Source of the DNA: Hyphomicrobiales bacterium
Lineage (GTDB): Bacteria > Pseudomonadota > Alphaproteobacteria > Rhizobiales > Rhizobiaceae
NCBI GenBank assembly: GCA_900467185.1
Contig: UBPA01000023.1
Span: 62,001 to 126,000, forward strand
Direction: 5' to 3'
DNA: 64,000 bases
Positions 1-64,000 of this stretch are shown piece by piece. The position numbers and the translations under genes are program-made. Positions within the stretch are counted from its first letter, which is position 1. Every line of letters starts with the position of its first letter. Under the pieces are notes generated by a model. It ran no database searches. It was not told the origin of the DNA and saw nothing but the letters and a program-made list of their open reading frames with translations.

Positions 1-647
1 CGGATGGACGAAGCATATCGCTGCGACCGGACAGGCGGGGAACGACGCGCGCCATGCTGTCGCTCCAGCAGCCACCGAATGGCGAGCAGCAATGGAGCGT
101 CGAGGAGCAGAAGGCCTATATGCGCCAGCGTTTCATGGATGCCGGCTGGCAGGCGCAAAGAGTGTTGGAGGCTATGGACGACACGGACGACTTCTACTTC
201 GACGTTTTGCGCCAGGTACGCATGAAGCGATGGTCGAAGGGCCGCGTCGTGCTCACCGGCGATGCTGCGTGGTGCGCAACACCCCTTGCCGGCATCGGCG
301 CAACTCTCGCCGTGACAGGCGGCTATGTTCTTGCCAGCGAGCTGCAGCGGAGCAGCGATATCGGGCAAGCCTTCTCCGCCTATGAGGACGCAATGCGGCC
401 AATGGTCAAGAAAGGGCAGGGCATCCCGAAGATTGCGCCCCGCATGATGAACCCCCACAGCCGGCTTGGCATCAACCTGTTGCACAATGTCCTCAATATT
501 GTGAGCCAGCCGATGATCCGCGGCCTTGCCGCCAAACTGTTCGCCAGCGAACCGGACGGACCGGATCTTTCGTGCTACCACGCGTTAGACCCATCATCAC
601 GGACTTCGACTCTCAGCATTTCCCAAAAGCTAACACGGTTGAATTGA
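1..647 (+). CDS. FAD-dependent monooxygenase, 5'-truncated by the window
   Basis: This is the C-terminal part of a flavoprotein monooxygenase of the PHBH/TetX-like class, which uses FAD and NAD(P)H to hydroxylate small substrates. The reading frame is already open at base 3. The motif GDAAWCATPLAGIGATLA is the conserved second FAD-contacting GD segment of this family, followed by the usual helix ending in LASEL. The family's usual C-terminus falls near LSCY (about base 582). The remaining 20 or so residues (HALDPSSRTSTL...) look like read-through into the flanking insertion-sequence remnant. The N-terminal GxGxxG dinucleotide motif lies outside the window. The substrate cannot be told. Confidence 0.8.
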   Translation, partial: DGRSISLRPDRRGTTRAMLSLQQPPNGEQQWSVEEQKAYMRQRFMDAGWQAQRVLEAMDDTDDFYFDVLRQVRMKRWSKGRVVLTGDAAWCATPLAGIGATLAVTGGYVLASELQRSSDIGQAFSAYEDAMRPMVKKGQGIPKIAPRMMNPHSRLGINLLHNVLNIVSQPMIRGLAAKLFASEPDGPDLSCYHALDPSSRTSTLSISQKLTRLN

Positions 648-649
648 TA

Positions 650-1221
650 GCGCTGCAGGAATATTGGCCAGCACTGGCGTTGCTTGGCAAAGTTATGAAT
701 GGCGTCGGTGTCATAGGCCTTGTCGGCGAGGATGGTCGCGCCGGGCCGTGGGTCATTTAACAGCTTTTCGGCCATCGGTGCATCGGCGGATTGGCCGGCG
801 GTGAGTTCCAACCGAACTGGTCTGCCATCTGCGTCGACAAGAGCGTGGATCTTTGTCGTCAGGCCACCGCGCGAACGTCCCATGCAAAGATCGGCAGATC
901 CCCCTTTTTCGCGTTGGCACCATGCTGGTGAACGCGCACGAGAAATGTCGATCATTAAGAGGTCGCCATCGTAACGCTTTGAAACAACGTCCTGAAGGCG
1001 ATCCCAGACGCCCGCCTTGCGCCAGCGGGAGAACCGATTGTAAAGCGTCGTGCGCGGACCGTAAGGCTCCGGCACATCTTGCAAAGACGAACCCGTCCTG
1101 AAACGCCACAGGATGCCGTTGATCACCCGGCGGTCGTCGACGCGTTCTATTTCACGGCTATTGTTCGGCAACACAGGTGCGATGATAGCCATTCTTTGTC
1201 GCTCAATTGATAGCGGCGCAT
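650..1221 (-). pseudogene. IS5-family transposase remnant, frameshifted and truncated
   Basis: The sequence matches a DDE transposase of the IS5 family (IS427-like group). Recognisable blocks are VDDRRVINGILWRFRTGSS, YGPRTTLYNRF, RWRKAGVWDRL, GRSRGGLTTKIHALVDADGR and ILADKAYDTDAI. The true N-terminus MRRYQLSDKEW begins at 1221 in a different frame from the following AIIAPVLP block, so there is a frameshift near 1185. Around 900-945 a pair of compensating frameshifts garbles the segment that should read VRVHQHGANAKK. The conserved C-terminal part with the catalytic Glu (about 70 residues) is missing after QRQCWPIFLQR near 650. It cannot be active. Terminal inverted repeats could not be identified. 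Confidence 0.85.
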
Positions 1222-1425
1222 GGCAATCTCCTTTCAAGGAGATGGAAACACACACCGTCAAAAAGATGAACCCCGTTTATGCGGATGCTGCATAGTCTTC
1301 GGCTATAGTGGTCAGAATCAACGGTTCGCCAGTTCGGTGCCGCCGGGGGCACCGTCCAGACTCATCATCTACACATTGTCCCTGCAGCGAAGACATCGTT
1401 CAATGGCGCTGACGGAAGACCCCAG

Positions 1426-2400
1426 TCAGACGTTCCTCTGCTGATCGCCAATCTCGGCCAACTTGGAAAATTCCGACGTGGCTTCTGCCCTGTTTCCCAA
1501 GTCGTCGAAATGGGCCTCGAAATACTGGCGCATGAGGATCGCCGTCATCGACGGGCTGCGCTGCGGATCGATGATGAGAGAGAGGGTAAGCGGTGGCAGG
1601 CCACGGTCGCTAAGAGGCAGATAGGCAAGACCGTTGTCATGTCGGGCCTCTGCGCCCTGTGACAGCGCGATCAGGCCAAACCCAACACATTCTCCAACCA
1701 TCGACCGCATGAGGTCAAGGCTATTGGTCGTCAGTACGGGCTGGAGCCGCGTTCCGGTCCGAGCGGCGGCGATATCGACGGCATCGCGAAGATGCGTGCT
1801 GGCATCGGGTATGATGATGGGATTCTGAAAGAATGCCTCAAGCGAGAGCGTCGTCTCCGCTGCGGAGACCGTGCCTGCCGGTACAACGGCATGCAGGTGA
1901 AAGGGAGCAGAGCGGGTTACGGTCACGCCCGGCAGCGGTCGAGGGCTGAACGTCAGCCCGAAATCGGCAAGCCCATCCAGGACAAGTTTACGAACCTGAT
2001 GGGACTCTGCAACGAGCACAGTGTTGCGAATACGCGGATGGTCGCGCATGAACCGGGCCATCGCACCCGGCAGGAAATCGAACACGGTTTCCTGCGAAAC
2101 GGCGATCTTGACCTCACCGCGGCGCAGGCCTTTCAGCTGCTCGATCTCGAACGTGATGCGAGAGAAATCCTTGCGCCATCCCTTGACGCCATGAATGAGG
2201 ATCTCGCCAGCCGCAGTTAGGCGCATGCCGCGCGGCAGCCGTTCAAAAAGGGCTACGCCCAATTCCTCCTCCGCGCGGATCAATTGCTTGTCTATGGCGG
2301 AAGCGGACACGTTCAGTTCCGCTGCCGCTTTCCGGATGGATCCGAGACGCGCGATCGCCTCGAGATACTGGGCGAAACGGGAGAAGAGCAGTCTGCTCAT
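1426..2400 (-). CDS. LysR-family transcriptional regulator
   Basis: This 324-residue protein has an N-terminal winged helix-turn-helix (RLGSIRKAAAELNVSASAIDKQLIRAEEELG region) and a C-terminal LysR substrate-binding domain (roughly residues 90-300). The start at 2400 (MSRLLFSRF) is preferred over an upstream in-frame start at 2469 because LysR proteins begin a few residues before the first helix. It is transcribed divergently from the phosphoribosyltransferase/ECF transporter unit, 110 bp away, so it is the likely regulator of that unit, perhaps responding to a purine-like ligand; the ligand is inference. Confidence 0.88.
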   Translation of the reverse strand: MSRLLFSRFAQYLEAIARLGSIRKAAAELNVSASAIDKQLIRAEEELGVALFERLPRGMRLTAAGEILIHGVKGWRKDFSRITFEIEQLKGLRRGEVKIAVSQETVFDFLPGAMARFMRDHPRIRNTVLVAESHQVRKLVLDGLADFGLTFSPRPLPGVTVTRSAPFHLHAVVPAGTVSAAETTLSLEAFFQNPIIIPDASTHLRDAVDIAAARTGTRLQPVLTTNSLDLMRSMVGECVGFGLIALSQGAEARHDNGLAYLPLSDRGLPPLTLSLIIDPQRSPSMTAILMRQYFEAHFDDLGNRAEATSEFSKLAEIGDQQRNV

Positions 2401-2510
2401 GGAAATCGACGTACCTGTGTTGAGAAAAAGGAAACGCACCGGACGGATCTTGATGTTTGTAAAAGTCACGCTGGCGATTGTCTATAGAGGCTTGCCGGGG
2501 AAGGACCCAC

Positions 2511-3200
2511 ATGAGCCCGAACATACCTCAGACCTTCAGCGTCGACATTGCAGGCGAGACGTTTGACCTGCCGATCATCTTGCTCAGTGATCGGCGTGCG
2601 ATAGCGCTGCTGATGGTGATCGAGATGGGCATACGATTCGGCGATCTCGTCGGCGATGCGATGGCGGCTCGGTTTGCCGCACTGAATCCCGATATTGTCG
2701 TGGGCAGCGCGACGCTCGGGATTCCCGTGGCAATTGAGGTGTCGCGCCGTCTCGGGCTGGACCAGTATGTCATCTTGCAGAAATCGCCAAAATTTCACCT
2801 CGCAGAAGCTTTGATCGAGGACGTGAGGTCCATCACCACGGGCGGATCTCAGCGGCTCGTGCTCGACAGGCGCTCCATCGCGCTCCTGCAGGGCAAGCGC
2901 GTGCTGGTCGTTGATGATGTTGTTGCGACCGGCTCCAGTATGGCCGCGGCGATCCGGCTGGTGCGACGCGCCGGCGCCGAGGTTGTGGGTGCCGGCGCGA
3001 TCCTGGCCGAGGGACGCAGCTGGCGCGCCGCACTGGGCCGGGATGCCGACCTCGTGACCACGCTCGGTCAGATCCCGCAGTTCGATATCGTCGACGGCAT
3101 CGCCATACCCGATGACGTAGTGGAAGATTTGGCGCGAACAGCCGCCGGCGACGCGTTCGTTCGGGACAACCGGAACGCCGCGGGTCGGTTTTCCGGCTAG
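2511..3200 (+). CDS. Type I phosphoribosyltransferase (purine/nucleobase-like), first paralogue
   Basis: This 229-residue protein carries the PRPP-binding loop VLVVDDVVATGSS at residues 131-143, the hallmark of type I phosphoribosyltransferases that join a nucleobase to PRPP. The segment ATLGIPVAI and YVILQKSPK resemble the adenine/xanthine PRTase branch. The start at 2511 is chosen because MSPNIPQTFSVDIAGE aligns with the second copy's beginning (VDVAGWSIDLPI); an in-frame start at 2478 would add 11 unlike residues. It is the first gene of a block that continues with an ECF transporter and ends with a paralogue at 6207. A role in trapping an imported base as its nucleotide is inferred from this arrangement. 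Confidence 0.85.
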   Translation: MSPNIPQTFSVDIAGETFDLPIILLSDRRAIALLMVIEMGIRFGDLVGDAMAARFAALNPDIVVGSATLGIPVAIEVSRRLGLDQYVILQKSPKFHLAEALIEDVRSITTGGSQRLVLDRRSIALLQGKRVLVVDDVVATGSSMAAAIRLVRRAGAEVVGAGAILAEGRSWRAALGRDADLVTTLGQIPQFDIVDGIAIPDDVVEDLARTAAGDAFVRDNRNAAGRFSG

Positions 3201-3424
3201 AGTTTGTAAGGGTACAAAGGGACGACAGCGTTCCTGAAGCGAGAATGCTTACGAAAACAGAGGGTTCTTCAGGAGCGGACCGAACCTGACCGGACCGTCG
3301 GGCAATAGAAGAGCAGGCGGACGGCCTATGGCCTTAACCGCCTTTGACAGACCATCAGGGAGGTCTCCCGGGGCGGGCGCCATGCCCAAAGACTGTTTAA
3401 TTCAACGCAAGGGGAACGATAAAA
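3201..3424 (+). promoter_or_regulatory. Structured leader between PRTase 1 and the ECF S gene (candidate cis-RNA)
   Basis: This 224-bp gap holds several nested inverted repeats: TCCTGAAG at 3232-3239 pairs with CTTCAGGA at 3267-3274; GGTTC at 3263-3267 could pair alternatively with GAACC at 3282-3286; GGCGG at 3316-3320 pairs with CCGCC at 3338-3342 around an inner GGCC-TAT-GGCC hairpin. The overlap of the first two stems allows switching. No known riboswitch consensus was recognised by eye. It may instead contain an ordinary promoter or an mRNA processing site. Confidence 0.4.
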
Positions 3425-3997
3425 ATGCAACAGACAACTCTCTCCCACAGTGAGGGCAACACCCTCTTTCCGCTCGTGCTTTCCATCGTCGCGGCCGCCG
3501 CCACCGGTGTGCTATGGGCCTATGCCAATCCGATCCAGCTTGTACCGGGCGTCATCCAGTGGCGAATCTTCGCCTTTCTTCCGCCGCTGATCGGCATCCT
3601 GCTCGGCTGGCGCAGTGGCTTCATCTGCGGCTATCTCGGCACGATCGTCTGGTCGCTTCTCGCCGGCACGTTTATTCCCGCCCATTCGCTGATTGTCGAC
3701 GGCATCATGGTCGGGCTAACGGGCCTTGTTCCGGGCGTCCTGTTTGATCCGGCAAAGACGACTTTCGACCGCACGGTTCTCGTCAAGATCGCGCTCGCCT
3801 GCCTGGCCGTCGGCGTTGTCATGGTCGCCGCCGTGTCCGCGAGTCTTGCCTATCTCGGCATCTTTCCGTTCTGGTGGGCTTTCGGTTATATCGGCCTGTC
3901 CGACATCGTGCCCATGGTCATCGGCACGCCACTGCTGATCGTCCCGGCCATGAAGATACTCAAGAGCGCCCACCCGGCGGGCTTCAAGCGCTTCTGA
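3425..3997 (+). CDS. ECF transporter S component (substrate-binding membrane protein)
   Basis: This 190-residue protein has about six hydrophobic segments (near residues 14-35, 43-60, 63-80, 90-108, 116-142 and 150-172) and a size typical of S components, which bind the vitamin or base and dock on the EcfT/ATPase module. It has no extracytoplasmic binding protein partner, consistent with an ECF system. The next genes encode a double ATPase and a T component, so this is a dedicated group I-type cassette. The specificity is not recognisable from the sequence. Its position between two phosphoribosyltransferase genes suggests a nucleobase or related heterocycle. Confidence 0.75.
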   Translation: MQQTTLSHSEGNTLFPLVLSIVAAAATGVLWAYANPIQLVPGVIQWRIFAFLPPLIGILLGWRSGFICGYLGTIVWSLLAGTFIPAHSLIVDGIMVGLTGLVPGVLFDPAKTTFDRTVLVKIALACLAVGVVMVAAVSASLAYLGIFPFWWAFGYIGLSDIVPMVIGTPLLIVPAMKILKSAHPAGFKRF

Positions 3998-4016
3998 GAC
4001 CAATCGGAAAGATCCA

Positions 4017-5540
4017 GTGCTCAAAATTACCAGCCTTCGTCTCGGTTTCGGCGGTCTCGATCCCGTGATCGCCGAGACGGATTGCCATCTGCAAGAAGGC
4101 CAGCGGCTCCTGATCTGTGGCGAGGCCGGCAGCGGCAAGACGACGTTTCTTGCCGCTGCCGCCGGCCTTATCCCGCGCCTGCTTCCGATCCCCGACTGTG
4201 CGGGCGAGGTCACGCTGATGGGCCGTCCGATTGCGTCTTTCGACAAGACCGAGCTTTTTTCCACCATCGCCTTCGTCTCGCAGAACATCGACGACCAACT
4301 CTGGGATCTCTGCGTGGAGGATGTCATCGCCTTCCCACTGGAGAACCGGGGCATCGGGAAACTGGTAATTCGCGAACGGTTGCGCACGCTGATCGCGGCC
4401 TTCGGGATCGAGGCTCTGTGCGGGCGCCGGGTTCTCACGCTGTCCGGCGGGGAGCGGCGCATGGTGGCGATCGCCGCGGCCCTTGCCGCAAGCCCCTTGA
4501 TTCTGGTCATGGACGAACCGACCACCGGCCTCGACCCGGCAGCGCGGGCGCGGCTTGCAGCACTTCTGCAAACGGTCGCGACGTCCGTCTCGTCCCTCAT
4601 GGTCGCCGAGCAGGATGCGCTGGCCCTCCTGTCGGTGGTTGACCGTATTTCGCTCCTGTCCGATCGCCGCCTGTCGCACCCCGTCCCCGCCGCCGACATA
4701 GTTTCAATCGATAGCCCCTGGCGGAATGCTGGCCTCCTGCCGCCGCGGCGGCAACGCTGCGTGCGTCCACCCGCTATTCTCGGGCGGCCTCTGCTGGAGG
4801 TGCGCGGCCTGACCACGCGGCTCGCGCGGCCCGGCGGTCAGCCGGTTCTCGAGGGGGTAAATGTCGAGATCCGCGCCGGCGAGGTTTTGGCCCTGATCGG
4901 GCGCAACGGCGCGGGCAAAACCACCCTCTTCAAGGCGATCCTCGGCCTTGAGAAGACCGCGGCCGGCACACTCCTTCTCGATGGAGCGGACGCCAACACG
5001 TGGACGGTTGCTACCCGGGCGCGAAGGATCGCTTACATTCCTCAGAACATGCGGCATATTCTGTTTAACATGACGGTGACCGGCGAGGTGATCTTCGCAA
5101 TTACAGCTGCAAGCGCCACCTCGACCGATCCCGACATTCTCACGCGGGCCGCAGCAGCGCTTGATCGCTACGGCCTGTCGGCCTTTGCCGAGGCCAACCC
5201 GTTTGTCCTGTCGGCCCGCCAGCAGGCGCTGCTCGGCCTTGCCTGCGCGGATGCGGCCGGCGCGATGATCGCCATCATCGACGAACCTCTTCTGGCCCGC
5301 GACCTCAAGGGCCGTCGCATGCTCGACCTCTTCATCGCCACCCTGCAGGAAAGCGGCCGCTCCGTCATGCTGATCTCGCACGACCTTGAACTGGTGGACG
5401 ATGTGGCGACCCGCATGATGATTCTTGACGACGGTGCGATCGTCTTTGACGGTGCGCTGGACGAAGGCTGGGATAGCGCGAGCTTCCTCCGGCTCGGCTG
5501 GCCGGCACCCTATCGCCAGACGGCAGGAGAGATCAGATGA
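4017..5540 (+). CDS. ECF transporter ATPase, two fused ABC domains
   Basis: This 507-residue protein contains two ABC ATPase domains in tandem. The first has Walker A GEAGSGKTT, signature LSGGERR and Walker B LILVMDEPTTGLD. The second has Walker A GRNGAGKTT and Walker B MIAIIDEPLL, but its signature position reads LSARQQ rather than LSGGQ, so the two sites are probably unequal, as in other asymmetric ABC pumps. The start is GTG at 4017, with GGAAAG at 4005-4010 as ribosome binding site. It follows the S gene by 19 bp and overlaps the T gene by 4 bp (ATGA), indicating coupled translation. It supplies the energy for the ECF importer. Confidence 0.9.
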   Translation: MLKITSLRLGFGGLDPVIAETDCHLQEGQRLLICGEAGSGKTTFLAAAAGLIPRLLPIPDCAGEVTLMGRPIASFDKTELFSTIAFVSQNIDDQLWDLCVEDVIAFPLENRGIGKLVIRERLRTLIAAFGIEALCGRRVLTLSGGERRMVAIAAALAASPLILVMDEPTTGLDPAARARLAALLQTVATSVSSLMVAEQDALALLSVVDRISLLSDRRLSHPVPAADIVSIDSPWRNAGLLPPRRQRCVRPPAILGRPLLEVRGLTTRLARPGGQPVLEGVNVEIRAGEVLALIGRNGAGKTTLFKAILGLEKTAAGTLLLDGADANTWTVATRARRIAYIPQNMRHILFNMTVTGEVIFAITAASATSTDPDILTRAAAALDRYGLSAFAEANPFVLSARQQALLGLACADAAGAMIAIIDEPLLARDLKGRRMLDLFIATLQESGRSVMLISHDLELVDDVATRMMILDDGAIVFDGALDEGWDSASFLRLGWPAPYRQTAGEIR

Positions 5541-6217
5541 ACGGGCTGCACGAGATCAATTTCTTTATCAAGCTTACCTTTGCCTTTGCTGTAATGCTGG
5601 TGGCTTGGCTGGTACCTGGCTGGCGCTTCGGCGTGCCGCTCGCGCTTCTGACGATCGCCTTCCTGTGGCTTGCCGGCGTGCCTGGCCTGCGCGGCTACAT
5701 CAAGGGCGCGCTGCTGTTGTCGGGTATGGTCGTCGTTAGTTGGCTGGTGAACCTGTGGCTGCAGGGTGCGACGACGGCCACAGCCCTGCCGATCGCCGCC
5801 GGCATGGCTGCGCGTCTGGTGACGACCACGGCCGCCTTCTTTTTTGTCATGGAAACCAGCACGCCCGGCTCGATCCTTGCGGCGTCAAGCGCTGCGCGTC
5901 TGCCGCCGGTCGTCACGCTCGTCCTGTCGCTGACCTTCGGCATTATCCCCATGCTGCGCGACGACTTCGAGCGCATCGCCGATGCCCAGCGCGCGCGGGG
6001 CATGGAGATCGATGACGTGAGCCTGGCGACGAAACTGCGTTTTGCGCTGGCGCGGGGCATTCCGCTTCTCGTTCAGGCCATTCGCATGGCGCACGCCATT
6101 TCCTTTTCGCTCGCGATTTACGGGTTCGACCTTAAACAAAAACGGACCACGTGGCGCACTGTCGGCCTTATGGTCGAACCTCGCATGAACATGAAGGACA
6201 ACGCCAATGACAGATGA
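5537..6217 (+). CDS. ECF transporter T component (EcfT, CbiQ-like)
   Basis: This 226-residue membrane protein has an N-terminal group of hydrophobic segments (about residues 10-110) and a cytoplasmic C-terminal region with the Ala-Arg-Gly coupling motif in AQRARGMEIDD and a second ARG in LARGIPLLVQAIR, both typical of EcfT proteins that link the ATPases to the S component. It overlaps the ATPase gene at its 5' end by 4 bp and the second phosphoribosyltransferase gene at its 3' end by 11 bp, so the whole block is one tightly packed transcription unit. Confidence 0.87.
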   Translation: MNGLHEINFFIKLTFAFAVMLVAWLVPGWRFGVPLALLTIAFLWLAGVPGLRGYIKGALLLSGMVVVSWLVNLWLQGATTATALPIAAGMAARLVTTTAAFFFVMETSTPGSILAASSAARLPPVVTLVLSLTFGIIPMLRDDFERIADAQRARGMEIDDVSLATKLRFALARGIPLLVQAIRMAHAISFSLAIYGFDLKQKRTTWRTVGLMVEPRMNMKDNANDR

Positions 6218-6851
6218 CCCCGCAGACGCAAAAACCGATCCGGCAACAGGGCAAAGCTGGCGCGTTGACGTAGCCGGCTGGTCTATCGATTTGCCGATCG
6301 TGGCGATCAAGCCGGACTTTGCCATTTCGCTGATGATGGTGATCGATCTGGGTGTTAACTTCGGTGCGCATGTTGGACAGGCTCTGGCAGCCAAACTCAA
6401 GGCGCTGGAGCCTGACATCGTCGTCGGCGCCGCGACGCTCGGCATTCCGGTTGCTATCGACGTCACCCGTGCTCTCGGTCTCGACGCCTATGTGATTCTG
6501 CAGAAGTCGCCGAAACTCCATCTGGCGAACGCGCTAGAACAGCGGATTTCATCGATCACATCTAAGGGCGAGCAGCGCCTTCTCCTCGACCGCGCGGCAG
6601 TTCCGCTGTTGAAGGGCAAGCGCGTCGTTGTCGTCGACGACGTCATCGCATCCGGTTCCAGCATGAAAGGCTCGCTGGACCTGGTTCGCAAGGCAGGCGG
6701 CGAAGTGGTTGGCATCGGCGTCATCCTAACGGAGGCGACTGAGTGGAAACCGGTGCTAGGCGCCGATGAGCAACTTGTCCACAGCCTCGCCCATATCCCC
6801 CAGTTTTCACCCGACCGGGACGGCACCTGGAAGCCGATTGCCGGGACATGA
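6207..6851 (+). CDS. Type I phosphoribosyltransferase, second paralogue
   Basis: This 214-residue protein is a paralogue of the 2511-3200 product: both share ATLGIPVAI, the LGLDxYVILQKSPK block and the PRPP loop, here VVVVDDVIASGSS at residues 140-152. The loop has Ser in place of the usual Thr of the ATGSS motif, a conservative change. The gene starts inside the 3' end of the EcfT gene (ATG at 6207, 11-bp overlap), so it is translationally coupled to the transporter. Two divergent PRTases may accept two related bases, or form a heteromer; neither can be decided from sequence. Confidence 0.85.
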   Translation: MTDDPADAKTDPATGQSWRVDVAGWSIDLPIVAIKPDFAISLMMVIDLGVNFGAHVGQALAAKLKALEPDIVVGAATLGIPVAIDVTRALGLDAYVILQKSPKLHLANALEQRISSITSKGEQRLLLDRAAVPLLKGKRVVVVDDVIASGSSMKGSLDLVRKAGGEVVGIGVILTEATEWKPVLGADEQLVHSLAHIPQFSPDRDGTWKPIAGT

Positions 6852-7108
6852 CGTCTGGGGCGTTGTCATTCACAGCGAGAGCCGATGGGAGACGTCGAGA
6901 GAGCGCTCAACCCACCACGAGAAGGGCCCGCAGCAGATCTGGGGCTGTGGGCACGTGTCTTGGCGGCATGAAAGGACGGCGCGCAGCATCGTTTGGACGC
7001 TGATCTGCCATCATACAACGCTGCTCGAAGACGCAGAAAGCGCGCCTGCCTATGACCGATCGTCGATGATCCGTTGTCCCTCGGCTCGGTCAGCTTTTTC
7101 AGCCAAAC
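6852..7108. other. Intergenic stretch without recognisable genes
   Basis: This 257-bp region lies between the end of the ECF/PRTase unit and the 3' end of the decayed anti-sigma gene on the other strand. No convincing terminator, RNA gene or coding sequence was seen. Confidence 0.4.
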
Positions 7109-7735
7109 TCACCACCGCAGCCAGAACCGGCCCATCAGACCACCAAGCGCCGTGCAGGTCTCGATACCGAGCGTGTACCAGAGGGCGACGAAAAGGGGAG
7201 GCCGTTTTCGATGCAGCCCCAGCTGTAGATCCAGGCGCCGAGCGTACCGGCGGCAACGCCGGCCATGGTGCCGGCAAGGGTGGGGCCGGTGGGAACGCTT
7301 CTGCGCAGGAACCAGAAGGTCGCCGCCATGAGAGGCGCACCGGTCGCAAGGATGATCAGCGGGCAATAGAGAGCGGAAATGCCCACGACGAGGCGGCCTG
7401 CCGCAGCTGCAAAACGGCGAGCGCGACAAGCAGCGCATGGACGATCGCACCTGGAGCGCGCTGCCAAGCGGCCGTCCGCCGGGCCGCGCCACGGCGATCA
7501 GCGCCCCGGGGCAGATGAGGGCGAGCAGCAGCGGATAGCCGGACTTGACCCAGAAGGCGGGGACGAAGAGGGGCGCACCGAGATCCGGCGGCAGCCCGTG
7601 GCCGAACAGAATGAAGGACGTGGAGAGAGCCATTTTCGGCAACAGCGCGCGGGCAAGGAGGCTTGCCAGCGCGTGAAGGCGCACCGGCCGGAGATCCCGC
7701 ACGAGTTTCTCGATCAGGTCATGATCTTTGTCATG
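7109..7735 (-). pseudogene. NrsF/DUF1109-type anti-sigma factor, multiply frameshifted
   Basis: Family-like blocks occur in three reading frames on the same strand. One frame gives DLIEKLVRDLRPVRLHALA and FWVKSGYPLLLAL...VARPGGRPLGSA. A second gives VHALLVALAVLQLRQAA. A third gives YCPLIILATGAPLMAATF, LRRSVPTGPTLAGTMAGVAAG and AWIYSWGCIENGLPF. The first frame then resumes with FVALWYTLGIETCTALGGL to the stop at 7109. Read together they rebuild a six-helix DUF1109 (NrsF) membrane anti-sigma factor. At least three indels are needed, so this is a pseudogene. It sits directly downstream of its cognate decayed sigma gene. Confidence 0.8.
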
Positions 7736-8238
7736 ATCGCCTCTCAATCTTGCCGCCAGCTCCTTGATCCCTCGGTGAATGCCGACCTTGACCATGCTTT
7801 CGGATCGTCCCGCACGCCGCGCGGCCTCGGTGATCGATCGGCCGTCGAGCCGCACCTGCCGGATCGCCTCGGCCCGCCAGGCGGGAAAACCGGCCAGCAG
7901 CCGCCGAATGTCCATCTGCGCCGATACAGCATCCTCGCGGCAGCCATCCGCCATCTCGTCCACCACCTCCGGCCCGACATGGCCGCGACCGCCCGACCTG
8001 CGGTGATGATCCACCAGCTTGTGGCGAGCGATGGGGAAGAACCAGGCCGTGAATGGCCGGTCGCGATCATAGGTGATCCGGCGCTGGTGCAGCGCAAGCA
8101 GCGTCTCCTGCACCAGATCGTCCACCTCGCTTCTATCCAACCTCCGAGGCGCCATCCGTAGTAGCGCTCCAGCAAGTGCCGGAGCACGGTGAGCAGGCAG
8201 CGATAGGCCGCCTCGTCCCCGTCGAGGGACAAGAGCAT
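7736..8238 (-). pseudogene. ECF RNA polymerase sigma factor, frameshifted
   Basis: The N-terminal part MLLSLDGDEAAYRCLLTVLR (from 8238) lies in one frame and the rest, SEVDDLVQETLLALHQRR (region 2.2/2.4), DRPFTAWFFPIARHKLVDHH (region 2) and SITEAARRAGRSESMVKVGI (region 4 helix-turn-helix), lies in another. The change of frame is near 8145, just after YYGWRLGG. Just upstream of 8238 the N-terminal frame is closed by a stop (8259 region), so the original start also seems lost. The pairing with a DUF1109 gene is the usual arrangement of this sigma group. Together they form a dead regulatory pair. Confidence 0.8.
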
Positions 8239-8546
8239 CAGTACCTTCAGCTCGGACTCGGGTTACATCTGGCATGTCTCTGAGGCTCATGCGGGGAGGC
8301 ATCGAAACGGTTACAGCGCACCTGAAAAAAGCGAGCGAATTCCTGGCACAATCACGTCCGCGTGATGGTTGTAACCGGATCGGCCTCCCGCCCGAATGAC
8401 TGTCCCGTGAGCATCGACGCAGCCCGCGTCCTGCACCTCCAGAGGAGACATCGCATCATCGCCGCCGCTGCCTCCGTCTTGCTCTCTCCTTGGGTGCGGC
8501 ACAGGCTCGGACCGCCACCGACGCCATGAAGAGCGTCCGGAAAGAG

Positions 8547-9587
8547 CTACTGCGGGTCGCCAGGGATCGTTTCCCTGACGCTGCTCCGTCGGATAACCAG
8601 CCCCGGCTTAACGTCTATCGCCATTGTGCCGGTGGCCCCATCGAGGAGATCCAGGATAAGGCTGCCTGTGCGCAGACCGATCTCGCGCGCATGGGCGTCG
8701 ATCGTCGTCAGCGTGGGTACGCAAATGGCGGCAATTTCGTAGTTGCCAAAACCTCCGATGGCGATCTGGTCCGGGACGACGATGCCACGTCGGTGGCATT
8801 CCGTGAGCGCTCCGAACGCAGAGAGGTCCGAAACGCAGATCACGGCGTCGGTGTCGGGGTGATCGTGCAAAAGCCGCGCCATGGCATCTGCACCCTCACG
8901 CATGGAAATCGGCGGTGCGCCAGCTGCGATGAGGCAAGGGTCATCGTGCCCATGGGATCTCATCGCAGTGATGAAGCCGCGCCGCCTGTCGCTGCCGCGT
9001 GTATCCCGTCCCGCATCGCCCCCGATAAAGGCGATCCGCCTATAGCCGATTGCAACAAAATGATCGACCATGGCACGCACGGCGTCCGCGTTCGAAAACC
9101 CGACATAGTGGCCAATCGGCTGGTCCGGGACGTCCCAGGTCTCGACCACCGGGATCCGTGCAATCTCCAGCAGGCGGCGCGCGCGCGCCGTATGGTGTCC
9201 GCCTGTGACCACGATCGCCTGGGGATTGCGCCGCAGAAGTTGCTCGATCAGCTGCTCTTCGACGTCCACGTCGTAATTCGTATAGCCGAGCAGGGTTTGC
9301 ATGTTTCGGCCAGAGAGGATCTCGGACAGGCCCGCGACCGTATCGGCGAAGTTCGCGTTGTTGATCGAGGGAATTGTCACCGCGACGAAGTCCGTCCTCT
9401 GCGAACGCAGGTTCGATGCCGCCGCGTGAAAGATGTAACCGAGCTCCTCGGCAGCCTCTAGGATAGCGCTGCGGGTTTCCGGGCTGATGACGCTATCGGC
9501 CTTCAGCGCGCGCGAGACCGTCATGGCGGACACGCCGGCCTTGCGGGCGACATCGCTCATCGTCGGCGATTTTCGATTGGGTTTCAT
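8547..9587 (-). CDS. LacI-family transcriptional regulator (GntR/IdnR-like)
   Basis: This 346-residue protein has an N-terminal LacI helix-turn-helix (MSDVARKAGVSAMTVSRALK, hinge near residues 50-65) and a periplasmic-binding-protein-like effector domain (residues 68-335) with the family pattern IAIGGFGNYEIA. It precedes a gluconokinase remnant, idnO, a 2-hydroxyacid dehydrogenase and idnD, so it is most likely the gluconate/idonate-responsive repressor of this locus. A perfect palindrome at 10883-10900 (TATGTTAT-CG-ATAACATA) resembles the ATGTTA-N4-TAACAT operators of the GntR branch and is its likely target. Confidence 0.9.
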   Translation of the reverse strand: MKPNRKSPTMSDVARKAGVSAMTVSRALKADSVISPETRSAILEAAEELGYIFHAAASNLRSQRTDFVAVTIPSINNANFADTVAGLSEILSGRNMQTLLGYTNYDVDVEEQLIEQLLRRNPQAIVVTGGHHTARARRLLEIARIPVVETWDVPDQPIGHYVGFSNADAVRAMVDHFVAIGYRRIAFIGGDAGRDTRGSDRRRGFITAMRSHGHDDPCLIAAGAPPISMREGADAMARLLHDHPDTDAVICVSDLSAFGALTECHRRGIVVPDQIAIGGFGNYEIAAICVPTLTTIDAHAREIGLRTGSLILDLLDGATGTMAIDVKPGLVIRRSSVRETIPGDPQ

Positions 9588-9691
9588 AGAGAGGGACTTA
9601 TTGTCAGGGTTACGACTCTCCTGCGCACTCCATCGCGTTTCTGTGTCAGGCGCAAGGGTGTGGCCGAAACGAAACGGGCTGCAGACGCCAG

Positions 9692-10079
9692 TCAGTCCTC
9701 GATCGTCTCCGGTAACGGCAGATCAACGCCGCTGGTCAGGGCCGCTTCGTCGCCGCCGGGTTGTTCCAGCGTGGCGAACTGGCTCTTGAGCAGGGAGGCC
9801 GGCGTGATGTGTCCGCGACCTTTCCCCATGTGGGAGGAGATCGGCCCCATGGAACCCGCGAGGTGGTACGACGCCGACGCCGTCGTGAGCCCGGTTGCGG
9901 ATGCGGTCCCGATGCGATCGCTTCAACGCCGAACGGTCGATGACCGTCGTGCCCGCGCCTGTCGCAAGGCGACCACCGTCGAAGAGTCGTCCGTCCAGCG
10001 CTGCGGCAAGCGCAGCGCCGACCATCGATTTGCCGCAGCCGGAAACACCGATGAACCCGATCTTGAAGATCGGATTCAT
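9692..10079 (-). pseudogene. gntK: Gluconokinase remnant with internal deletion and frameshift
   Basis: The gene starts at 10079 with MNPIFKIGFIGVSGCGKS, the P-loop of gluconokinase, and continues VGAALAAALDGRLFDGG. The substrate segment that should follow (about 40 residues) is absent: the frame passes directly to VIDRSALKRSHRDRIR, the later CSALKRxYRDxLR motif. Downstream the homologous C-terminus (YHLAGS, FATLEQPG, LPLPETIED then stop at 9692) is in a different frame. It therefore carries both a deletion and a frameshift and should be inactive. It lies 2 bp from idnO, so it was the second gene of that unit. Confidence 0.82.
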
Positions 10080-10080
10080 G

Positions 10081-10839
10081 TCAGAGCGAGGCGGTGATGC
10101 CGCCATCGACATACAGGATATGGCCGTTGACGAAGGAGGACGCATCGGACGCAAGAAAGATGCAGGCGCCGACCAATTCCTCGACCTTTCCCCAGCGGCC
10201 GGCCGGTGTGCGCTTTTCCAGCCATGTCGAAAACGCCTCGTCGGCAACCAGCGCTGCGTTCAGCGGCGTGTCGAAATAGCCGGGTGCGATGGCGTTGCAT
10301 TGCAGGCCGTGCTTCGCCCAGTCTGTCGCCATGCCCTTCGTCAGATTGCCGACGGCACCTTTGGTCGCGGTGTAGGGCGCGATGCCGGAGCGGGCGAGTG
10401 CCGTCTGGACGCTTGCGATGTTGATGATCTTGCCGGCACCCCGCGCGATCATGTGGCGGGCAACGGCCTGGCCGACGTTGAAGACGCTCGACACGTTGGT
10501 GCGCAGCAGCCTCTCGAAAGCGTCGGCCGGAAACTCTTCCAGCGGCGCGCGATACTGCATGCCGGCATTGTTGACGAGGATATCGATCGGGCCGACTTCG
10601 GCCTCGTACCGATCTACCGCCAGGCGCGCCGCTGGATGATCCGTGGCGTCGAAGGCGAGATGGTCGACCGGTGTTTCGAATTGCGCGGCCGCTGCCGAAA
10701 GCTTCTCCGTATCGCGCCCGTTCAGGACGATGCGCGCACCGGCAGCCCGCAGGCCATGGGCAAGCGCAAGGCCAATTCCCTGCGAGGATCCGGTGATTAG
10801 AGCCCGTTTCCCGGACAGGTCGAACAGCCGCACCGACAT
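10081..10839 (-). CDS. idnO: Gluconate 5-dehydrogenase-like SDR
   Basis: This 252-residue short-chain dehydrogenase has the NAD(P) motif TGSSQGIG at the N-terminus, NNAG near residue 88, and the YTATK catalytic Tyr-Lys pair near residues 155-159, with a C-terminal YVDGG segment. The length and the segments NVSSVFNVGQAVARHM and GYFDTPLN fit IdnO, which interconverts gluconate and 5-ketogluconate. The neighbours (LacI regulator, gntK remnant, idnD) support this. The exact sugar acid remains inferred. Confidence 0.85.
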   Translation of the reverse strand: MSVRLFDLSGKRALITGSSQGIGLALAHGLRAAGARIVLNGRDTEKLSAAAAQFETPVDHLAFDATDHPAARLAVDRYEAEVGPIDILVNNAGMQYRAPLEEFPADAFERLLRTNVSSVFNVGQAVARHMIARGAGKIINIASVQTALARSGIAPYTATKGAVGNLTKGMATDWAKHGLQCNAIAPGYFDTPLNAALVADEAFSTWLEKRTPAGRWGKVEELVGACIFLASDASSFVNGHILYVDGGITASL

Positions 10840-10882
10840 GATCTTCTCCTGATGTCTCTCGACAAAGTCTTCTCGTTACGGT

Positions 10883-10900
10883 TATGTTATCGATAACATA
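10883..10900. promoter_or_regulatory. Perfect 18-bp palindromic operator, GntR-like
   Basis: TATGTTAT-CG-ATAACATA lies between the divergent idnO and hydroxyacid dehydrogenase genes. It fits the ATGTTA-N4-TAACAT operator form of GntR/IdnR-type LacI regulators, one of which is encoded at 8547-9587. One site here could control both divergent units. Confidence 0.75.
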
Positions 10901-10962
10901 CTCTGTCAAGCCATTCCCAGAACATGCGGGCCCTGAGCACGAAAGCCCCAAACGCGAGAGCC

Positions 10963-11913
10963 ATGATGACAAAGCCGCAGATCCTTCAGGTCGGTCCCTA
11001 TCCGGAATGGGACGAGAGTCCCCTGAACGCCGCGTTTGCGGTCCATCGCTATTTCGAAGCAGCGGACAAGCAGGCCTTTCTGGCCGAGATCGGGCCGAAC
11101 ATCAGGGGCATCGCGACGCGTGGCGAACTGGGCGCCACCCGCGCCATGATTGAGGCCTGCCCGAACCTCGAGGTCATCGCCGTCTATGGCGTCGGCTACG
11201 ATGCGGTCGATCTCGCCACCTGCCGGGAAAGGGGCATCAACGTGACCAACACGCCGGACGTGCTGACCAAAGACGTGGCGGATCTCGGCGTTGCCATGAT
11301 GCTCTGCCAGTCACGCGGCGTCATCGGTGCGGAAACCTGGGTGCGGGATGGAAGCTGGGCCGGGCGAGGTCTCTATCCCCTGCGCCGGCGGGTCTGGGGC
11401 CGTCGTGCCGGCATCCTGGGCCTCGGCCGCATCGGCCTGGAAGTGGCAAAACGGCTGAAGGGCTTCGATATGCAAGTCGCCTACAGCGGCACCCGGCCCA
11501 AGCCTGAGGCCGATGGCCTGACATTCGTAGCCGATCCTGTCGCGCTGGCGCGGGACGTGGATTTCCTGTTCGTCACGCTGGCGGCATCCGCCGAAACACG
11601 CCACATCGTCGGCCGCGAGGTCATCGCGGCGCTCGGGGCTGATGGCATGCTGATCAACATCTCCCGTGCGTCCAACATCAACGAGGACGCGCTGTTGGAC
11701 GCCCTGGAGCAGGGAACGCTTGGCTCGGCGGCACTCGACGTGTTCGAGGGCGAGCCCGCGCTCAATCCGCGCTTTCTGGCGCTCGACAATGTCCTCCTCC
11801 AGCCGCATCACGCTTCGGGAACCATCGAGACCCGCAAGGCTATGGGGCAGCTGGTTCGCGACAATCTGCAGGCGCACTTTGCCGGCGCGCCGCTTCCGAC
11901 CCCGGTCCTGTGA
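10963..11913 (+). CDS. D-isomer-specific 2-hydroxyacid dehydrogenase (2-ketogluconate/hydroxypyruvate reductase-like)
   Basis: This 316-residue protein has the Rossmann motif GLGRIGLEVAKRL, the catalytic Arg in NISRASN, Glu in DVFEGEP and His in LQPHHASGT, the triad of D-2-hydroxyacid dehydrogenases. Its length and position 10 bp ahead of idnD suggest a GhrB-like reductase acting on 2-ketogluconate, glyoxylate or hydroxypyruvate. ATG at 10963 or 10966 is preferred over 10924, which would add unlike residues across the operator region. It is divergent from idnO across the palindromic operator and therefore likely co-regulated. Confidence 0.85.
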   Translation: MMTKPQILQVGPYPEWDESPLNAAFAVHRYFEAADKQAFLAEIGPNIRGIATRGELGATRAMIEACPNLEVIAVYGVGYDAVDLATCRERGINVTNTPDVLTKDVADLGVAMMLCQSRGVIGAETWVRDGSWAGRGLYPLRRRVWGRRAGILGLGRIGLEVAKRLKGFDMQVAYSGTRPKPEADGLTFVADPVALARDVDFLFVTLAASAETRHIVGREVIAALGADGMLINISRASNINEDALLDALEQGTLGSAALDVFEGEPALNPRFLALDNVLLQPHHASGTIETRKAMGQLVRDNLQAHFAGAPLPTPVL

Positions 11914-11923
11914 GGTTGCCGTC

Positions 11924-12955
11924 ATGAAAGCCATCATCGCTCATGCCGCAAAGGATCTCCGCATCGAGGAGATGGCGGACGAACAGGCCGGTCCCGGCGA
12001 GGTCCGGCTGCGCCTTGCTACCGGCGGCATCTGCGGCAGCGACCTGCACTACTATCATCACGGCGGCTTCGGCGCAGTGCGGCTGAAGCAGCCGATGGTC
12101 CTCGGCCATGAGGTTTCCGCCTATGTTGAGGCTCTGGGCGGAGGCGTTGACGGGCTGGAGGTCGGAGACCTGGTCGCCGTGTCGCCATCCAGGCCGTGCC
12201 GTACGTGCACATATTGCCAGCAAGGCCTGCACAATCAGTGCATGAACATGCGTTTTTACGGCAGCGCCATGCCGTTTCCGCATATTCAGGGCGCGTTCCG
12301 CGAGACCCTCGTTGCGGACGCTTACCAATGCATTCCCGCCGGCGATCTGTCGCCTGGCGAAGCGGCCATGGCGGAGCCGCTGGCGGTGGTCTTGCATGCG
12401 ACGCGCCGGGCGGGAGACCTGCTCGGCAAGCGGGTGCTCGTCACCGGCTGCGGCCCGATCGGCGTGTTGTCGATCCTGGCTGCACGGCGTGCCGGTGCCG
12501 CGGAGATCGTGGCGATCGACCTTTCCGACTTCACGCTCGCGATGGCAAAGTCAGCCGGCGCCGACCGGACGATCAATACGGCACGCGAACCCGATGCGCT
12601 GGCGCCTTATGCAGTGGACAAGGGCACATTCGACGTTCTTTACGAATGCTCGGGGGCTGCACCAGCGTTGCTCGGCGCCATTCCCGCCCTGAGGCCGCGC
12701 GGCATCATCGTCCAGCTCGGCCTCGGCGGCGACATGACCCTGCCGATGACGGTGATCACCGCCAAGGAGTTGGACCTGCGTGGCTCGTTCCGCTTCCACG
12801 AGGAGTTTGCCACGGGCGTCGCGCTGATGCGCAAGGGCTTGATCGACGTCAAGTCGCTGATCACGCACACCGTTCCGCTCGACCATGCTCTCTCCGCATT
12901 CGACATCGCCTCCGACCGTAGCCGGGCGATGAAGGCGCAGATCGTGTTTTCCTGA
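11924..12955 (+). CDS. idnD: L-idonate 5-dehydrogenase-like zinc alcohol dehydrogenase
   Basis: This 343-residue medium-chain dehydrogenase has the catalytic zinc ligands in GGICGSDLHYYHHGGFG and GHEVSA, the structural zinc cysteines in CRTCTYCQQGLHNQC, and the NAD motif GCGPIGVL. The DLHYYHHGGFG segment is characteristic of IdnD, which oxidises L-idonate to 5-ketogluconate. It is downstream of the hydroxyacid dehydrogenase and near idnO, forming an idonate/gluconate branch. The start at 11924 is in agreement with the family N-terminus MKAIIAHAAKDLR. Confidence 0.88.
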   Translation: MKAIIAHAAKDLRIEEMADEQAGPGEVRLRLATGGICGSDLHYYHHGGFGAVRLKQPMVLGHEVSAYVEALGGGVDGLEVGDLVAVSPSRPCRTCTYCQQGLHNQCMNMRFYGSAMPFPHIQGAFRETLVADAYQCIPAGDLSPGEAAMAEPLAVVLHATRRAGDLLGKRVLVTGCGPIGVLSILAARRAGAAEIVAIDLSDFTLAMAKSAGADRTINTAREPDALAPYAVDKGTFDVLYECSGAAPALLGAIPALRPRGIIVQLGLGGDMTLPMTVITAKELDLRGSFRFHEEFATGVALMRKGLIDVKSLITHTVPLDHALSAFDIASDRSRAMKAQIVFS

Positions 12956-12968
12956 CAAATAGGGCCAA

Positions 12969-13000
12969 GGGAAGGCCGGCCCTCGTTACCGGCCTTTCCC
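12969..13000. terminator. Hairpin between convergent idnD and LysR genes
   Basis: GGGAAGGCCGG at 12969-12979 pairs with CCGGCCTTTCCC at 12989-13000 with one bulged base and a 9-nt loop. It is placed between convergent genes and could act in both directions; it overlaps the last bases of the LysR gene. Confidence 0.6.
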
Positions 13001-13924
13001 TGATGTGACGCCAATGCAACTCCAGTGACCCTCGGCCCCCAGCCGCTCAACGACCGAGAGAACGATGTTCCGGACCTCGATGACGGCCCGGCTGGGTGGA
13101 TGATTGACCGGCATATCGAGAACGAGCCGGCGCTGAAGGCCGGGCTTCACCAATGTCGCGGTCGACAGGCGTTCGTTCTCGTGATCGGCGTAGACGGCAC
13201 CACGCCCGAGGATCGTGACGCCCAGTCCGGCGCGGATGGCGGCTTTGGTGCTCGCCACGCCTTCAATTTCCCGGATGATATTGATCTCGCGCCCGAGCAT
13301 CAGCGCCTGTCGTTCGAGAAGAATACGAATCCCGTGTCTGCGTGTGGGCAGAATCAGAGGCAGGCCGAGCGCCTTCTCGATCGTCAGCGTTTCACCGGGG
13401 GCAAACTGACCGTTTGCGCCGATGGCAAACAGCACCTCGTCGAACAAGGGGATGGCAGCCGGCTTGGCAACGCCCTCAAGGGTGACGGCAAGATCGTAGA
13501 GCTTCGTATCCACCCCGACGCGCAGCGCCTGGCTGTCCCCCTCGCTGATTGTTAGTCGCACCTTGGGAAAGCGCTGCGCGCACGCTTGGATGACAGGAAT
13601 GCCGAGGATCGGGCTGATCGAGCCGAGAATGCCCAGCGACACGTCGCCGCTTGGATATTTTGCCTGTTCCTTCGTCGCGACCTCCGCCTGATCGACGGCC
13701 CTCAGGATCGCCTGGGCGTGGGCCAGAAGCGTCTGGCCGGCCGCCGTCGCCGTCACGCCGCGCGGCGTCCTGTTGAGCAGCAGGACACCGAGCTGCTCCT
13801 CCAGTGTCCGCATGTGCGAACTGAGGGCCGGCTGCGCGACACCCAGTTCGCCTGCTGCGCGCGTAAACGAGCCGAGTTCCGCAATCTTGCTGAAGTATCG
13901 CAACTTCAAAAGGTCGAGCGTCAT
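12986..13924 (-). CDS. LysR-family transcriptional regulator (Nac/Cbl-like)
   Basis: This 312-residue protein begins MTLDLLKLRYFSKIAELGSF, with the LysR helix-turn-helix AAGELGVAQPALSSHMRTLE at residues 24-43 and a substrate-binding domain from about residue 90. The style (LxxLRYFxxIAELGSFTRAA) is that of Nac/nitrogen-assimilation type members. The start at 13924 is preferred over 13942 by homology with that N-terminus. It is divergent from the amino acid ABC transporter at 14049 with an AT-rich 124-bp gap, so it probably controls the transporter and the RraA-like gene behind it. Confidence 0.87.
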   Translation of the reverse strand: MTLDLLKLRYFSKIAELGSFTRAAGELGVAQPALSSHMRTLEEQLGVLLLNRTPRGVTATAAGQTLLAHAQAILRAVDQAEVATKEQAKYPSGDVSLGILGSISPILGIPVIQACAQRFPKVRLTISEGDSQALRVGVDTKLYDLAVTLEGVAKPAAIPLFDEVLFAIGANGQFAPGETLTIEKALGLPLILPTRRHGIRILLERQALMLGREINIIREIEGVASTKAAIRAGLGVTILGRGAVYADHENERLSTATLVKPGLQRRLVLDMPVNHPPSRAVIEVRNIVLSVVERLGAEGHWSCIGVTSGKGR

Positions 13925-14048
13925 CGTCGTGCATTCGTCCATACAGAATGAATATATCTATTATCCTCAATATATATTTGTTCGAATGTACGGCAACCGA
14001 TAAATCTCATCCTACCAGCGAGAGGATGCGCTGTTTGGGAGGATCGAT

Positions 14049-14888
14049 ATGAACATGAATCGAATTTTGGGAGCTGTTATCGTTGTTAGCGCAGTCTCTC
14101 TATCGGTGACCGCAAAGGCTGAACTGCTTGACGATATCAAGGCAGCAGGAACTCTGAACTGTGGTGTGCTGACCAATTCGCCGCCGCTCGGCTTCCAGGA
14201 TGTAAAGACCCGCGAGCCCGCCGGTTACGAAATCGAGATTTGCCAGAAGCTTGCAAAGTCGCTCGGCGTGACCGCAAAGCTCACCGCGGTTTCTCCCCAG
14301 ACCCGTATGGCGGAGCTGACGCAGGGGCGCGTCGATATCCTGGCATCGCTGCTCAGCTACAGCAAGCAACGTGCCGAACAGGTCGATTTCAGCGGTGCCT
14401 ATATCGCCGAAGACTTCAACTTCGTGGTGCTCGACAAATCGGACATCAAGACGGTGGACGATCTCGCAGGCCAGCGCATCGGCCTCGTCAAGGGCTCGGT
14501 GTTGATCCCGATCACGGAGAAGCGGCTCCCGGACGCCCGTGTTCTTTCCTTCGAGACAAGCGCGGCCTCGTTTCTCGCCCTGCAACAGGGCAAGGTAAAG
14601 GCGACCGTCTACCGCTACTCCGAAGGCAAGGCGGTCGAGCGAAATGCGGGAGCCGATATCAACAAGCTGCGCTTCCTCGACGAGCCGCTCCTGTCCATGC
14701 CGTCCGGCTTCGCGTTCCGCAAGGGATCGCCGGAACTCGTCAAGGCGACGAACGCCTTTCTCGCATCGCTGGAAACATCCGGTGAGGGGCAGGCCCTGTA
14801 CGACAAGTGGCTGGGCAAGGACAGCGACCTGAAAGCGACCCGGAAATTCGAATTCGGCAAGCCACAGGAAACCTGGTTCACCAACTGA
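14049..14888 (+). CDS. Polar amino acid ABC transporter substrate-binding protein
   Basis: This 279-residue protein has a signal peptide (MNMNRILGAVIVVSAVSLS, cleavage near TAKA) and the bilobal SBP_bac_3 fold: LNCGVLTNSPPLGF, GYEIEICQKLAKSLG and GRVDILASLLSYSKQRAEQVDFS. It captures a polar amino acid or a similar acid in the periplasm. The RBS GGGAGGA lies just upstream of the start. Two permeases, an ATPase and an RraA-like aldolase follow. The ligand is unknown. Confidence 0.9.
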   Translation: MNMNRILGAVIVVSAVSLSVTAKAELLDDIKAAGTLNCGVLTNSPPLGFQDVKTREPAGYEIEICQKLAKSLGVTAKLTAVSPQTRMAELTQGRVDILASLLSYSKQRAEQVDFSGAYIAEDFNFVVLDKSDIKTVDDLAGQRIGLVKGSVLIPITEKRLPDARVLSFETSAASFLALQQGKVKATVYRYSEGKAVERNAGADINKLRFLDEPLLSMPSGFAFRKGSPELVKATNAFLASLETSGEGQALYDKWLGKDSDLKATRKFEFGKPQETWFTN

Positions 14889-14903
14889 GACATCACCGGC
14901 AAC

Positions 14904-14936
14904 GACGGTTCCGCGGCCCTTGGGCGCGGAACCGTC
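14904..14936 (+). terminator. Strong hairpin between binding-protein and permease genes
   Basis: GACGGTTCCGCG at 14904-14915 pairs perfectly with CGCGGAACCGTC at 14925-14936 over a 9-nt loop. There is no T-tract. It most likely stabilises the binding-protein mRNA or partly ends transcription, so the binding protein is made in excess over the permeases. Confidence 0.55.
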
Positions 14937-15004
14937 CCACAGGTCAGGACGGCGACGGTGATGCGCGTGGAAACATGCGTCGTGAAAGGCGGAATGGTAT
15001 TCCC

Positions 15005-15703
15005 ATGGGCTATCAGCTTGATTTCAGTAAGGTTCTTCAGGGCGAGTATTTCGATCTCATTCTGCAAGGGCTCCAGACGACGATGGTTCTTTTCGTCATT
15101 TCCTGGGTTCTGGGGCTGATCCTCGCGATCTTTCTGACAGTCGTGCGGGCCATCGAATTCCGGCCGACGCAGTTCCTGGTCGCAGCCTTCGTCGAGTATC
15201 ATCGCAACGTGCCGATCCTCATCCAGCTGTTCGTCTGGTACTTCGGCTTCGCCGTGGTTCTTCCGGATGTCGTCAACGACTACCTCAACGATATCGGTGC
15301 CGAGATCGGTTACGCCATCGTGGCGCTGGCGCTGAACAAGGCGGCCTATATGTCGGAGGACTTCCGCAGCGGGCTTCGGTCCATCCACCCGGCGCAGATG
15401 GAAGCCGCCCGCGCCATCGGTTTGACCTATCTCGGCGCAATGAAATGGGTGATCCTGCCGCAGGCATGGCGGCTGGCGCTGCCGGCCCTGCTTGGCCAGA
15501 CCCTGATTCTGTTCAAAGGTACCAGCCTTGCCGCCGGTATCGGCGTGGCCGAGCTCAGCTATCAGGCACGCTATGTCGAGGAACAATCCTTCCGGATCTT
15601 CGAGGCCTATGGCGTCGTCACCGCGATATACATGCTGATCTCGTTCGCAATCATGTGGGCCTCGTCTTTCCTGTCCACACGCTACCGGCTGAGGGTCAAG
15701 TGA
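15005..15703 (+). CDS. Polar amino acid ABC transporter permease
   Basis: This 232-residue inner membrane protein belongs to the HisM/GlnP family: hydrophobic segments near residues 20-45, 60-85, 95-120, 180-200 and 205-225, and the EAA loop MEAARAIGLTYLGAMKWVILPQAWR. The start at 15005 (MGYQLDFSKVL) matches the family; the open frame extends upstream without recognisable sequence. The stop overlaps the start of the second permease (TGATG at 15701-15705), so the two are coupled. Confidence 0.88.
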   Translation: MGYQLDFSKVLQGEYFDLILQGLQTTMVLFVISWVLGLILAIFLTVVRAIEFRPTQFLVAAFVEYHRNVPILIQLFVWYFGFAVVLPDVVNDYLNDIGAEIGYAIVALALNKAAYMSEDFRSGLRSIHPAQMEAARAIGLTYLGAMKWVILPQAWRLALPALLGQTLILFKGTSLAAGIGVAELSYQARYVEEQSFRIFEAYGVVTAIYMLISFAIMWASSFLSTRYRLRVK

Positions 15704-16413
15704 TGCTGGAGATCCTTCAGGAATACGGCGTTCTCCTTCTCATCGGCGAGTATCCGCACGGCAAGCTCGGCGGTCTGGCGATGACGCTCATCATCTCCTT
15801 CGTCAGTTTGATCGCGACATTTCCCTGCGCCGTTCTCATCGCGCTCGCCCGGACAGGAAAAAACAAGCCACTGAAAAGACTGGCCAGCGGTTTCGTGCAC
15901 TGCGTGCGCGCCATTCCGCTGCTGATGCTGATCTTCTGGGCCTATTTTGCGCTTCCCGTCGTCATCGGCATACCGATCGATGCGACCTATACGCTGATCA
16001 TCGCTATCGTCATCTATCAGACGGCCTATCTCGGCGAAATCATTGCCTCGGGCCTTGAAGGTCTTCCGGAGGGACAAACGGAGGCGGCCGAAGCGCTCGG
16101 TCTTGGGTACATCCCGACGACGTTCCGCATCCTGTTGCCGCAAGCGCTGTTCAACGTCATCCCCGGCATCGTCAACCAATTGACGACGATCATCAAGGAA
16201 TCCTCGCTCGGCTCGATCATTGCCGTGCCGGAACTCTCCTATGCCATGCTCCAGGTGAACTCGAACGAGGTCACCAAGCCCTTGCAGATCTTCGGCATTC
16301 TCGCCGCCACCTATTTCGTCCTCTGCTTCGCGCTCAGCCAGGCAACGGGCGTGCTGGAACGGCGTATTTCCAACCGGCGAACCGGCCGGGTCGTCGTGGA
16401 GGCCGTGGCATGA
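15703..16413 (+). CDS. Polar amino acid ABC transporter permease
   Basis: This 236-residue protein is the partner permease of the HisQ/GltK family, with the EAA loop TEAAEALGLGYIPTTFRILLPQAL and about five membrane segments. It starts with ATG overlapping the previous stop by one base and overlaps the ATPase gene by 4 bp. With 15005-15703 it forms the heterodimeric channel. Confidence 0.88.
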   Translation: MLEILQEYGVLLLIGEYPHGKLGGLAMTLIISFVSLIATFPCAVLIALARTGKNKPLKRLASGFVHCVRAIPLLMLIFWAYFALPVVIGIPIDATYTLIIAIVIYQTAYLGEIIASGLEGLPEGQTEAAEALGLGYIPTTFRILLPQALFNVIPGIVNQLTTIIKESSLGSIIAVPELSYAMLQVNSNEVTKPLQIFGILAATYFVLCFALSQATGVLERRISNRRTGRVVVEAVA

Positions 16414-17141
16414 TCGAGTTTCACAGCGTCTCCAAGCGCTATGGCGCGCTGCAGGTCATCCACGATATCTCGGCCACGGTCGAAAAAGGCACGACCATCA
16501 TGCTCTGTGGTCCCTCGGGTTCGGGCAAGTCGACGCTGGTGCGAACGGTCAACCGGCTGGAGCCGATCCAGTCGGGCAGGATCACGGTCGCCGGGCGCGA
16601 TATCCACGCAAAGTCGGTCGATGTGAATATGTTGCGCTCCGGCATCGGCTTCGTCTTCCAGCAGTTCAACCTGTTTCCGCACCTGACGGTCGTCGACAAC
16701 GTGATGCTGCCACTGCGCCGTCTTCGCGGGCAGTCGCGCAGACAGGCGCTGCCGACGGCCATGCTCATGCTCGAGCGCGTCGGTCTTGCCGACCGGGCGC
16801 AATCGCTGCCGGCCGATATTTCGGGCGGGCAAGCGCAGCGCGTGGCGATTGCCCGCTCGCTAATCCTCAAGCCCGAGATCCTGATCCTGGACGAGCCGAC
16901 CAGTGCGCTCGACCCGGAGATGGTCGGCGAGGTGCTGAAGCTGCTGCGCGAGCTTTCCGGCGGCGGCATCACGCTGATGTGCGTCACCCATGAAATGGGC
17001 TTTGCCCGCGAGGTCGCCGACCGCATCTGGTTCCTTAAAAGCGGGCGACTGACGTTCGACGCCAGCCCCGACCTGTTCTTCTCCCAAGAGGCGCATCCCG
17101 ATGTGCGGGGCTTCCTATCCTCTATCCACCGCAATCACTGA
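16410..17141 (+). CDS. Polar amino acid ABC transporter ATP-binding protein
   Basis: This 243-residue ATPase has Walker [10 protein letters not shown], signature ISGGQAQRVAIARSL, Walker [12 protein letters not shown] and the H-loop [18 protein letters not shown], all typical of GlnQ/HisP-type subunits. The signature reads SGGQAQ rather than SGGQQQ, a minor variation. It is the last transporter gene, followed after 20 bp by the RraA-like gene. Confidence 0.92.
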   Translation: MIEFHSVSKRYGALQVIHDISATVEKGTTIMLCGPSGSGKSTLVRTVNRLEPIQSGRITVAGRDIHAKSVDVNMLRSGIGFVFQQFNLFPHLTVVDNVMLPLRRLRGQSRRQALPTAMLMLERVGLADRAQSLPADISGGQAQRVAIARSLILKPEILILDEPTSALDPEMVGEVLKLLRELSGGGITLMCVTHEMGFAREVADRIWFLKSGRLTFDASPDLFFSQEAHPDVRGFLSSIHRNH

Positions 17142-17161
17142 AACAGTCGAGAGATCCGATC

Positions 17162-17836
17162 ATGATCCATATCAAGCAAATCCCGGAGCGTCCGAGCGCG
17201 GAAGACATCAAGGCGCTTTCACCCTTTTCACCGGCAACCATCCATGAGGCACAGGGACGTCGTGGCGCCCTGTCGTCGCGCATCAAGCCGGTCGATTACC
17301 GTATGAAGCTGTGCGGACCGGCTTTTACCGTGAAAAGTGCCCCGCGCGACAATGTCATGCTGCAGCTGGCGATCAATTATGCCAGCCCGGGCGATATCAT
17401 CGTCGTCTCAGGCGGTGCGTACGAAGAGGCCGGGTCCTTCGGCGATGTCCTTGCCAATGCCTGCCTTGCCAAGGGCATCGGCGGGCTGGTGACCGATACC
17501 GGCGTGCGGGATACGATGCAGCTGCGCGATCTCGGCTTCCCCGTTTTCTCGCTCAGCGTCTGCATCAAGGGGACGGTCAAGGAGACGTTGACAGCTGTCA
17601 ACGACCCCATCATCGTCGGTGACGAACTGATCCATCCCGGCGATATCATCGTCGGTGATGCCGACGGGCTCGTGGTCGTCCGCCGTGGCGAGGCGCAGGC
17701 GGTGGCGAAGCTCTCTCGTGAGCGGGAAGATGCCGAAGCTGGGTATATCGCGGCCTACAAGGCGGGCAAGTCGGTGATCGAGGTCAGTAATCTGGAGCCG
17801 GTGCTGAAAGCCAAGGGCTTCCGGTCGGAGATCTGA
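17162..17836 (+). CDS. RraA-family protein / 4-hydroxy-4-methyl-2-oxoglutarate aldolase-like
   Basis: This 224-residue protein matches the RraA/HMG-aldolase fold: GRRGALSSRIKPV, GPAFTVKS, GDIIVVSGGAYEEAGSFGDVLANACLAKG and the divalent metal and substrate motif DTGVRDT. Family members with this motif cleave 4-hydroxy-4-methyl-2-oxoglutarate or decarboxylate oxaloacetate, while others (RraA proper) inhibit RNase E. The gene lies at the end of an amino acid transporter operon, favouring an enzymatic role on the imported compound's carbon skeleton. It ends near the broken DMT exporter on the opposite strand. Confidence 0.8.
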   Translation: MIHIKQIPERPSAEDIKALSPFSPATIHEAQGRRGALSSRIKPVDYRMKLCGPAFTVKSAPRDNVMLQLAINYASPGDIIVVSGGAYEEAGSFGDVLANACLAKGIGGLVTDTGVRDTMQLRDLGFPVFSLSVCIKGTVKETLTAVNDPIIVGDELIHPGDIIVGDADGLVVVRRGEAQAVAKLSREREDAEAGYIAAYKAGKSVIEVSNLEPVLKAKGFRSEI

Positions 17837-17855
17837 TCTCATACCACGCCGGGTG

Positions 17856-18777
17856 TCAGGCCTCGGCAGTGGCCAGTGCCGCTTCCGCCATCTGCAGGCT
17901 CCGCTTCAGCCGGCTTTCCCGCCACACGGCAAACAGGCCGGCGGCGGCCACGATGATGCCGCCGGCGATCGTGGTGGCGACGGGCAGCTGGCCGAAGGCG
18001 AGATAGCCGATGACCACGGACCAGATCAGCGTGGAATTCGAACGGCGCCAGCAGCGAGGCCTGTGCATGGCGAAGCTCAACGTGATCAGGATCTGCCTCA
18101 TGCCGCCGAAAATGCCGGCGGCGAGAAGTAGGCAGAGCTGCGTGATGCTGGGCATCGTCCAGCCGAAAACCGCCGTCGCCAGGCCGATGACGGTGGTGAC
18201 GAGCGAGAAGTAGAGCACGATGGCGCCCGGCTGTTCGGTCTTGGCGAGATGGCGGATCTGCACGGAGGACACGGCGGAGAAGAACGCCGCCACAAGGCCC
18301 GCCGCACTGCCGAGCAGGAGGCCCATGCCGATGGCGTCGGCCTTGACGATATCGAGATGCGGCGCCAGCATCACCAGCACGCCGGTGAAGCCGACCGCCA
18401 CGGATGTCCAGCGATAGACTCGCACGACCTCGCTCAGGAGCACGGCGGCCAGGATGACGGTGAAGAGCGGTGCCGCGTAGCTGAGCGCCGTCGCGTCGGC
18501 GAGCGGCAGATAGGCGAGCGCGAGATAGCCGAAGAACATGCCGCCGGTGCCGGAAATGCTGCGGACGAGGTGCCCGCTAAAATGCTTTGCGGGTGAGGGC
18601 AACAAGATTTCCCTGTAGCCCGAGCCAGATGCCGAGAGGCAGAAGCGCGCCGACAGACTGGAAGAACACGACTTCCCCTGTCGGAATCTCACCGTTCAGC
18701 CCCTTCACGCTCGCCGCCATCAAGGTTGCGCAGAGAACTGCCAGAAGTTTAAGCAGAATGCCTTTTCCGGGATTCAT
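17856..18777 (-). pseudogene. DMT-superfamily (EamA) exporter, frameshifted
   Basis: The first part, MNPGKGILLKLLAVLCATLM... to GNLVALTRKAF, runs from 18777 to about 18580 and then stops, while the continuation GHLVRSISGTGGMFFGYLAL runs in another frame to 17856. Near 18030-18065 two compensating frameshifts garble the segment that should read RHAQASLLAPFE before STLIWSVVIGYLAF. Reassembled, it is a ten-helix EamA transporter of about 300 residues. Three frame disruptions make function unlikely. Confidence 0.82.
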
Positions 18778-18968
18778 TATGAGTCACCGTCGCCAAACCT
18801 CCTGAGCTGGTCTCCCAGTCGCCAATCACCACGAACCGCCGTCGACGGAAATCGGAAATGCGCTCCATCAAAACTTCGTCTGACCCCATCGCCCCATCGC
18901 TGATGTAGCAAGAATGGCACCCTTCGCCGCGACGGCCGGCGAGCCGGGACCTTGCAGACAGGTGGCGA

Positions 18969-19370
18969 ATGGACCTCTCGAAAATCAAAACCCTGATTGA
19001 CTTCGTCGGCCAATCCGACATCACTGAACTGACGGTGAGCGAGAAGGATACGACGGTCCGGATCTTCCGGACGAAGACGACGGGCGAGACCGCCGACCCC
19101 GTTGCCCGGCCGGCCGCTGCCGCGCAGGAGGCCGGCGCGACACCGGTGACGGCGCCGATCTTCGGGATCCTGCATGCGGCATCGGCACCCGGCGAAAAGC
19201 CGTTCGTCGCCCTCGGCGATTCCGTCGAGGCCGGCCAGACGCTGTTCATCATCGAGGCCATGAAGGTGTTCAACACCATTGCCGCGCCGCGCGCCGGCCG
19301 CATCGTCAGGCTCGCGGGCGTGGATGGCGCCGAGATCGAGGCCGGCGACTTCCTGGCGGAGATCGCCTGA
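18969..19370 (+). CDS. accB: Biotin carboxyl carrier protein (AccB-like)
   Basis: This 133-residue protein ends in a biotinyl domain with the biotin-accepting motif EAMKV (Lys99), flanked by APIFGILH and GDSVEAGQ. The N-terminal half resembles AccB (LIDFVGQSDITELTVSEKD). Its stop overlaps the start of accC by one base (TGATG). The operon continues with pxpB, pxpC and pxpA, so this carrier probably serves a dedicated carboxylase linked to lactam or 5-oxoproline metabolism and not acetyl-CoA carboxylase; that link is inferred from context. Confidence 0.88.
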   Translation: MDLSKIKTLIDFVGQSDITELTVSEKDTTVRIFRTKTTGETADPVARPAAAAQEAGATPVTAPIFGILHAASAPGEKPFVALGDSVEAGQTLFIIEAMKVFNTIAAPRAGRIVRLAGVDGAEIEAGDFLAEIA

Positions 19371-20758
19371 TGTCCGGCGACGCCACGACCGTGCCAGCCG
19401 CGCGCAGCTTCGACACGGTCCTTATCGCCAATCGCGGCGAGATCGCGCTGCGGGTCCTCAGGGCCTGCAAGGAGCTTGGCCTGAAGACGGTCATGATCTG
19501 CTCGCAGGCCGACCGCGACGCGCAATATGGTGCGTTGGCCGACACCTTCCTCTGCATCGGCCCGGGCAGCGCCGGCAAGAGCTACCTCAATCAGGAAGCG
19601 ATCCTCCTCGCGGCGCGCCTGACCGGCGCCGGCGCCATTCACCCCGGCTATGGCTTCCTGTCCGAGAATGCCGCTTTCTCAGCAGCCATCGAAGCGGCGG
19701 GGATGGCGTTCATCGGGCCGAGTGCCGCCTCGATCTCAACCATGGGCGACAAGATCGCGGCGAAATCCGCGATGATGGCGGCCGGCGTCCCTTGCGTTCC
19801 CGGTCCAGATACGGCGCTGCCGGACGATGCGGCCGCAGTGCAGGCCATTGCCGCGAAGATCGGCTATCCCGTGATCGTCAAGGCGGCCGGCGGCGGCGGC
19901 GGACGTGGCATGCGCGTGGTGCTCGAGGCGCAACATCTGCAGGAGGCGGTGTCGCTGACCCGCGAGGAAGCCCGGCAGGCCTTCGGCAGCCCGGCGCTCT
20001 ACATGGAGAAATTCCTCCAGCATCCGCGCCATATCGAACTCCAGGTTCTCTGCGACATGCACGGCAACGCCGTCTGGCTCGGGCATCGCGATTGCTCCAT
20101 GCAGCGCCGCCACCAGAAGGTGGTGGAGGAAGCACCGGCGCCGGGTATCGCGCCCGAGCGCATCGGCCCCGTCGCCGAAGCGTGCCTGACCGCCTGCCGG
20201 CTGATCGGCTATCGCGGCGTCGGCACGTTCGAGTTTCTCTACGAGGATGGCGAGTTCTACTTCATCGAAATGAACACCCGGCTTCAGGTCGAGCATCCCG
20301 TGACCGAGATGACGGCGGATATCGACATCGTGCAGGCGCAGATCCGCGTGGCGCAGGGCGAACCGCTGGCGCTGGGGCAGGGGGATGTGACGACCGAAGG
20401 CCATGCCTTCGAATGCCGGATCAATGCGGAAGACCCCGAGACGTTTCTGGCCGCCGCCGGGACCATCACCGGCGTCGCCCTGCCGAGCGGCCCGGGCATC
20501 CGGGTCGATACGCACGTGTATACCGGCTACAAGGTGCCGCCCTATTACGACTCGCTGATCGGCAAGCTGATCGTGCATGCGCCGAGCCGGCCCGAAGCCA
20601 TTGCCGCCATGCGCCGCGCGCTGGCGCAGACGCGCATCGACGGCATCGCCACCAACCTGCCGCTGTTGCGCGCGCTGTTCGACGATGCGGCCTTTGCCGC
20701 CGGGGGCACGGACATTCATTACCTCGAGACATGGCTGAAGCAGCGGAGCGCGGCATGA
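19370..20758 (+). CDS. accC: Biotin carboxylase (AccC-like)
   Basis: This 462-residue protein has the biotin carboxylase N-domain (TVLIANRGEIALRVLRACKE), the ATP-grasp glycine loop KAAGGGGGRGMR, and EMNTRLQVEHPVTEM in the active site. It carboxylates the biotin of the carrier protein using ATP and bicarbonate. Its size equals ordinary AccC. It overlaps accB by 1 bp and the next carrier-like gene by 4 bp. No carboxyltransferase subunit is encoded nearby, so the carboxyl acceptor or partner is open; PxpBC-type proteins are the neighbours. Confidence 0.9.
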   Translation: MSGDATTVPAARSFDTVLIANRGEIALRVLRACKELGLKTVMICSQADRDAQYGALADTFLCIGPGSAGKSYLNQEAILLAARLTGAGAIHPGYGFLSENAAFSAAIEAAGMAFIGPSAASISTMGDKIAAKSAMMAAGVPCVPGPDTALPDDAAAVQAIAAKIGYPVIVKAAGGGGGRGMRVVLEAQHLQEAVSLTREEARQAFGSPALYMEKFLQHPRHIELQVLCDMHGNAVWLGHRDCSMQRRHQKVVEEAPAPGIAPERIGPVAEACLTACRLIGYRGVGTFEFLYEDGEFYFIEMNTRLQVEHPVTEMTADIDIVQAQIRVAQGEPLALGQGDVTTEGHAFECRINAEDPETFLAAAGTITGVALPSGPGIRVDTHVYTGYKVPPYYDSLIGKLIVHAPSRPEAIAAMRRALAQTRIDGIATNLPLLRALFDDAAFAAGGTDIHYLETWLKQRSAA

Positions 20759-21156
20759 GCAGGCTGGATTTCACCGACCCCGCTGTCCTCGACGCGATTG
20801 CCGCCGCCCTGACGGCTGCGGGCGTGGACGGGATCGAAATCGCACAGTCGTCGCGCACGCTGCGGCTGGTCGTGGCGGGCAAGCCCCCGCGCGCGACGGT
20901 GCACCTTGACGCCGGTCCTGCAGCCGCAGCCGATATTGTAACGGCACCGATGGCCGGCCTGCTCGATCTTCGCACCGTCCCGAGCGACCTGCCGCGAATT
21001 GTCCGGGCGGGCGAGATCCTTGCCTGCCTGCGCGTCGGGCCGGTGCTGGTGCCCGTCAGGGCCTCGAAAGCCTGCACCGTCACGCGGTGCCTGTGCGATG
21101 CCGATGCGCTGGTCGGCTTCGGCGATCGGCTGTTCGACATCGAGGCCCGCCCATGA
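20755..21156 (+). CDS. Biotinyl-domain-like protein lacking the biotin lysine
   Basis: This 133-residue protein is the same size as the accB product and has a similar plan: an AccB-like N-terminal part (AGVDGIEIAQSSRTLRLVV), then TAPMAGLLDL, VRAGEILACL and GFGDRLFDIE, which match the biotinyl-domain strands. In place of the biotin motif EAMK it reads RVGPVLVP, so no lysine is available at the hairpin tip. It overlaps accC and pxpB by 4 bp each. It may be a non-modified structural or adaptor carrier, perhaps holding the complex together. It is not a frameshift product: the frame is clean. Confidence 0.7.
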   Translation: MSRLDFTDPAVLDAIAAALTAAGVDGIEIAQSSRTLRLVVAGKPPRATVHLDAGPAAAADIVTAPMAGLLDLRTVPSDLPRIVRAGEILACLRVGPVLVPVRASKACTVTRCLCDADALVGFGDRLFDIEARP

Positions 21157-21848
21157 CCCGCGCCGCCACCTCTCTTGCCAGCCAGCCGCTGATCCGATCG
21201 CGTCCCGGGATTTCGGCCATCGGCGCGCGGGCGTTCCTGCTCGATGCGCCGGGTGCCTTCGACCTTGCCGCGCAACGCCGGATCTGGGCCCTGACGCAGA
21301 CCGTGCGGCAATGGCCCGACGTGATCGAGACCCTGCCGGGCATGACCAATCTGCTGGCCATCTTCAAGGCCGTGCCCGAGGACCCCGACGGCGTGATCTC
21401 CCGTCTGCTCGAGGCCTGGGAGCGCGCCGAAAGCATCGACATCAAGGGCCGGACGATCGACATTCCCGTTCACTATGGCGGCGCGCATGCAACCGATCTC
21501 GCAGCCCTCTGCAAGCTCTCCGGCCTCTCCGACAGGGAGGTCGTACGGCTGCACCACCAGGGCACCTATACGGTGTTCGCGCTCGGCAGCGCGCCGGGCT
21601 TCGGCTATCTGCACGGGCTCGACCCGCGCATCCATATGCCGCGCAAGACCGTGCCGTCGCTGCGCATGGAAAAGGGGTGCGTCACCATCGGCGGCATGCA
21701 GACCGGGGTCGCGGTTCTCACCGGACCGAACGGCTGGAATTCCATCGGCTTTGCCGATCTGCCGATGTTCGACCCCGCAGCCGCGGTGCCCGCGCTGATG
21801 GCGCCGGGCGATATCGTGCGCTTTCTTCCCGAAAGGATCGAGCTGTGA
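21153..21848 (+). CDS. pxpB: 5-oxoprolinase subunit B (KipI / allophanate hydrolase subunit 1 family)
   Basis: This 231-residue protein has the family blocks IPVHYGGAHATDL, TYTVFALGSAPGFGYLHGLD and the tail GGMQTGVAVLTGPNGWNSIG. PxpB works with PxpA and PxpC in ATP-dependent opening of 5-oxoproline (pyroglutamate) to glutamate. Some family motifs vary (GSAPGFGYL for GFxPGFAYL). It overlaps its neighbours by 4 bp on both sides, showing tight translational coupling. Confidence 0.85.
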   Translation: MTRAATSLASQPLIRSRPGISAIGARAFLLDAPGAFDLAAQRRIWALTQTVRQWPDVIETLPGMTNLLAIFKAVPEDPDGVISRLLEAWERAESIDIKGRTIDIPVHYGGAHATDLAALCKLSGLSDREVVRLHHQGTYTVFALGSAPGFGYLHGLDPRIHMPRKTVPSLRMEKGCVTIGGMQTGVAVLTGPNGWNSIGFADLPMFDPAAAVPALMAPGDIVRFLPERIEL

Positions 21849-22840
21849 TCGAGATCGTCGATACCGGACCGCTGAACACGATCCAGGACCTCGGCCGCCT
21901 GGGCTACCGCGATATTGGGGTGACGGTGAGCGGCGCGATGGACCCGCTGGCCCTCAGGATCGCCAACCTGCTCGTCGGCAACGATGCGGCGGCCGCGGCG
22001 GTCGAACTTCAGACCTTTCCCGTTCGCATCCGTTTCCAGGAGAAGACGGCGTTTGCGGTCACGGGCGGCGGCACCGCGACGCTCGACGGGGAAACGCTTC
22101 CGCCCTGGTGGATGCAGACGGCGGACGCCGGTCAGATCCTCGACGTCGGGCCGTCGAAAACATCGGCCCGCGCCTATCTGGCCATTGGCGGCGGCATCGA
22201 TGTCGCGCCGGTCATGGGCTCGCGCAGCACCTCATTGCGCGGTGCATTCGGGGGCAATGACGGTCGCGCGCTGCGCAAAGGCGACGTGCTTCGGCTGGGC
22301 TCTCCTGCCGCGGGCCTGCGCCCCGCAGGCGGGTTCGGCGTGGTGCCGCCTTTGCGCGAACTGGCATCGCTTTTCCCTGTGGCCGACAATGGCGCCCTGC
22401 TGATCCGGGCACTGCCGGCCGGCGAACATGATCTGTTCGGACCGGATGCCGAGCGGTTCTGGAACGAGGATTGGAAGATCTCCCCGCAGAGCGACCGCAC
22501 GGGCTATCGCCTCTCGGGGCAAGCCCTCCGTCTGACGGTACCGGTCGAGATGCGCTCCCACGGTATCGTCGCCGGTGTCGTTCAGGTGCCGCCGGGCGGC
22601 GAGCCCATCGTGCAGATGAGCGACGCCAATACGGCCGGAGGCTATCCGAAGATCGCCGGCATCGTCGAGGCCGATCTCTGGCGGCTGGGCCAGGTACGCA
22701 TCGGCGCCCGTCTGCGCTTCGTGCGGGCGTCGCATGCGGAAGCCCGGATGCTCGACGGGGCAATTGCCGCTTATGTGAACGACGTGGAGACCACGGCGGG
22801 GCAGGTCGGGCGGGCGCTGACGGCGATGGCAGGTCGATGA
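21845..22840 (+). CDS. pxpC: 5-oxoprolinase subunit C (KipA / biotin-dependent carboxyltransferase-like)
   Basis: This 331-residue protein begins at GTG 21845 with IEIVDTGPLNTIQDLGRLGYR, followed by VSGAMDPLALRIANLLVGN, ARAYLAIGGGIDV and GSRST, all typical of PxpC/KipA and related to the urea amidolyase middle domain. It partners PxpB. The GTG start overlaps the pxpB stop by 4 bp. In urea carboxylase this fold contacts a biotin carboxylase, which fits the presence of accC in the same operon. Confidence 0.87.
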   Translation: MIEIVDTGPLNTIQDLGRLGYRDIGVTVSGAMDPLALRIANLLVGNDAAAAAVELQTFPVRIRFQEKTAFAVTGGGTATLDGETLPPWWMQTADAGQILDVGPSKTSARAYLAIGGGIDVAPVMGSRSTSLRGAFGGNDGRALRKGDVLRLGSPAAGLRPAGGFGVVPPLRELASLFPVADNGALLIRALPAGEHDLFGPDAERFWNEDWKISPQSDRTGYRLSGQALRLTVPVEMRSHGIVAGVVQVPPGGEPIVQMSDANTAGGYPKIAGIVEADLWRLGQVRIGARLRFVRASHAEARMLDGAIAAYVNDVETTAGQVGRALTAMAGR

Positions 22841-22841
22841 C

Positions 22842-22847
22842 AGGAGG
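22842..22847 (+). promoter_or_regulatory. Ribosome binding site that decides the pxpA start
   Basis: AGGAGG at 22842-22847 lies 7 nt before GTG 22855 and favours that start over ATG 22837, which overlaps the pxpC stop but has no comparable site and would add six residues absent from the family. Confidence 0.65.
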
Positions 22848-22854
22848 AAAACCC

Positions 22855-23625
22855 GTGAAGATCGACATCAATTCCGACATGGGGGAGGGCTTCGGCCCCT
22901 ATAGGCTCTGCGACGACGAGGCGCTGATGACGGTCGTCTCCTCCGCCAATATCGCCTGCGGCTTTCATGCCGGCGATCCCGAAACGATGGCGCGGATGGT
23001 GCGGCTCGCCAAGGCGAACGGCGTCGGTGTCGGTGCGCATCCGGGCCTGGCCGACAGGCAAGGTTTCGGCCGCCGCGAGATTCCCGCCTCGCATGACGAA
23101 CTTCGCCAGCAGATGCTCTACCAGCTCGGCGCGCTGACGGCGGTGGCCAAAGGGGAGGGCGTGCCCGTCGCGCATATCAGCTTCCACGCCGCCATGGGCA
23201 ATATGGTCAACCGCGAGCCCAAGCTTGCCGACCTGATGATGGACGCCGTGCGCACCGTCGATCCGAACCTCATCGTCTTTGCCATGCCGGACAGCGTCAT
23301 CGCCACGGCGGCCGCCCGCGCCGGGCTGAAGACGCTGCTGCTGTTCCTTGCCGACCGGGCTTATGATGGGGAGGGCAAGCTGGTTGCCCGCGGCCTGCCG
23401 GGTGCCGTCATCAAGCAGGAGGACGCGCTGCGCGCCCGCGTCTGCCAGTTCCTCCGGCACGGCACCGTGACCACCATCGACGGCGCGACGCTCGCCATGC
23501 CGGCACGCTCCATCCTCGTCCACAGCGACACGCCGGGGTCGCTCGACCTCGCGCGGATCGTCCGCAGCGAGGTCGAGGCCAGCGGCGCGACCGTCGCCCC
23601 GGCTGCAAAGATCGTCGAATCCTGA
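22855..23625 (+). CDS. pxpA: 5-oxoprolinase subunit A (LamB/YcsF family)
   Basis: This 256-residue protein has the family N-terminus MKIDINSDMGEGFG, then SANIACGFHAGDP, GVGVGAHPGLADRQGFGRR and the C-terminal block ILVHSDTPGS. LamB/YcsF proteins are the catalytic subunit of 5-oxoprolinase, opening the lactam with ATP. The length is usual. It is the last of the carrier/carboxylase/Pxp genes; an aminotransferase follows after 38 bp. Confidence 0.9.
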   Translation: MKIDINSDMGEGFGPYRLCDDEALMTVVSSANIACGFHAGDPETMARMVRLAKANGVGVGAHPGLADRQGFGRREIPASHDELRQQMLYQLGALTAVAKGEGVPVAHISFHAAMGNMVNREPKLADLMMDAVRTVDPNLIVFAMPDSVIATAAARAGLKTLLLFLADRAYDGEGKLVARGLPGAVIKQEDALRARVCQFLRHGTVTTIDGATLAMPARSILVHSDTPGSLDLARIVRSEVEASGATVAPAAKIVES

Positions 23626-23663
23626 TCCGGACCCCAACCACACAGACCGAAAGCGCAACCTCG

Positions 23664-24866
23664 ATGCCCGCCATTGCCGACCGTCTCAAGCACGTTTCCA
23701 TCTCCGCTTCCGCCGCCATGACCCAGCGCGCGCGCGATCTCGCAGCACAAGGGATCGGCGTTATCAGCCTGTCGGCCGGAGAGCCGGATTTTCCGACGCC
23801 CGCCCACGCGACCGAAGCGGCCCATGCCGCCGCGCTCGCGGGCGACACGAAGTACCCATCGATGGACGGCACGCCAGCGCTAAAGGCGGCGATCTCGCGA
23901 AAATTCAAGCGCGACAACAATCTCGACTACGATGCCAGCCAGATCGTCGTCTGCGGCGGCGGCAAGCAGGTGATCTTCAACGCCATTCTCGCCACCTGCA
24001 ATCCCGGCGACGAGGTCGTCATTCCCACGCCGTCCTGGATCAGCTATGCCGATATCGTGCGCTTTGCCGGTGCCGTGCCGGTGCCGGTCGCCTGCCCGCA
24101 GCAGGCCGGCTTCAAGATTCGGCCGGAGGATCTGGAAGCCGCGATCACCCCCCGCACCAAGTGGCTCTTTCTCAACTTCCCCAACAATCCGACAGGCGCT
24201 GCCTGCTCGCGGGAGGAGATGATGGCAATCGCCGAGGTGATGCTGCGCCACCCCGACGTCTGGATCATGACCGACGATATCTACGAACATCTGATCTATG
24301 ACGGTTTCGAATTCTGCACGATCGCCGAGGTCGAGCCCCGTCTTTACGACCGGGTCCTGACCATGAACGGCGCATCCAAGGCCTATGCCATGACCGGCTG
24401 GCGGCTCGGCTTCTGCGGTGGTCCGAAGGATCTGATCAAGGCGATCAGCAACGTCAACGGCCAGAACGGCGGCGGCACCGCGACCGTCGTTCAGGCGGCG
24501 GCCGTTGCCGTGCTAGACGGACCGCAGGACCTTCTGAAAGAGCGGGCCGCCATCTACACGCAACGGCGCGATTTCGTGCTCGGCAAACTGGCGGAGATCG
24601 ACGGCATCCGCTGCCACAAGCCGGAAGGCGCGTTCTATATCTTCCCCAACATCGCCGGCCTGCTCGGCAAGACATCGAAGGGCGGCCGCAGAATCGAGAC
24701 GGATACCGATTTCGTCATGGCGCTGGTTGAGGAACATCACGTCGCGACCGTTCAGGGTGCGGCCTACGGCATGAGCCCGTTCTTCCGAATCTCCTACGCC
24801 ACCAGCATGGAGAAGCTGGAGGAGGCCTGCGCCCGGCTCGCACAGTTCTGCGCCGATTTACGGTAA
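23664..24866 (+). CDS. Class I pyridoxal-phosphate aminotransferase
   Basis: This 400-residue protein shows the fold type I pattern: SAGEPDFPTPAHATEA, LNFPNNPTGAACSREE, MTDDIYEHLIYDGF and the PLP lysine in NGASKAYAMTGWRLGF. It resembles aspartate/aromatic aminotransferases of the AspC I-gamma group. It is probably co-transcribed with pxpA and would remove the amino group of the amino acid freed from the imported lactam. The precise substrate is unknown. Confidence 0.9.
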   Translation: MPAIADRLKHVSISASAAMTQRARDLAAQGIGVISLSAGEPDFPTPAHATEAAHAAALAGDTKYPSMDGTPALKAAISRKFKRDNNLDYDASQIVVCGGGKQVIFNAILATCNPGDEVVIPTPSWISYADIVRFAGAVPVPVACPQQAGFKIRPEDLEAAITPRTKWLFLNFPNNPTGAACSREEMMAIAEVMLRHPDVWIMTDDIYEHLIYDGFEFCTIAEVEPRLYDRVLTMNGASKAYAMTGWRLGFCGGPKDLIKAISNVNGQNGGGTATVVQAAAVAVLDGPQDLLKERAAIYTQRRDFVLGKLAEIDGIRCHKPEGAFYIFPNIAGLLGKTSKGGRRIETDTDFVMALVEEHHVATVQGAAYGMSPFFRISYATSMEKLEEACARLAQFCADLR

Positions 24867-24875
24867 TATCGGGTG

Positions 24876-25790
24876 TCAGCCGCGCGGCAGTTTCAGCCGC
24901 GCGGTGAGTTCTAGCAGGATATCTCGCACTGCCGTTGCGGGCTCGGACAGCGACATCCCATCCGCCACGCAGAGCGACAGCGTTTCCTCGATGCGCGGTG
25001 TGACCATGCGGCAGACCAGCGGCTCGCCGGACTCGGTCACGATCCGGTCCGCGATCGCCTTCGGCATGATCGTCGCGCCGAGACCGGCACTGACGGCGCG
25101 GGTCAGTGTGCGCACGATCTCCAACTCGCCGACGACCTTCAGAGTGACCCGGCTGCGGGTAAACGCCGTATCGACCGCCCGGCGCACAAAATTGTAGGCC
25201 GGCGGCATCAGCAGGGGCAGGCCGTCCAGCGCCGCGACGGCGATCGGCTTCTCGTCGGCCTCTATGGCGAAATTCGGATGGGCGACGAGGAAGAATTCCT
25301 CGCTGAGGATCGGCTCGAATTTCACGCCTTTAAGCGGCCCGACGCCATGGATCAGCGCCATCTCCAGACGGCCGGTCATGATCATCTGGCTATAGGTCTG
25401 CCCGACGCTTTCCGTCAGATGCAGGAGAATGCCGGGATGCCGCTTGCGGGTTTCGGCCAGCAGATCGACCGACAGCGTCGCCGCGCTGCTGAAGGGCACG
25501 AGGCCGACGGAGACGCGCCCTGCAAGCGAATTTCCGGCGGCCGAGGCATCGGCCTGGGCCTGGTCCATCTGCCGCAGGATAATCTGCGCATGGCGATACA
25601 CGGCATGGCCCGCATCCGTCATGCTCACGCCCTGCTGGCTGCGCAGCAAGAGCTTCTGGCCAAAATGCTCCTCCAGCGAGGCCAGCTGCTGGCTGAGGGC
25701 CGGCTGGGCAACGTGAAGGATATCAGCGGCCCGCGTGATGCTGCCGGTATCCACGATGACGATGAAAGATTTTAAACGCCTGATATCCAC
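24876..25790 (-). CDS. LysR-family transcriptional regulator
   Basis: This 304-residue protein has the LysR helix-turn-helix RAADILHVAQPALSQQLASLE at residues 20-40 and a substrate-binding domain of the Nac/CysB-like group (LAGRVSVGLVPFSSAATLSV, LEMALIHGVGPL). It converges on the aminotransferase and is divergent, across 258 bp, from the SDR and the second amino acid transporter. It probably regulates the transporter block and perhaps the acc/pxp unit. Confidence 0.9.
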   Translation of the reverse strand: MDIRRLKSFIVIVDTGSITRAADILHVAQPALSQQLASLEEHFGQKLLLRSQQGVSMTDAGHAVYRHAQIILRQMDQAQADASAAGNSLAGRVSVGLVPFSSAATLSVDLLAETRKRHPGILLHLTESVGQTYSQMIMTGRLEMALIHGVGPLKGVKFEPILSEEFFLVAHPNFAIEADEKPIAVAALDGLPLLMPPAYNFVRRAVDTAFTRSRVTLKVVGELEIVRTLTRAVSAGLGATIMPKAIADRIVTESGEPLVCRMVTPRIEETLSLCVADGMSLSEPATAVRDILLELTARLKLPRG

Positions 25791-26048
25791 GTTCAGCCTT
25801 TAGATCGTCCCACTTGCCGCCACTCTACAATCCGGTCCTGGATATTTCAAAGCCAAATCCACTACTTAGCAGATCGTCTCATTGTGCATTGAACGCACAT
25901 TCTGCTGCATTTGCAAGCTTAGCCCGGAGCGCTCTGCTCATTTTATGATCACCATAAGGCTTGCTTATTGCTCCAGAGATAATCGGTCTTATTCAGCATC
26001 GGACAGTTTCGTTACTGTGAAAAAAACAGACGGTGGAGGTGAATAAAC

Positions 26049-26828
26049 ATGTCATTTTCCGACTACAGGACAGCCCTTGTCACCGGCGCTTCGTCGGGCA
26101 TCGGCGCCGCCGTCGTGGAGCGGCTGTGCCGCGAGAATATTGAGGTGCATGCGCTGGCGCGCAGCGCTGAGCCGCTGAAGGCGCTTGCCGCGAAGACGGG
26201 ATGCATCCCGCATGTCATCGACGTCACGGACCGCGCTGCGCTCGCCCGGCTGACCGCCGAAACCGAATTCGACATTCTCGTCAACAATGCCGGCGTCGAC
26301 AGGCCGAAGAAGTTTCTGGAAGCCGACGAAGCCGACATCGATCTTCTGGTCGACGTCAACCTTCGCGCCGTCCTGCATCTCTGCCGCATGGTCGTGCCAG
26401 GCATGGTCGCGCGGGACAATGGCCATGTGATCAACATCTCGTCCATCGCGGGCGCCTACAATTTCGGCGGAAACTCCTCCTATCACGCAACGAAGGCCGG
26501 GGTGAGCATGCTGTCCAACCAGCTGCGCATCGATGCGTTCGGCAAGCGGGTCAGGGTCACCGAGATCTGCCCCGGACGGGTGGCGACAGATATCTTCGCC
26601 CATGTGCACGGCGACGATCCGTCCATCCGCGAGCGCTTCATCGACGGCTTCGAACTGCCGGAAGCCTCCGACATCGCCGATGCAATCGCCTTCGCCATCG
26701 CAGCACCCATCGCCGTCAATATCGGCCACATGGAAATCACGCCGACGCTTCAGGTCATGGGTGGCCTGCAGACCGCGCGCCCTGAAACGGTGCGTCCCAA
26801 GGCGCCTGCGCCGGACCAGAAGCCGTGA
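26049..26828 (+). CDS. Short-chain dehydrogenase/reductase
   Basis: This 259-residue SDR has the cofactor motif TGASSGIG, NNAG, the catalytic Ser in NISSIAG and YHATK. It resembles the serine/3-hydroxy acid dehydrogenase (YdfG-like) group, with VNLRAVLHLCRMVVPGM and EICPGRVATDIF. The ribosome binding site GGAGGTG precedes the start. Its stop overlaps the GTG start of the permease gene by 4 bp, so it belongs to the amino acid transporter operon and probably oxidises or reduces the imported compound. Confidence 0.85.
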   Translation: MSFSDYRTALVTGASSGIGAAVVERLCRENIEVHALARSAEPLKALAAKTGCIPHVIDVTDRAALARLTAETEFDILVNNAGVDRPKKFLEADEADIDLLVDVNLRAVLHLCRMVVPGMVARDNGHVINISSIAGAYNFGGNSSYHATKAGVSMLSNQLRIDAFGKRVRVTEICPGRVATDIFAHVHGDDPSIRERFIDGFELPEASDIADAIAFAIAAPIAVNIGHMEITPTLQVMGGLQTARPETVRPKAPAPDQKP

Positions 26829-27532
26829 GCGGGTTCGATATCACGGCGATTCTGTCCAATCCGGACTATGTCGCGATGCTGATCGAAGGCATGAAGATGA
26901 CCTTCGTGATCGCCATCGGCTCTTGGGTATTGGCAATGACGCTCGCCGTGCTGCTGCTGGCGCTGCGCTTCTCGCCCGGCCGTTTCGGCAATGCCTTCGT
27001 TTCGGCCTATGTCTCCTATCACCGCAATGTGCCGACGCTGGTGCAGCTGATGCTCTGGTATTTCGGCATCTTCACGCTGCTGCCGGACGGGCTGACCTTC
27101 TGGCTGTCGAACCACAATGCCGAGGCGATCTTCGCCGTGGTGGGGCTTGGCCTCTGCCAAGCGGCCTATTTCAGCGAGGATCTGCGCTCCGGGCTTCGCT
27201 CCGTTAGCGTCGGGCAGATGGAGGCTGCGCGTGCGCTCGGCCACGGTTATCTCTCCGCCATGCGCTACGTGCTGATGCCGCAGGGGGTTCGCAACGCCCT
27301 GCCGCCGCTGATCAACCACAGCGTTTCCCTGTTCAAGAACAGCAGTCTCGGCATCGTCATCGGCGCGTCCGAGCTGACGCATGCGGTGAAAGAGGTCGAG
27401 AACCTAAGTTTCCGCACCTTCGAGATCTACGTGATCGGAACCGTGCTCTACCTGGCCTTCACCCTGCTGATCATGGCGGCCGGCGCCGTGGTGACCATGC
27501 GCACCGACGTCTCGCGGAGGGCGCGCGCATGA
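26825..27532 (+). CDS. Polar amino acid ABC transporter permease
   Basis: This 235-residue protein of the HisM family starts with GTG overlapping the SDR stop. The EAA loop is [23 protein letters not shown] and [19 protein letters not shown] is a conserved segment shared with the permease at 15005. It is coupled by a 4-bp overlap to the next permease. Confidence 0.88.
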
Positions 27533-28286
27533 TCACCGATATCGTCACGATCTTTCAGGACTACTGGCTGCTGCTGCTCATCGGACAATATCCGAACGGC
27601 CCGCTCGGCGGTCTTGCAAATACGCTGATCCTGTCGGCGCTCAGCATCGCGCTCGCCTTTCCCGTCAGCATTCTCATGGCGCTCGCCCGGTTGTCGAAAT
27701 GGCGGCTGCTGCGCTGGCCCGTCACCGTGCTGGTCTATGTCACGCGCGGCGTACCGCTGCTGATGCTGATCCTCTGGAGCTATTTTCTCGTTCCGCTGCT
27801 GACGGGTGCCGACGTGCCGAGCTTCGTCACCATGCTGACGACGCTCGTCATCTATCAGGGCGCCTTCCTCAGCGAGGTCGTGCGCGGCGGCATCGTCGCT
27901 CTCAGCCACGGGCAGATGGATGCGGCGAAGGCACTCGGTCACAGCTACCTCGGGGCCATGCGCTTCGTCATTCTGCCGCAGGCGCTCTACAATATGATCC
28001 CGAGCATCCTCTCCACCTTCGTGTCCACCATCAAGGATACGACCCTCGGCTATGTCATCAACGTTCCCGACCTGACCTTCGCGGCGAGCCAGGTAAACAA
28101 CCAGCTTCTGACGCAGCCCTTCCAGGTCTTCCTCATTCTGGCCGTGATCTACTACGTGATCTGCTGGAGCCTGACCCACGCCACCCATCGTCTCGAACGC
28201 CGCATCACCCGCAGGCGTGCCGGTCTGTCTGCAGGCCGCACCGCTCCCGTGGTTGCGCCGCCGGTCAAAATCGCAACGGAGCAGCC

Positions 28287-28290
<4 letters not shown>
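27529..28290 (+). CDS. Polar amino acid ABC transporter permease
   Basis: This 253-residue partner permease has the EAA loop [24 protein letters not shown] and about five membrane segments, followed by a basic C-terminal tail ([14 protein letters not shown]). It overlaps both neighbours by 4 bp. It parallels the gene at 15703, indicating that the two transporter operons are distant duplicates. Confidence 0.88.
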
Positions 28291-29066
<776 letters not shown>

Positions 29067-29107
29067 CGGACGTCTATCTTCGACCCATAATAACAAAGGA
29101 GAACAGC

Positions 29108-29944
29108 ATGACCCTGACACGCATCACCCTCGGCCTCGTTCTGGCGGCGACCGCGCTTGCCGCACCGGCAAAGGCCGATCAGCTCGCCGATATCCTGTCC
29201 GCAAAGACCCTGCGTTGCGCGACCTTCGCCGACGTTCCGCCTTTCGCATCCCCCGAGCCGAAGACCCGCGAAATGGTCGGCTTCGACGTCGATCTCTGCA
29301 ATGCCATCGCCAAGGAACTCGGCGTCAAGGCCGAGGTGAAGCCCGTGTCGGTTGAGGCGCGCGTACCGGAGGTCAAGCTCGGCCGCGTCGACATCACCGT
29401 CGCGAACCTTGCCTATACGCTCAGCCGCGCCGAGCAGATCCAGTTCAGCGATCCCTACTATCTCGCCAAGGAAATGCTGATCGTTCCGGACGGGGATCCG
29501 GGCAAGACCAAGGCCGACTTCGAAGGCCAGCGCATCGCGTCCACCAAGGGCTCGACCTCGGAAATGTCGATCAAGCTCAACAAGTCCACGCCGCTGACCT
29601 TCCAGGATACGGCATCGGCCTATCTCGCCGTCCAGCAGGGCAAGGCCCGCGGCATGGTCGCCAACACGATGACGACGACGAAGTTCGTCAACCAATCCCA
29701 GACGCAGGGCAAGAAGATGCGGATGATCCCGGATCCGATGATCTTCCAGCCGATCGGCATCGGCATGCAGAAGGACCAGCGGGCCCTGACGGCCAAGATC
29801 AACGAGGTGCTGCGCAAGCTCGACACGTCGGGCGAACTCGGCAACATCTGGAACAAGTGGCTCGGCCCGGATACGGAATACAAGATCGTCCGCAACGACA
29901 AGGTCGTCCCCTTAGGCGAACTGAAGTTCGAGCCGATCCCCTGA
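29108..29944 (+). CDS. Polar amino acid ABC transporter substrate-binding protein
   Basis: This 278-residue protein has a short signal peptide (MTLTRITLGLVLAATALAAP, AKA cleavage) and the SBP_bac_3 pattern TLRCATFADVPPFASP, GFDVDLCNAIAKELG and GRVDITVANLAYTLSRAEQIQFS. The RBS AAAGGAG lies just ahead. Here the binding-protein gene is last in the operon, unlike the 14049 operon where it is first. Ligand unknown; given the pxp genes a 5-oxoproline-like lactam or a polar amino acid is possible. Confidence 0.9.
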   Translation: MTLTRITLGLVLAATALAAPAKADQLADILSAKTLRCATFADVPPFASPEPKTREMVGFDVDLCNAIAKELGVKAEVKPVSVEARVPEVKLGRVDITVANLAYTLSRAEQIQFSDPYYLAKEMLIVPDGDPGKTKADFEGQRIASTKGSTSEMSIKLNKSTPLTFQDTASAYLAVQQGKARGMVANTMTTTKFVNQSQTQGKKMRMIPDPMIFQPIGIGMQKDQRALTAKINEVLRKLDTSGELGNIWNKWLGPDTEYKIVRNDKVVPLGELKFEPIP

Positions 29945-30224
29945 CGCCCGATCTCTGATCTCGAAAGCGGATCTTGAATCCCCGTGCGTCCTATGGCGTC
30001 GCGGAACGGGTCTTGCGGTCATCCATGACGCCGACGTGACACGCTGCTCGAGCAGCGTGTCACGTCAAGCCGTTCCAACGCCGCTCTGTCACCTCGCTCT
30101 AACGGAAATTTTATCGCCGCCATCGATGGCGTGATGGTCTGGCCTCACCATCTTCCTGCTACCTCAAGGAGGTTCCGCCCGGCGCGCGCCGGGGCATAGA
30201 CGAAAACGTGAAGAGGAAACATCG
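29945..30224. other. Intergenic region with two palindromes
   Basis: This 280-bp gap contains a 34-bp perfect palindrome at 30033-30066 and a smaller one (CGCCATCGATGGCG) at 30118-30131. No gene was seen. A ribosome binding site (AGAGGAAA) precedes the start at 30225. Confidence 0.6.
30033..30066. repeat. 34-bp perfect palindrome without a loop
   Basis: The half GACGTGACACGCTGCTC at 30033-30049 is followed by its exact complement at 30050-30066. There is no spacer and no T-tract, so it is not a usual terminator. It could be a protein binding site, a cruciform or a mobile-repeat remnant. Confidence 0.85.
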
Positions 30225-30497
30225 ATGAGCACAGCGCTTGGGCCGCACCTTCAGATGGCGGAGCTCGCAAGACACTTGGCGCTGATGTACGAAGCTGACA
30301 AGAATCTCGATCTCGGCCAGCTGGTGTCGCACTATGTGGACGAGGTTGACGTGAACGTCCAGTCTGACGTCTTCGATCATTCGAGCTTTGTTGGCAGGAT
30401 CCGCGACGGGCTTGCGGCGGAGGCGACCTTGGCGGGCGACTGCCGGCGCCGGGATTATCTCCTGGCTGTCGTCGAGGCGCTTGACGGCCGAGGATAG
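30225..30497 (+). CDS. Small hypothetical protein (90 residues)
   Basis: The product is 90 residues, mostly helical in appearance (MAELARHLALMYEADKNLDL, then FVGRIRDGLAAEATL, DYLLAVVEALDGRG), acidic and without membrane segments. No family was recognised. It is preceded by AGAGGAAA and lies 88 bp ahead of the RNase H-like gene on the same strand. Coding is supported by a sensible start and codon pattern, not by homology. Confidence 0.5.
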   Translation: MSTALGPHLQMAELARHLALMYEADKNLDLGQLVSHYVDEVDVNVQSDVFDHSSFVGRIRDGLAAEATLAGDCRRRDYLLAVVEALDGRG

Positions 30498-30585
30498 CCG
30501 TTTCACGGTGACGGGCTGCCGTCGCGGGACGCGTGCCTTGCGCGCGACGACACATCTGCCGATATGGCGTTTCGGCTGCAGTCCG

Positions 30586-31107
30586 ATGGAGATCAGTCTG
30601 AGGGACGTTTTCGCCGATGGGTCGTTCCGGCCGCAGTCTTCACGAGGAGGGTGGGCATTCGTCGCCTATGAAAATGGGCAGGATGTCTACCGACAGCATG
30701 GTTGTGCGGCCGGCGGATCGAACAGCAGCTTCGAGCTGATGGCCGTCGTCAAAGCCGCGCACTGGATCGCGACCGAGGGCCTTGTCACGCCGTCCACGAT
30801 CTGGACCGACTCCCACGAAACCGTCAGAGGATGCCAGATCTCCCGAACGATCTGGAGAAACAATGGCTGGCGCCGCATCGAGCCGAACCCGAAAAAGCGG
30901 AAACGCCCGATACCGGATGCAGCCTTGTGGCAGGAGCTCGACCACCTGCTGCTCTCCAACCCTCATATTCGGATCGAGTGGTGCCGAGGCCACGACGGCG
31001 TGGCCGGCAACGAAATGGCCGACACGATCGCGCGCGCTGCCGCATTCGGCGCCATATCTCCACGAGCGATCCGGGAGCCCTGCGCCCGTGATCCTCTGCA
31101 GGGATGA
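30586..31107 (+). CDS. Divergent RNase H-like nuclease
   Basis: This 173-residue protein has the RNase H1 fold with the catalytic carboxylates in place: Asp11 (FADGSF), Glu50 (SSFELMAVVKA), Asp75 (WTDSHETV) and Asp146 (NEMADTIAR). The His loop RGHDGVAGNE matches the family KGHxGHxxNE. The surrounding sequence is diverged and the glycine-rich loop is altered (RPQSSRGGW). RNase HI removes RNA from RNA-DNA hybrids; this is probably an accessory member. The start at 30586 is chosen by homology, since upstream residues are unlike the family. Confidence 0.72.
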   Translation: MEISLRDVFADGSFRPQSSRGGWAFVAYENGQDVYRQHGCAAGGSNSSFELMAVVKAAHWIATEGLVTPSTIWTDSHETVRGCQISRTIWRNNGWRRIEPNPKKRKRPIPDAALWQELDHLLLSNPHIRIEWCRGHDGVAGNEMADTIARAAAFGAISPRAIREPCARDPLQG

Positions 31108-31396
31108 GGACGCTCGGCCTGCGACACATGCTTGGTCTCGGGCGGGGTCTGCCGAAAGCGCGGCTCACGCCGGTCGTCCGGAAGTCGCTCTTCTCGCGAA
31201 CGAGGTTCCATAAGATCCCTTATCCAATCCGGACGTGTAGCCGGGCAGATTCCATTTTCAAATGCAACGAGGACAATAATGGCCATGGTTTCAGGAGGAT
31301 GGAATGTCACACTTCCCGCGTTTGATCATGCGGAGACGAGCCGATGAGATGGATCGCGAAGGGTGCGGGCGCGCGGTCTGCGGCAGGTCGTCGCCG
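31108..31396. other. Intergenic stretch without recognisable genes
   Basis: This 289-bp gap separates the RNase H-like gene from the oppositely oriented small exported protein. Short open frames here lack homology and ribosome binding sites. Nothing else was seen. Confidence 0.35.
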
Positions 31397-31807
31397 CTAC
31401 GGATGTGCCGGAAGGCTTGTGAAGAGGACTTCGACGGCGGAGGACAGGGTGTCCGTGGGGTTGGCGGCGCAGTAGGTTCGCACGTGGCGCAGGATCGAGG
31501 CTTCCGAGACGGCGGCGATATCGCGCTGGCGGGATGTTTCGCCGAGCGCTTCCGCGTTGGAGCCGCTGATGAAGCCCGAACTCCATGCGGTGACGATGCG
31601 GTCGAAATGGGCGTCGCCCAGCATTTCGATCGTGGATGCGCAGGAATGGGCGCCGATCCCGACATCGGTCGGCGCATGCGCGGCGAATGTTCCCATCGCA
31701 TAACCCATGCCGAGGAACACCGCGAAGCTTCCGGCCGCAATCTTTAGCCGGAGCCTTGGCCGGCGGCGCTGTCGTGGTTGTTTCTGATCGTCGAAGGTCT
31801 GTGTCAT
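31397..31807 (-). CDS. Small membrane-anchored or exported protein with a Cys pair
   Basis: This 136-residue protein has a very basic N-terminus (QPRQRRRPRLRLK) and one hydrophobic segment (IAAGSFAVFLGMGYAMGTFA) before a small domain with two cysteines (SCASTIEML and RTYCAANP). The spacing resembles small HdeA/Rap1a-like periplasmic domains (Gly-Phe-x-Ser-Gly, then C-x-x-N-P), but the match is weak. It follows a BA14K gene on the same strand after 60 bp. Its start codon is inside an inverted repeat (31802-31832). Confidence 0.6.
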   Translation of the reverse strand: MTQTFDDQKQPRQRRRPRLRLKIAAGSFAVFLGMGYAMGTFAAHAPTDVGIGAHSCASTIEMLGDAHFDRIVTAWSSGFISGSNAEALGETSRQRDIAAVSEASILRHVRTYCAANPTDTLSSAVEVLFTSLPAHP

Positions 31808-31832
31808 ATCGGTCTCTCCGACGCCGATATGA
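31802..31832 (-). promoter_or_regulatory. Hairpin over the start codon of the small exported protein
   Basis: GTCATATCGG at 31802-31811 pairs with CCGATATGAC at 31823-31832 over 11 nt. In the mRNA the AUG lies in the stem and the GGAGAGA ribosome binding site is in the loop and stem edge, so folding could limit translation. Confidence 0.5.
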
Positions 31833-31867
31833 CCCCTGCCAGATGAACGTAAACTGAATCCGCCGGA

Positions 31868-32473
31868 TCAGAGGCCCCCCAGCGTGCAAAGCCGGCGCGG
31901 ACCGCTGAACGGTTGATAGGTGTTGTCGGAGGCGCGATAGGAGGCATATCGCGCGCGGCAGCGGGCAACACCGCTATCGTCGTCGGAGACCGCCTCGGCA
32001 AGCCCTTGCGGTTCGACGCCATCCAGACTGGCCTCCACAACGAGGTCCGCCATGGGCGAGATGCAGTCCTTCCGGCTTCCGCCATAGGACGTGTAGGTGT
32101 TGTCGGACGACCGATAGGAACGGTACCGGCTCTTGCACCAGCTCTCGTGCGCCGACGAGCCTGCGATGCTGCCGCTGTCCCTCGCCTCGGTCGCCGGAAT
32201 GGGCTCCGCCTCAATCGTGACCGAGAGGCGGGGCGGCGTCGCGCCTGTTTCCTCCGTGCGCGCGGCCTCCGTCGTGACCGTCATCGCCGACTTTCCGCCC
32301 TGCCCGGCCGCACGCACCCGCCGGACGTCGGCCGGCCACAGGTCGGGGCTCCGCAGGTTGGACAGATGCTGGGGTGCGGGCTTCGACACCAAGGCGAAGG
32401 CGCTGAGGAAGCCCGAACAGAACAGGATCGATGCCCCGAAAAGACAGGCGGGAAGGACGGTCGTTGCTCTCAT
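31868..32473 (-). CDS. BA14K-family protein with two BA14K repeats
   Basis: This 201-residue protein has an N-terminal hydrophobic signal (ACLFGASILFCSGFLSAFAL), a variable middle and two copies of the BA14K motif: WCKSRYRSYRSSDNTYTSYG with SRKDC, and RCRARYASYRASDNTYQPFS with PRRLC. BA14K proteins are small secreted or surface proteins of Rhizobiales, lectin-like and immunoreactive in Brucella. Most carry one motif; two in tandem is less common. A GGACTTCAGTCC palindrome lies 177 bp upstream. Confidence 0.85.
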   Translation of the reverse strand: MRATTVLPACLFGASILFCSGFLSAFALVSKPAPQHLSNLRSPDLWPADVRRVRAAGQGGKSAMTVTTEAARTEETGATPPRLSVTIEAEPIPATEARDSGSIAGSSAHESWCKSRYRSYRSSDNTYTSYGGSRKDCISPMADLVVEASLDGVEPQGLAEAVSDDDSGVARCRARYASYRASDNTYQPFSGPRRLCTLGGL

Positions 32474-32847
32474 GGTGGGGCTCCTGGTGCGGTGCGATGG
32501 CCTGCGGCATCCCGGTCGTTCGGATCGTGGCCGGACAGGTCCGTTCGACCAGCCGCCGAAACCCGTCGGGACCGCCGAACGTCTGCCTGCCCGGTCATGC
32601 CGGATGTTCGAGTGGGCAACGGATGTCGTTTGCGCCGGTTCCCCGGCCAGGACTTCAGTCCCCCTGCCCTCAGACCTTTGTCGGCGGACGACGGCCTTTG
32701 GTTCGATGCCGTGCCGCGGACGGGAACCTTGACGGCCTCTGGGCTTTCATCAAAGACCCCTGTTATGGGGTTCGGCCAAGTCGGCATAGTCCGATGGGAC
32801 AAGCCTTGCGTATCATGTCATATGCTGATGACGCCCCCGGGATCCGG
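32474..32847. other. Divergent intergenic region with a regulatory palindrome
   Basis: This 374-bp gap between the divergent BA14K and Gly/Asn-rich genes has no supported gene. It contains the palindrome GGACTTCAGTCC at 32650-32661, a form of the motif repeated near the kinase genes. Confidence 0.6.
32650..32661. promoter_or_regulatory. Palindrome GGACT-TC-AGTCC, copy 1
   Basis: GGACTTCAGTCC lies between the divergent BA14K and Gly/Asn-rich genes. It matches three other sites at 35523, 39953 and 39986, all intergenic, and is a candidate operator for a LuxR-type response regulator. Confidence 0.6.
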
Positions 32848-33300
32848 ATGGAGATGATGAACCGAAAGCTGTTTCTCGCAGGCCTGCTCGGTTGCCTTCT
32901 GGCCATGGCGCCCGTTCGCCTTGTTCTCGATCACGCCGTCCTTCTCGAGACCGCAACATCCTTTGCCAAGAACGGCAATGGCGGCGGGAACGGGAACGGG
33001 AATGGTGGTGGGAACGGCAATGGCAATAGCGGCGGCAACAACGGCAACGGCGGCAGTCGTGGCAATGGCGGTTCGACGGGCGGCGGGAATGCCGGCGCCA
33101 CCTCCGACGCGCCAGCCGCATCCAAGCCGGACGACGGGGCGGCCGATGCCCAGGCCCTGAGCGTTCGGCACCGGAACGGCTTCCGGGAGCAGCTGACCGG
33201 CGGGCGCTATGTGATGCGGGACGCCCAGGGGCGTGTCGTCGTCGATCGCCGCGCCACGCGTGCCGATCGCGACCGCTTGAAGCGGCTGACGATCCGCTGA
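32848..33300 (+). CDS. Secreted glycine/asparagine-rich protein
   Basis: This product of about 150 residues has a hydrophobic signal (LFLAGLLGCLLAMAPVRLVL), a low-complexity region of Asn-Gly repeats (GNGGGNGNGNGGGNGNGNSG and following, about residues 35-80) and a basic C-terminal part (RHRNGFREQLTGGRYVMRD, then RVVVDRRATRADRDR). The DNA of the repeat is a slip-prone AACGGC/AATGGC tandem. The start among ATG 32848, 32854 and 32857 is unclear. Function unknown; possibly an envelope-associated intrinsically disordered protein. Confidence 0.65.
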   Translation: MEMMNRKLFLAGLLGCLLAMAPVRLVLDHAVLLETATSFAKNGNGGGNGNGNGGGNGNGNSGGNNGNGGSRGNGGSTGGGNAGATSDAPAASKPDDGAADAQALSVRHRNGFREQLTGGRYVMRDAQGRVVVDRRATRADRDRLKRLTIR

Positions 33301-33342
33301 CGCCAGCGGTCGAGGCGGCACGGCGACTTCCGGTTCATCGCG

Positions 33343-33993
33343 TCATCGCGGCGGGTTCGCGTCGCGCATGGCCAAGGCCGCCTCGGTGCGGTTCTTGACG
33401 TTGAGCTTCACGAAAATCCGCGTCATGTGGTGCTTGATCGTCTTCTCGTGCAGGTTCAGATCGCGGGCGACCATCTTGTTGCTGAGGCCGGACGCCACGA
33501 GCTTCAGCACGTCCTGCTCGCGTGCCGTCAGGCTCGCAAGGGCGGTCTCGTCGGCGGGCTTCGCATGCGCCTCCGTCATGTCGGCCACCAGTTTGAAGGA
33601 AAGGGCCGGCGCGATGTAGCTTTCTCCAGCAAAGACCGTTCGAATGATATCGGCGAGCGTGCGCGACCCTACGCCCTTCAGCACATAGCCCTTGGCGCCG
33701 CGCTGGATGGCGGTCTTCAGGTCGTCGGCACTTTCCGACACCGTCAGCATGATGAGAATGCGCTTGGGACAGTCCTCGAGGATCGGCTCGATCGCCTCCA
33801 GGCCGCCGCCGGGCAGCGAGATGTCGAGGAGCATGACATCCGGCGCGCATTCCCGCGACAGGCGCACGGCATCGGCACTGCTGCTCCCCTCGCCGACGAT
33901 GCGGAATCCGCCGATCTCGTTCAGGCTGCGCGCCACGCCCTCGCGAAACAAGGGGTGATCGTCCACCACGGCGATGCTGATCGTCTGCGTCAT
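33343..33993 (-). CDS. NarL/LuxR-family response regulator
   Basis: This 216-residue regulator has a receiver domain with VVDDHPLF, the phospho-accepting Asp in VMLLDISLPGG and Lys in KGYVLKG, and a C-terminal LuxR helix-turn-helix (LTAREQDVLKLVASGLSNKM, VARDLNLHEKTIKHHMTRIF). Its start overlaps the stop of the upstream kinase by 4 bp, so the two form a two-component pair. It is the best candidate to bind the GGACT-NN-AGTCC palindromes of this block. Confidence 0.93.
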   Translation of the reverse strand: MTQTISIAVVDDHPLFREGVARSLNEIGGFRIVGEGSSSADAVRLSRECAPDVMLLDISLPGGGLEAIEPILEDCPKRILIMLTVSESADDLKTAIQRGAKGYVLKGVGSRTLADIIRTVFAGESYIAPALSFKLVADMTEAHAKPADETALASLTAREQDVLKLVASGLSNKMVARDLNLHEKTIKHHMTRIFVKLNVKNRTEAALAMRDANPPR

Positions 33994-35402
33994 GCCTGTT
34001 CTCCCTCCCCCAGCCCGAGACGCATCGTGACCACGGTGCCCTGCGGGGTGGCGCTTATATTGAACTGTCCACCGAGGCTTTCAATCCGTTCGCGCAGGCC
34101 GGCGAGACCTAGGCTCTTCGGCTGCACCGCAGCCACGTCGAAGCCGGGTCCCGTATCCGCCGTTTCCACGGTGAGCGTGTGCCCGGTCACGCTCAGCCGG
34201 ACGCTCTGCCCGTCCGCCCGCGCGTGGCGATAGCCGTTGTTCAGCGTTTCCTGCACGAAGCGGTAGACGCAGATGCGCATGGCCGTGGGCGGTGCCGGCA
34301 GGTCGCCGGGCGCCTCCTGCACCAGCGCCACGCGCGCGCCCGTGCGCTGGCGGTAGGCGCGAACGGCGCGCTCGACCACCTCCCCCACGCCGAGCGCCTC
34401 GATATCGGGCAGAACGAGGCCGGTGCAGATGCTGCGGATCTCGTGCATGGCCTCGTCGAGGCTGTCCTTGATCGCCGTGATCTCCTGTTCGCGGCGCGCG
34501 CGCGACACGGCGGGGTCGAGCAGCACCTCGCTGTCGATCCGCAGGCCGGCGAAGGCCACCAACTGGGCCGGCCCGTCATGCAGGTCGGCGCCCACGCGGC
34601 GCAGAAAATTCTCGTTCAGCGCGGCGGTGCGCTGCGCGGCGCGCTGCACCCGCGCGCTCAGCGCCGTGTTCTGCGCCAGAAGCGAGGACAGGTCCGCGAT
34701 CCGCTCGGCCAGCGCCAGACGCTGCCGCTCGATCGTCCGGTTGCCGCGAAAGACGATGAGCGAGAGGACGCTGAAGAACAGCAGGGTCACCAGAATGACC
34801 GCCGCCCAGGTGGCGAGGCGCGCGCTGCGAATGTCGTTTTCGAACTCGTTGGACACCTCGTAGAATTCGAGGACCGCGACGATCTCGCCCGACCAGGGCT
34901 GCAGCACGGGATTGTAGATTTCCAGCAGCCGCTTGCCCGTCGCCCGTTCCGTCGTGCTCTCCTCGTCGTCCGCATGGTCGAAATGCGCGACGATCTCGCC
35001 GGAAAAGGCCCGCTGCAGATCGCCGTTCGGCGCAAAGCGCCGGCCCATGAGCGCCTTGTCGTTGGAATAGAGGACCGTTCCGTCCTGTCGCCAGAGCCGG
35101 AACGAGATCAGCCGCTGGCCCAGCGCGCCCTGGCTCAGCGTCTCGTCGAGAGCCCGCTCCACGGTCTCGTCCAATGCCAGCGCGGTCTTCAGATCCGGCA
35201 GGATGGGCGCGATGATGCTGTCCACATAGAGCGCGGTCGCCGCGGCCGAATTGCGCGTCACCGTGGCTTCGATCAGATTGGTGACGAACGCTCCCACGAG
35301 CGCGATGGCCAGAAGCGCCACCGCGCCGCCTGCGACGAAGAACTGCCGCGCGAGCGACTGCGCGTTCCACCGGTCCGTCATTGTCTGGATGTGCAGGCGC
35401 AT
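33990..35402 (-). CDS. NarL-type (HisKA_3) membrane sensor histidine kinase
   Basis: This 470-residue kinase has a transmembrane segment near residues 18-40, an extracytoplasmic sensor domain (about 40-200), a second transmembrane segment (TWAAVILVTLLFFSVLSLIVF), the HisKA_3 phosphorylation motif GADLHDGPAQLVAF and a HATPase domain (ETADTGPGF, LAGLRERIESLGG). The open frame continues far upstream, but those residues are unlike the family; GAGGA just before ATG 35402 supports that start. A palindrome at 35523-35534 is 121 bp upstream, so the pair may be self-regulated. Confidence 0.88.
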   Translation of the reverse strand: MRLHIQTMTDRWNAQSLARQFFVAGGAVALLAIALVGAFVTNLIEATVTRNSAAATALYVDSIIAPILPDLKTALALDETVERALDETLSQGALGQRLISFRLWRQDGTVLYSNDKALMGRRFAPNGDLQRAFSGEIVAHFDHADDEESTTERATGKRLLEIYNPVLQPWSGEIVAVLEFYEVSNEFENDIRSARLATWAAVILVTLLFFSVLSLIVFRGNRTIERQRLALAERIADLSSLLAQNTALSARVQRAAQRTAALNENFLRRVGADLHDGPAQLVAFAGLRIDSEVLLDPAVSRARREQEITAIKDSLDEAMHEIRSICTGLVLPDIEALGVGEVVERAVRAYRQRTGARVALVQEAPGDLPAPPTAMRICVYRFVQETLNNGYRHARADGQSVRLSVTGHTLTVETADTGPGFDVAAVQPKSLGLAGLRERIESLGGQFNISATPQGTVVTMRLGLGEGEQA

Positions 35403-35520
35403 GGGTCCTCGAGATGCGCTGGCCTCCACCAGCATCGTCACTGTGCGATTACATGGAATGCGGCGTCGGAAGGGCAAGCGCAAGCCGGGCGCGCGGGCAA
35501 ACCGGTCGGAAACGCCGATA

Positions 35521-35536
35521 TCGGACCTAAGTCCGA
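35521..35536. promoter_or_regulatory. Palindrome TCGGAC-CTAA-GTCCGA, copy 2
   Basis: TCGGACCTAAGTCCGA shares the GGACYTAAGTCC core with the sites at 32650, 39953 and 39986. It lies about 120 bp upstream of the NarL-type kinase gene. Confidence 0.6.
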
Positions 35537-35707
35537 GAGGGGGAGCAAAGGTCTGAGCGCCGGAACGGGTCGTCAGGGTGCGGGTTGAGAGGCGCGGGTC
35601 GAGGCACGTCGCAACGATGCACGGACGGGATTGCCCTCTTGTCCGTCTCCGACACGCTCGATCGCTTCGATCACACGACGCTCTTGAACCCCTTGCGAGC
35701 GCCGTGG

Positions 35708-35744
35708 TCTGCAGCAGGCCGCCCCGGTGGCGGCCTGCTGCAGA
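35708..35744. repeat. 16-bp perfect inverted repeat with a 5-nt loop
   Basis: TCTGCAGCAGGCCGCC at 35708-35723 pairs with its exact complement at 35729-35744 across CCGGT. There is no T-tract on either side. It is about 86 bp upstream of the small gene at 35830. Confidence 0.8.
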
Positions 35745-35829
35745 CGGGTATGCAGGGGGCGGAATGTCTTCAACCGGGCGGAAATCCTTCGGCCGGGTCG
35801 AAACCAGTGAACCGGAAAGTCGATGCACC

Positions 35830-36075
35830 ATGGCCAGGGATGAGAAAAAGGACCCGTTTCGCGAGATCGAGAAGTTCCACCTGCTTCACGAGGCCCAGCT
35901 TCTGGCGCTGGTCGCGACCTTCGAGCAGGCGGGCACGCTGAAGGGCGGCCACTACAAGGCCAATGTGCTGGCCCTATCGGAAAGCATGAAGGGTACGCCG
36001 AACCATGGCGTCGCGGACGCGCTGGTCGCCTTTTCCGGCCAGCTCGGCTCCGACAAGGGCGCTGCCGGCAAATAG
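35830..36075 (+). CDS. Small hypothetical protein (81 residues)
   Basis: This 81-residue protein is hydrophilic and helical in appearance (ARDEKKDPFREIEKFHLLHE, then LLALVATFEQAG, and VLALSESMKGTPNHGVADAL). It has no membrane segment. No family was recognised. It sits between two divergent signalling operons and converges on the GGDEF-EAL gene. Coding support is moderate (start, codon use, position downstream of a structured region). Confidence 0.5.
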   Translation: MARDEKKDPFREIEKFHLLHEAQLLALVATFEQAGTLKGGHYKANVLALSESMKGTPNHGVADALVAFSGQLGSDKGAAGK

Positions 36076-36082
36076 ATCCGCG

Positions 36083-37963
36083 TCAGGCGGCATTCTCGCG
36101 GGCAAGGCTCTCGCGGTGAAGGATCGCCTCCACCTCGCTGCGCGAGCAGGGCCGGTGGAAGAGAAAGCCCTGCAGCTGATGACAGCCGACGGCTTTGAGG
36201 ATGTCGTGCTGGATCACGTCTTCCACGCCTTCTGCCGTGACGGTCAGCCCCATGGCTGCGCCGAGGCTGACGATCGAGCGGATCATCCGGTCGGAGTCCG
36301 GCTTCGTCGAGAGGGCGCTGACGAAGGACCGGTCGATCTTCAGCTTGTGGAAATTCAGGCGCGAGAGATAGCCGATGCTCGCATAGCCGCTACCGAAATC
36401 ATCGAGCGCGAACCGGAAGCCGGCTTTCCGAAGGATCTCCACCTGCACGAGAAGCGAGGCGATGTCGTTCGTCATCGCCGTTTCGGTAATTTCGAACTCG
36501 ACCTTCTCGGCCGCGACCTGCATATCCCCCGCGAGCCTCAGCACCGTTTCGGCAAAATCCGGCTTTGCGAACTGCAGCACCGACAGGTTGATCGAGGTGA
36601 TCACCTCGGGCCACGCCCGGGCATCCTCGAAGGCCCGTCTGAGGACCCATTCGCCAAGCTCCCCCATCAGCCCGTTCTTCTCCGCGATCGTGACGAAGAT
36701 CTCGGGCGAGATAAGCCCGTGGGCGTCGTGATCCCAGCGCAGCAAAGCTTCGACGCCGGTCACCCGCTTTCCGTCGATGCACATCAGCGGCTGGTAGCTG
36801 AGACGGAGGCCGTTGCCGTCGATGGCCGCTTTGAGGTCGCGGGCCAGCGTCTGGTCACGCAGGAAGATCCGGTCGAGATCCGGATCGAAGGGCCGCGCGA
36901 CGCCGCGACCGGCCTCCTTGGCGACGTAGAGCGCGACATCGGCCCGGCGCATGTGCTCCTGCAAATTGGCACCGTCCTCGTCCCCGCCCCGCGAATAGCC
37001 GATGGAAAAGCTGACCGGAAGCACATGCGCATCCGTGAAGAAGGGCTCGTCCGCCATGGCGAGGATGCGGGCGAGCACCGCGTCGAGCCGTGATGTGCCG
37101 CAGACGACGGCGAACTCGTCTCCCCCGAGGCGGGCGGCGAAACCATCCTGTGCGACGGCGTTCGACAACCGCTGGGCGACCTCGCAGATCAGCCGGTCGC
37201 CGATCCCATGGCCATAGGTGTCGTTGACCCGCTTGAAGCGGTCGAGATCCAGATAGAGGAGCGAGGTCCCGGCGCCATCGTCACGCGCCTGCCGGTCGAC
37301 CCTGTCGAAATGCTCCCGCAGGCCGGTCCGGTTGAGGAGGCGCGTCAGGGGATCGCGCCGGGCGGCGTCGTGCGCGGAGGCTTCGCTGGCACGCAGGGCC
37401 TCGTTCAGTGTCTCCAGCGCCGCGACCTGCGCGGCGAGTTCGCCGGCGATGCGGCTGTCGCTCGTCCAGCGGTTGACGAGGGTGGTCGCCATCTGGCGCA
37501 CCTCGTCCGCATCGAACGGTTTGACCAGATAGAAGAGCCGGTCCACCGTTCCCACTTTGGAGGCGATCTCGGTCGGTCGATGGTCGGAATAGCCGGTGAC
37601 GATGACGATGTTGATGACCGGCTCGAGAGCGCGGATCTGCCGCGCGGCCTCGACGCCGTCGATGCCGGGCGGCATGCGCACGTCGAGGAACACGACGCCG
37701 AACGGCAACCCGGCCGCTTTCGCGGCGCGCACCGCCTCCACGGCCTCCTCGCCCTGGCGGCAGGTCACGATTTCGTCGATCACGGCGGCCGCGTGTTCCG
37801 GCGCGTCGCCGAACAAGTCGGCCGACAGGGCGTCGTAGTCGCTGGCGTCGTCGTCGGCCGTCTGGGCGACGAGGTCGGAAAAGATCCGGCCGTAGGCGTC
37901 GAGAATGCCTGCCTCGTCGTCGCAGATCAGGATCCGGCGCGTCTCATGGGTCGGTATCGTCAT
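36083..37963 (-). CDS. Response regulator with GGDEF and EAL domains (cyclic di-GMP turnover)
   Basis: This 626-residue protein has a receiver domain (ILICDDEAGILDAYGRIF, phospho-Asp in VVFLDVRMPPG, VIVTGYS), a GGDEF domain with intact LGGDEFAVVC, and an EAL domain with GVEALLRWDH, FALDDFGSGYASIG and LKIDRSFV. Both catalytic signatures appear intact, so it may make and degrade cyclic di-GMP under control of phosphorylation. The start at 37963 overlaps the stop of the CHASE4 kinase by 4 bp, so that kinase is its likely phosphodonor. Confidence 0.92.
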   Translation of the reverse strand: MTIPTHETRRILICDDEAGILDAYGRIFSDLVAQTADDDASDYDALSADLFGDAPEHAAAVIDEIVTCRQGEEAVEAVRAAKAAGLPFGVVFLDVRMPPGIDGVEAARQIRALEPVINIVIVTGYSDHRPTEIASKVGTVDRLFYLVKPFDADEVRQMATTLVNRWTSDSRIAGELAAQVAALETLNEALRASEASAHDAARRDPLTRLLNRTGLREHFDRVDRQARDDGAGTSLLYLDLDRFKRVNDTYGHGIGDRLICEVAQRLSNAVAQDGFAARLGGDEFAVVCGTSRLDAVLARILAMADEPFFTDAHVLPVSFSIGYSRGGDEDGANLQEHMRRADVALYVAKEAGRGVARPFDPDLDRIFLRDQTLARDLKAAIDGNGLRLSYQPLMCIDGKRVTGVEALLRWDHDAHGLISPEIFVTIAEKNGLMGELGEWVLRRAFEDARAWPEVITSINLSVLQFAKPDFAETVLRLAGDMQVAAEKVEFEITETAMTNDIASLLVQVEILRKAGFRFALDDFGSGYASIGYLSRLNFHKLKIDRSFVSALSTKPDSDRMIRSIVSLGAAMGLTVTAEGVEDVIQHDILKAVGCHQLQGFLFHRPCSRSEVEAILHRESLARENAA

Positions 37964-39783
37964 GCCGCATCTCGTCTCGAAAGGGCCGCGGGAAGGATGA
38001 TTCGGAAGGTCGCGCCCCGGTGCGGTCCTTCGCTCTCGACGGACAGGCGTCCCCCCATGGCGTTCACGGCATTCGCGCACCAGTGCAGCCCGACGCCGCG
38101 CTTGCCGCCGCTTTTCGTCGTAAAGCCTTTTTCGAACAGCCGGACCCGGTTTTCCGCATCGATGCCAACGCCGTCATCGCTCACGGTCAGCTCGATGCTG
38201 GCAGTGCCTTCGGCGTCCGCGATCCGTCGCGCCGCGATCCGCACCTGCCCCGCTCCCGAGCCGGACGCCTCGATGGCCTCTGCCGCGTTGACGACCAGAT
38301 TGCCGAGCACCTGTTCGAGCGGAACCCGGTGACCGAATGCGGTGAGGCTGCGAAGCGCGCTGACATCCACCGCAATGCCGTGGCGGTGTGCGATGAGCGG
38401 CAGCGCATTGCGCAGCGATGCCGCGATATCCACCGCGTCCAGCACGCGGTCGCGCTGGGCGGAACGGTCCTGCTCCTTCAGGATGTCGTCGACATGCCGG
38501 AGCATGGCGACGAGCGACCCCACCTCCTCCTGCCGCGCCCTGTCCTCGTCCATCAGCCGGGCGGACGACAGGGCGACGAACTGCTGGAGCTTTGCCGCCC
38601 GGTCGGGCGCAAGGTCGGGCTCGGCCAGCTGGTCCAGGGCCTTGGTCAGGTTCTGCTTCCAGGGCGCGGCATTCGCCTTCGCCAGACCCCAGGCGGCGAC
38701 CGAGATGGGGCTGAGCGCGTTGCGGACATTGTGGAGAAGGCCGGCCGCCTCGTCCGCCGCCCCGTGATCGTAATCCTGCCGCCGCAATCTGTCGCGAAGC
38801 TCGTCGAGCTGGCCGGCCATCGCGTTGAAGGAGAACACGGTCTCGCTCAACTCGTCGCCCTTCCTGTCCTCCGGCATCGCGTCGAGGTGACCCGTCGCCG
38901 CAACGGACAGGAGGTGGGAGCGCAGCGTCTCGATGCGGCGAATGACGATGTGGCGCAGGATGACCCCAAGCGCGAGAAGCAGGATCGTGGCGCCGGCAAG
39001 CAGCATGAGCAGCGTCGTCAGGATCGTCTTTTCGCCGAGCGCCGTGATGTCGCGCGTCGTGTGCGACCGGATCATGGCGAGCGCCCGTCCATCCGGACCG
39101 AGCAGCGGATCGACCCTGTCGACCGTCCTGCCGCTCTCGGCCAGCGGTCGTGTTGGGAAGGTGGAGGTCGCCAGAAGATCGAAATCGACGCGGGTTGCCG
39201 ACCGGATCGCGCCCATGTCGAGGAGCCGGCCGAGCACCAGCGTGCCCGTCTGCGTGCCGGACCTGTCGGAGCGCAGGATGGGCGAGATGCCGATGGCGGC
39301 CAGTCCCTGCGGCGTCTGAATCAGCGACGAGCGGATCTCGACATCCCGCGCGCGCGACAGGAGCGGACTGTCGGCCGGCAGCCTGTCGGCGGACAGGAGT
39401 TTGAGCGGCCGGGGCTCGTCCACATCGAACGCAAAGCCGCTGTCGAGAACCACCCTGCCCGCGACGTCGATCGCGACGAAATAATTGACGCCGAGCGTCT
39501 TCAGGGACTCGGCCGTGACGTTCTTTTCCTCGTAAGCGGGCGCCACGCCCGCCATGAAGTCGTAGGTGTCGTCCCAGATGGCATAGTCGCCCGCACTGCT
39601 GGCGACCTGGTCCTTCTGCAGCAGTATGGCTTCCAGAACGCGGCTCTGGTTTCGCTCGGCGGCCTGCTCCTCAAGCGCCGCGAAGCTCGGCAGGACGGCA
39701 AGCCGCAGCGTGGCGAAGTTGAGAACGGCGGAAACGGCGACGACGCCGACAAGCGCAACGTTCATTTTGGTTACAAGACGCAT
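37960..39783 (-). CDS. CHASE4-domain membrane histidine kinase
   Basis: This 607-residue kinase has an N-terminal membrane segment (MNVALVGVVAVSAVLNFATL), a periplasmic CHASE4 domain marked by AGDYAIWDDTYDFM, a second membrane segment (TTLLMLLAGATILLLALGVI), a HAMP linker, a histidine region reading GLLHNVRNALSPI and a HATPase domain (VSDDGVGID, TTKSGGKRGVGLHWCANAV). The HNVRN box is typical of kinases with a minimal dimerisation region. It is first in the unit with the REC-GGDEF-EAL gene. Two palindromes (39953, 39986) lie upstream. Confidence 0.9.
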   Translation of the reverse strand: MRLVTKMNVALVGVVAVSAVLNFATLRLAVLPSFAALEEQAAERNQSRVLEAILLQKDQVASSAGDYAIWDDTYDFMAGVAPAYEEKNVTAESLKTLGVNYFVAIDVAGRVVLDSGFAFDVDEPRPLKLLSADRLPADSPLLSRARDVEIRSSLIQTPQGLAAIGISPILRSDRSGTQTGTLVLGRLLDMGAIRSATRVDFDLLATSTFPTRPLAESGRTVDRVDPLLGPDGRALAMIRSHTTRDITALGEKTILTTLLMLLAGATILLLALGVILRHIVIRRIETLRSHLLSVAATGHLDAMPEDRKGDELSETVFSFNAMAGQLDELRDRLRRQDYDHGAADEAAGLLHNVRNALSPISVAAWGLAKANAAPWKQNLTKALDQLAEPDLAPDRAAKLQQFVALSSARLMDEDRARQEEVGSLVAMLRHVDDILKEQDRSAQRDRVLDAVDIAASLRNALPLIAHRHGIAVDVSALRSLTAFGHRVPLEQVLGNLVVNAAEAIEASGSGAGQVRIAARRIADAEGTASIELTVSDDGVGIDAENRVRLFEKGFTTKSGGKRGVGLHWCANAVNAMGGRLSVESEGPHRGATFRIILPAALSRRDAA

Positions 39784-39952
39784 GAAAGATCCCCTCGGGG
39801 CAGGCTTACACTGTCTTCGTAAAGCCGCGGTTGCAGAGGGTGGTTAATGCGTTCGCCCGGACCGAAAGATATTGATCCCGTCACAGTCTCGTTCATGAAA
39901 GTTGACTGTTTTACTTCGGTAATAGCTGACGCGACGGCGGTTCGCCGGTGTC

Positions 39953-39997
39953 CGACTTAAGTCCGACGTACCGGGCGGGATCCATGGACTGAAGTCC
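39953..39997. promoter_or_regulatory. Two palindromes of the GGACT-NN-AGTCC type, copies 3 and 4
   Basis: CGACTTAAGTCC at 39953-39964 (perfect core GACTTAAGTC) and GGACTGAAGTCC at 39986-39997 lie 33 bp apart, about three helical turns, between the CHASE4 kinase and DUF1236 genes. Such phasing suits cooperative binding by a LuxR-type regulator. Confidence 0.65.
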
Positions 39998-40062
39998 CGG
40001 GCAGGAACCAATGCTGCCGGCAAAGCCTTTCCCTGCCGAACCACAACACAAGGATCAGAACC

Positions 40063-40464
40063 ATGAAAACCGCTCTTCTCATTCCCTTCGCCGTCCTGTC
40101 GCTCGGTTTCTCCACGGCCGCTTATGCTGACGGCAGCGGCACCGTCACCGGCCTTGCCGGCGGCGCGGCAACGGGCGCTGTCGTCGGTGGTCCGGTGGGT
40201 GCCGTCGTCGGGGGTGCCGTCGGCGCCATCGCCGGCGCAGCGATCGACCCGCCGCCGGAACGCGTCGTGACCTATGTGCGCCAGCAACCCATGCCGACAC
40301 AGCGCGTCGTGGTGGAAGAGCCGATCGTGGTCGGCAAGCGCGTGCCGCAGACGGTCGTCCTCACGCCCATCCCCGAGGATCCGACCTATTCCTACGCCAT
40401 CGTCGACCAGCAGCGCCTGATCGTCGATCCGCAGACGGGCCAGGTCGTCCAGATCGTTCAGTAA
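40063..40464 (+). CDS. DUF1236-family exported protein
   Basis: This 133-residue protein has a signal peptide (MKTALLIPFAVLSLGFSTAA, YA-D cleavage), a Gly/Ala/Val-rich segment (LAGGAATGAVVGGPVGAVVG and following) and the DUF1236 C-terminus (VPQTVVLTPIPEDPTYSYAI, then VDPQTGQVVQIVQ). The Gly-rich stretch resembles glycine-zipper envelope proteins. Function unknown. The two upstream palindromes suggest control by the local regulator, and a terminator follows. Confidence 0.87.
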   Translation: MKTALLIPFAVLSLGFSTAAYADGSGTVTGLAGGAATGAVVGGPVGAVVGGAVGAIAGAAIDPPPERVVTYVRQQPMPTQRVVVEEPIVVGKRVPQTVVLTPIPEDPTYSYAIVDQQRLIVDPQTGQVVQIVQ

Positions 40465-40487
40465 GCATCGCGCGACACGAAAACGGA

Positions 40488-40514
40488 AAGGCTCCTCGCA
40501 AGGGGAGCCTTTTT
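40488..40514 (+). terminator. Rho-independent terminator after the DUF1236 gene
   Basis: AAGGCTCC at 40488-40495 pairs with GGAGCCTT at 40504-40511, followed by a run of T to 40514. Confidence 0.85.
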
Positions 40515-40543
40515 CGCGTCCGCCCTCCGCGCGGAGACGCATC

Positions 40544-41431
40544 TCATGCCTTGAGAGCGTCCACGACGATCTTGAAGGCCGGGGAGTTCTGCCGGCGGCT
40601 CGGATAATAAAGGTAATAGCCGGGAAACAGCGGGCACCAGTCATGAAGGATCTGGACGAGCCTGCCGGCGGCGATCTCGGACGTGACCAGACTTTCCGGG
40701 ACATAGGCGATACCGTATCCCGCCACGGCCGCATCGATCATGGCATAGGACGTGTTGAACGTCAGTTGTCCGTCCACGCGCACCCGAACCTCCCGTCCGT
40801 CCTTTTCGAACTCCCAGGCATAGAGGCCGCCGGCGCGGGCTTGCCGATGGTTGATGCAGACGTGGCCGACGAGCTCCTGCGGCGTCTTCGGTATCGCGCG
40901 CGTCGCAAGATAGTCCGGCGATGCGACGGCGACCAGCCGCCAATCCGGGCCGATGCGAACCGCGATCATGTCCTTGTCGACACTCTCGCCCAGCCGCACG
41001 CCGGCATCGAACTTTTCCTCCACGATATTGCGGAACCCGTTGTCGCTGTTCAGCTCGACCTTGATGTCTGGATAGGCGCGCAGCAGCGGGCGGAGCTTCG
41101 GCCAGACGACGCTTTCCTGCGCATAGTCGGACAGGGTGATGCGCACGGAGCCGGTCGGCGTGTCGCGGATTTCCATCAGCTGGTCGATCTCGGTCTCAAG
41201 CTCCTCGATGCGCGGCGCAAGCGAGCGGATCAGGCGCTCGCCGGCATCCGTCGGAACGGCGCTTCGCGTCGTGCGGGTGAGGAGCCGCAGGCCGAGGCGA
41301 GCCTCCAGCTTCTTGATCGTGTGGCTGATGGTCGATTGCGACGTCCCGAGCTTGGCTGCCGCCTTGGTAAAACTCCGCTCCTCCGCAACGGCGAGAAACC
41401 AGAGCATATCGTTGAGATCTTCGCGCTTCAT
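40544..41431 (-). CDS. LysR-family transcriptional regulator
   Basis: This 295-residue protein starts MKREDLNDMLWFLAVAEERS, with the helix-turn-helix KAAAKLGTSQSTISHTIKKLE and a typical CrgA-like effector domain ending LFPGYYLYYPSRRQNSPAF. It belongs to the AaeR/CrgA group. It is divergent from the MFS-hydrolase gene (95 bp), which it probably controls. Confidence 0.92.
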   Translation of the reverse strand: MKREDLNDMLWFLAVAEERSFTKAAAKLGTSQSTISHTIKKLEARLGLRLLTRTTRSAVPTDAGERLIRSLAPRIEELETEIDQLMEIRDTPTGSVRITLSDYAQESVVWPKLRPLLRAYPDIKVELNSDNGFRNIVEEKFDAGVRLGESVDKDMIAVRIGPDWRLVAVASPDYLATRAIPKTPQELVGHVCINHRQARAGGLYAWEFEKDGREVRVRVDGQLTFNTSYAMIDAAVAGYGIAYVPESLVTSEIAAGRLVQILHDWCPLFPGYYLYYPSRRQNSPAFKIVVDALKA

Positions 41432-41525
41432 CGTCTTCCACGCCCTTGATTGATGTTCATCATCGATAAGTCCATGCGAATTGCAACGGCTAATTCCGGA
41501 ACTGAACCTGGATTATCGTGCCGGC

Positions 41526-43913
41526 ATGACCCATACGGCACCGACTGAGCACATCGCAGACCACGATCCCGGCACGACCGGCCACAGGGACGCTTCCGTT
41601 CCCGTCGTGCCCAGGGCCGCCTGGGGCGCCGTCGTCTCCATGGCGCTCTGCGTCGCCGTTCTCATCGCGTCCGAATTCCTGCCGGTCAGCCTTCTCTCCC
41701 CCATCGCCGCCGAGCTCGGGGTGACGGAAGGCCGAGCCGGACAGGCGATCTCCGTCTCCGGCATCTTCGCCGTTCTGACGAGCCTGTTCGTGGCGGGCCT
41801 GACGCGCCGGGTGGACCGGCGGCTGGTGCTCGCGTCCTTCTCGCTCCTGCTCGTGATGTCGGGCGCGATCGTCACGGTCTCCCCGAACTATCTCGTCCTG
41901 ATGATCGGGCGCGCCCTGCTCGGCGTGGCAATCGGCGGCTTCTGGTCGATGTCGACCGCGATCGTCATGCGGCTCGTCCCCGAGGACGCCGTTCCCAGGG
42001 GTCTGGCCATGCTGAATGCCGGCAATGCCATCGCCGCGACGATCTCGGCGCCGCTCGGCAGCCTGCTCGGAAGCTCCATCGGCTGGCGCGGTGCCTTCTT
42101 CGCCGTCGTTCCGCTGGCACTGGTGGCGCTCGTCTGGCAGTGGATCAGCCTGCCGTCGCTGCCGCCACGCCGCGCCCGACGCGACGAGGGATCGCTCACC
42201 GTGTTCCGGCTTCTCCTGCGGCGGCAGGTCGCGAGCGGCATGGCGTCGATCCTGCTCTTCTTCATGGGGCAGTTCGCGCTGTTCACCTATCTGCGGCCCT
42301 TCCTGGAAACAGTCACGGCGGTGTCGATCTCGACCCTCTCTCTGCTTCTTCTACTGATGGGCCTGGCCGGCGTCCTCGGCACGGTGCTCGTCAGTCGTCT
42401 GCTGCGCGCCCGGCTGTATCCGGTTCTGGTCGCGATCCCGCTGGTCATGGCCATTATCGCACTGGGGCTCGTCGCTTTCGGCACGTCCGCCACCGCGACC
42501 GCCGCCCTGCTCGTCGGCTGGGGCCTGTTCGGCACGGCGGCACCCGTCGGCTGGGGCACCTGGCTGAGCCGGACGATGCCCGAGGATGCCGAGGCCGGGG
42601 GCGGGTTGCAGGTCGCAACCATCCAGCTCGCCATCACGCTCGGTGCGTCCACGGGCGGCCTGCTGTTCGACGCGACGGGCTGGTGGACGACTTTCCTGTT
42701 CGCAGCCGTGCTTCTGGCCGGCTCGTCCCTTCTTGCCGCCACGGCCTGGCCGTCCGAGCGCCGCCGGCACCAGGCAGCCTCCCCTACAACCTTCTCCACC
42801 CCCACCCTGCACATGACCGATGACATCCACCGCGACACCTCGAAGACCGGCATCGATCGCCGTTCCCTTCTCAAGATGACGAGTGCCGGCGTCGCCGCGC
42901 TCGGGGCGACATCCTTTTTCGACATGATCGCAGCAAGGGCTCAAGACATGACCAACGGCGCCTCCAATTTCTACACCAGCGACCGCTTGACCCTCCAAAA
43001 GGTGCGGTTTCCGACCCAGTACCGGACGATGGTCGCGGGCAACCTCTTCCTGCCCAAGGACATGGACCGGGCGGCCAGGAACCCGGCGATCGTCGTCGGC
43101 CACCCGATGGGTGCGGTGAAGGAACAGAGCGCCAATCTCTACGCCACGAAGATGGCCGAGCAGGGTTTCGTCGCCATGTCGATCGACCTGCCCTTCTGGG
43201 GCGAGAGCGAGGGCCAGCCGCGCAATCTGGTGTCGCCCGAGGCTTACGCCGAAGCCTTCAGCGCCGGTGTGGATTTCCTCGGGTCGCAGGCCTTCGTGGA
43301 TCGCGGCAATATCGGCGCCATCGGCGTGTGCGGCAGCGGCAGCTTCGTCATCAGCGCGGCCAAGATCGACCCGCGCATCAAGGCCATCGCCACCGTCAGC
43401 ATGTACGACATGGGTGCCGCCTTCCGCGACGCGCTGAACAAGGGGCAGACGGTCGAGCAGCGCAAGGCCTTCATCGCGACGGCGGCCGAGCAGCGCTGGG
43501 CGGAAGCGGATGGCGCCGACATCCGCTACATCGGCGGCACCACGCTGCAACTGACGGCCGAGACCGATCCGATCCAGCGCGAGTTCTACGATTTCTACCG
43601 CACGCCGCGCGGCGCTTTCACCCCGGCCGGCGTCGCCCCGCAGACGACGACGAAGCCCACGCTCGCCAGCAGTGTCAAGTTCATGAACTTCTATCCGTTC
43701 AACGACATCGAGACGATCTCCCCGCGCCCCATGCTGTTCATCTCGGGCGATCGGGCCCATTCCAAGGAATTCAGCCAGGATGCCTACAACAGGGCCTCGG
43801 AACCGAAGGCGCTCGTCTGGGTCGAGGGTGCGGGCCATGTCGATCTCTACGATCGCGTGGATCTCATCCCCTTCGACACGCTGAGGGGTTTCTTCGATCA
43901 GCACCTGGCCTGA
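41526..43913 (+). CDS. MFS exporter fused in frame to a Tat-type alpha/beta hydrolase
   Basis: This 795-residue open frame joins two ordinary proteins. Residues 1-430 are a 12-helix sugar-efflux/AraJ-type MFS exporter (GEF-like SEFLPVSLLSPIAAELGVTE, RALLGVAIGGFWSMSTAIVM). From residue about 430 (ATG 42813) it reads MTDDIHRDTSKTGIDRRSLL with a twin-arginine motif, a hydrophobic stretch (TSAGVAALGATSFF) and then a YcjY-like alpha/beta hydrolase (GHPMGAVKEQS, GVCGSGSFVIS, EGAGHVDLYD). An intact internal Tat signal suggests two genes merged by loss of the stop codon; no ribosome binding site is seen before 42813. Either coupling or a true fusion is possible. Confidence 0.75.
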   Translation: MTHTAPTEHIADHDPGTTGHRDASVPVVPRAAWGAVVSMALCVAVLIASEFLPVSLLSPIAAELGVTEGRAGQAISVSGIFAVLTSLFVAGLTRRVDRRLVLASFSLLLVMSGAIVTVSPNYLVLMIGRALLGVAIGGFWSMSTAIVMRLVPEDAVPRGLAMLNAGNAIAATISAPLGSLLGSSIGWRGAFFAVVPLALVALVWQWISLPSLPPRRARRDEGSLTVFRLLLRRQVASGMASILLFFMGQFALFTYLRPFLETVTAVSISTLSLLLLLMGLAGVLGTVLVSRLLRARLYPVLVAIPLVMAIIALGLVAFGTSATATAALLVGWGLFGTAAPVGWGTWLSRTMPEDAEAGGGLQVATIQLAITLGASTGGLLFDATGWWTTFLFAAVLLAGSSLLAATAWPSERRRHQAASPTTFSTPTLHMTDDIHRDTSKTGIDRRSLLKMTSAGVAALGATSFFDMIAARAQDMTNGASNFYTSDRLTLQKVRFPTQYRTMVAGNLFLPKDMDRAARNPAIVVGHPMGAVKEQSANLYATKMAEQGFVAMSIDLPFWGESEGQPRNLVSPEAYAEAFSAGVDFLGSQAFVDRGNIGAIGVCGSGSFVISAAKIDPRIKAIATVSMYDMGAAFRDALNKGQTVEQRKAFIATAAEQRWAEADGADIRYIGGTTLQLTAETDPIQREFYDFYRTPRGAFTPAGVAPQTTTKPTLASSVKFMNFYPFNDIETISPRPMLFISGDRAHSKEFSQDAYNRASEPKALVWVEGAGHVDLYDRVDLIPFDTLRGFFDQHLA

Positions 43914-43991
43914 ACGCGAAAGCAAGGCGAGACCCGCCCGCACAAGGTGCGCACCGTCGAACGTCACCTCTCTGCAGGGGAAAGGCCGAAG

Positions 43992-44411
43992 ATGAAACAT
44001 ATCGCAGCGCCGGCACGGATCTGCATCCTGCTCACGCTTCTCATGGGAGGACCAGCCATGGCCGAGGGTCGTATCCGCATTTCGTCGGACTGGGGCGACG
44101 TGACCGCGAACCTGACCGACAACGTTGCCGCACGGGCGCTTTCCGCCATATTGCCGGTGACAATCGAGATGGATGACCATCTTCGTCAGGAAAAGACCGG
44201 CACCCTGCCCAAGACCCTGCCGGCCGCCCCGCGCCAGCGCGCGTTCTCCGCCGGCACCCTCGGCCTGTGGAGTTCCGGCGACATCGTCATCTACTATCGG
44301 GAGGGACGCGTGCTCCCGCCGGGCATCGTCCTTCTAGGGCGGATCGACGGCGACGTCTCGATCTTCGACCGGCCCGGAAAGGTCACGATCACCGTGGACA
44401 AGGCCCGCTGA
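43992..44411 (+). CDS. Exported cyclophilin-like fold protein
   Basis: This 139-residue protein has a signal peptide (ICILLTLLMGGPAMA) and a cyclophilin-like/DUF3830-type domain (ANLTDNVAARALSAILPVTI, TLGLWSSGDIVIYY, ILLGRIDGDVSIF). Such proteins often sit beside LysR and alpha/beta hydrolase genes, as here. The start at 43992 is preceded by GGGGAAAGG; an upstream start at 43947 would spoil the signal peptide. Role unknown. Confidence 0.75.
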   Translation: MKHIAAPARICILLTLLMGGPAMAEGRIRISSDWGDVTANLTDNVAARALSAILPVTIEMDDHLRQEKTGTLPKTLPAAPRQRAFSAGTLGLWSSGDIVIYYREGRVLPPGIVLLGRIDGDVSIFDRPGKVTITVDKAR

Positions 44412-44417
44412 GCCTCT

Positions 44418-44444
44418 CCTCCCTGCCGCTCGACGGCAGGGAGG
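44418..44444 (+). terminator. GC-rich terminator-like hairpin
   Basis: CCTCCCTGCCG at 44418-44428 pairs with CGGCAGGGAGG at 44434-44444 with a 5-nt loop; only two T follow. It marks the end of the exporter unit. Confidence 0.6.
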
Positions 44445-44531
44445 TTGGCGGCCCCCGTTCCTGAAAGGTTGATTCCGGCTTACATGGCTTGTACCCCTGC
44501 ACGCACACGAAACCGTGATGAACCGGAATGA

Positions 44532-46250
44532 ATGGGTGGCGGGATGGCTTTGACGGATCGCGTGAACGCCGGCTTCGGCCGGCTCCTCGACAGGTTTTCG
44601 GCCTCGTCCACCGGCCGGGAGGAGGGTGAGGACCTGAAGCAGGCGGTGGTGCGGATCATCGTTTCCGGCATCGCCTTCGTCACCGTCGTGCCGGGCACGC
44701 TCGCGGGCTACTGGCGGGATCTGCCGACCGGGATCCTCTGCCTCTTCGTGATCTACCTGCCGTTCTCCTGTGCGGTCTGGTGGTGGATGAAGACGCATCC
44801 AGGCGATCAGCCGTGGCGGCGAACGATCGCCATCGTCTGCGACATCCCGGCGCTGACCTATACGCTGGCCAATGGCGGCGCGGGCATGTTGCCGCTGTTT
44901 GCGCTTCTCCTCTGGGTCACCGTCGGCAACGGGCTGCGGTTCGGGCCGCGCATCCTGATCGCCTCGACGGTGATGGCGCTCGGCTCGATCGCCACTGCCG
45001 CCGTGTTCAACGATTACATGCGGCAGAACCCCTATATTGCGGTGACGCTGATCGCGACGGCCGTGCTGGTGCCGGCCTATATTTTCGTGCTCATGAAGCG
45101 CGTCCACAAGGCCTATATCGCGGCGCGCGAAGCCAACCTGTCCAAGTCCCGCTTTCTGGCGCAGGCCAGCCACGATCTCCGCCAGCCCGTCCATGCCATC
45201 AGCCTCTTCACCGCCTGCCTTCGCGATGCCGATCTGCGGCAGAGCGAACTGGGCATGGTCGACAATATCGACCGCTCGCTGCAGAGCATCTCGCGCCTGT
45301 TCAAGTCGCTGCTCGACGTCTCGACGCTCGACAGCGGCAAGGTGGTGCCGCGATATGAGGCCGTCGCGATCGCCGACATTCTCGACGACGTGCTGCAGCA
45401 GAACACCGACATGGCACAGGCGAACGATTGCAAGCTCGGCGTCAGCAACTGCAAGAGCGTTGTCATCACCGACCGCGCGCTGCTGACGACCATGCTGCAG
45501 AACATCGTCAGCAACGCGATCAAATATGCGCCGGGCCGCGCCATCATGATCGGCTGCCGGCGGGAGAACGGCATGCTCTCCGTGCAGGTTTACGATCAGG
45601 GCCCCGGCATCTCGCCGGAGCACCAGCAACGGGTCTTCGAGGAGTTTTATCAGGTGCGCGCGCGCGGCGATCGCGATATCGAGGGCGTCGGCCTCGGCCT
45701 GTCGATCGTCAAGCGGCTGGCACAGCTGATGCACATGAAGGTCAGGCTGCGCTCGACGCCGGGACGCGGCACCAGCGTGACGCTGGCCGGGCTGACGATC
45801 TCCGCGCGCGACGCCCCGGTGCCGCGCCGTGCGGTGCGCACCGCGCATGCGGCACCCGGCATAGACGGCCTGCGCATTCTGCTGGTGGAGGATGACGGTG
45901 CCGTGCTGTGCGCGACGGCGAGCCTGCTGCGGAAATGGGGCTGCGCGGTGCAGGCGGAAACCGGCGTTCCCGCAGAGGTCGCGCCCTGCGACCTCGTCAT
46001 CGCCGATTTCGACCTCGGCGAAGGCACGACCGGCAGCGATTGCATTAAGGCCGTGCGCCGCATCCTCGGGCGGCTGGTCCCCGCCGTGGTCATGAGCGGC
46101 CACGATCCCGGCCGCGTTCGCGACGAACTCGGCGACGACGCTATCCCCATCCTGTCGAAGCCGGTGCGCCCTGCCGAACTGCGCTCCGTCATCATGGCCG
46201 CAGCCATGGAAGCCGAGGGCCGGACGACCGGGAAAGCCGCGCTCTCGTAG
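44532..46250 (+). CDS. Membrane hybrid histidine kinase with C-terminal receiver
   Basis: This 572-residue protein has about six membrane segments (residues 40-180), a HisKA domain with FLAQASHDLRQPVHAISLF, a HATPase domain (LLTTMLQNIVSNAIKYAP, VYDQGPGIS, GVGLGLSIVKRLAQ) and a C-terminal receiver (ILLVEDDGAVL, IADFDLGEGTTG, VMSGHDP, SKPVRP). No separate periplasmic sensor is visible; sensing is probably by the membrane part. A second start at 44544 is possible. It converges on a LuxR-type regulator at 46279, which may be its partner. Confidence 0.9.
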   Translation: MGGGMALTDRVNAGFGRLLDRFSASSTGREEGEDLKQAVVRIIVSGIAFVTVVPGTLAGYWRDLPTGILCLFVIYLPFSCAVWWWMKTHPGDQPWRRTIAIVCDIPALTYTLANGGAGMLPLFALLLWVTVGNGLRFGPRILIASTVMALGSIATAAVFNDYMRQNPYIAVTLIATAVLVPAYIFVLMKRVHKAYIAAREANLSKSRFLAQASHDLRQPVHAISLFTACLRDADLRQSELGMVDNIDRSLQSISRLFKSLLDVSTLDSGKVVPRYEAVAIADILDDVLQQNTDMAQANDCKLGVSNCKSVVITDRALLTTMLQNIVSNAIKYAPGRAIMIGCRRENGMLSVQVYDQGPGISPEHQQRVFEEFYQVRARGDRDIEGVGLGLSIVKRLAQLMHMKVRLRSTPGRGTSVTLAGLTISARDAPVPRRAVRTAHAAPGIDGLRILLVEDDGAVLCATASLLRKWGCAVQAETGVPAEVAPCDLVIADFDLGEGTTGSDCIKAVRRILGRLVPAVVMSGHDPGRVRDELGDDAIPILSKPVRPAELRSVIMAAAMEAEGRTTGKAALS

Positions 46251-46278
46251 CGAAGCGATCCCGCCACGGCGGCGCGCG

Positions 46279-46929
46279 CTAAGGCTGGCGCGTCACCAGC
46301 AGCCCTTCGGCCGCACCCTTGGCAACCGCGGCGGCCCGTGAGGCGACCCCGAGCGCGCGGAACAGGGCCGACACGTGAATGCGGACGGTGAAGGGGGATA
46401 TGCCGAGAGCGATGCCGATCTCCTTGTTGCTCTTGCCCTCGGCAATCAGCATGAGAACGGCTGACTGGCGGTCGGTCAGGCTCAGGGGCCGTGCCTCCGC
46501 CTCGCCCGCGGCGCCCTCACCTCCCGCCGTGTCGGGAAGCAGCAGCACCAGATCGCCGTTCCGCACGGCCTCGATCGCCGCGATCATCGCCTCCGGCGAC
46601 ACCGCCTTGTTGATGAAGCCGTTGATGCCGCACGCCATGGCCGCATCCACCGTCGCCAGCGCGTCGGTCATGGAGATGATGACGATGGACGATTGCCGGA
46701 ATTCCTGACGCAGGGCCGGAAGCGTCTCCAGAATGCTGTGCCGCGAGAAGAACAGGTCGAGCAGGAACATGGACGGCGGCTTGCCGCCCCGCCTGGCAAT
46801 CGCGAGGGCATCCTCCAGCGTGTCGCTCGCGATCACCGTCGCCAGCGGCAGTCTTCGCCCGATCAGGGCGCGCAATCCGTCGCGAAACACAGGATGGTCA
46901 TCGACCACGATGATGGTTTCTGTCGTCAA
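46279..46929 (-). CDS. LuxR-family response regulator
   Basis: This 216-residue regulator has a receiver (IIVVDDHPVFRDGLRAL, phospho-Asp in MFLLDLFFSR, Lys in INGFINKAVS) and a LuxR helix-turn-helix (LTDRQSAVLMLIAEGKSNKE, IGIALGISPFTVRIHVSALF). It is convergent with the hybrid kinase and separated by 28 bp. Target unknown. Confidence 0.92.
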   Translation of the reverse strand: MTTETIIVVDDHPVFRDGLRALIGRRLPLATVIASDTLEDALAIARRGGKPPSMFLLDLFFSRHSILETLPALRQEFRQSSIVIISMTDALATVDAAMACGINGFINKAVSPEAMIAAIEAVRNGDLVLLLPDTAGGEGAAGEAEARPLSLTDRQSAVLMLIAEGKSNKEIGIALGISPFTVRIHVSALFRALGVASRAAAVAKGAAEGLLVTRQP

Positions 46930-47083
46930 ATCGGGATCTCCCGGGTCTTGCGACCGAACATCTAGCAGCCCGCACCCTCAAAAGACATCTCCGTCTTCGC
47001 GCCCGTGGCGCGGGGGAGGCTCTGTTCGGATCGTGTTGAAACAACGAGATAGGCGTCTTGCACCATGCGGCGCGGTAACGGTG

Positions 47084-47656
47084 TCACTCCGGCTTCGACA
47101 GGGCCACGGTGCGCTGGAGGGCGGCATCGAACCCCTTGAGCGAGATGGAAAAGGGAACCTCCGTCTCGGGATCGCTGGCCTGCGCCTTGACGGTCAGCTT
47201 CGTGCCGGACCGGAGCGACTGCGTAATGCCATCCGTGAAGAGAAGGGAGACGACGCAGCCGACCGGCAGGCAGGTGCGAAACGGCGCCGGTTTTCCCGGC
47301 GGCAGGTCGTCGACGGCAAAGGTCGCGCCCTTCTGCAGGGCGAGACCGAAGGGCAGGATGAGATTTCCGCGCAGACGACCATCCTCGGCCGGGCGCAGCT
47401 CGACCAGCAGAACGCGCTGGCCGTTCGCATTGGTCTGGGTCTGGGAGAGCGAGCACTCCCGCGCGCCCCCGCCGCGGGCACCCTTGGCCGAGTCGCCGGC
47501 CGTCTCCGCCGGAGCAGCCTGTGTGGCGCAGCGCACAGTCCAGTCGTCATAGCTTTCCGACAAGGCGGAAGGCTTCGCGGCCGTCTGGGCGGAAACGCCG
47601 GTCACGGCGGCGCATGCAAGCGCCGCCGTGACAGACAGGAGGAACAGCCGGCGCAT
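47084..47656 (-). CDS. ialB: Invasion-associated locus B (IalB) family protein
   Basis: This 190-residue exported protein has a signal peptide (LFLLSVTAALACAAVTGVSA) and the IalB pattern YDDWTVRCA, ECSLSQTQTNANGQRVLLVE, LPFGLALQKGA and FRTCLPVGCVVSLLF with conserved cysteines. IalB proteins are periplasmic or envelope proteins, named for Bartonella, common in Rhizobiales. Its ATG overlaps the stop of the autotransporter gene by one base (TGATG), so the two are translationally coupled; a link between both products at the cell surface is inferred. Confidence 0.85.
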   Translation of the reverse strand: MRRLFLLSVTAALACAAVTGVSAQTAAKPSALSESYDDWTVRCATQAAPAETAGDSAKGARGGGARECSLSQTQTNANGQRVLLVELRPAEDGRLRGNLILPFGLALQKGATFAVDDLPPGKPAPFRTCLPVGCVVSLLFTDGITQSLRSGTKLTVKAQASDPETEVPFSISLKGFDAALQRTVALSKPE

Positions 47657-50600
47657 CAGAAGCGCACGCGCAGCTTCGCATCGACGCCGTTGGCGATGCC
47701 ATCGTCGCTGAACTCGCCGTTGTAGGAGAGGCCGAGCGTCGTCGTCGGCGACAGCGTCATGTCCAGTCCGACCTGGACGATGAAGGCATCCTGCGAGACC
47801 GGCGCGCCCTTCACGGCATAGCTGTCGCTGCCGGCAAAGGCGAGGCGCGAGGCGGGATCAATGTCGCCGAAGGCATGCCGCCAGCCGAGCGTGCCGCTCG
47901 CGACCGTGGGAAGGCCACCCAGCGTGACGTCCGACGAGGCACGCAGGCCGAGCGTCGTGAACGTCGTGTTGGTCGTGTCGCCATCCCCCCGCAGCGCGGC
48001 GGAGCCGCCCTTCTCGCGGAAGCCGTCGGTATCCAGATTGACATGCGCCACGTTCACGAAGGGCTCGAAGGCCGCGAACGTCGTCTGGATCTCATAGCCG
48101 AGTTCGCCATAGACCTGGAACGAGCCGGCATCGTAATCGGCCTTCAGATCCTGCGAGACGCCGGGGAAATCCACCGACCGCTTCGTGGAGATCTGGTGGT
48201 TGGTGTAGGAGAGGCCGGAGCGCAGCGACAGCGCGCCCAGCTGCGTGCCACCATAGAGACCGATGGTGTAGTTGTCGCTGTCGGCCGAGGACGACCGGCT
48301 GTCGACGTCGATGCTGGTGCGGCTGTAGCCGAGGAAGGCACCGAGCCGCGAGACCGGACCAACCAGCGTGTCGATACCCGTGACGAGGCCGCCGGTCGCG
48401 ACATCCGCGTCCGCCACGCCGTTGCCGGCGTCGATATTGCTCCACGAGCCGAACGCCTGGCCCCAGACGGACCATGCGGGGTCCACGGTCTTCGGCGTGA
48501 CGGCCGACATGGGATCGTCCGTCCAGCGTCCGTTGTCCCAATAGTTGTTGACGGGCACGGGCTTGGCCGCAACGTCGCCCGAGGCGGCGCGCAGACGATC
48601 ATTGGTCGCATCGCGCGTCTGGCGGTCTCCGGCGATCAGGCCGGATTTGACCGAGGCATGCGCCTCGCCCGACAGCCGGTCGAAAGCGCTTCGGGCCTCG
48701 TCGGCACTCAGCAGCAACAGGCTGTTGTAGAGCGCTAGCGATCCGCCGCTCTGCTCGAGTGTGTTGAGCGACCGCGCCACGGCGACCTGGTTGCGCGTAT
48801 CGGCAACGCTGTCGAACAGGCCCGTTTCCGGAGGTTCAGGATTCGTGGGCGGCTCCGGGTTTGTCGGAGGCTCGGGATTGGTCGGCGGCTCCGGCGTTGG
48901 CGGCTCGGGATTCGTGGGTGGCTCCGGATTCGTCGGAGGCTGGGGATTCGTGGGCGGTTCCGGCGTTGGCGGGTTCGGGTTTGTCGGCGGCTCCGGGTTC
49001 GTCGGCGGTGTCGTCGGCGGTTCGGGATTGGTGGGCGGTGTCGTGGGCGGCTCCGGGTTCGTCGGAGGTTCCGGATTGGTGGGGGGTGTCGTCGGCGGTT
49101 CCGGGTTCGTCGGCGGCGTGGTGGGCGGCTCGGGGTTGGGTTGCCCGTTGCCCGGATCCTTGACGGAAATCCTCAGATCCACATCCTTGGCGGTCTGGTC
49201 GAGCGCGACGTCGAGGAAGGCGGATTTCGACACGGCCTGGGCGAAGGTGCCGGTGATGCCGCCCTGCGCCGTGAGGATCTTGTAGGTCTGGCCGGACTGG
49301 TAGCTGGTCGCCGCGTCGAGCGCCGTCACCTGAACCGAGCTGTCCTTGCCGATCGTCGCGCGGCCGAGGGCATCGACCGTGATCTTGTTGCCGGCAGCGT
49401 CCGTGCCGGCATATTGCTTGACGGTTTCCACCGAGATGCGGTCGCTCGCGCCGTTGCCGGCGACGTCGACATCGTAGATCGCGCCTTCGGCGAAATCGAG
49501 ATCGCCGCGCACGGTGAACGTTCCCAGGGGATTGCCTGTGTCGCCGGGCGAGATCGTTGCGCCGCGATCGACGAAGGTGCTGCCGATGGTGCCGAAGCCA
49601 GCGAGCTTTCCATAGGCGCCGGTCACGTTGCGCTGGCCGTTCAGCGTATCGCCCCAGACATCGATGGTGCTCGTATAGATCTCGCTGCCGAGGAAATTGG
49701 TGATGACCTGACCCGTCTGGCCCGCGATGACCAGCGTGCCGTTCTTCACGTCGAAATTCGTGCGGTCCGGGGTGACGGTATCTGTGTCGGCAAGCGCGGT
49801 GCCGAGGTCGCCCTTCAGCACCAGCCGGCTGTTTCCATCCACGATCACGCCGCCGGCATAGCTGTCGAGCGAGGCGAAGCCCGTGAGGTCGCCGGAGAGG
49901 ATCGTCTCCCCGGACAGGCTGACGATCGATCCGTCGCCGACGATCTTGTTGGCGAAGTCGTAGCCCGTATTGGTGTGGTTGAAGACCAGGCGGCCGGAGC
50001 CAGAGGTGCCGAAGTTCACCACGGTGCCCGTGCTGACCGTGCCGGCGGCCTGCGTGTCGAGTGCGCGGGGAAGGCCCTGCAGCGCACTCGTATCGATCTG
50101 CCCGCCGATGACGAGATAGCCGTCCGAGCCGATATTGATGCCATTGGCGACATTCAGGGTACCGCCATTGGCGACCACAATATGACTGTCGGCGATGACG
50201 CTCATCGTGTTCGTTGCGGTAAAGGACGATCCCGCGCCGGTAACGGTCAGGTTGCCGCTGTCGTCGAGAACAGCGCGCGACGTGCTCATCTGGCCACCGT
50301 CTGCAATCGTCAGATTGCCGGTAAGGTCGAGCCGACCCGTATTAATCCAACTCGAGCCCGTCCCCGTGACGATCGCGCCGCTCTCGGCCGTGGTCGTCGT
50401 GAACTGGCCGATCGAGGCGCTGTTCGTCAGAATCGCACCGCCCTGCTCGACCTTGATGAGGCTCGGTGTTGCGAGCAGACCCTGCATGCCGAGGTAGTCG
50501 GCCGAAACGACCGATCCCGCGCCGGTGACCAGCAGCTTGCCCTGCGAGCCCGATCCCTCACTGACATAGATGTTCTTGGCATCCACTTTGCCGCCGCCTT

Positions 50601-51051
50601 CGACGATCAGCGTGCCGTCGCCGCCGCCAATGCACATGACGGAGTATCCGTTACAGCCGCCGCCGATGGTCAGGCTGTTGCCGAGCACATAGGGCGTGCG
50701 CACCACGTTCAGGGCGGAGCCGGGGCCGGAGACGGTCACGGTCGCCTGCGAGCCGCCGAGGCCTGCGATGATGCCGCGATTGGCGATCACCACATCCGCA
50801 CCATTGTTGATGGTCAGCGTGGTGCCCTTGTTCTCAAGGCCGATGATCATGTCGTCGGCGAAGCTCTGGTCGGTGCTCCAGACGACGTTGCCGCTGTCCT
50901 GGATATAATCCTTGTCGTCCAGCGCCAGCACCGGGCCGGCCAGAAGCGAGGCGGAGACCGGCAGCAGCAGGAGGGAGCGGCGGGTGACGGTCAATGCCGT
51001 CGAACTGCGCAAGCCACGATTCCGGTTTCGCAATTGCTTTTGTCGTCCCAT
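47656..51051 (-). CDS. Autotransporter adhesin with a Pro-Glu-Thr repeat linker
   Basis: This product of about 1131 residues has an N-terminal signal (RRSLLLLPVSASLLAGPVLA), a beta-helix passenger domain (repeated VSGPGSALNV, VTGAGSVVSA, VTGTGSSWIN, VTGAGSSFTA units), a Pro-rich linker of TNPEPPT/TPEPP repeats (DNA 48825-49143) and a C-terminal autotransporter barrel (SVWGQAFGSWSNIDAGNG to the final LRVRF with terminal Phe). The start at 51051 is preferred over GTG 51066 and ATG 51060 by ribosome-site spacing. The barrel inserts in the outer membrane and exposes the passenger. The ialB gene follows directly. Confidence 0.9.
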   Translation of the reverse strand: MGRQKQLRNRNRGLRSSTALTVTRRSLLLLPVSASLLAGPVLALDDKDYIQDSGNVVWSTDQSFADDMIIGLENKGTTLTINNGADVVIANRGIIAGLGGSQATVTVSGPGSALNVVRTPYVLGNSLTIGGGCNGYSVMCIGGGDGTLIVEGGGKVDAKNIYVSEGSGSQGKLLVTGAGSVVSADYLGMQGLLATPSLIKVEQGGAILTNSASIGQFTTTTAESGAIVTGTGSSWINTGRLDLTGNLTIADGGQMSTSRAVLDDSGNLTVTGAGSSFTATNTMSVIADSHIVVANGGTLNVANGINIGSDGYLVIGGQIDTSALQGLPRALDTQAAGTVSTGTVVNFGTSGSGRLVFNHTNTGYDFANKIVGDGSIVSLSGETILSGDLTGFASLDSYAGGVIVDGNSRLVLKGDLGTALADTDTVTPDRTNFDVKNGTLVIAGQTGQVITNFLGSEIYTSTIDVWGDTLNGQRNVTGAYGKLAGFGTIGSTFVDRGATISPGDTGNPLGTFTVRGDLDFAEGAIYDVDVAGNGASDRISVETVKQYAGTDAAGNKITVDALGRATIGKDSSVQVTALDAATSYQSGQTYKILTAQGGITGTFAQAVSKSAFLDVALDQTAKDVDLRISVKDPGNGQPNPEPPTTPPTNPEPPTTPPTNPEPPTNPEPPTTPPTNPEPPTTPPTNPEPPTNPNPPTPEPPTNPQPPTNPEPPTNPEPPTPEPPTNPEPPTNPEPPTNPEPPETGLFDSVADTRNQVAVARSLNTLEQSGGSLALYNSLLLLSADEARSAFDRLSGEAHASVKSGLIAGDRQTRDATNDRLRAASGDVAAKPVPVNNYWDNGRWTDDPMSAVTPKTVDPAWSVWGQAFGSWSNIDAGNGVADADVATGGLVTGIDTLVGPVSRLGAFLGYSRTSIDVDSRSSSADSDNYTIGLYGGTQLGALSLRSGLSYTNHQISTKRSVDFPGVSQDLKADYDAGSFQVYGELGYEIQTTFAAFEPFVNVAHVNLDTDGFREKGGSAALRGDGDTTNTTFTTLGLRASSDVTLGGLPTVASGTLGWRHAFGDIDPASRLAFAGSDSYAVKGAPVSQDAFIVQVGLDMTLSPTTTLGLSYNGEFSDDGIANGVDAKLRVRF
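48825..49143 (-). repeat. Tandem repeat encoding the Pro-Glu-Thr linker
   Basis: About 320 bp of imperfect 9- to 21-bp units (GGCTCCGGGTTCGTCGGCGG-like on the given strand) code for TNPEPPT, TPEPPTNP and TTPPTNP peptides. All units are multiples of 3, so copy changes would keep the frame. Confidence 0.85.
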
Positions 51052-51149
51052 GCTTTCCATCTCCACTGCTCAAGCAGACCTCCCAGAATTCGGGTAAATT
51101 CGGTAAGGTCGAGATAGCGGATAAAACACAGTCCAACGGGCACGGCCAT

Positions 51150-51165
51150 TAGCACGCATGTGCTA
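51150..51165. promoter_or_regulatory. Inverted repeat upstream of the autotransporter
   Basis: TAGCAC-GCAT-GTGCTA lies about 100 bp before the autotransporter start. It is operator-like in form, but no regulator can be assigned. Confidence 0.35.
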
Positions 51166-51257
51166 GTCTTTTCAGGCGAAACGCGGATGACTTGCTCGTT
51201 TGTCGTTCAACCAGCGCGGCGGCGCGCTCCGCTGCGTGTCGCCTGCCGCGGACGCGT

Positions 51258-52157
51258 TCAGTCCAGCGATGGCATATGGGCGGGCAGTTGCTCCTCGAAA
51301 TATTTGCAGAACGAGGCGATCCGCGGGGGGAGCGTCTGGTAGGGCGGATAGAACAGGGTCAGCCAGAGGTCCGGCGGGGCCCAGCCCTTGAAGACGTGGA
51401 CCAGGCGTCCGGCGCGGATGTGTTCGGCGATGTTGAAGCCCGGAAGCAGGGCCACCCCTGCCCCGTCGGCGGCCATGTCGGCGAGGACCTCGCCGCTGTT
51501 GGCGCTGAAGCCGCGACCGGCGGAGATCACGATACTCGAGCCGCCATCGGAGAGAGACCAGCTTTCCCGCCGGCTCTCGCCGCTATAGGCGAGGCAATCG
51601 TCCGGTTTCAGTTCGTTCGGATGCGCCATCTCGACGAAGCGGCTGCCCGGTGCGGCCACCAGAATGCGCGGCACGACCCGGATTTTGCGCCAGATGGTGA
51701 ACTTGTCCGAAGGCTGCGCGGAGATGCGGATCGCGAGATCGTAGTCGTCGTTGACGATGTTGATCAAACCGTCCGACAGCGAGATCTCGAAGCTCATCTT
51801 CGGAAATTTCGTCTTGAAGCCGGATAGAATCGGCGGCAGCACGGCCTTGCCGAACCAGGTGGGGGCGCTGATCCGCAGGCGTCCCTGGTCGGCCTTGTGC
51901 GCGTTCATGACGTCGCGCCGTGCGGCCTCCAGCGTCTTGACCGCCGGCTGGATCTGCGCGGCGAAGACCGCACCATCGGTGGTCAGCGAGACCTGACGCG
52001 TGGTGCGCACGAACAGCTGCACGCCCAGTTCCGCCTCCAGCGCCGCGATCGCCCGCGTGACCGCGGCGGGCGTCATGTCGAGCTCGCGCGCCACCTGAGA
52101 GAAATTCCGCTTTTCCGCGGCAAGGAGAAAGGTTCGCAGAGCCTTGTAGTCGTTCAT
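51258..52157 (-). CDS. LysR-family transcriptional regulator
   Basis: This 299-residue protein starts MNDYKALRTFLLAAEKRNFS with helix-turn-helix QVARELDMTPAAVTRAIAAL and an effector domain of the CrgA/PecT group (LRISAPTWFGKAVLPPILSG, DYDLAIRISAQPSD). It is divergent from the isochorismatase-XapX-amidohydrolase unit (328 bp) and is its likely regulator. Confidence 0.92.
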   Translation of the reverse strand: MNDYKALRTFLLAAEKRNFSQVARELDMTPAAVTRAIAALEAELGVQLFVRTTRQVSLTTDGAVFAAQIQPAVKTLEAARRDVMNAHKADQGRLRISAPTWFGKAVLPPILSGFKTKFPKMSFEISLSDGLINIVNDDYDLAIRISAQPSDKFTIWRKIRVVPRILVAAPGSRFVEMAHPNELKPDDCLAYSGESRRESWSLSDGGSSIVISAGRGFSANSGEVLADMAADGAGVALLPGFNIAEHIRAGRLVHVFKGWAPPDLWLTLFYPPYQTLPPRIASFCKYFEEQLPAHMPSLD

Positions 52158-52485
52158 GGCATTGTTTCACCCGTGGCCGTTCAAGAGACTGTCACTATTG
52201 CGATCCGGCGTCGCGATCAATGGCCACCCGCATCGGCCCGACGGCATAACCCTGTGAGAGGCCCTGCGATATTATTGCGATATTCGGAATTCATTCTCAA
52301 TATTTATTGCAATTCCGATAAGGTAAGTTCGGGCGTAGGGTATCGTTCAGCAGCAGACATGGCGGCGCATCGCTTCTTCCGACGGCGGACACGCTGCAAG
52401 GGCGTGCAGGCAAGCTCGCCGGACGACCGATCGCTGCTGACACGCGAGACACCCGCAGACGCGGCGAAACCACAAGGAAGAAACC
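52158..52485. promoter_or_regulatory. Divergent promoter region with an inverted repeat
   Basis: The 328-bp gap is locally AT-rich around 52270-52320 and contains TCGGAATT at 52284-52291 and its complement AATTCCGA at 52311-52318, a spacing suited to LysR-type binding near a divergent promoter. No gene is supported here. Confidence 0.5.
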
Positions 52486-53175
52486 ATGTCCAAGTTCGAC
52501 GTCCTGACGCCTGAGAACAGCCAGCTCATCTTCATCGACCAGCAGCCCCAGATGGCTTTCGGCGTGCAGTCGATCGACCGCCAGACGCTGAAGAACAACG
52601 TCGTCGGTCTCGCCAAGGCCGGCCGGATCTTCGGCATTCCCACGACCATCACCACGGTGGAGACCGAGAGTTTTTCCGGCCACACCTACCCCGAACTTCT
52701 GGCCGTACACCCGGACAACGACATTCTCGAGCGCACCTCGATGAATTCCTGGGATGACCAGAACGTGCGGGATGCGCTGGCGCGGAACGCCGCGAACGGC
52801 CGCAGGAAGATCGTCGTCTCCGGCCTCTGGACCGAAGTCTGCAACACGACCTTCGCCCTGTCGGCGCTGCGGGACGTGCCGGATTATGAAATCTACATGG
52901 TGGCCGACGCCTCCGGCGGCACCTCGCTCGAAGCGCACAATCGCGCCATGGACCGCATGGTCCAGGCCGGCGTTGTTCCAGTCACCTGGCAGCAGGTCCT
53001 GCTGGAATGGCAGCGCGACTGGGCCCGCAAGGAAACCTATGATGCGGTCACCACGCTGGTGAAGGAGCATTCCGGCGCCTATGGCATGGGCATCGACTAT
53101 GCCTACACCATGGTTCACGGTGCGAAAGAGCGTATCGGGCATGGCAAGCGCATCGGCCCGAACCCGGCGAAGTAG
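52486..53175 (+). CDS. Isochorismatase-family cysteine hydrolase (YcaC-like)
   Basis: This 229-residue protein has the family Asp in QLIFIDQQPQMAF and the nucleophilic Cys in SGLWTEVCNTTFALSAL, with a long C-terminal extension (WARKETYDAVTTLVKEHSGA). YcaC-type hydrolases act on amide-like substrates. The RBS AAGGAAG precedes the start. It leads a unit with XapX and an amidohydrolase, all possibly acting on the same amide-type compound. Confidence 0.87.
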   Translation: MSKFDVLTPENSQLIFIDQQPQMAFGVQSIDRQTLKNNVVGLAKAGRIFGIPTTITTVETESFSGHTYPELLAVHPDNDILERTSMNSWDDQNVRDALARNAANGRRKIVVSGLWTEVCNTTFALSALRDVPDYEIYMVADASGGTSLEAHNRAMDRMVQAGVVPVTWQQVLLEWQRDWARKETYDAVTTLVKEHSGAYGMGIDYAYTMVHGAKERIGHGKRIGPNPAK

Positions 53176-53188
53176 ACGCGTGCCGCAA

Positions 53189-53213
53189 CCGCCCCGATCA
53201 CCTGTCGGGGCGG
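53189..53213 (+). terminator. Terminator-like hairpin after the isochorismatase gene
   Basis: CCGCCCCGA at 53189-53197 pairs with TCGGGGCGG at 53205-53213 over 7 nt, then CCTTTCC follows. It may weaken, not stop, transcription into XapX. Confidence 0.5.
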
Positions 53214-53240
53214 CCTTTCCGCCATCGTGGAGGATCTCCC

Positions 53241-53528
53241 GTGAAAGTCTATCTCCTGTCTCTCGGTGCCGGGCTGCTCGTCGGCATCGTCTATAGCCTG
53301 CTCAACGTCCGCTCGCCGGCGCCGCCCGTCATCGCTCTCGTCGGCCTCCTCGGCATTCTCGTCGGCGAGCAGGTCATCCCGCTCGCAAAATCGCTCTGGA
53401 CGCGCGAGCCGGCGGCCATCTCCTGGCTCCATCAGATCAAGCCGCATGTGTTCGGCCATCTGCCGAAGGGCGGAGCAAGCGTCGAGGTCGCCGGCCGCCC
53501 GAGATCGTCGGACAAGGCGGTCCACTGA
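53241..53528 (+). CDS. XapX-domain small membrane protein
   Basis: This 95-residue protein has two hydrophobic segments (YLLSLGAGLLVGIVYSLLNV and APPVIALVGLLGILVGEQVI) with the XapX motif RSPAPPVIALVGLLGILVGE. XapX proteins are small inner membrane proteins of unknown job, found next to hydrolase or transporter genes. It overlaps the amidohydrolase start by one base (TGATG), so it is coupled to it. Confidence 0.87.
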   Translation: MKVYLLSLGAGLLVGIVYSLLNVRSPAPPVIALVGLLGILVGEQVIPLAKSLWTREPAAISWLHQIKPHVFGHLPKGGASVEVAGRPRSSDKAVH

Positions 53529-55510
53529 TGGCGACGCGTCGAACCTTCCTGGGCGGTGCGTCGAGCTTGGCGCTCTCCAATCTCTTCTCGACGGCCAAAG
53601 CCGCCGACCCCCACCAGACCGGAGTGAACCCCATGCATCCAGACCGCATTCTCCAGAACGGTCGCGTTACCACGCTCGATCGCGCCAACCCTAATGCCAC
53701 GGCCATCGCCATCAAGGACGGGCTGTTCCTGGCGGTCGGTTCCGACAGCGAGATCATGGCGCTGGCCGGGCCCGACACGGAGATCATCGACCTCAAGGGC
53801 CGGCGCGTGCTGCCCGGTCTCATCGACAACCACACCCACGTCATCCGCGGCGGCCTCAACTACAATATGGAGCTGCGCTGGGATGGCGTGCGGTCGCTGG
53901 CCGACGCGATGGACATGCTCAAGCGTCAGGTGGCGATCACGCCGGCGCCGCAATGGGTGCGCGTCGTCGGCGGCTTCAGCGAGCATCAGTTCGCCGAAAA
54001 GCGTCTGCCGACGATCGCGGAGATCAATGCGATCGCCCCGGATACGCCGGTCTTTCTCCTCCACCTCTATGATCGTGCGCTGCTGAACGGCGCCGCCCTG
54101 CGCGCTGTCGGCTATACCAGGGACACGCCGAACCCGCCCGGCGGCGAGATCACCCGCGACGCCAACGGCAACCCGACGGGCATGCTGCTAGCCAAGCCGA
54201 ATGCCGGCATCCTCTATTCGACACTAGCCAAGGGGCCGAAGCTGCCGCTCGACTATCAGGTCAATTCGACGCGGCACTTTCTGCGCGAGCTGAACCGGCT
54301 GGGCGTGACGGGCGTCATCGATGCCGGTGGCGGCTTCCAGAACTATCCGGACGACTATGCCGTCATCCAGAAACTGTCGGACGAGGGCCAGATGACGGTG
54401 CGGCTTGCCTACAACCTCTTCACCCAGAAGCCGAAAGAGGAGAAGCAGGACTTTCTCGACTGGACGGCGAGCGTCAAATACAAACAGGGCAACGACTATT
54501 TCCGGCACAACGGGGCGGGCGAGATGCTCGTTTTCTCCGCCGCCGATTTCGAGGATTTTCGCCAGCCGCGCCCGGACATGGCGCCCGAGATGGAAGGCGA
54601 GCTGGAGGAGGTCGTTCGGGTGCTGGCCGAAAACCGCTGGCCCTGGCGCATGCACGCCACCTATGACGAGACCATCTCCCGTTCGCTCGACGTGTTCGAA
54701 AAGGTCAACAAGGACATTCCGCTCGAAGGCCTCAACTGGTTCTTCGACCATGCCGAGACGATTTCGGACCGGTCCATCGACCGGATCGCCGCCTTGGGCG
54801 GTGGCATCGCCACCCAGCACCGCATGGCCTATCAGGGCGAATATTTCGTCGAGCGCTATGGCCATGGCGTTGCCGAAGCGACGCCGCCCATCCGGAAAAT
54901 GCTCGACAAGGGCGTCAACGTCTCGGCCGGCACGGATGCGACGCGCGTCGCCTCCTATAACCCCTGGGTCTCCCTGTCCTGGATGGTGACGGGCAAGACG
55001 GTCGGCGGCATGCAGCTCTATCCCAGGGCCAATTGCCTCGACCGCGAGACGGCATTGCGCATGTGGACCGAGAAGGTCACCTGGTTCTCCAACGAGGAGG
55101 GCAAGAAGGGCCGCATCGAAAAGGGCCAGTTCGCCGATCTCGTCGTGCCGGACAAGGATTTCTTCGCCTGCGCCGAGGACGAGATCTCGTTTCTGGTGTC
55201 GGAACTGACGATGGTCGGCGGCAAGGTCGTCTACGGCGCGGGCGACTTCAAGGCGCTGGACGAGAACGACGTGCCGCCGGCGATGCCCGACTGGTCGCCC
55301 GTGCGCAGCTTCGGCGGATATGCCGCCTGGGGCGAGCCGGAGGGCGCCGGCGCACGCTCGCTGCGCCGCACGGCGATCTCCACCTGCGGCTGCGCCAGCG
55401 ATTGCGGCGTCCATGGCCACGACCATGCCGGTGCCTGGACGTCGAAACTGCCGATCTCGGACCTCAAGGGCTTCTTCGGGGCGCTCGGCTGCTCCTGCTG
55501 GGCGGTTTGA
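53528..55510 (+). CDS. Tat-exported YtcJ-like amidohydrolase with Cys-rich tail
   Basis: This 660-residue protein has a twin-arginine signal (MATRRTFLGGASSLALSNLF), then a YtcJ/NfdA-like metal-dependent amidohydrolase: LIDNHTHVIRGG metal motif, WRMHATYDETISRSLDVFEK, FDHAETISDRSIDRIAALGG and GTDATRVASYNPWVSLSW. Residues near 615-660 form an odd tail with five cysteines (STCGCASDCGVHGHDHAGAW, then GCSCWAV) not seen in ordinary YtcJ proteins. Tat export suits a metalloenzyme folded in the cytoplasm. Probable formamide- or amide-cleaving activity; substrate unknown. Confidence 0.85.
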   Translation: MATRRTFLGGASSLALSNLFSTAKAADPHQTGVNPMHPDRILQNGRVTTLDRANPNATAIAIKDGLFLAVGSDSEIMALAGPDTEIIDLKGRRVLPGLIDNHTHVIRGGLNYNMELRWDGVRSLADAMDMLKRQVAITPAPQWVRVVGGFSEHQFAEKRLPTIAEINAIAPDTPVFLLHLYDRALLNGAALRAVGYTRDTPNPPGGEITRDANGNPTGMLLAKPNAGILYSTLAKGPKLPLDYQVNSTRHFLRELNRLGVTGVIDAGGGFQNYPDDYAVIQKLSDEGQMTVRLAYNLFTQKPKEEKQDFLDWTASVKYKQGNDYFRHNGAGEMLVFSAADFEDFRQPRPDMAPEMEGELEEVVRVLAENRWPWRMHATYDETISRSLDVFEKVNKDIPLEGLNWFFDHAETISDRSIDRIAALGGGIATQHRMAYQGEYFVERYGHGVAEATPPIRKMLDKGVNVSAGTDATRVASYNPWVSLSWMVTGKTVGGMQLYPRANCLDRETALRMWTEKVTWFSNEEGKKGRIEKGQFADLVVPDKDFFACAEDEISFLVSELTMVGGKVVYGAGDFKALDENDVPPAMPDWSPVRSFGGYAAWGEPEGAGARSLRRTAISTCGCASDCGVHGHDHAGAWTSKLPISDLKGFFGALGCSCWAV

Positions 55511-55523
55511 CCGCGACGAAAGG

Positions 55524-55543
55524 CGGGCGGCCCATGCCGCCCG
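55524..55543. terminator. Hairpin between the amidohydrolase and higA genes
   Basis: CGGGCGGC at 55524-55531 pairs with GCCGCCCG at 55536-55543 around CCAT, between convergent genes; it may serve both. Confidence 0.5.
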
Positions 55544-55598
55544 TCAGATGCCTTCCGCTGGAGGCCAGCGCCGGCGATCGGGACGGGATCGTCGCCCG

Positions 55599-55907
55599 CT
55601 ATGCCGCGGTCGCCAGAGGCCTGGCCCGATCGATCCGCGCCCGCTGGTCGGGCGAATTCATGACCGTCCACAGGTCGCAGCGCCGCTGCGTCTTCAGCCA
55701 GAAGTCCGGACTGTTGCCGAACACGCGCGCCAGAATGAGCGCCGTCGCCGCCGTCACAGTGCGCCGGTCGTTGCAGAGTTCGTTCACATGCTTGCGCTGC
55801 ACGCCCATTGCCTCAGCCAGCACGGCCTGCGTCAGGCCGAGCGGCTGCAGGAACTCTTCCGTCAGAATTTCGCCGACCGTGGCCGGCCTGCGTGTGGTCA
55901 TCAACAT
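55599..55907 (-). CDS. higA: HigA-type antitoxin (XRE family)
   Basis: This 102-residue protein has the HigA pattern RPATVGEILTEEFLQPLGLT, a helix-turn-helix (QAVLAEAMGVQRKHVNELCN), RRTVTAATALILARVFGNSP and FWLKTQRRCDLW. It would neutralise a HigB RNase toxin and repress the operon. The expected toxin gene lies just upstream (55917-56207) but is only partly recognisable. A start at MTTRR, two codons later, is possible. Confidence 0.9.
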   Translation of the reverse strand: MLMTTRRPATVGEILTEEFLQPLGLTQAVLAEAMGVQRKHVNELCNDRRTVTAATALILARVFGNSPDFWLKTQRRCDLWTVMNSPDQRARIDRARPLATAA

Positions 55908-55916
55908 GGCATTTCC

Positions 55917-56207
55917 TCATCGATAGCTGTGGTCGTCGAGGTAGACATCCGACGCCTCGCCGCGACCGTCGTCCCATCGGACGATCAATCGCCATTGCGC
56001 AAACCCGACGATCGTTCCACGCCGTCGGCGCAGGCGATTGTACCACTCACGGCGTCCTGTTCCAGCGATATCCCGAAGCGCCAGAACTCCCACAGCATTA
56101 TTCCATTTATCGAAATAAAATCGTGAGTATTCCTTCAATTGTATGACAGGGTGCAACCGAGCATGATCGCTCCATCGAATGCAGCCGATCATCCCGGCCC
56201 ATCTCAA
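55917..56207 (-). CDS. HigB-like toxin, diverged or damaged at the N-terminus
   Basis: The C-terminal third, QWRLIVRWDDGRGEASDVYL followed by DDHSYR, matches HigB/RelE-fold toxins that pair with this HigA type. The N-terminal two thirds (EYSRFYFDKWNNAVGVLALR and so on) do not show the usual HigB helices or the LRG...SIRVN block, and the frame before RRRRGTIVGF has no clear start. It could be a pseudogene or a recombinant form. It precedes higA by 9 bp as in intact systems. Confidence 0.5.
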   Translation of the reverse strand: MRWAGMIGCIRWSDHARLHPVIQLKEYSRFYFDKWNNAVGVLALRDIAGTGRREWYNRLRRRRGTIVGFAQWRLIVRWDDGRGEASDVYLDDHSYR

Positions 56208-56216
56208 GGAGCAGAC

Positions 56217-56669
56217 ATGACCCTACCACCAACCGACACGATGCGCAGCCAGGCCGCGCGTCTCATCGGATCGCCGGTCACGCGCACGCTGTCGCTTCTG
56301 GCGCTCTGCGCGGCCTATATCCAGGGCCCGCTCACCAAGATCCTCGACTTCGACGGCGCGCTGGCAGAGATGGATCATTTCGGCCTCCATCCGGCCGGCT
56401 TTTTCGCCGTGGCCGTCATCGCGTTCGAACTGACCGCTTCCGCCATGGTGGTCTCGGGCGTCCTGCGCTGGGCCGGTTCCCTGGCGCTGGCCGGCTTCAC
56501 GCTTCTCGCCACGCTCATCGCCCTGCGTTTCTGGGAGATGGCGCCGGACATGGAGCGCATGATGGCGACCAATGCCTTCTTCGAACATCTCGGCCTAGCC
56601 GGCGCCTTCGTGCTGGTCGCCGCTCGTGACCTCGACACGACGGACCTCACCACGGGAGCACGCACATGA
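56217..56669 (+). CDS. DoxX-family membrane protein
   Basis: This 150-residue protein has four hydrophobic segments and the DoxX-type pattern ALCAAYIQGPLTKILDFDGA, HFGLHPAGFFAVAVIAFELT and LALAGFTLLATLIALRFWEM. The RBS AAGGAG lies just before ATG 56217; upstream residues are unlike the family. It overlaps the next MFS gene by 4 bp. DoxX proteins are linked to redox and thiol stress; the role here is unknown. Confidence 0.85.
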   Translation: MTLPPTDTMRSQAARLIGSPVTRTLSLLALCAAYIQGPLTKILDFDGALAEMDHFGLHPAGFFAVAVIAFELTASAMVVSGVLRWAGSLALAGFTLLATLIALRFWEMAPDMERMMATNAFFEHLGLAGAFVLVAARDLDTTDLTTGART

Positions 56670-58264
56670 CCGCCGCAAAACCGACCGGGGGCAGCTTCGC
56701 ACCGCTTGCGCAGCCCGTCTTCGCCGTTCTCTGGATCGCCACCATCCTCGGCAATACGGGAAGCTTCATGCGCGACGTCGCCAGCTCCTGGCTGATGACC
56801 GACCTCTCCGCCTCGCCGGCCGCCGTCGCCATGGTGCAGGCGGCAGGAACCCTGCCCATCTTTCTGCTCGCCATTCCCGCCGGCGTGCTCACCGATATTC
56901 TCGACCGGCGCAAGTTCCTGATCGCGGTCCAGCTGTTGCTGGCCTCCGTCAGCATCTCGCTGATGGTTCTGTCGCAGGCCGACATGCTCTCCGTCAGCGC
57001 ACTGATCGGCCTGACCTTCCTCGGCGGCATCGGCGCCGCCCTGATGGGGCCGACCTGGCAGGCGATCGTGCCGGAACTGGTCAAGCGCGAGGATGTGAAG
57101 AGCGCCGTGGCGCTCAATTCGCTCGGCATCAACATCGCGCGCTCCATCGGCCCGGCCGCGGGCGGCCTTCTTCTTGCTGCCTTCGGTGCCGGCATCACCT
57201 ATGGTGCCGACGTCGCCAGCTATATCGTCGTCATCGCCGCGCTCGTCTGGTGGCCGCGCGCCAAAAAGGCGGACGACGCGCTGCAGGAGAACTTCTTCGG
57301 TGCCTTCAGGGCCGGGCTTCGCTACACCCGGTCGAGCCGGCCGCTGCATGTCGTTCTGGTCCGGGCCTTCGTCTTCTTCGCCTTCGCCAGCGCCGTCTGG
57401 GCGCTTCTGCCGCTGGTCGCCCGCCAGCTGCTCGCCGGCGATGCAAGCTTCTACGGCATCCTGCTCGGCGCGGTCGGCGCCGGTGCGATCGGCGGCGCGC
57501 TCCTGATGCCGCGGCTGCGCGCGCGCCTCAGCGCCGACGGCCTCCTCCTGTCCTCCGCCCTCACCACCGCCGGCGTCATGGGCATCCTGTCGCTCGCCCC
57601 GCCGAAAGCGGTCGCGATCGTCGCCCTGCTCCTTCTCGGCGCCGCCTGGATCACGGCTCTGACCACGCTGAACGGCACCGCACAGGCGGTGCTGCCAAAC
57701 TGGGTGCGCGGCCGTGGCCTTGCCGTCTACCTCACCGTCTTCAACGGCGCGATGACGGCGGGCAGCCTCGGCTGGGGTGCCGTGGGCGAAGCCGTGGGCA
57801 TCCGCTCGACGCTGGCGATCGGCGCGGCAGGCCTTCTGCTCGCCGGCGTCCTCATGCACCGGGTCAAGCTGCCGGCCGGCGATGCCGACATGGTGCCGTC
57901 CAACCATTGGCCCGAACCCCTCGTTGCCGAACCCGTCGCCCATGATCGCGGACCGGTTCTGATCCTCATCGAATACACCGTCGACAGCCACAACCGCCGT
58001 GCTTTCCTCCGCGCCCTCGACGGCCTGTCCCACGAGCGTCGCCGCGACGGTGCCTATGGCTGGGGTGTGACCGAGGACTCGGCGGATCCGGAGAAGATCG
58101 TGGAATGGTTCATGGTGGAATCCTGGGCGGAGCACCTGCGCCAGCACAAACGGGTGTCCCAGGCCGATGCCGACCTGCAGGGCCAGGTTCTCGCCTATCA
58201 TCGCGGCCCGGAACGGCCGGTCGTCCGTCACTTCCTGACGATCAACCGCCCCGGCACGGTCTGA
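56666..58264 (+). CDS. MFS transporter (EntS/DUF894 type) with C-terminal ABM-like domain
   Basis: This 532-residue protein has a 12-helix MFS part of the EntS/MFS_3 group (FAVLWIATILGNTGSFMRDV, ASSWLMTDLSASPAAVAMVQ, residues 1-420) and a soluble tail of about 100 residues (GPVLILIEYTVDSHNRRAFL, then YGWGVTEDSADPEKIVEWFM) resembling a dimeric alpha-beta barrel like the antibiotic biosynthesis monooxygenase fold. This fusion is recurrent in the group. It is likely an exporter; the tail may bind or sense the substrate. Confidence 0.85.
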   Translation: MTAAKPTGGSFAPLAQPVFAVLWIATILGNTGSFMRDVASSWLMTDLSASPAAVAMVQAAGTLPIFLLAIPAGVLTDILDRRKFLIAVQLLLASVSISLMVLSQADMLSVSALIGLTFLGGIGAALMGPTWQAIVPELVKREDVKSAVALNSLGINIARSIGPAAGGLLLAAFGAGITYGADVASYIVVIAALVWWPRAKKADDALQENFFGAFRAGLRYTRSSRPLHVVLVRAFVFFAFASAVWALLPLVARQLLAGDASFYGILLGAVGAGAIGGALLMPRLRARLSADGLLLSSALTTAGVMGILSLAPPKAVAIVALLLLGAAWITALTTLNGTAQAVLPNWVRGRGLAVYLTVFNGAMTAGSLGWGAVGEAVGIRSTLAIGAAGLLLAGVLMHRVKLPAGDADMVPSNHWPEPLVAEPVAHDRGPVLILIEYTVDSHNRRAFLRALDGLSHERRRDGAYGWGVTEDSADPEKIVEWFMVESWAEHLRQHKRVSQADADLQGQVLAYHRGPERPVVRHFLTINRPGTV

Positions 58265-58271
58265 GGCCAGA

Positions 58272-58296
58272 CGGGAGGCGAAACGCCCGCCTCCCG
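58272..58296 (+). terminator. Terminator-like hairpin after the MFS gene
   Basis: CGGGAGGCG at 58272-58280 pairs exactly with CGCCTCCCG at 58288-58296 with a 7-nt loop; no T-tract follows. Confidence 0.6.
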
Positions 58297-58322
58297 ATCA
58301 TTGCGGAAATCGCAATGAATTC

Positions 58323-58344
58323 GACACAATTGACACAATTGTGT
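58323..58344. promoter_or_regulatory. Operator-like palindrome with direct repeat
   Basis: GACACAATT occurs twice in succession (58323-58331 and 58332-58340) and the second runs into the perfect palindrome ACACAATTGTGT at 58333-58344. It lies 100 bp upstream of the hydrolase gene and could be a binding site for a MarR/TetR-type or LysR regulator. Confidence 0.5.
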
Positions 58345-58443
58345 TAGCCTTCGCTTTCCGACAAAATCGCCTCATCGGACAGGCGGTCGCCAATGCCGCA
58401 CCGGTCACACCAAGCCGACCCAACTCCAGAAGGAACCACGAGC

Positions 58444-59280
58444 ATGAGCATGATCACCACCACGGACGGCGTCGAGATCTTCTTCAAGGACTGGGGGGCA
58501 AAGGACGCGCAGCCGATCGTCTTTCACCACGGCTGGCCGCTGTCGTCCGACGACTGGGACGCGCAGATGCTGTTCTTCGTCTCCAGGGGCTACCGCGTCG
58601 TCGCCCATGACCGGCGCGGCCATGGCCGCTCGGCCCAGGTCGCGGAGGGTCACGACATGGATCACTACGCCGCCGACGCCTTTGCGGTCGTGGAACATCT
58701 CGACCTTAAGAATGCAGTCCACATCGGTCACTCGACCGGCGGCGGCGAAGTCGCGCGCTACGTGGCCAAACATGGCCAGCCGGCCGGCCGTGTCGCCAAG
58801 GCCGTGCTCGTTTCCGCCGTGCCGCCGCTGATGCTGAAGACCGAAAGCAACCCGGACGGGCTGCCGAAGGACGTGTTCGACGGCTTCCGTTCGGCGCTCG
58901 CCGCCAACCGGGCCCAGTTCTTCCGCGATGTCCCGGCCGGCCCGTTCTACGGCTTCAACCGCGACGGCGCGACGGCACAGGAAGGCGTGATCCAGAATTG
59001 GTGGCGTCAGGGCATGACGGGCAGCGCGAAGGCCCATTACGACGGCATCAAGGCCTTCTCGGAAACCGACCAGACCGAAGACCTGAAGGCGATCACCGTT
59101 CCCACGCTCGTGCTGCACGGCGAGGACGACCAGATCGTGCCGATCGGCGCCTCGGCCCACGCGTCCGTGAAGCTCCTGAAGAACGGCACGCTGAAGACCT
59201 ATCCCGGCTTTTCGCACGGCATGCTGACCGTCAATGCCGATGTGCTGAACGCCGATCTCCTGGCCTTCGTCCAAGCCTGA
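58444..59280 (+). CDS. Alpha/beta hydrolase, non-haem chloroperoxidase-like
   Basis: This 278-residue protein has the nucleophile elbow GHSTGGGEVARYVA, VAHDRRGHGRS, the acid region HGEDDQIVPI and the His in GFSHGM, matching cofactor-free perhydrolases/chloroperoxidases. The start at 58444 (MSMITTTDGVEIFFKDWG) has a GAAGGA ribosome binding site upstream. It is alone in its unit, behind a palindromic operator candidate. Confidence 0.9.
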   Translation: MSMITTTDGVEIFFKDWGAKDAQPIVFHHGWPLSSDDWDAQMLFFVSRGYRVVAHDRRGHGRSAQVAEGHDMDHYAADAFAVVEHLDLKNAVHIGHSTGGGEVARYVAKHGQPAGRVAKAVLVSAVPPLMLKTESNPDGLPKDVFDGFRSALAANRAQFFRDVPAGPFYGFNRDGATAQEGVIQNWWRQGMTGSAKAHYDGIKAFSETDQTEDLKAITVPTLVLHGEDDQIVPIGASAHASVKLLKNGTLKTYPGFSHGMLTVNADVLNADLLAFVQA

Positions 59281-59401
59281 TCGCGCAAGCTGAGCCGCCA
59301 CGCGGCGACGGGTGCACGCCCCGCATCCGTCGCCGCCTTCCCTCTCCGCCCGGCAGCGACGATCTTCGTCCCTCCGGGCGACCGAACAAAACGGTGACGA
59401 C

Positions 59402-60094
59402 ATGACCCGCACCCCTGCCGCCCTGCAGCTCACCCCCGAGCTGGTCGCCAAGACGTTGCGGGTCGTCGAGGATCAGGGCCCGGAACCGGGTCGCACGCCG
59501 ATCTCGCCCGCGCAGTTGGACGACCTCGTGCGCCGTGTCGAGGCGCAGGCCGAGGGCGAGATCTGGGTGTTTGCCTATGGCTCCCTGATGTGGAACCCGG
59601 GCTTTGCGGTCGCGGCCAGCGAACCCGCCATCGCCTATGGCTGGCACCGCGCGTTCTCGCTGCGGATCGAGCGCCTGCGGGCGACCACTGCGGCACCCGG
59701 GCTGATGCTCGCGCTGCGGCCGGGCGGAAGCTGCGCCGGCCGGATCCTGAAACTGCCGGCGGAAACGCAGCATCAGGACCTGCGCACGCTTCTCGCACGC
59801 GAGATCCGCTATGCGGAAGTGTCCGGCATGGTGCGCTGGATCGCGGTGCGCACGCCGGCCGGCCCGCGAAAGGTTCTGACCTTCTGGGCGAGCACCCGCC
59901 AGTGTCCGCTGACCGAAGACGTGCCCCTCGAGGAGGCCGCCACGCTCATCGCCCAGGCCTGCGGCCCCGCCGGCTCCTGCGCGCAATATCTTCACCGCAC
60001 GGTCTCGGATCTCGGCGAACGCAATATCGTCGATCGCAACCTCTGGCGCCTGCAGGAAATGGTCGCCGCCCGGCTGACCGCGCTTCCCGCCTGA
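59402..60094 (+). CDS. chaC: ChaC-like gamma-glutamylcyclotransferase
   Basis: This 230-residue protein has the substrate loop [23 protein letters not shown] and [10 protein letters not shown] (probable catalytic Glu), with the end [12 protein letters not shown]. ChaC enzymes cleave glutathione or gamma-glutamyl peptides to 5-oxoproline. That product is the substrate of the PxpABC enzyme encoded at 21-23.6 kb, an interesting but distant link. It may be co-transcribed with the hydrolase 120 bp upstream. Confidence 0.87.
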
Positions 60095-60389
60095 AGGGAG
60101 GGATCGCGGCGGACGCGCCCTTCACGTCTGCGCGAGAACCGGCGAAATTCCCTGTCGAAGCGGTGCGGATCCCGGTCATCTTCTTGCGCGAACGCCCGAA
60201 TATTTTTACAGATCCGTCGCTGACGACGCGAGCCAAACATGGCCGCGTCGCGGGACGGGCCCCTGCCCTCGTCGTCCTGCGCCACGCGCCGCGGACCCCG
60301 AGCCGGGACCTCGAACGACGGGAGAGCCCGAAGCAGCATCACGCGCGGGTCGGGAGGCCCGCCTCCCCCCGCGTCCCAAGGAGACGGAC
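60095..60389. other. Intergenic stretch without recognisable genes
   Basis: This 295-bp gap ahead of the LivK-type gene contains its promoter and the ribosome binding site AAGGAG at 60378-60383. An AT-rich patch near 60200-60212 (AATATTTTTACAG) could be part of a promoter. Nothing else was seen. Confidence 0.4.
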
Positions 60390-61505
60390 ATGACATTGAA
60401 GACCATCACGGCGGCGCTCGCCGCCACGCTCGCCTTTTCGCCGCTCGCCGCAACGCTTGCCCATGCCGACATCACCATCGGCCTCGTCGCACCGCTGACC
60501 GGTCCGGTCGCGGCCATCGGCGCGCAGATCAAGAACGGCGCGGAAACGGCCGTCGCGGAGCTGAACAAGAAGGGCGGCGTCAATGGCGAGACGCTCGTTC
60601 TGAAGATCGCCGACGATGCGGGCGAGCCCAAGCAGGGCGTGTCGGCTGCCAATCAGCTGATCGCCGAGGACATCCGCTTCGTCGTCGGCCCGGTCACCTC
60701 CGGCGTCTCGATTCCGGCCTCGGTCGCCTTCGCCGAGAACGGCACGCTGATGGTCACGCCCACCGCGACCTCGCCGGAACTGACCGCGCGTGGCCTCACC
60801 ACCGTCTTCCGCACCTGCGGCCGTGACGACCAGCAGGCCGACGTCGCCGCAAAATACGTGGTCGAGACGTTCAAGGACAAGAAGATCGCGATCCTCAACG
60901 ACAAGGGCCAGTACGGCAAGGGCCTTGCCGACGCCTTCAAGACCTCGCTGAACGCTGCCGGCATCACGGAAATCTTCAACGATGCGCTGACGGCCGGCGA
61001 CAAGGACTTCAGCGCCCTGGTAACGCGCATGAAGGCTGAAGGCGTCGAGGTTCTCTACTTCGGCGGCTACCACCCGGAAGCGGGCCTTTTGGTGCGCCAG
61101 ATGAAGGATGCCGGCATGAGCGTGCAGCTGATCGCCGGCGATGGCCTGTCGAACAGCGAATTCATCGCCACCGGCGGCGATGACGCCAACGGCACGATCT
61201 ACACCAACGCCGCCGACGCGCTGAAGAGCGCCGACAGCAAGGCCGCAGCCGACGCGCTGACCGCCCGCAACATCCCGGTCGAAGCCTTCACGCTCAACGC
61301 CTATGCCGCCGTCGAAGTCATCGCCGCCGGCATCGCCAAGGCCGGCAGCAAGGACGACGCCGAAGCCGTCGCACAGGCCCTGAAGGACGGCAGCCCCATC
61401 AAGACCGCCATCGGCGACCTTACCTATGGCGAGACCGGCGACCTCACCTCGCAGAGCTTCTCCGTCTACAAATGGGAAGGCGGCAAGACCGTCGCCGCCG
61501 AGTAA
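60390..61505 (+). CDS. LivK-type branched-chain amino acid binding protein, solitary
   Basis: This 371-residue protein has a signal peptide ([23 protein letters not shown] cleavage) and the type I periplasmic binding fold: [54 protein letters not shown] and [20 protein letters not shown]. It would bind leucine, isoleucine, valine or similar. No permease or ATPase genes are nearby, so it must share LivHMGF components encoded elsewhere. A terminator follows. Confidence 0.92.
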
Positions 61506-61528
61506 TCCGGCGCACGACCGATCCGACG

Positions 61529-61552
61529 CGGGCGCCGAAACGGCGCCCGTTT
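61529..61552 (+). terminator. Terminator after the LivK-type gene
   Basis: CGGGCGCCG at 61529-61537 pairs with CGGCGCCCG at 61541-61549 around AAA, followed by TTT. Confidence 0.75.
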
Positions 61553-61657
61553 GCGTGCGGGGCCATAGTCCCGTTCCCGCGATCGGCACGCGCTGAGAGC
61601 CTATCGTCTTGCCGCCGTGTCCGGCACCGAAGCGATTTCGCTTCCGCGGGACATGCT

Positions 61658-62206
61658 TTAGCGGGACTTAAGATAATCCTCCGTCGTCGTCACGTCGGCA
61701 TAGCCGTAGGCGAGTGCGGCCATGAAGGCGGCGTGGACCTTGGCGGCCGGCACGGTCTCGCCGCGAAAGACGAGATCGCGCGTGGCGCACGCGTCCTCGA
61801 CGACCGTGATCTCGTAACCGAGGTCGGAAGCCGCGCGCGCGGTCGCGTCGATGCACATGTGGCTCATGGCGCCGACGATCGTCACGGCCACGATGCCGGC
61901 CGCCTTCAGCAGGGCATCGAGCTCCGTCTCGCGAAAGGCGTTCGGATGCGCTTTCACGACGACAGCCTCGCCCTCTGCCGGCGCCATCGCGGGGACGATG
62001 TCGGCGCCCTCCGTCCCCGCCACGAAGAAGGGCGAGCCCTCCGGGCTTTCGTGGCGCACATGGATGACGAGATCCTTCGCATGCCGGGCGGCGGCGAGCA
62101 CCGCCGCGGCTCGGGTGATGGCGGCATCGATTCCCACAAGCGGGAACCGGCCGGAGGCCAAATAGTCCTTCTGCAGATCGACGATGATGATGGCGCGCTT
62201 GCTCAT
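61658..62206 (-). CDS. Isochorismatase-family cysteine hydrolase
   Basis: This 182-residue protein has the catalytic triad Asp10 (IIIVDLQKDYL), Lys in VVKAHPNAF and Cys in GAMSHMCIDATARAA. It resembles small amide hydrolases (nicotinamidase-like fold) of the YecD group. It is divergent from the GlxA-type regulator, a common pairing, and is probably under its control. Substrate unknown. Confidence 0.9.
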   Translation of the reverse strand: MSKRAIIIVDLQKDYLASGRFPLVGIDAAITRAAAVLAAARHAKDLVIHVRHESPEGSPFFVAGTEGADIVPAMAPAEGEAVVVKAHPNAFRETELDALLKAAGIVAVTIVGAMSHMCIDATARAASDLGYEITVVEDACATRDLVFRGETVPAAKVHAAFMAALAYGYADVTTTEDYLKSR

Positions 62207-62290
62207 GCTGTGTCCTTTCCGATGGAGGGGCTAGACTAGCGCGTCCGGAGGATGGACAAGAGTGGCGGGATCGACAGATATCGGGGCGAT

Positions 62291-63274
62291 ATGGACAAAC
62301 AGGCGCGCATGATCGAGATCGGTATCCTTGGATATGCGGGCGCGCAGGCCGCCGCTCGTCTCGGCATGACCGATCTTCTGCTCGCCGCGAACGACATTGC
62401 CGGTCGGGCGCGTGCGCCCGGACAGCCGCAGCTTCGCGTGACGCACTGGTCTCTGGAGGCGGGGCGATCCGCACCCGGCCGAACCTTCGATACCGACCCT
62501 GAGGGCGTCGGCCATCCCGCCGTGATCATCCTGCCACCGGGGCTCGGCGAACCCCTGGCGGCGCCGGAGGCGAGGGTCCATGCCGCGTGGCTGACCCGGC
62601 AGCATACGCAGGGCGCAATCCTGTGCTCGATCTGCAAGGGCGCCTTTCTGCTCGGTGAAACGGGCCTGCTCGACGGCCGGCCGGTCACCACGCACTGGCG
62701 CTACGAGGAGCCCTTGATGGCGCGGTTCCCCACGATACGGCTGAACACCGACCGTCTCATCATCGATGACGGCGACATCATCACGGCCGGCGGCATGATG
62801 GCCTGGATCGACCTCTGCCTGATCCTCGTCGCCCGCTTCCTTGGCCCGGCCGTCATGATGAACACCGCGCGGGCCTTTTTGGTCGATCCGCCCGGGCGGG
62901 AGCAGAGCTTCTACAGCCCGTTCTTCCCGCGCCTGCATCATGGCGATGGCGCCGTGCTCAAGGTTCAGCACTGGCTTCAAGCCACGGGCGGCGCTGAGAC
63001 GCGGCTTTCGGTGCTCGCCGGCCATGCCGGGTTGGAAGCGCGCACCTTCACGCGCCGGTTTCAGAAGGCGACGGGACACACGAGCGGAGACTATGTGCAG
63101 CGCCTTCGCGTGATGCGGGCGCGCGACCTGCTGCAGCTGACGCGCGACCCGATCGCCGCCATCGCATGGGCGGTGCATTACGGAGATCCCGGCGCTTTCA
63201 GAAAGGTCTTCACCCGCATCGTCGGCCTCTCCCCCGGCGAGTACCGCCAGCGCTTTCGCGTGACGCCGGCATAG
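62291..63274 (+). CDS. GlxA-family regulator: DJ-1/PfpI domain plus AraC helix-turn-helix
   Basis: This product of about 327 residues has a DJ-1/PfpI domain with the Cys elbow GAILCSICKGAFLLGETGLL followed by HWRYEEPL, and a C-terminal AraC double helix-turn-helix (LSVLAGHAGLEARTFTRRFQ, IAAIAWAVHYGDPGAFRKVF, PGEYRQRF). ATG 62291 has GGGG before it; starts at 62252 or 62309 are possible. GlxA regulators control amide or amine catabolism. It is divergent from the isochorismatase gene with less than 90 bp between. Confidence 0.88.
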   Translation: MDKQARMIEIGILGYAGAQAAARLGMTDLLLAANDIAGRARAPGQPQLRVTHWSLEAGRSAPGRTFDTDPEGVGHPAVIILPPGLGEPLAAPEARVHAAWLTRQHTQGAILCSICKGAFLLGETGLLDGRPVTTHWRYEEPLMARFPTIRLNTDRLIIDDGDIITAGGMMAWIDLCLILVARFLGPAVMMNTARAFLVDPPGREQSFYSPFFPRLHHGDGAVLKVQHWLQATGGAETRLSVLAGHAGLEARTFTRRFQKATGHTSGDYVQRLRVMRARDLLQLTRDPIAAIAWAVHYGDPGAFRKVFTRIVGLSPGEYRQRFRVTPA

Positions 63275-63358
63275 GCCTGTGGCATCCCTTTGGAATCGAT
63301 TCCGGTTCGCGGATTTTTGCCGTAAGAGACGGACCAACCGGCATTTGGAGGCCATGAC

Positions 63359-63604
63359 GTGAGCAATGACTGGAACAAGGGTGTTTCGCTAGCGCTGGAA
63401 GGACCCGGCACGTTCACCACCATCACCAACAATCAGCAGGCGTCCTGGGCGCTCATCGAGGACTGGCCTCTCGAGGACGGCGAAGCGCTGGACGCGGCGC
63501 TCCTGACCCTGGAGGCGGCGATGAAGGGCAAGAAATCGGCCGAAGCCGCCCGGCTGTCGTTCATCGCCGCCGCCCATGAGGCCGGCATCGAGGTCAGGGA
63601 GTAG
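63359..63604 (+). CDS. DUF982-family small protein
   Basis: This 81-residue protein starts with GTG 63359, 7 nt after GGAGG at 63347-63351; the ATG five bases earlier runs into a stop after two codons, so the ribosome site decides for GTG. It matches DUF982 (WALIEDWPLEDGEALDAALL, EAARLSFIAAAHEAGIEV), a family common in Rhizobiales with unknown function. Confidence 0.82.
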   Translation: MSNDWNKGVSLALEGPGTFTTITNNQQASWALIEDWPLEDGEALDAALLTLEAAMKGKKSAEAARLSFIAAAHEAGIEVRE

Positions 63605-63708
63605 CGGTTCCGCCGGCACCGAGCGCGCCCGAGAGCCGACGAGCCGTCTCTCGCGGTCATGCGACGGCAATCCGGACGCAGGCCGCTGCCCCTTTCGCGG
63701 GAACGGCT

Positions 63709-64000
63709 CTAGCGCGTGATCCGGGCCAATCCCTTCGCAAGGATGACGCCCGTCGGCCGGCCGGTCGGGGAGCCGCCGGCCGGCTCCAGGGTCAGCTCGT
63801 AGAGCTGGCTGTCGCGTGGCAGCGGCAGGCCGGATCCGGAAGCGGCATGCCCTTCCAGGCGCACCGAGCGGGCATCCTCGATCAGCCCGAGCGAAACCGG
63901 GCCGCGTTCGGGCGACGGCAGGGTCCAGACCTCGATCGTCTTGTCCTCGGGAACCGTGAAGTCCGCCAGCAGCCGGACGGCCGCCCTCTCGTTGCCGAAA
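63709..64000 (-). CDS. Anti-sigma-K factor (RskA) C-terminal part, 5'-truncated by the window
   Basis: The frame is open from the window end to the stop at 63709 and gives RAAVRLLADFTVPEDKTIEV, WTLPSPERGPVSLGLI and LYELTLEPAGGSPTGRPTGV followed by ILAKG. The EPAGGSPTGxPTGxxLxKG end is typical of RskA-type anti-sigma factors, which are membrane proteins with this extracytoplasmic domain. Its sigma gene should lie beyond the window. Confidence 0.8.
   Translation of the reverse strand, partial: FGNERAAVRLLADFTVPEDKTIEVWTLPSPERGPVSLGLIEDARSVRLEGHAASGSGLPLPRDSQLYELTLEPAGGSPTGRPTGVILAKGLARITR

Follow-up and report, generated by a model that had tools for sequence, protein, structure and literature searches.

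The locus examined here raises the question of what an ECF importer carries when its genes travel with genes for phosphoribosyltransferases (PRTs). The window, by which we mean the whole stretch of 64,000 nucleotides that was analysed, comes from a soil bacterium of the Hyphomicrobiales, and it contains, in this order, a divergent LysR gene, a first PRT gene (PRT1), the S component, a fused double ATPase (A), the T component and a second PRT gene (PRT2), all six ORFs being open (Table 1). To our knowledge, ECF importers carry vitamins, metals, amino-acid-like compounds and 7-deazapurines, and an ECF-PRTase system was not found in searches of the open PMC literature. The answer towards which we lean, by a little more than an even chance, is that this ECF importer brings in a purine base, or a close analogue, which PRT2 traps as a nucleotide.

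Organization of the locus

The six genes, their order and the divergent LysR were found as described in an earlier reading made from the sequence only. That reading had also placed them in one tightly overlapping unit, and the overlaps of 4 bp between the ATPase and T genes (5537-5540) and of 11 bp between the T and PRT2 genes (6207-6217) are real, but these three genes alone are so joined; between S and the ATPase gene there is a gap of 19 bp and between PRT1 and S one of 224 bp, so that PRT1 lies outside the tight unit. Across the loci the length of the gap between PRT1 and S varies (27-460 bp), and on visual inspection its sequence is shared only among close relatives. The most likely start of LysR is the ATG at 2400 and, given this start, the intergenic region between LysR and PRT1 is 110 bp.

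Table 1. Features of the LysR-PRT1-S-A-T-PRT2 locus in the window
Feature	Position	Strand	Basis and remarks
LysR-family regulator	1426..2400	-	Pfam LysR_substrate 113.8 bits, HTH_1 64.4 bits; ORF extendable to 2469
Conserved block, LysR-PRT1 intergenic	2417..2465	.	GTTGA-N7-GAAAC half-dyad at 2419-2435; candidate LysR site
PRT1, type I phosphoribosyltransferase, accessory paralogue	2511..3200	+	Pfam Pribosyltran 62 bits
Leader between PRT1 and S, 224 bp	3201..3424	+	No Rfam match, no sigma-54 site
S component, 190 aa, six helices	3425..3997	+	AF2 model pTM 0.81; Foldseek
Fused double ECF ATPase	4017..5540	+	Two ABC_tran stretches (Pfam); signatures LSGGE / LSARQ
T component, EcfT/CbiQ type	5537..6217	+	Pfam CbiQ 63.8 bits (cut-off 25); two A-R-G motifs
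PRT2, conserved phosphoribosyltransferase of the unit	6207..6851	+	Pfam Pribosyltran 60.4 bits; AF2 pTM 0.89

Conservation of the unit

Relatives were collected by S alone, which gave 69 loci, 65 from alphaproteobacteria and 4 from cyanobacteria, and several of the host genomes are those of rhizobia. The conserved core is S-A-T-PRT, with an open PRT after T in 68 of the 69 loci. Since this S-only search yielded A, T and PRT downstream of S in all 65 alphaproteobacterial loci, the arrangement is not due to chance. The cyanobacterial loci have A, T and PRT at 28-45% identity, except that in L076 the PRT is present only as a fragment, and the median identities in the four loci were 59% for S, 28% for A, 34% for T and 35% for PRT; thus A, T and PRT are much more diverged than S, yet the PRT stays after T. 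The neighbourhood in which a PRT flanks the ECF genes on both sides, which the sequence-only reading had put forward for a conservation check, was kept in part: PRTs are not missing near the relatives, but the upstream PRT1 is found, together with LysR, in only 25 of the 69 loci (26 when the window is added). The idea that a PRT on either side defines the system was not borne out, as the core has one PRT and PRT1 goes with the LysR version. Beyond the unit, the neighbours were common transporter, dehydrogenase and lineage-bound clusters, and no pointer to the substrate was seen among them.

Two predicted forms of upstream control

The single-PRT form has predicted sigma-54-type promoters and the other form has LysR and PRT1. 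A -24/-12 element at a fixed distance before S was predicted from sequence, with a consensus and scoring that were conventional or our own, in 35 of the 44 loci that have no PRT1 and in none of the 26 PRT1 loci, the window included; the background was 1 of 174 downstream gene starts and 145 of 13,800 random windows. No gene for a sigma-54 activator was found among the called ORFs by a two-motif search, no convincing NtrC boxes were found with a consensus for such boxes, and dyads shared upstream of the sigma-54 sites did not rise above shuffles. Among the 69 loci, a LysR relative scoring >100 bits precedes S only where PRT1 is present (25 loci) and in L070. The block between LysR and PRT1 (window positions 2419-2464) is conserved in 23 of the 26 PRT1 loci (a number that includes the window, the source of the query), where it scored above all 100 shuffles, the other three loci being L018, L043 and L066; with its half-dyad, the block is a candidate LysR site. 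A riboswitch before S was considered and rejected, as an Rfam search of positions 1-12000 of the window at E up to 1 gave a weak snoRNA match below the gathering score as its sole match. The split between sigma-54 control and LysR with PRT1 suggests that alphaproteobacteria of soil and sea use bases as a source of nitrogen, and expression of the unit would be expected to rise under nitrogen limitation or on a LysR signal.

The transporter components

The sequences predict the architecture of an ECF importer, that is, a T component with coupling motifs and a pair of ABC ATPase domains. The signature of NBD1 in the double ATPase is LSGGE and that of NBD2 is degenerate (LSARQ), the matches to the ECF_ATPase models of NCBIfam fall below cut-off, and two Walker A motifs are present in 53 of 56 called ATPase ORFs. 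Of 49 T ORFs searched with a loose pattern, 34 had at least two A-R-G motifs, 9 had a single one and 6 had none. When the S component of the window was compared with the PDB by Foldseek, ranks 1-22 were all ECF S components with a probability of 0.80-1.00, although at E 0.007 to 0.9 and 11-20% identity; the model argues for an ECF S fold, in a family that carries no curated assignment. Invariant residues of S include N35, Q38, Q45, W46, R47, W76, H87, D92 and D160, and an S 86% identical to that of the window is encoded on a plasmid record of Rhizobium tropici CIAT 899. The S component did not fall in a known vitamin or metal clade, judged by the scores of NCBIfam and Pfam models and by a PDB sequence search: no NCBIfam S-family model was matched over cut-off and none at E 0.01 by the S of the window, which also had no match in the PDB sequence search. 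Below cut-off, the best NCBIfam models over 30 S members were the FolT-family (E 0.0004) and riboflavin S-component (E 0.001) models, the best in Pfam was ECF-ribofla_trS (E 0.00014), and QueT of Pfam was not matched by any of the 30. We group the unit with the Group I-like ECF transporters, in which an S, a T and ATPases of their own are encoded together; it shares with them the S fold, a CbiQ-type T with A-R-G motifs and two ABC ATPase domains, whereas here the S has no family match, the ATPases are fused with a degenerate second signature and a PRT belongs to the unit. The S component of Rhizobium etli 8C-3 is annotated as an 'aminotriazole resistance protein'. This label was rejected as a clue to function, the papers found for the phrase being concerned, by title, with fungi and in one case a fungal virus.

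The phosphoribosyltransferases

Both enzymes have the type I phosphoribosyltransferase fold with the PRPP loop, whose core residues V143, D144, D145, V146 and G150 are invariant in 33 PRTs, and in Pfam the Pribosyltran domain is the sole domain of PRT2. PRT1 and PRT2 are 59% identical over 189 aa, so that they are paralogues as had been claimed, but a recent tandem duplication is not supported by the tree, in which PRT1 and the upstream PRTs of 24 further loci form a single clade; the two are old, separate paralogues. The nearest curated models are PRK06031 (NF004689; PRT1 128 and PRT2 114 bits, cut-off 175) and PRK07322 (128 and 119 bits, cut-off 143), and against TIGR01090 (adenine phosphoribosyltransferase) the PRTs scored 45 and 42 bits with a cut-off of 185.85. 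PRK06031 has members in the same bacterial order.

Among the best 50 of 1227 fold matches of the PRT2 AF2 model, the closest solved folds were Thermus APRT2 (5zgo), 7f06 and Thermus APRT, followed by E. coli APRT and B. subtilis XPRT; the 50 consist of adenine or xanthine PRTases, 7f06, 1vch, a PRTase-related protein with no named substrate, and PurR, a repressor with a PRTase fold. The entry 7f06 is an adenine phosphopsicosyltransferase which we take to be AgmE. AgmE has been reported to form AMP from adenine and PRPP (PMC8599513). PRT2 is 30-32% identical to the solved chains of Thermus APRT2 and 7f06; unlike them, it is tied to an ECF importer, and PRT1 and PRT2 both score below the APRT family cut-offs. 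By sequence and by modelled fold, PRT2 is nearest to the purine PRTases.

Proposed function

The base import-and-trap system put forward earlier is upheld as regards the enzyme, as purine-type chemistry of PRT2 is supported by its sequence, its fold and the neighbourhoods of its cousins, but that the ECF transports the base is something we infer. In the proposed mechanism, the cargo of the S component would be a purine nucleobase, whether adenine or some other purine, or a near analogue, the fused ATPase would power this uptake through the T component, and PRT2 would join the incoming base to PRPP to give a nucleotide that is unable to leave the cell, so that trapping would pull uptake and feed salvage. 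The base used by the PRT would be the base carried by S, and PRT1 may cover a second base or may have a regulatory or assembly role. In xpt-pbuX of B. subtilis a PRTase is likewise paired with a base importer, under purine and nitrogen control; the importer there is a secondary permease and here an ECF ABC importer. We put at slightly less than an even chance a wider proposal, namely that canonical purine nucleobases are a new ECF substrate class, served by a primary ABC-type pump obligately paired with a purine PRTase as a vectorial trap, with conserved asymmetric ATPase sites and with two interchangeable controls, a one-enzyme form under sigma-54 and a two-enzyme form with LysR and a second specialised PRTase. 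If this is true, the cargoes of the ECF type would gain a new class, canonical nucleobases, and an S family with no assignment in NCBIfam or Pfam would gain a function. Because importer and PRTase are strictly paired, metabolic trapping can be tested directly, and the unit would be a test case for the role of a conserved degenerate ATPase site in an ECF importer.

Gene neighbourhoods and the nature of the substrate

PRT cousins of the PRK06031 type have adenine deaminase and nucleoside hydrolase genes within 5 kb in 6 of 25 loci and none of these genes in 16 of 25. The deaminases and hydrolases in these loci score above Pfam cut-offs and below NCBIfam cut-offs, and the best models of the hydrolases include pyrimidine-specific ones; therefore the cousin neighbourhoods do not fix the base. 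The PRTs of the window differ in this respect from PRK06031, for deaminase and hydrolase probes, which were derived from five of the examined loci, gave no hit in the sequences flanking 75 S-bearing loci (1.43 Mb, some loci being counted twice). This result counts against the proposed cargo, as does the canonical APRT that the genome encodes elsewhere.

An unlikely reading is that the importer carries, in place of a housekeeping base, a modified purine or a heterocycle resembling one (a cytokinin base, 7-deazapurine, methylxanthine or azole), which the PRT ribosylates for detoxification, use or catabolism. A canonical APRT is already encoded elsewhere in the host genome, rhizobia are among the hosts, and a SLOG-family gene separates LysR from PRT1 in L018 and from S in L070; LOG-type enzymes free cytokinin bases from nucleotides. 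The angustmycin pathway of AgmE yields a compound with cytokinin activity (PMC8599513), and the QueT/QrtT types of ECF carry 7-deazapurines, the precursors of queuosine (PMC11130926). The latter are like the present unit in importing a purine-like base, but the S members lack a QueT match and no PRT is described in the available part of the account of the QueT/QrtT pathway. The SLOG gene was seen only in L018 (with its copies L005 and L125) and L070, and the deaminase and hydrolase beside some cousin PRTs point to ordinary bases.

A further reading, distinctly unlikely, is that S carries a vitamin or precursor and the PRT is a sensor of PRPP or nucleotide that acts as a regulator or transporter partner and traps nothing. 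The shared fold of PurR and the faint likeness of S to the FolT-family and riboflavin models are consistent with it, but the invariant PRPP-loop core, the absence from PRT2 of any second Pfam domain, the position of S below the cut-off of every vitamin family and the lack of an Rfam riboswitch in the searched part of the window all argue against it. The least likely is that the ECF imports a nucleoside from which a hydrolase encoded elsewhere frees the base for salvage by the PRT, which would agree with the hydrolases beside the 6 cousins and in L112 but not with the lack of any hydrolase match around the S-bearing loci.

The purine-base reading is favoured by L112, where the neighbours of a PRT 75% identical to PRT2 are a nucleoside hydrolase, an ABC importer of the Bmp (PnrA-like) type and an ECF other than the present one; against it stand L113 and L114, in which near PRT relatives lie, by eye, amid apparently sugar-type genes with no ECF. 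A molybdenum-hydroxylase FAD match in L018 is weak (35%) and 10.8 kb off, and in six loci of the Brucella group a CDA-fold deaminase is nearby.

Organization and distribution of the unit

The unit is well supported as an ECF importer with a co-conserved phosphoribosyltransferase (PRT) of the purine type. The 4-bp and 11-bp overlaps of the sequence-only reading exist, but they are confined to the fused double ATPase (A), the T component and PRT2, and 224 bp separate PRT1 from the S component, so that the tightly overlapping unit is shorter than had been proposed. Downstream of the LysR gene lies an ORF (575-1261, minus) that looks like an IS5-like transposase and adjoins a truncated-looking, monooxygenase-like ORF (54-647), both names being presumptive readings of the translations; ORFs at 7744-8302 (minus) resemble an RNA polymerase sigma factor region.

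Genes of the unit in the window
Feature	Position	Strand	Domain match
LysR-family regulator gene, divergent	1426-2400	minus	
PRT1	2511-3200	plus	Pfam Pribosyltran
S component	3425-3997	plus	no match above cut-off
Fused double ATPase	4017-5540	plus	two ABC_tran stretches (Pfam)
T component	5537-6217	plus	Pfam CbiQ
PRT2	6207-6851	plus	Pfam Pribosyltran

When genome contigs were scanned for S, with patterns that were derived from one sequence and favour close relatives, 69 loci (L-numbers below) were obtained. A, T and a PRT follow S in all 65 alphaproteobacterial loci, and the four cyanobacterial loci all have matches to A, T and PRT, that to PRT in L076 being a fragment only. Downstream of T, 68 of the 69 loci have an open PRT longer than 170 aa, L076 being the exception, and the downstream PRT of L071 looks frameshift-shortened. 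PRT1 and LysR are present in 25 of 69 loci, and in four of the other 44 (L059, L060, L065 and L076) less than 2 kb precedes S, so that LysR or PRT1 could lie past the contig end or the stored stretch. Two flanking PRTs, earlier taken as the hallmark of the system, thus give way to a core with one PRT, the second accompanying LysR control. Within the order, 5 of 297 genomes carry S, the window's own genome counted, and S is also present on six plasmid records; among 398 sampled genomes from the phylum and 292 from the cyanobacterial phylum to which L079 belongs, only the centre genome itself matched. The S-bearing system is sporadic, and this spread together with the plasmid records is compatible with horizontal transfer. 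A SLOG-family (PF18306) gene lies between LysR and PRT1 at L018:8634-9233 and between LysR and S at L070:9358-9990 (30.2 bits for L070), and L066 has a similar stretch of 31 residues. In six Brucella-group loci (L033, L035, L037, L044, L048 and L049), a CDA-fold deaminase that matches Pfam dCMP_cyt_deam_1 and is below the cut-off of the TadA model lies some 2.3-2.5 kb ahead of S.

The importer proteins

The AlphaFold2 model of S, made from 30 natural relatives, had a pTM of 0.81 and a mean pLDDT of 84.5. In a Foldseek search of the PDB, ECF S components filled ranks 1-22 (probability 0.80-1.00, E 0.007 to 0.9, identity 11-20%), by title those for folate, thiamin, riboflavin, pantothenate and biotin, and the matches included 4huq/4hzu, which we take to be HmpT. 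By sequence, no PDB chain matched the S profile at E up to 10, and neither Pfam nor NCBIfam gave anything above cut-off for the window S. Among the 30 members the best models were weak, namely the FolT family (E 0.0004) and a riboflavin S component (0.001) in NCBIfam, and in Pfam DUF2232 (4.6e-5) with a pair of broad S-component families (1.4e-4 and 2.8e-4); QueT was absent from the Pfam matches. Because of these fold matches and the weakness of the curated-model matches, the protein is predicted to be an ECF S component and its specificity is left unassigned. S is highly conserved, its median identity to the window being 83% over the 65 alphaproteobacterial loci and 58-60% in the four cyanobacterial ones, where the medians for A, T and PRT are about 28%, 34% and 35%. 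In Rhizobium etli 8C-3 (L009:10001-10573) S is annotated as 'aminotriazole resistance protein', a label whose origin was looked for and not found.

In the fused ATPase, the NBD1 signature is LSGGE or LSGGQ in 56/56 ORFs called, and that of NBD2 is LS[A/S/V/T]R[Q/E] in 51/56, the rest being other variants with LSGGQ in none. Across these ORFs the asymmetry is conserved in the window and its relatives, with a degenerate second signature. Among solved structures, an ECF ATPase is represented by 4hlu.

Two types of phosphoribosyltransferase

PRT1 and PRT2 are 59% identical. In a tree of 76 rows that included 46 of 71 downstream PRTs (window counted), the 25 upstream PRTs, from 24 loci and the window, with L066 missing from the set, formed one clade (support 100/98), and the single PRTs from four Bradyrhizobium loci and from L070 nest with it (100/96). 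A separate group (96/90) takes in the PRT2 rows together with most single PRTs. The tree therefore does not support a fresh duplication, and the window operon joins two old PRT types. Core PRPP-loop residues are invariant across 33 PRTs, and both window PRTs fell below every cut-off of the APRT, PRK07322 and PRK06031 models. The nearest solved folds to the PRT2 model (pTM 0.89) were Thermus APRT2 (5zgo), 7f06 and Thermus APRT, followed by E. coli APRT and B. subtilis XPRT. The entry 7f06 is listed as adenine phosphopsicosyltransferase and is presumably AgmE. AgmE converts adenine and PRPP to AMP (PMC8599513). A canonical APRT is encoded elsewhere in the same genome.

Candidate upstream control elements

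In 35 of the 44 loci without PRT1, the S start is preceded at 25-60 bp by a sigma-54-type element; many of these loci are close kin and do not amount to 35 independent cases. The search used the consensus TGGCACG-N4-TTGCW, and the scoring was devised for this analysis. The remaining nine loci are L059, L060 (site weaker), L062, L069 (site farther upstream), L070 and all four cyanobacterial ones. The element was found in 0/26 PRT1 loci (window counted), at 0/61, 0/63 and 1/50 starts of A, T and PRT2, respectively, and in 145 of 13,800 random windows. Between LysR and PRT1, a 46-base block (window 2419-2464) beats 100 shuffles in 23/26 PRT1 loci, and L070 has LysR and lacks both PRT1 and the sigma-54 element. 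Sigma-54 in such bacteria usually means nitrogen control. Since no NtrC box or local sigma-54 activator was found at these loci, nitrogen control of the unit is put forward here as a possibility.

PRT relatives and the probable cargo

Our best inference, which we favour by a little, is import of a purine base followed by its trapping by the PRT. No published ECF-PRTase system was found in the open literature searched. A PRT profile matched in 32 of the 297 genomes of the order, and the weaker 25 of these matches are cousins of the PRK06031 type (two were scanned, both over that cut-off). With neighbour probes drawn from these same 25 loci, some of them on short contigs, an adenine deaminase and a nucleoside hydrolase were found within 5 kb in six and a molybdenum-hydroxylase FAD subunit in three; 16 had none of the three. 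The scanned deaminases and hydrolases were over Pfam and below NCBIfam cut-offs, and the models matched by the hydrolases include pyrimidine-specific ones. These pyrimidine-type models and the 16 empty loci slightly lower our confidence in a purine cargo and its trapping. The deaminase and hydrolase probes gave zero matches in 1.43 Mb around S-bearing loci, which is the background and, equally, a negative result for the direct link.

Eight genomes exceeded 300 bits with the PRT profile, five with S and three without it (L112, L113 and L114). The L112 PRT, 75% identical to PRT2, is flanked (L112:1739-14748) on one side by a nucleoside hydrolase and a Bmp (PnrA-like) ABC importer and on the other by a second, different ECF importer, the S component of which is nearest to NF045596 (CD3073 family; 125.5 bits, cut-off 180). 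This neighbourhood may be a second case in which an ECF importer is tied to base salvage. The PRTs of L113 and L114 are surrounded by apparent sugar-type genes, as judged by eye.
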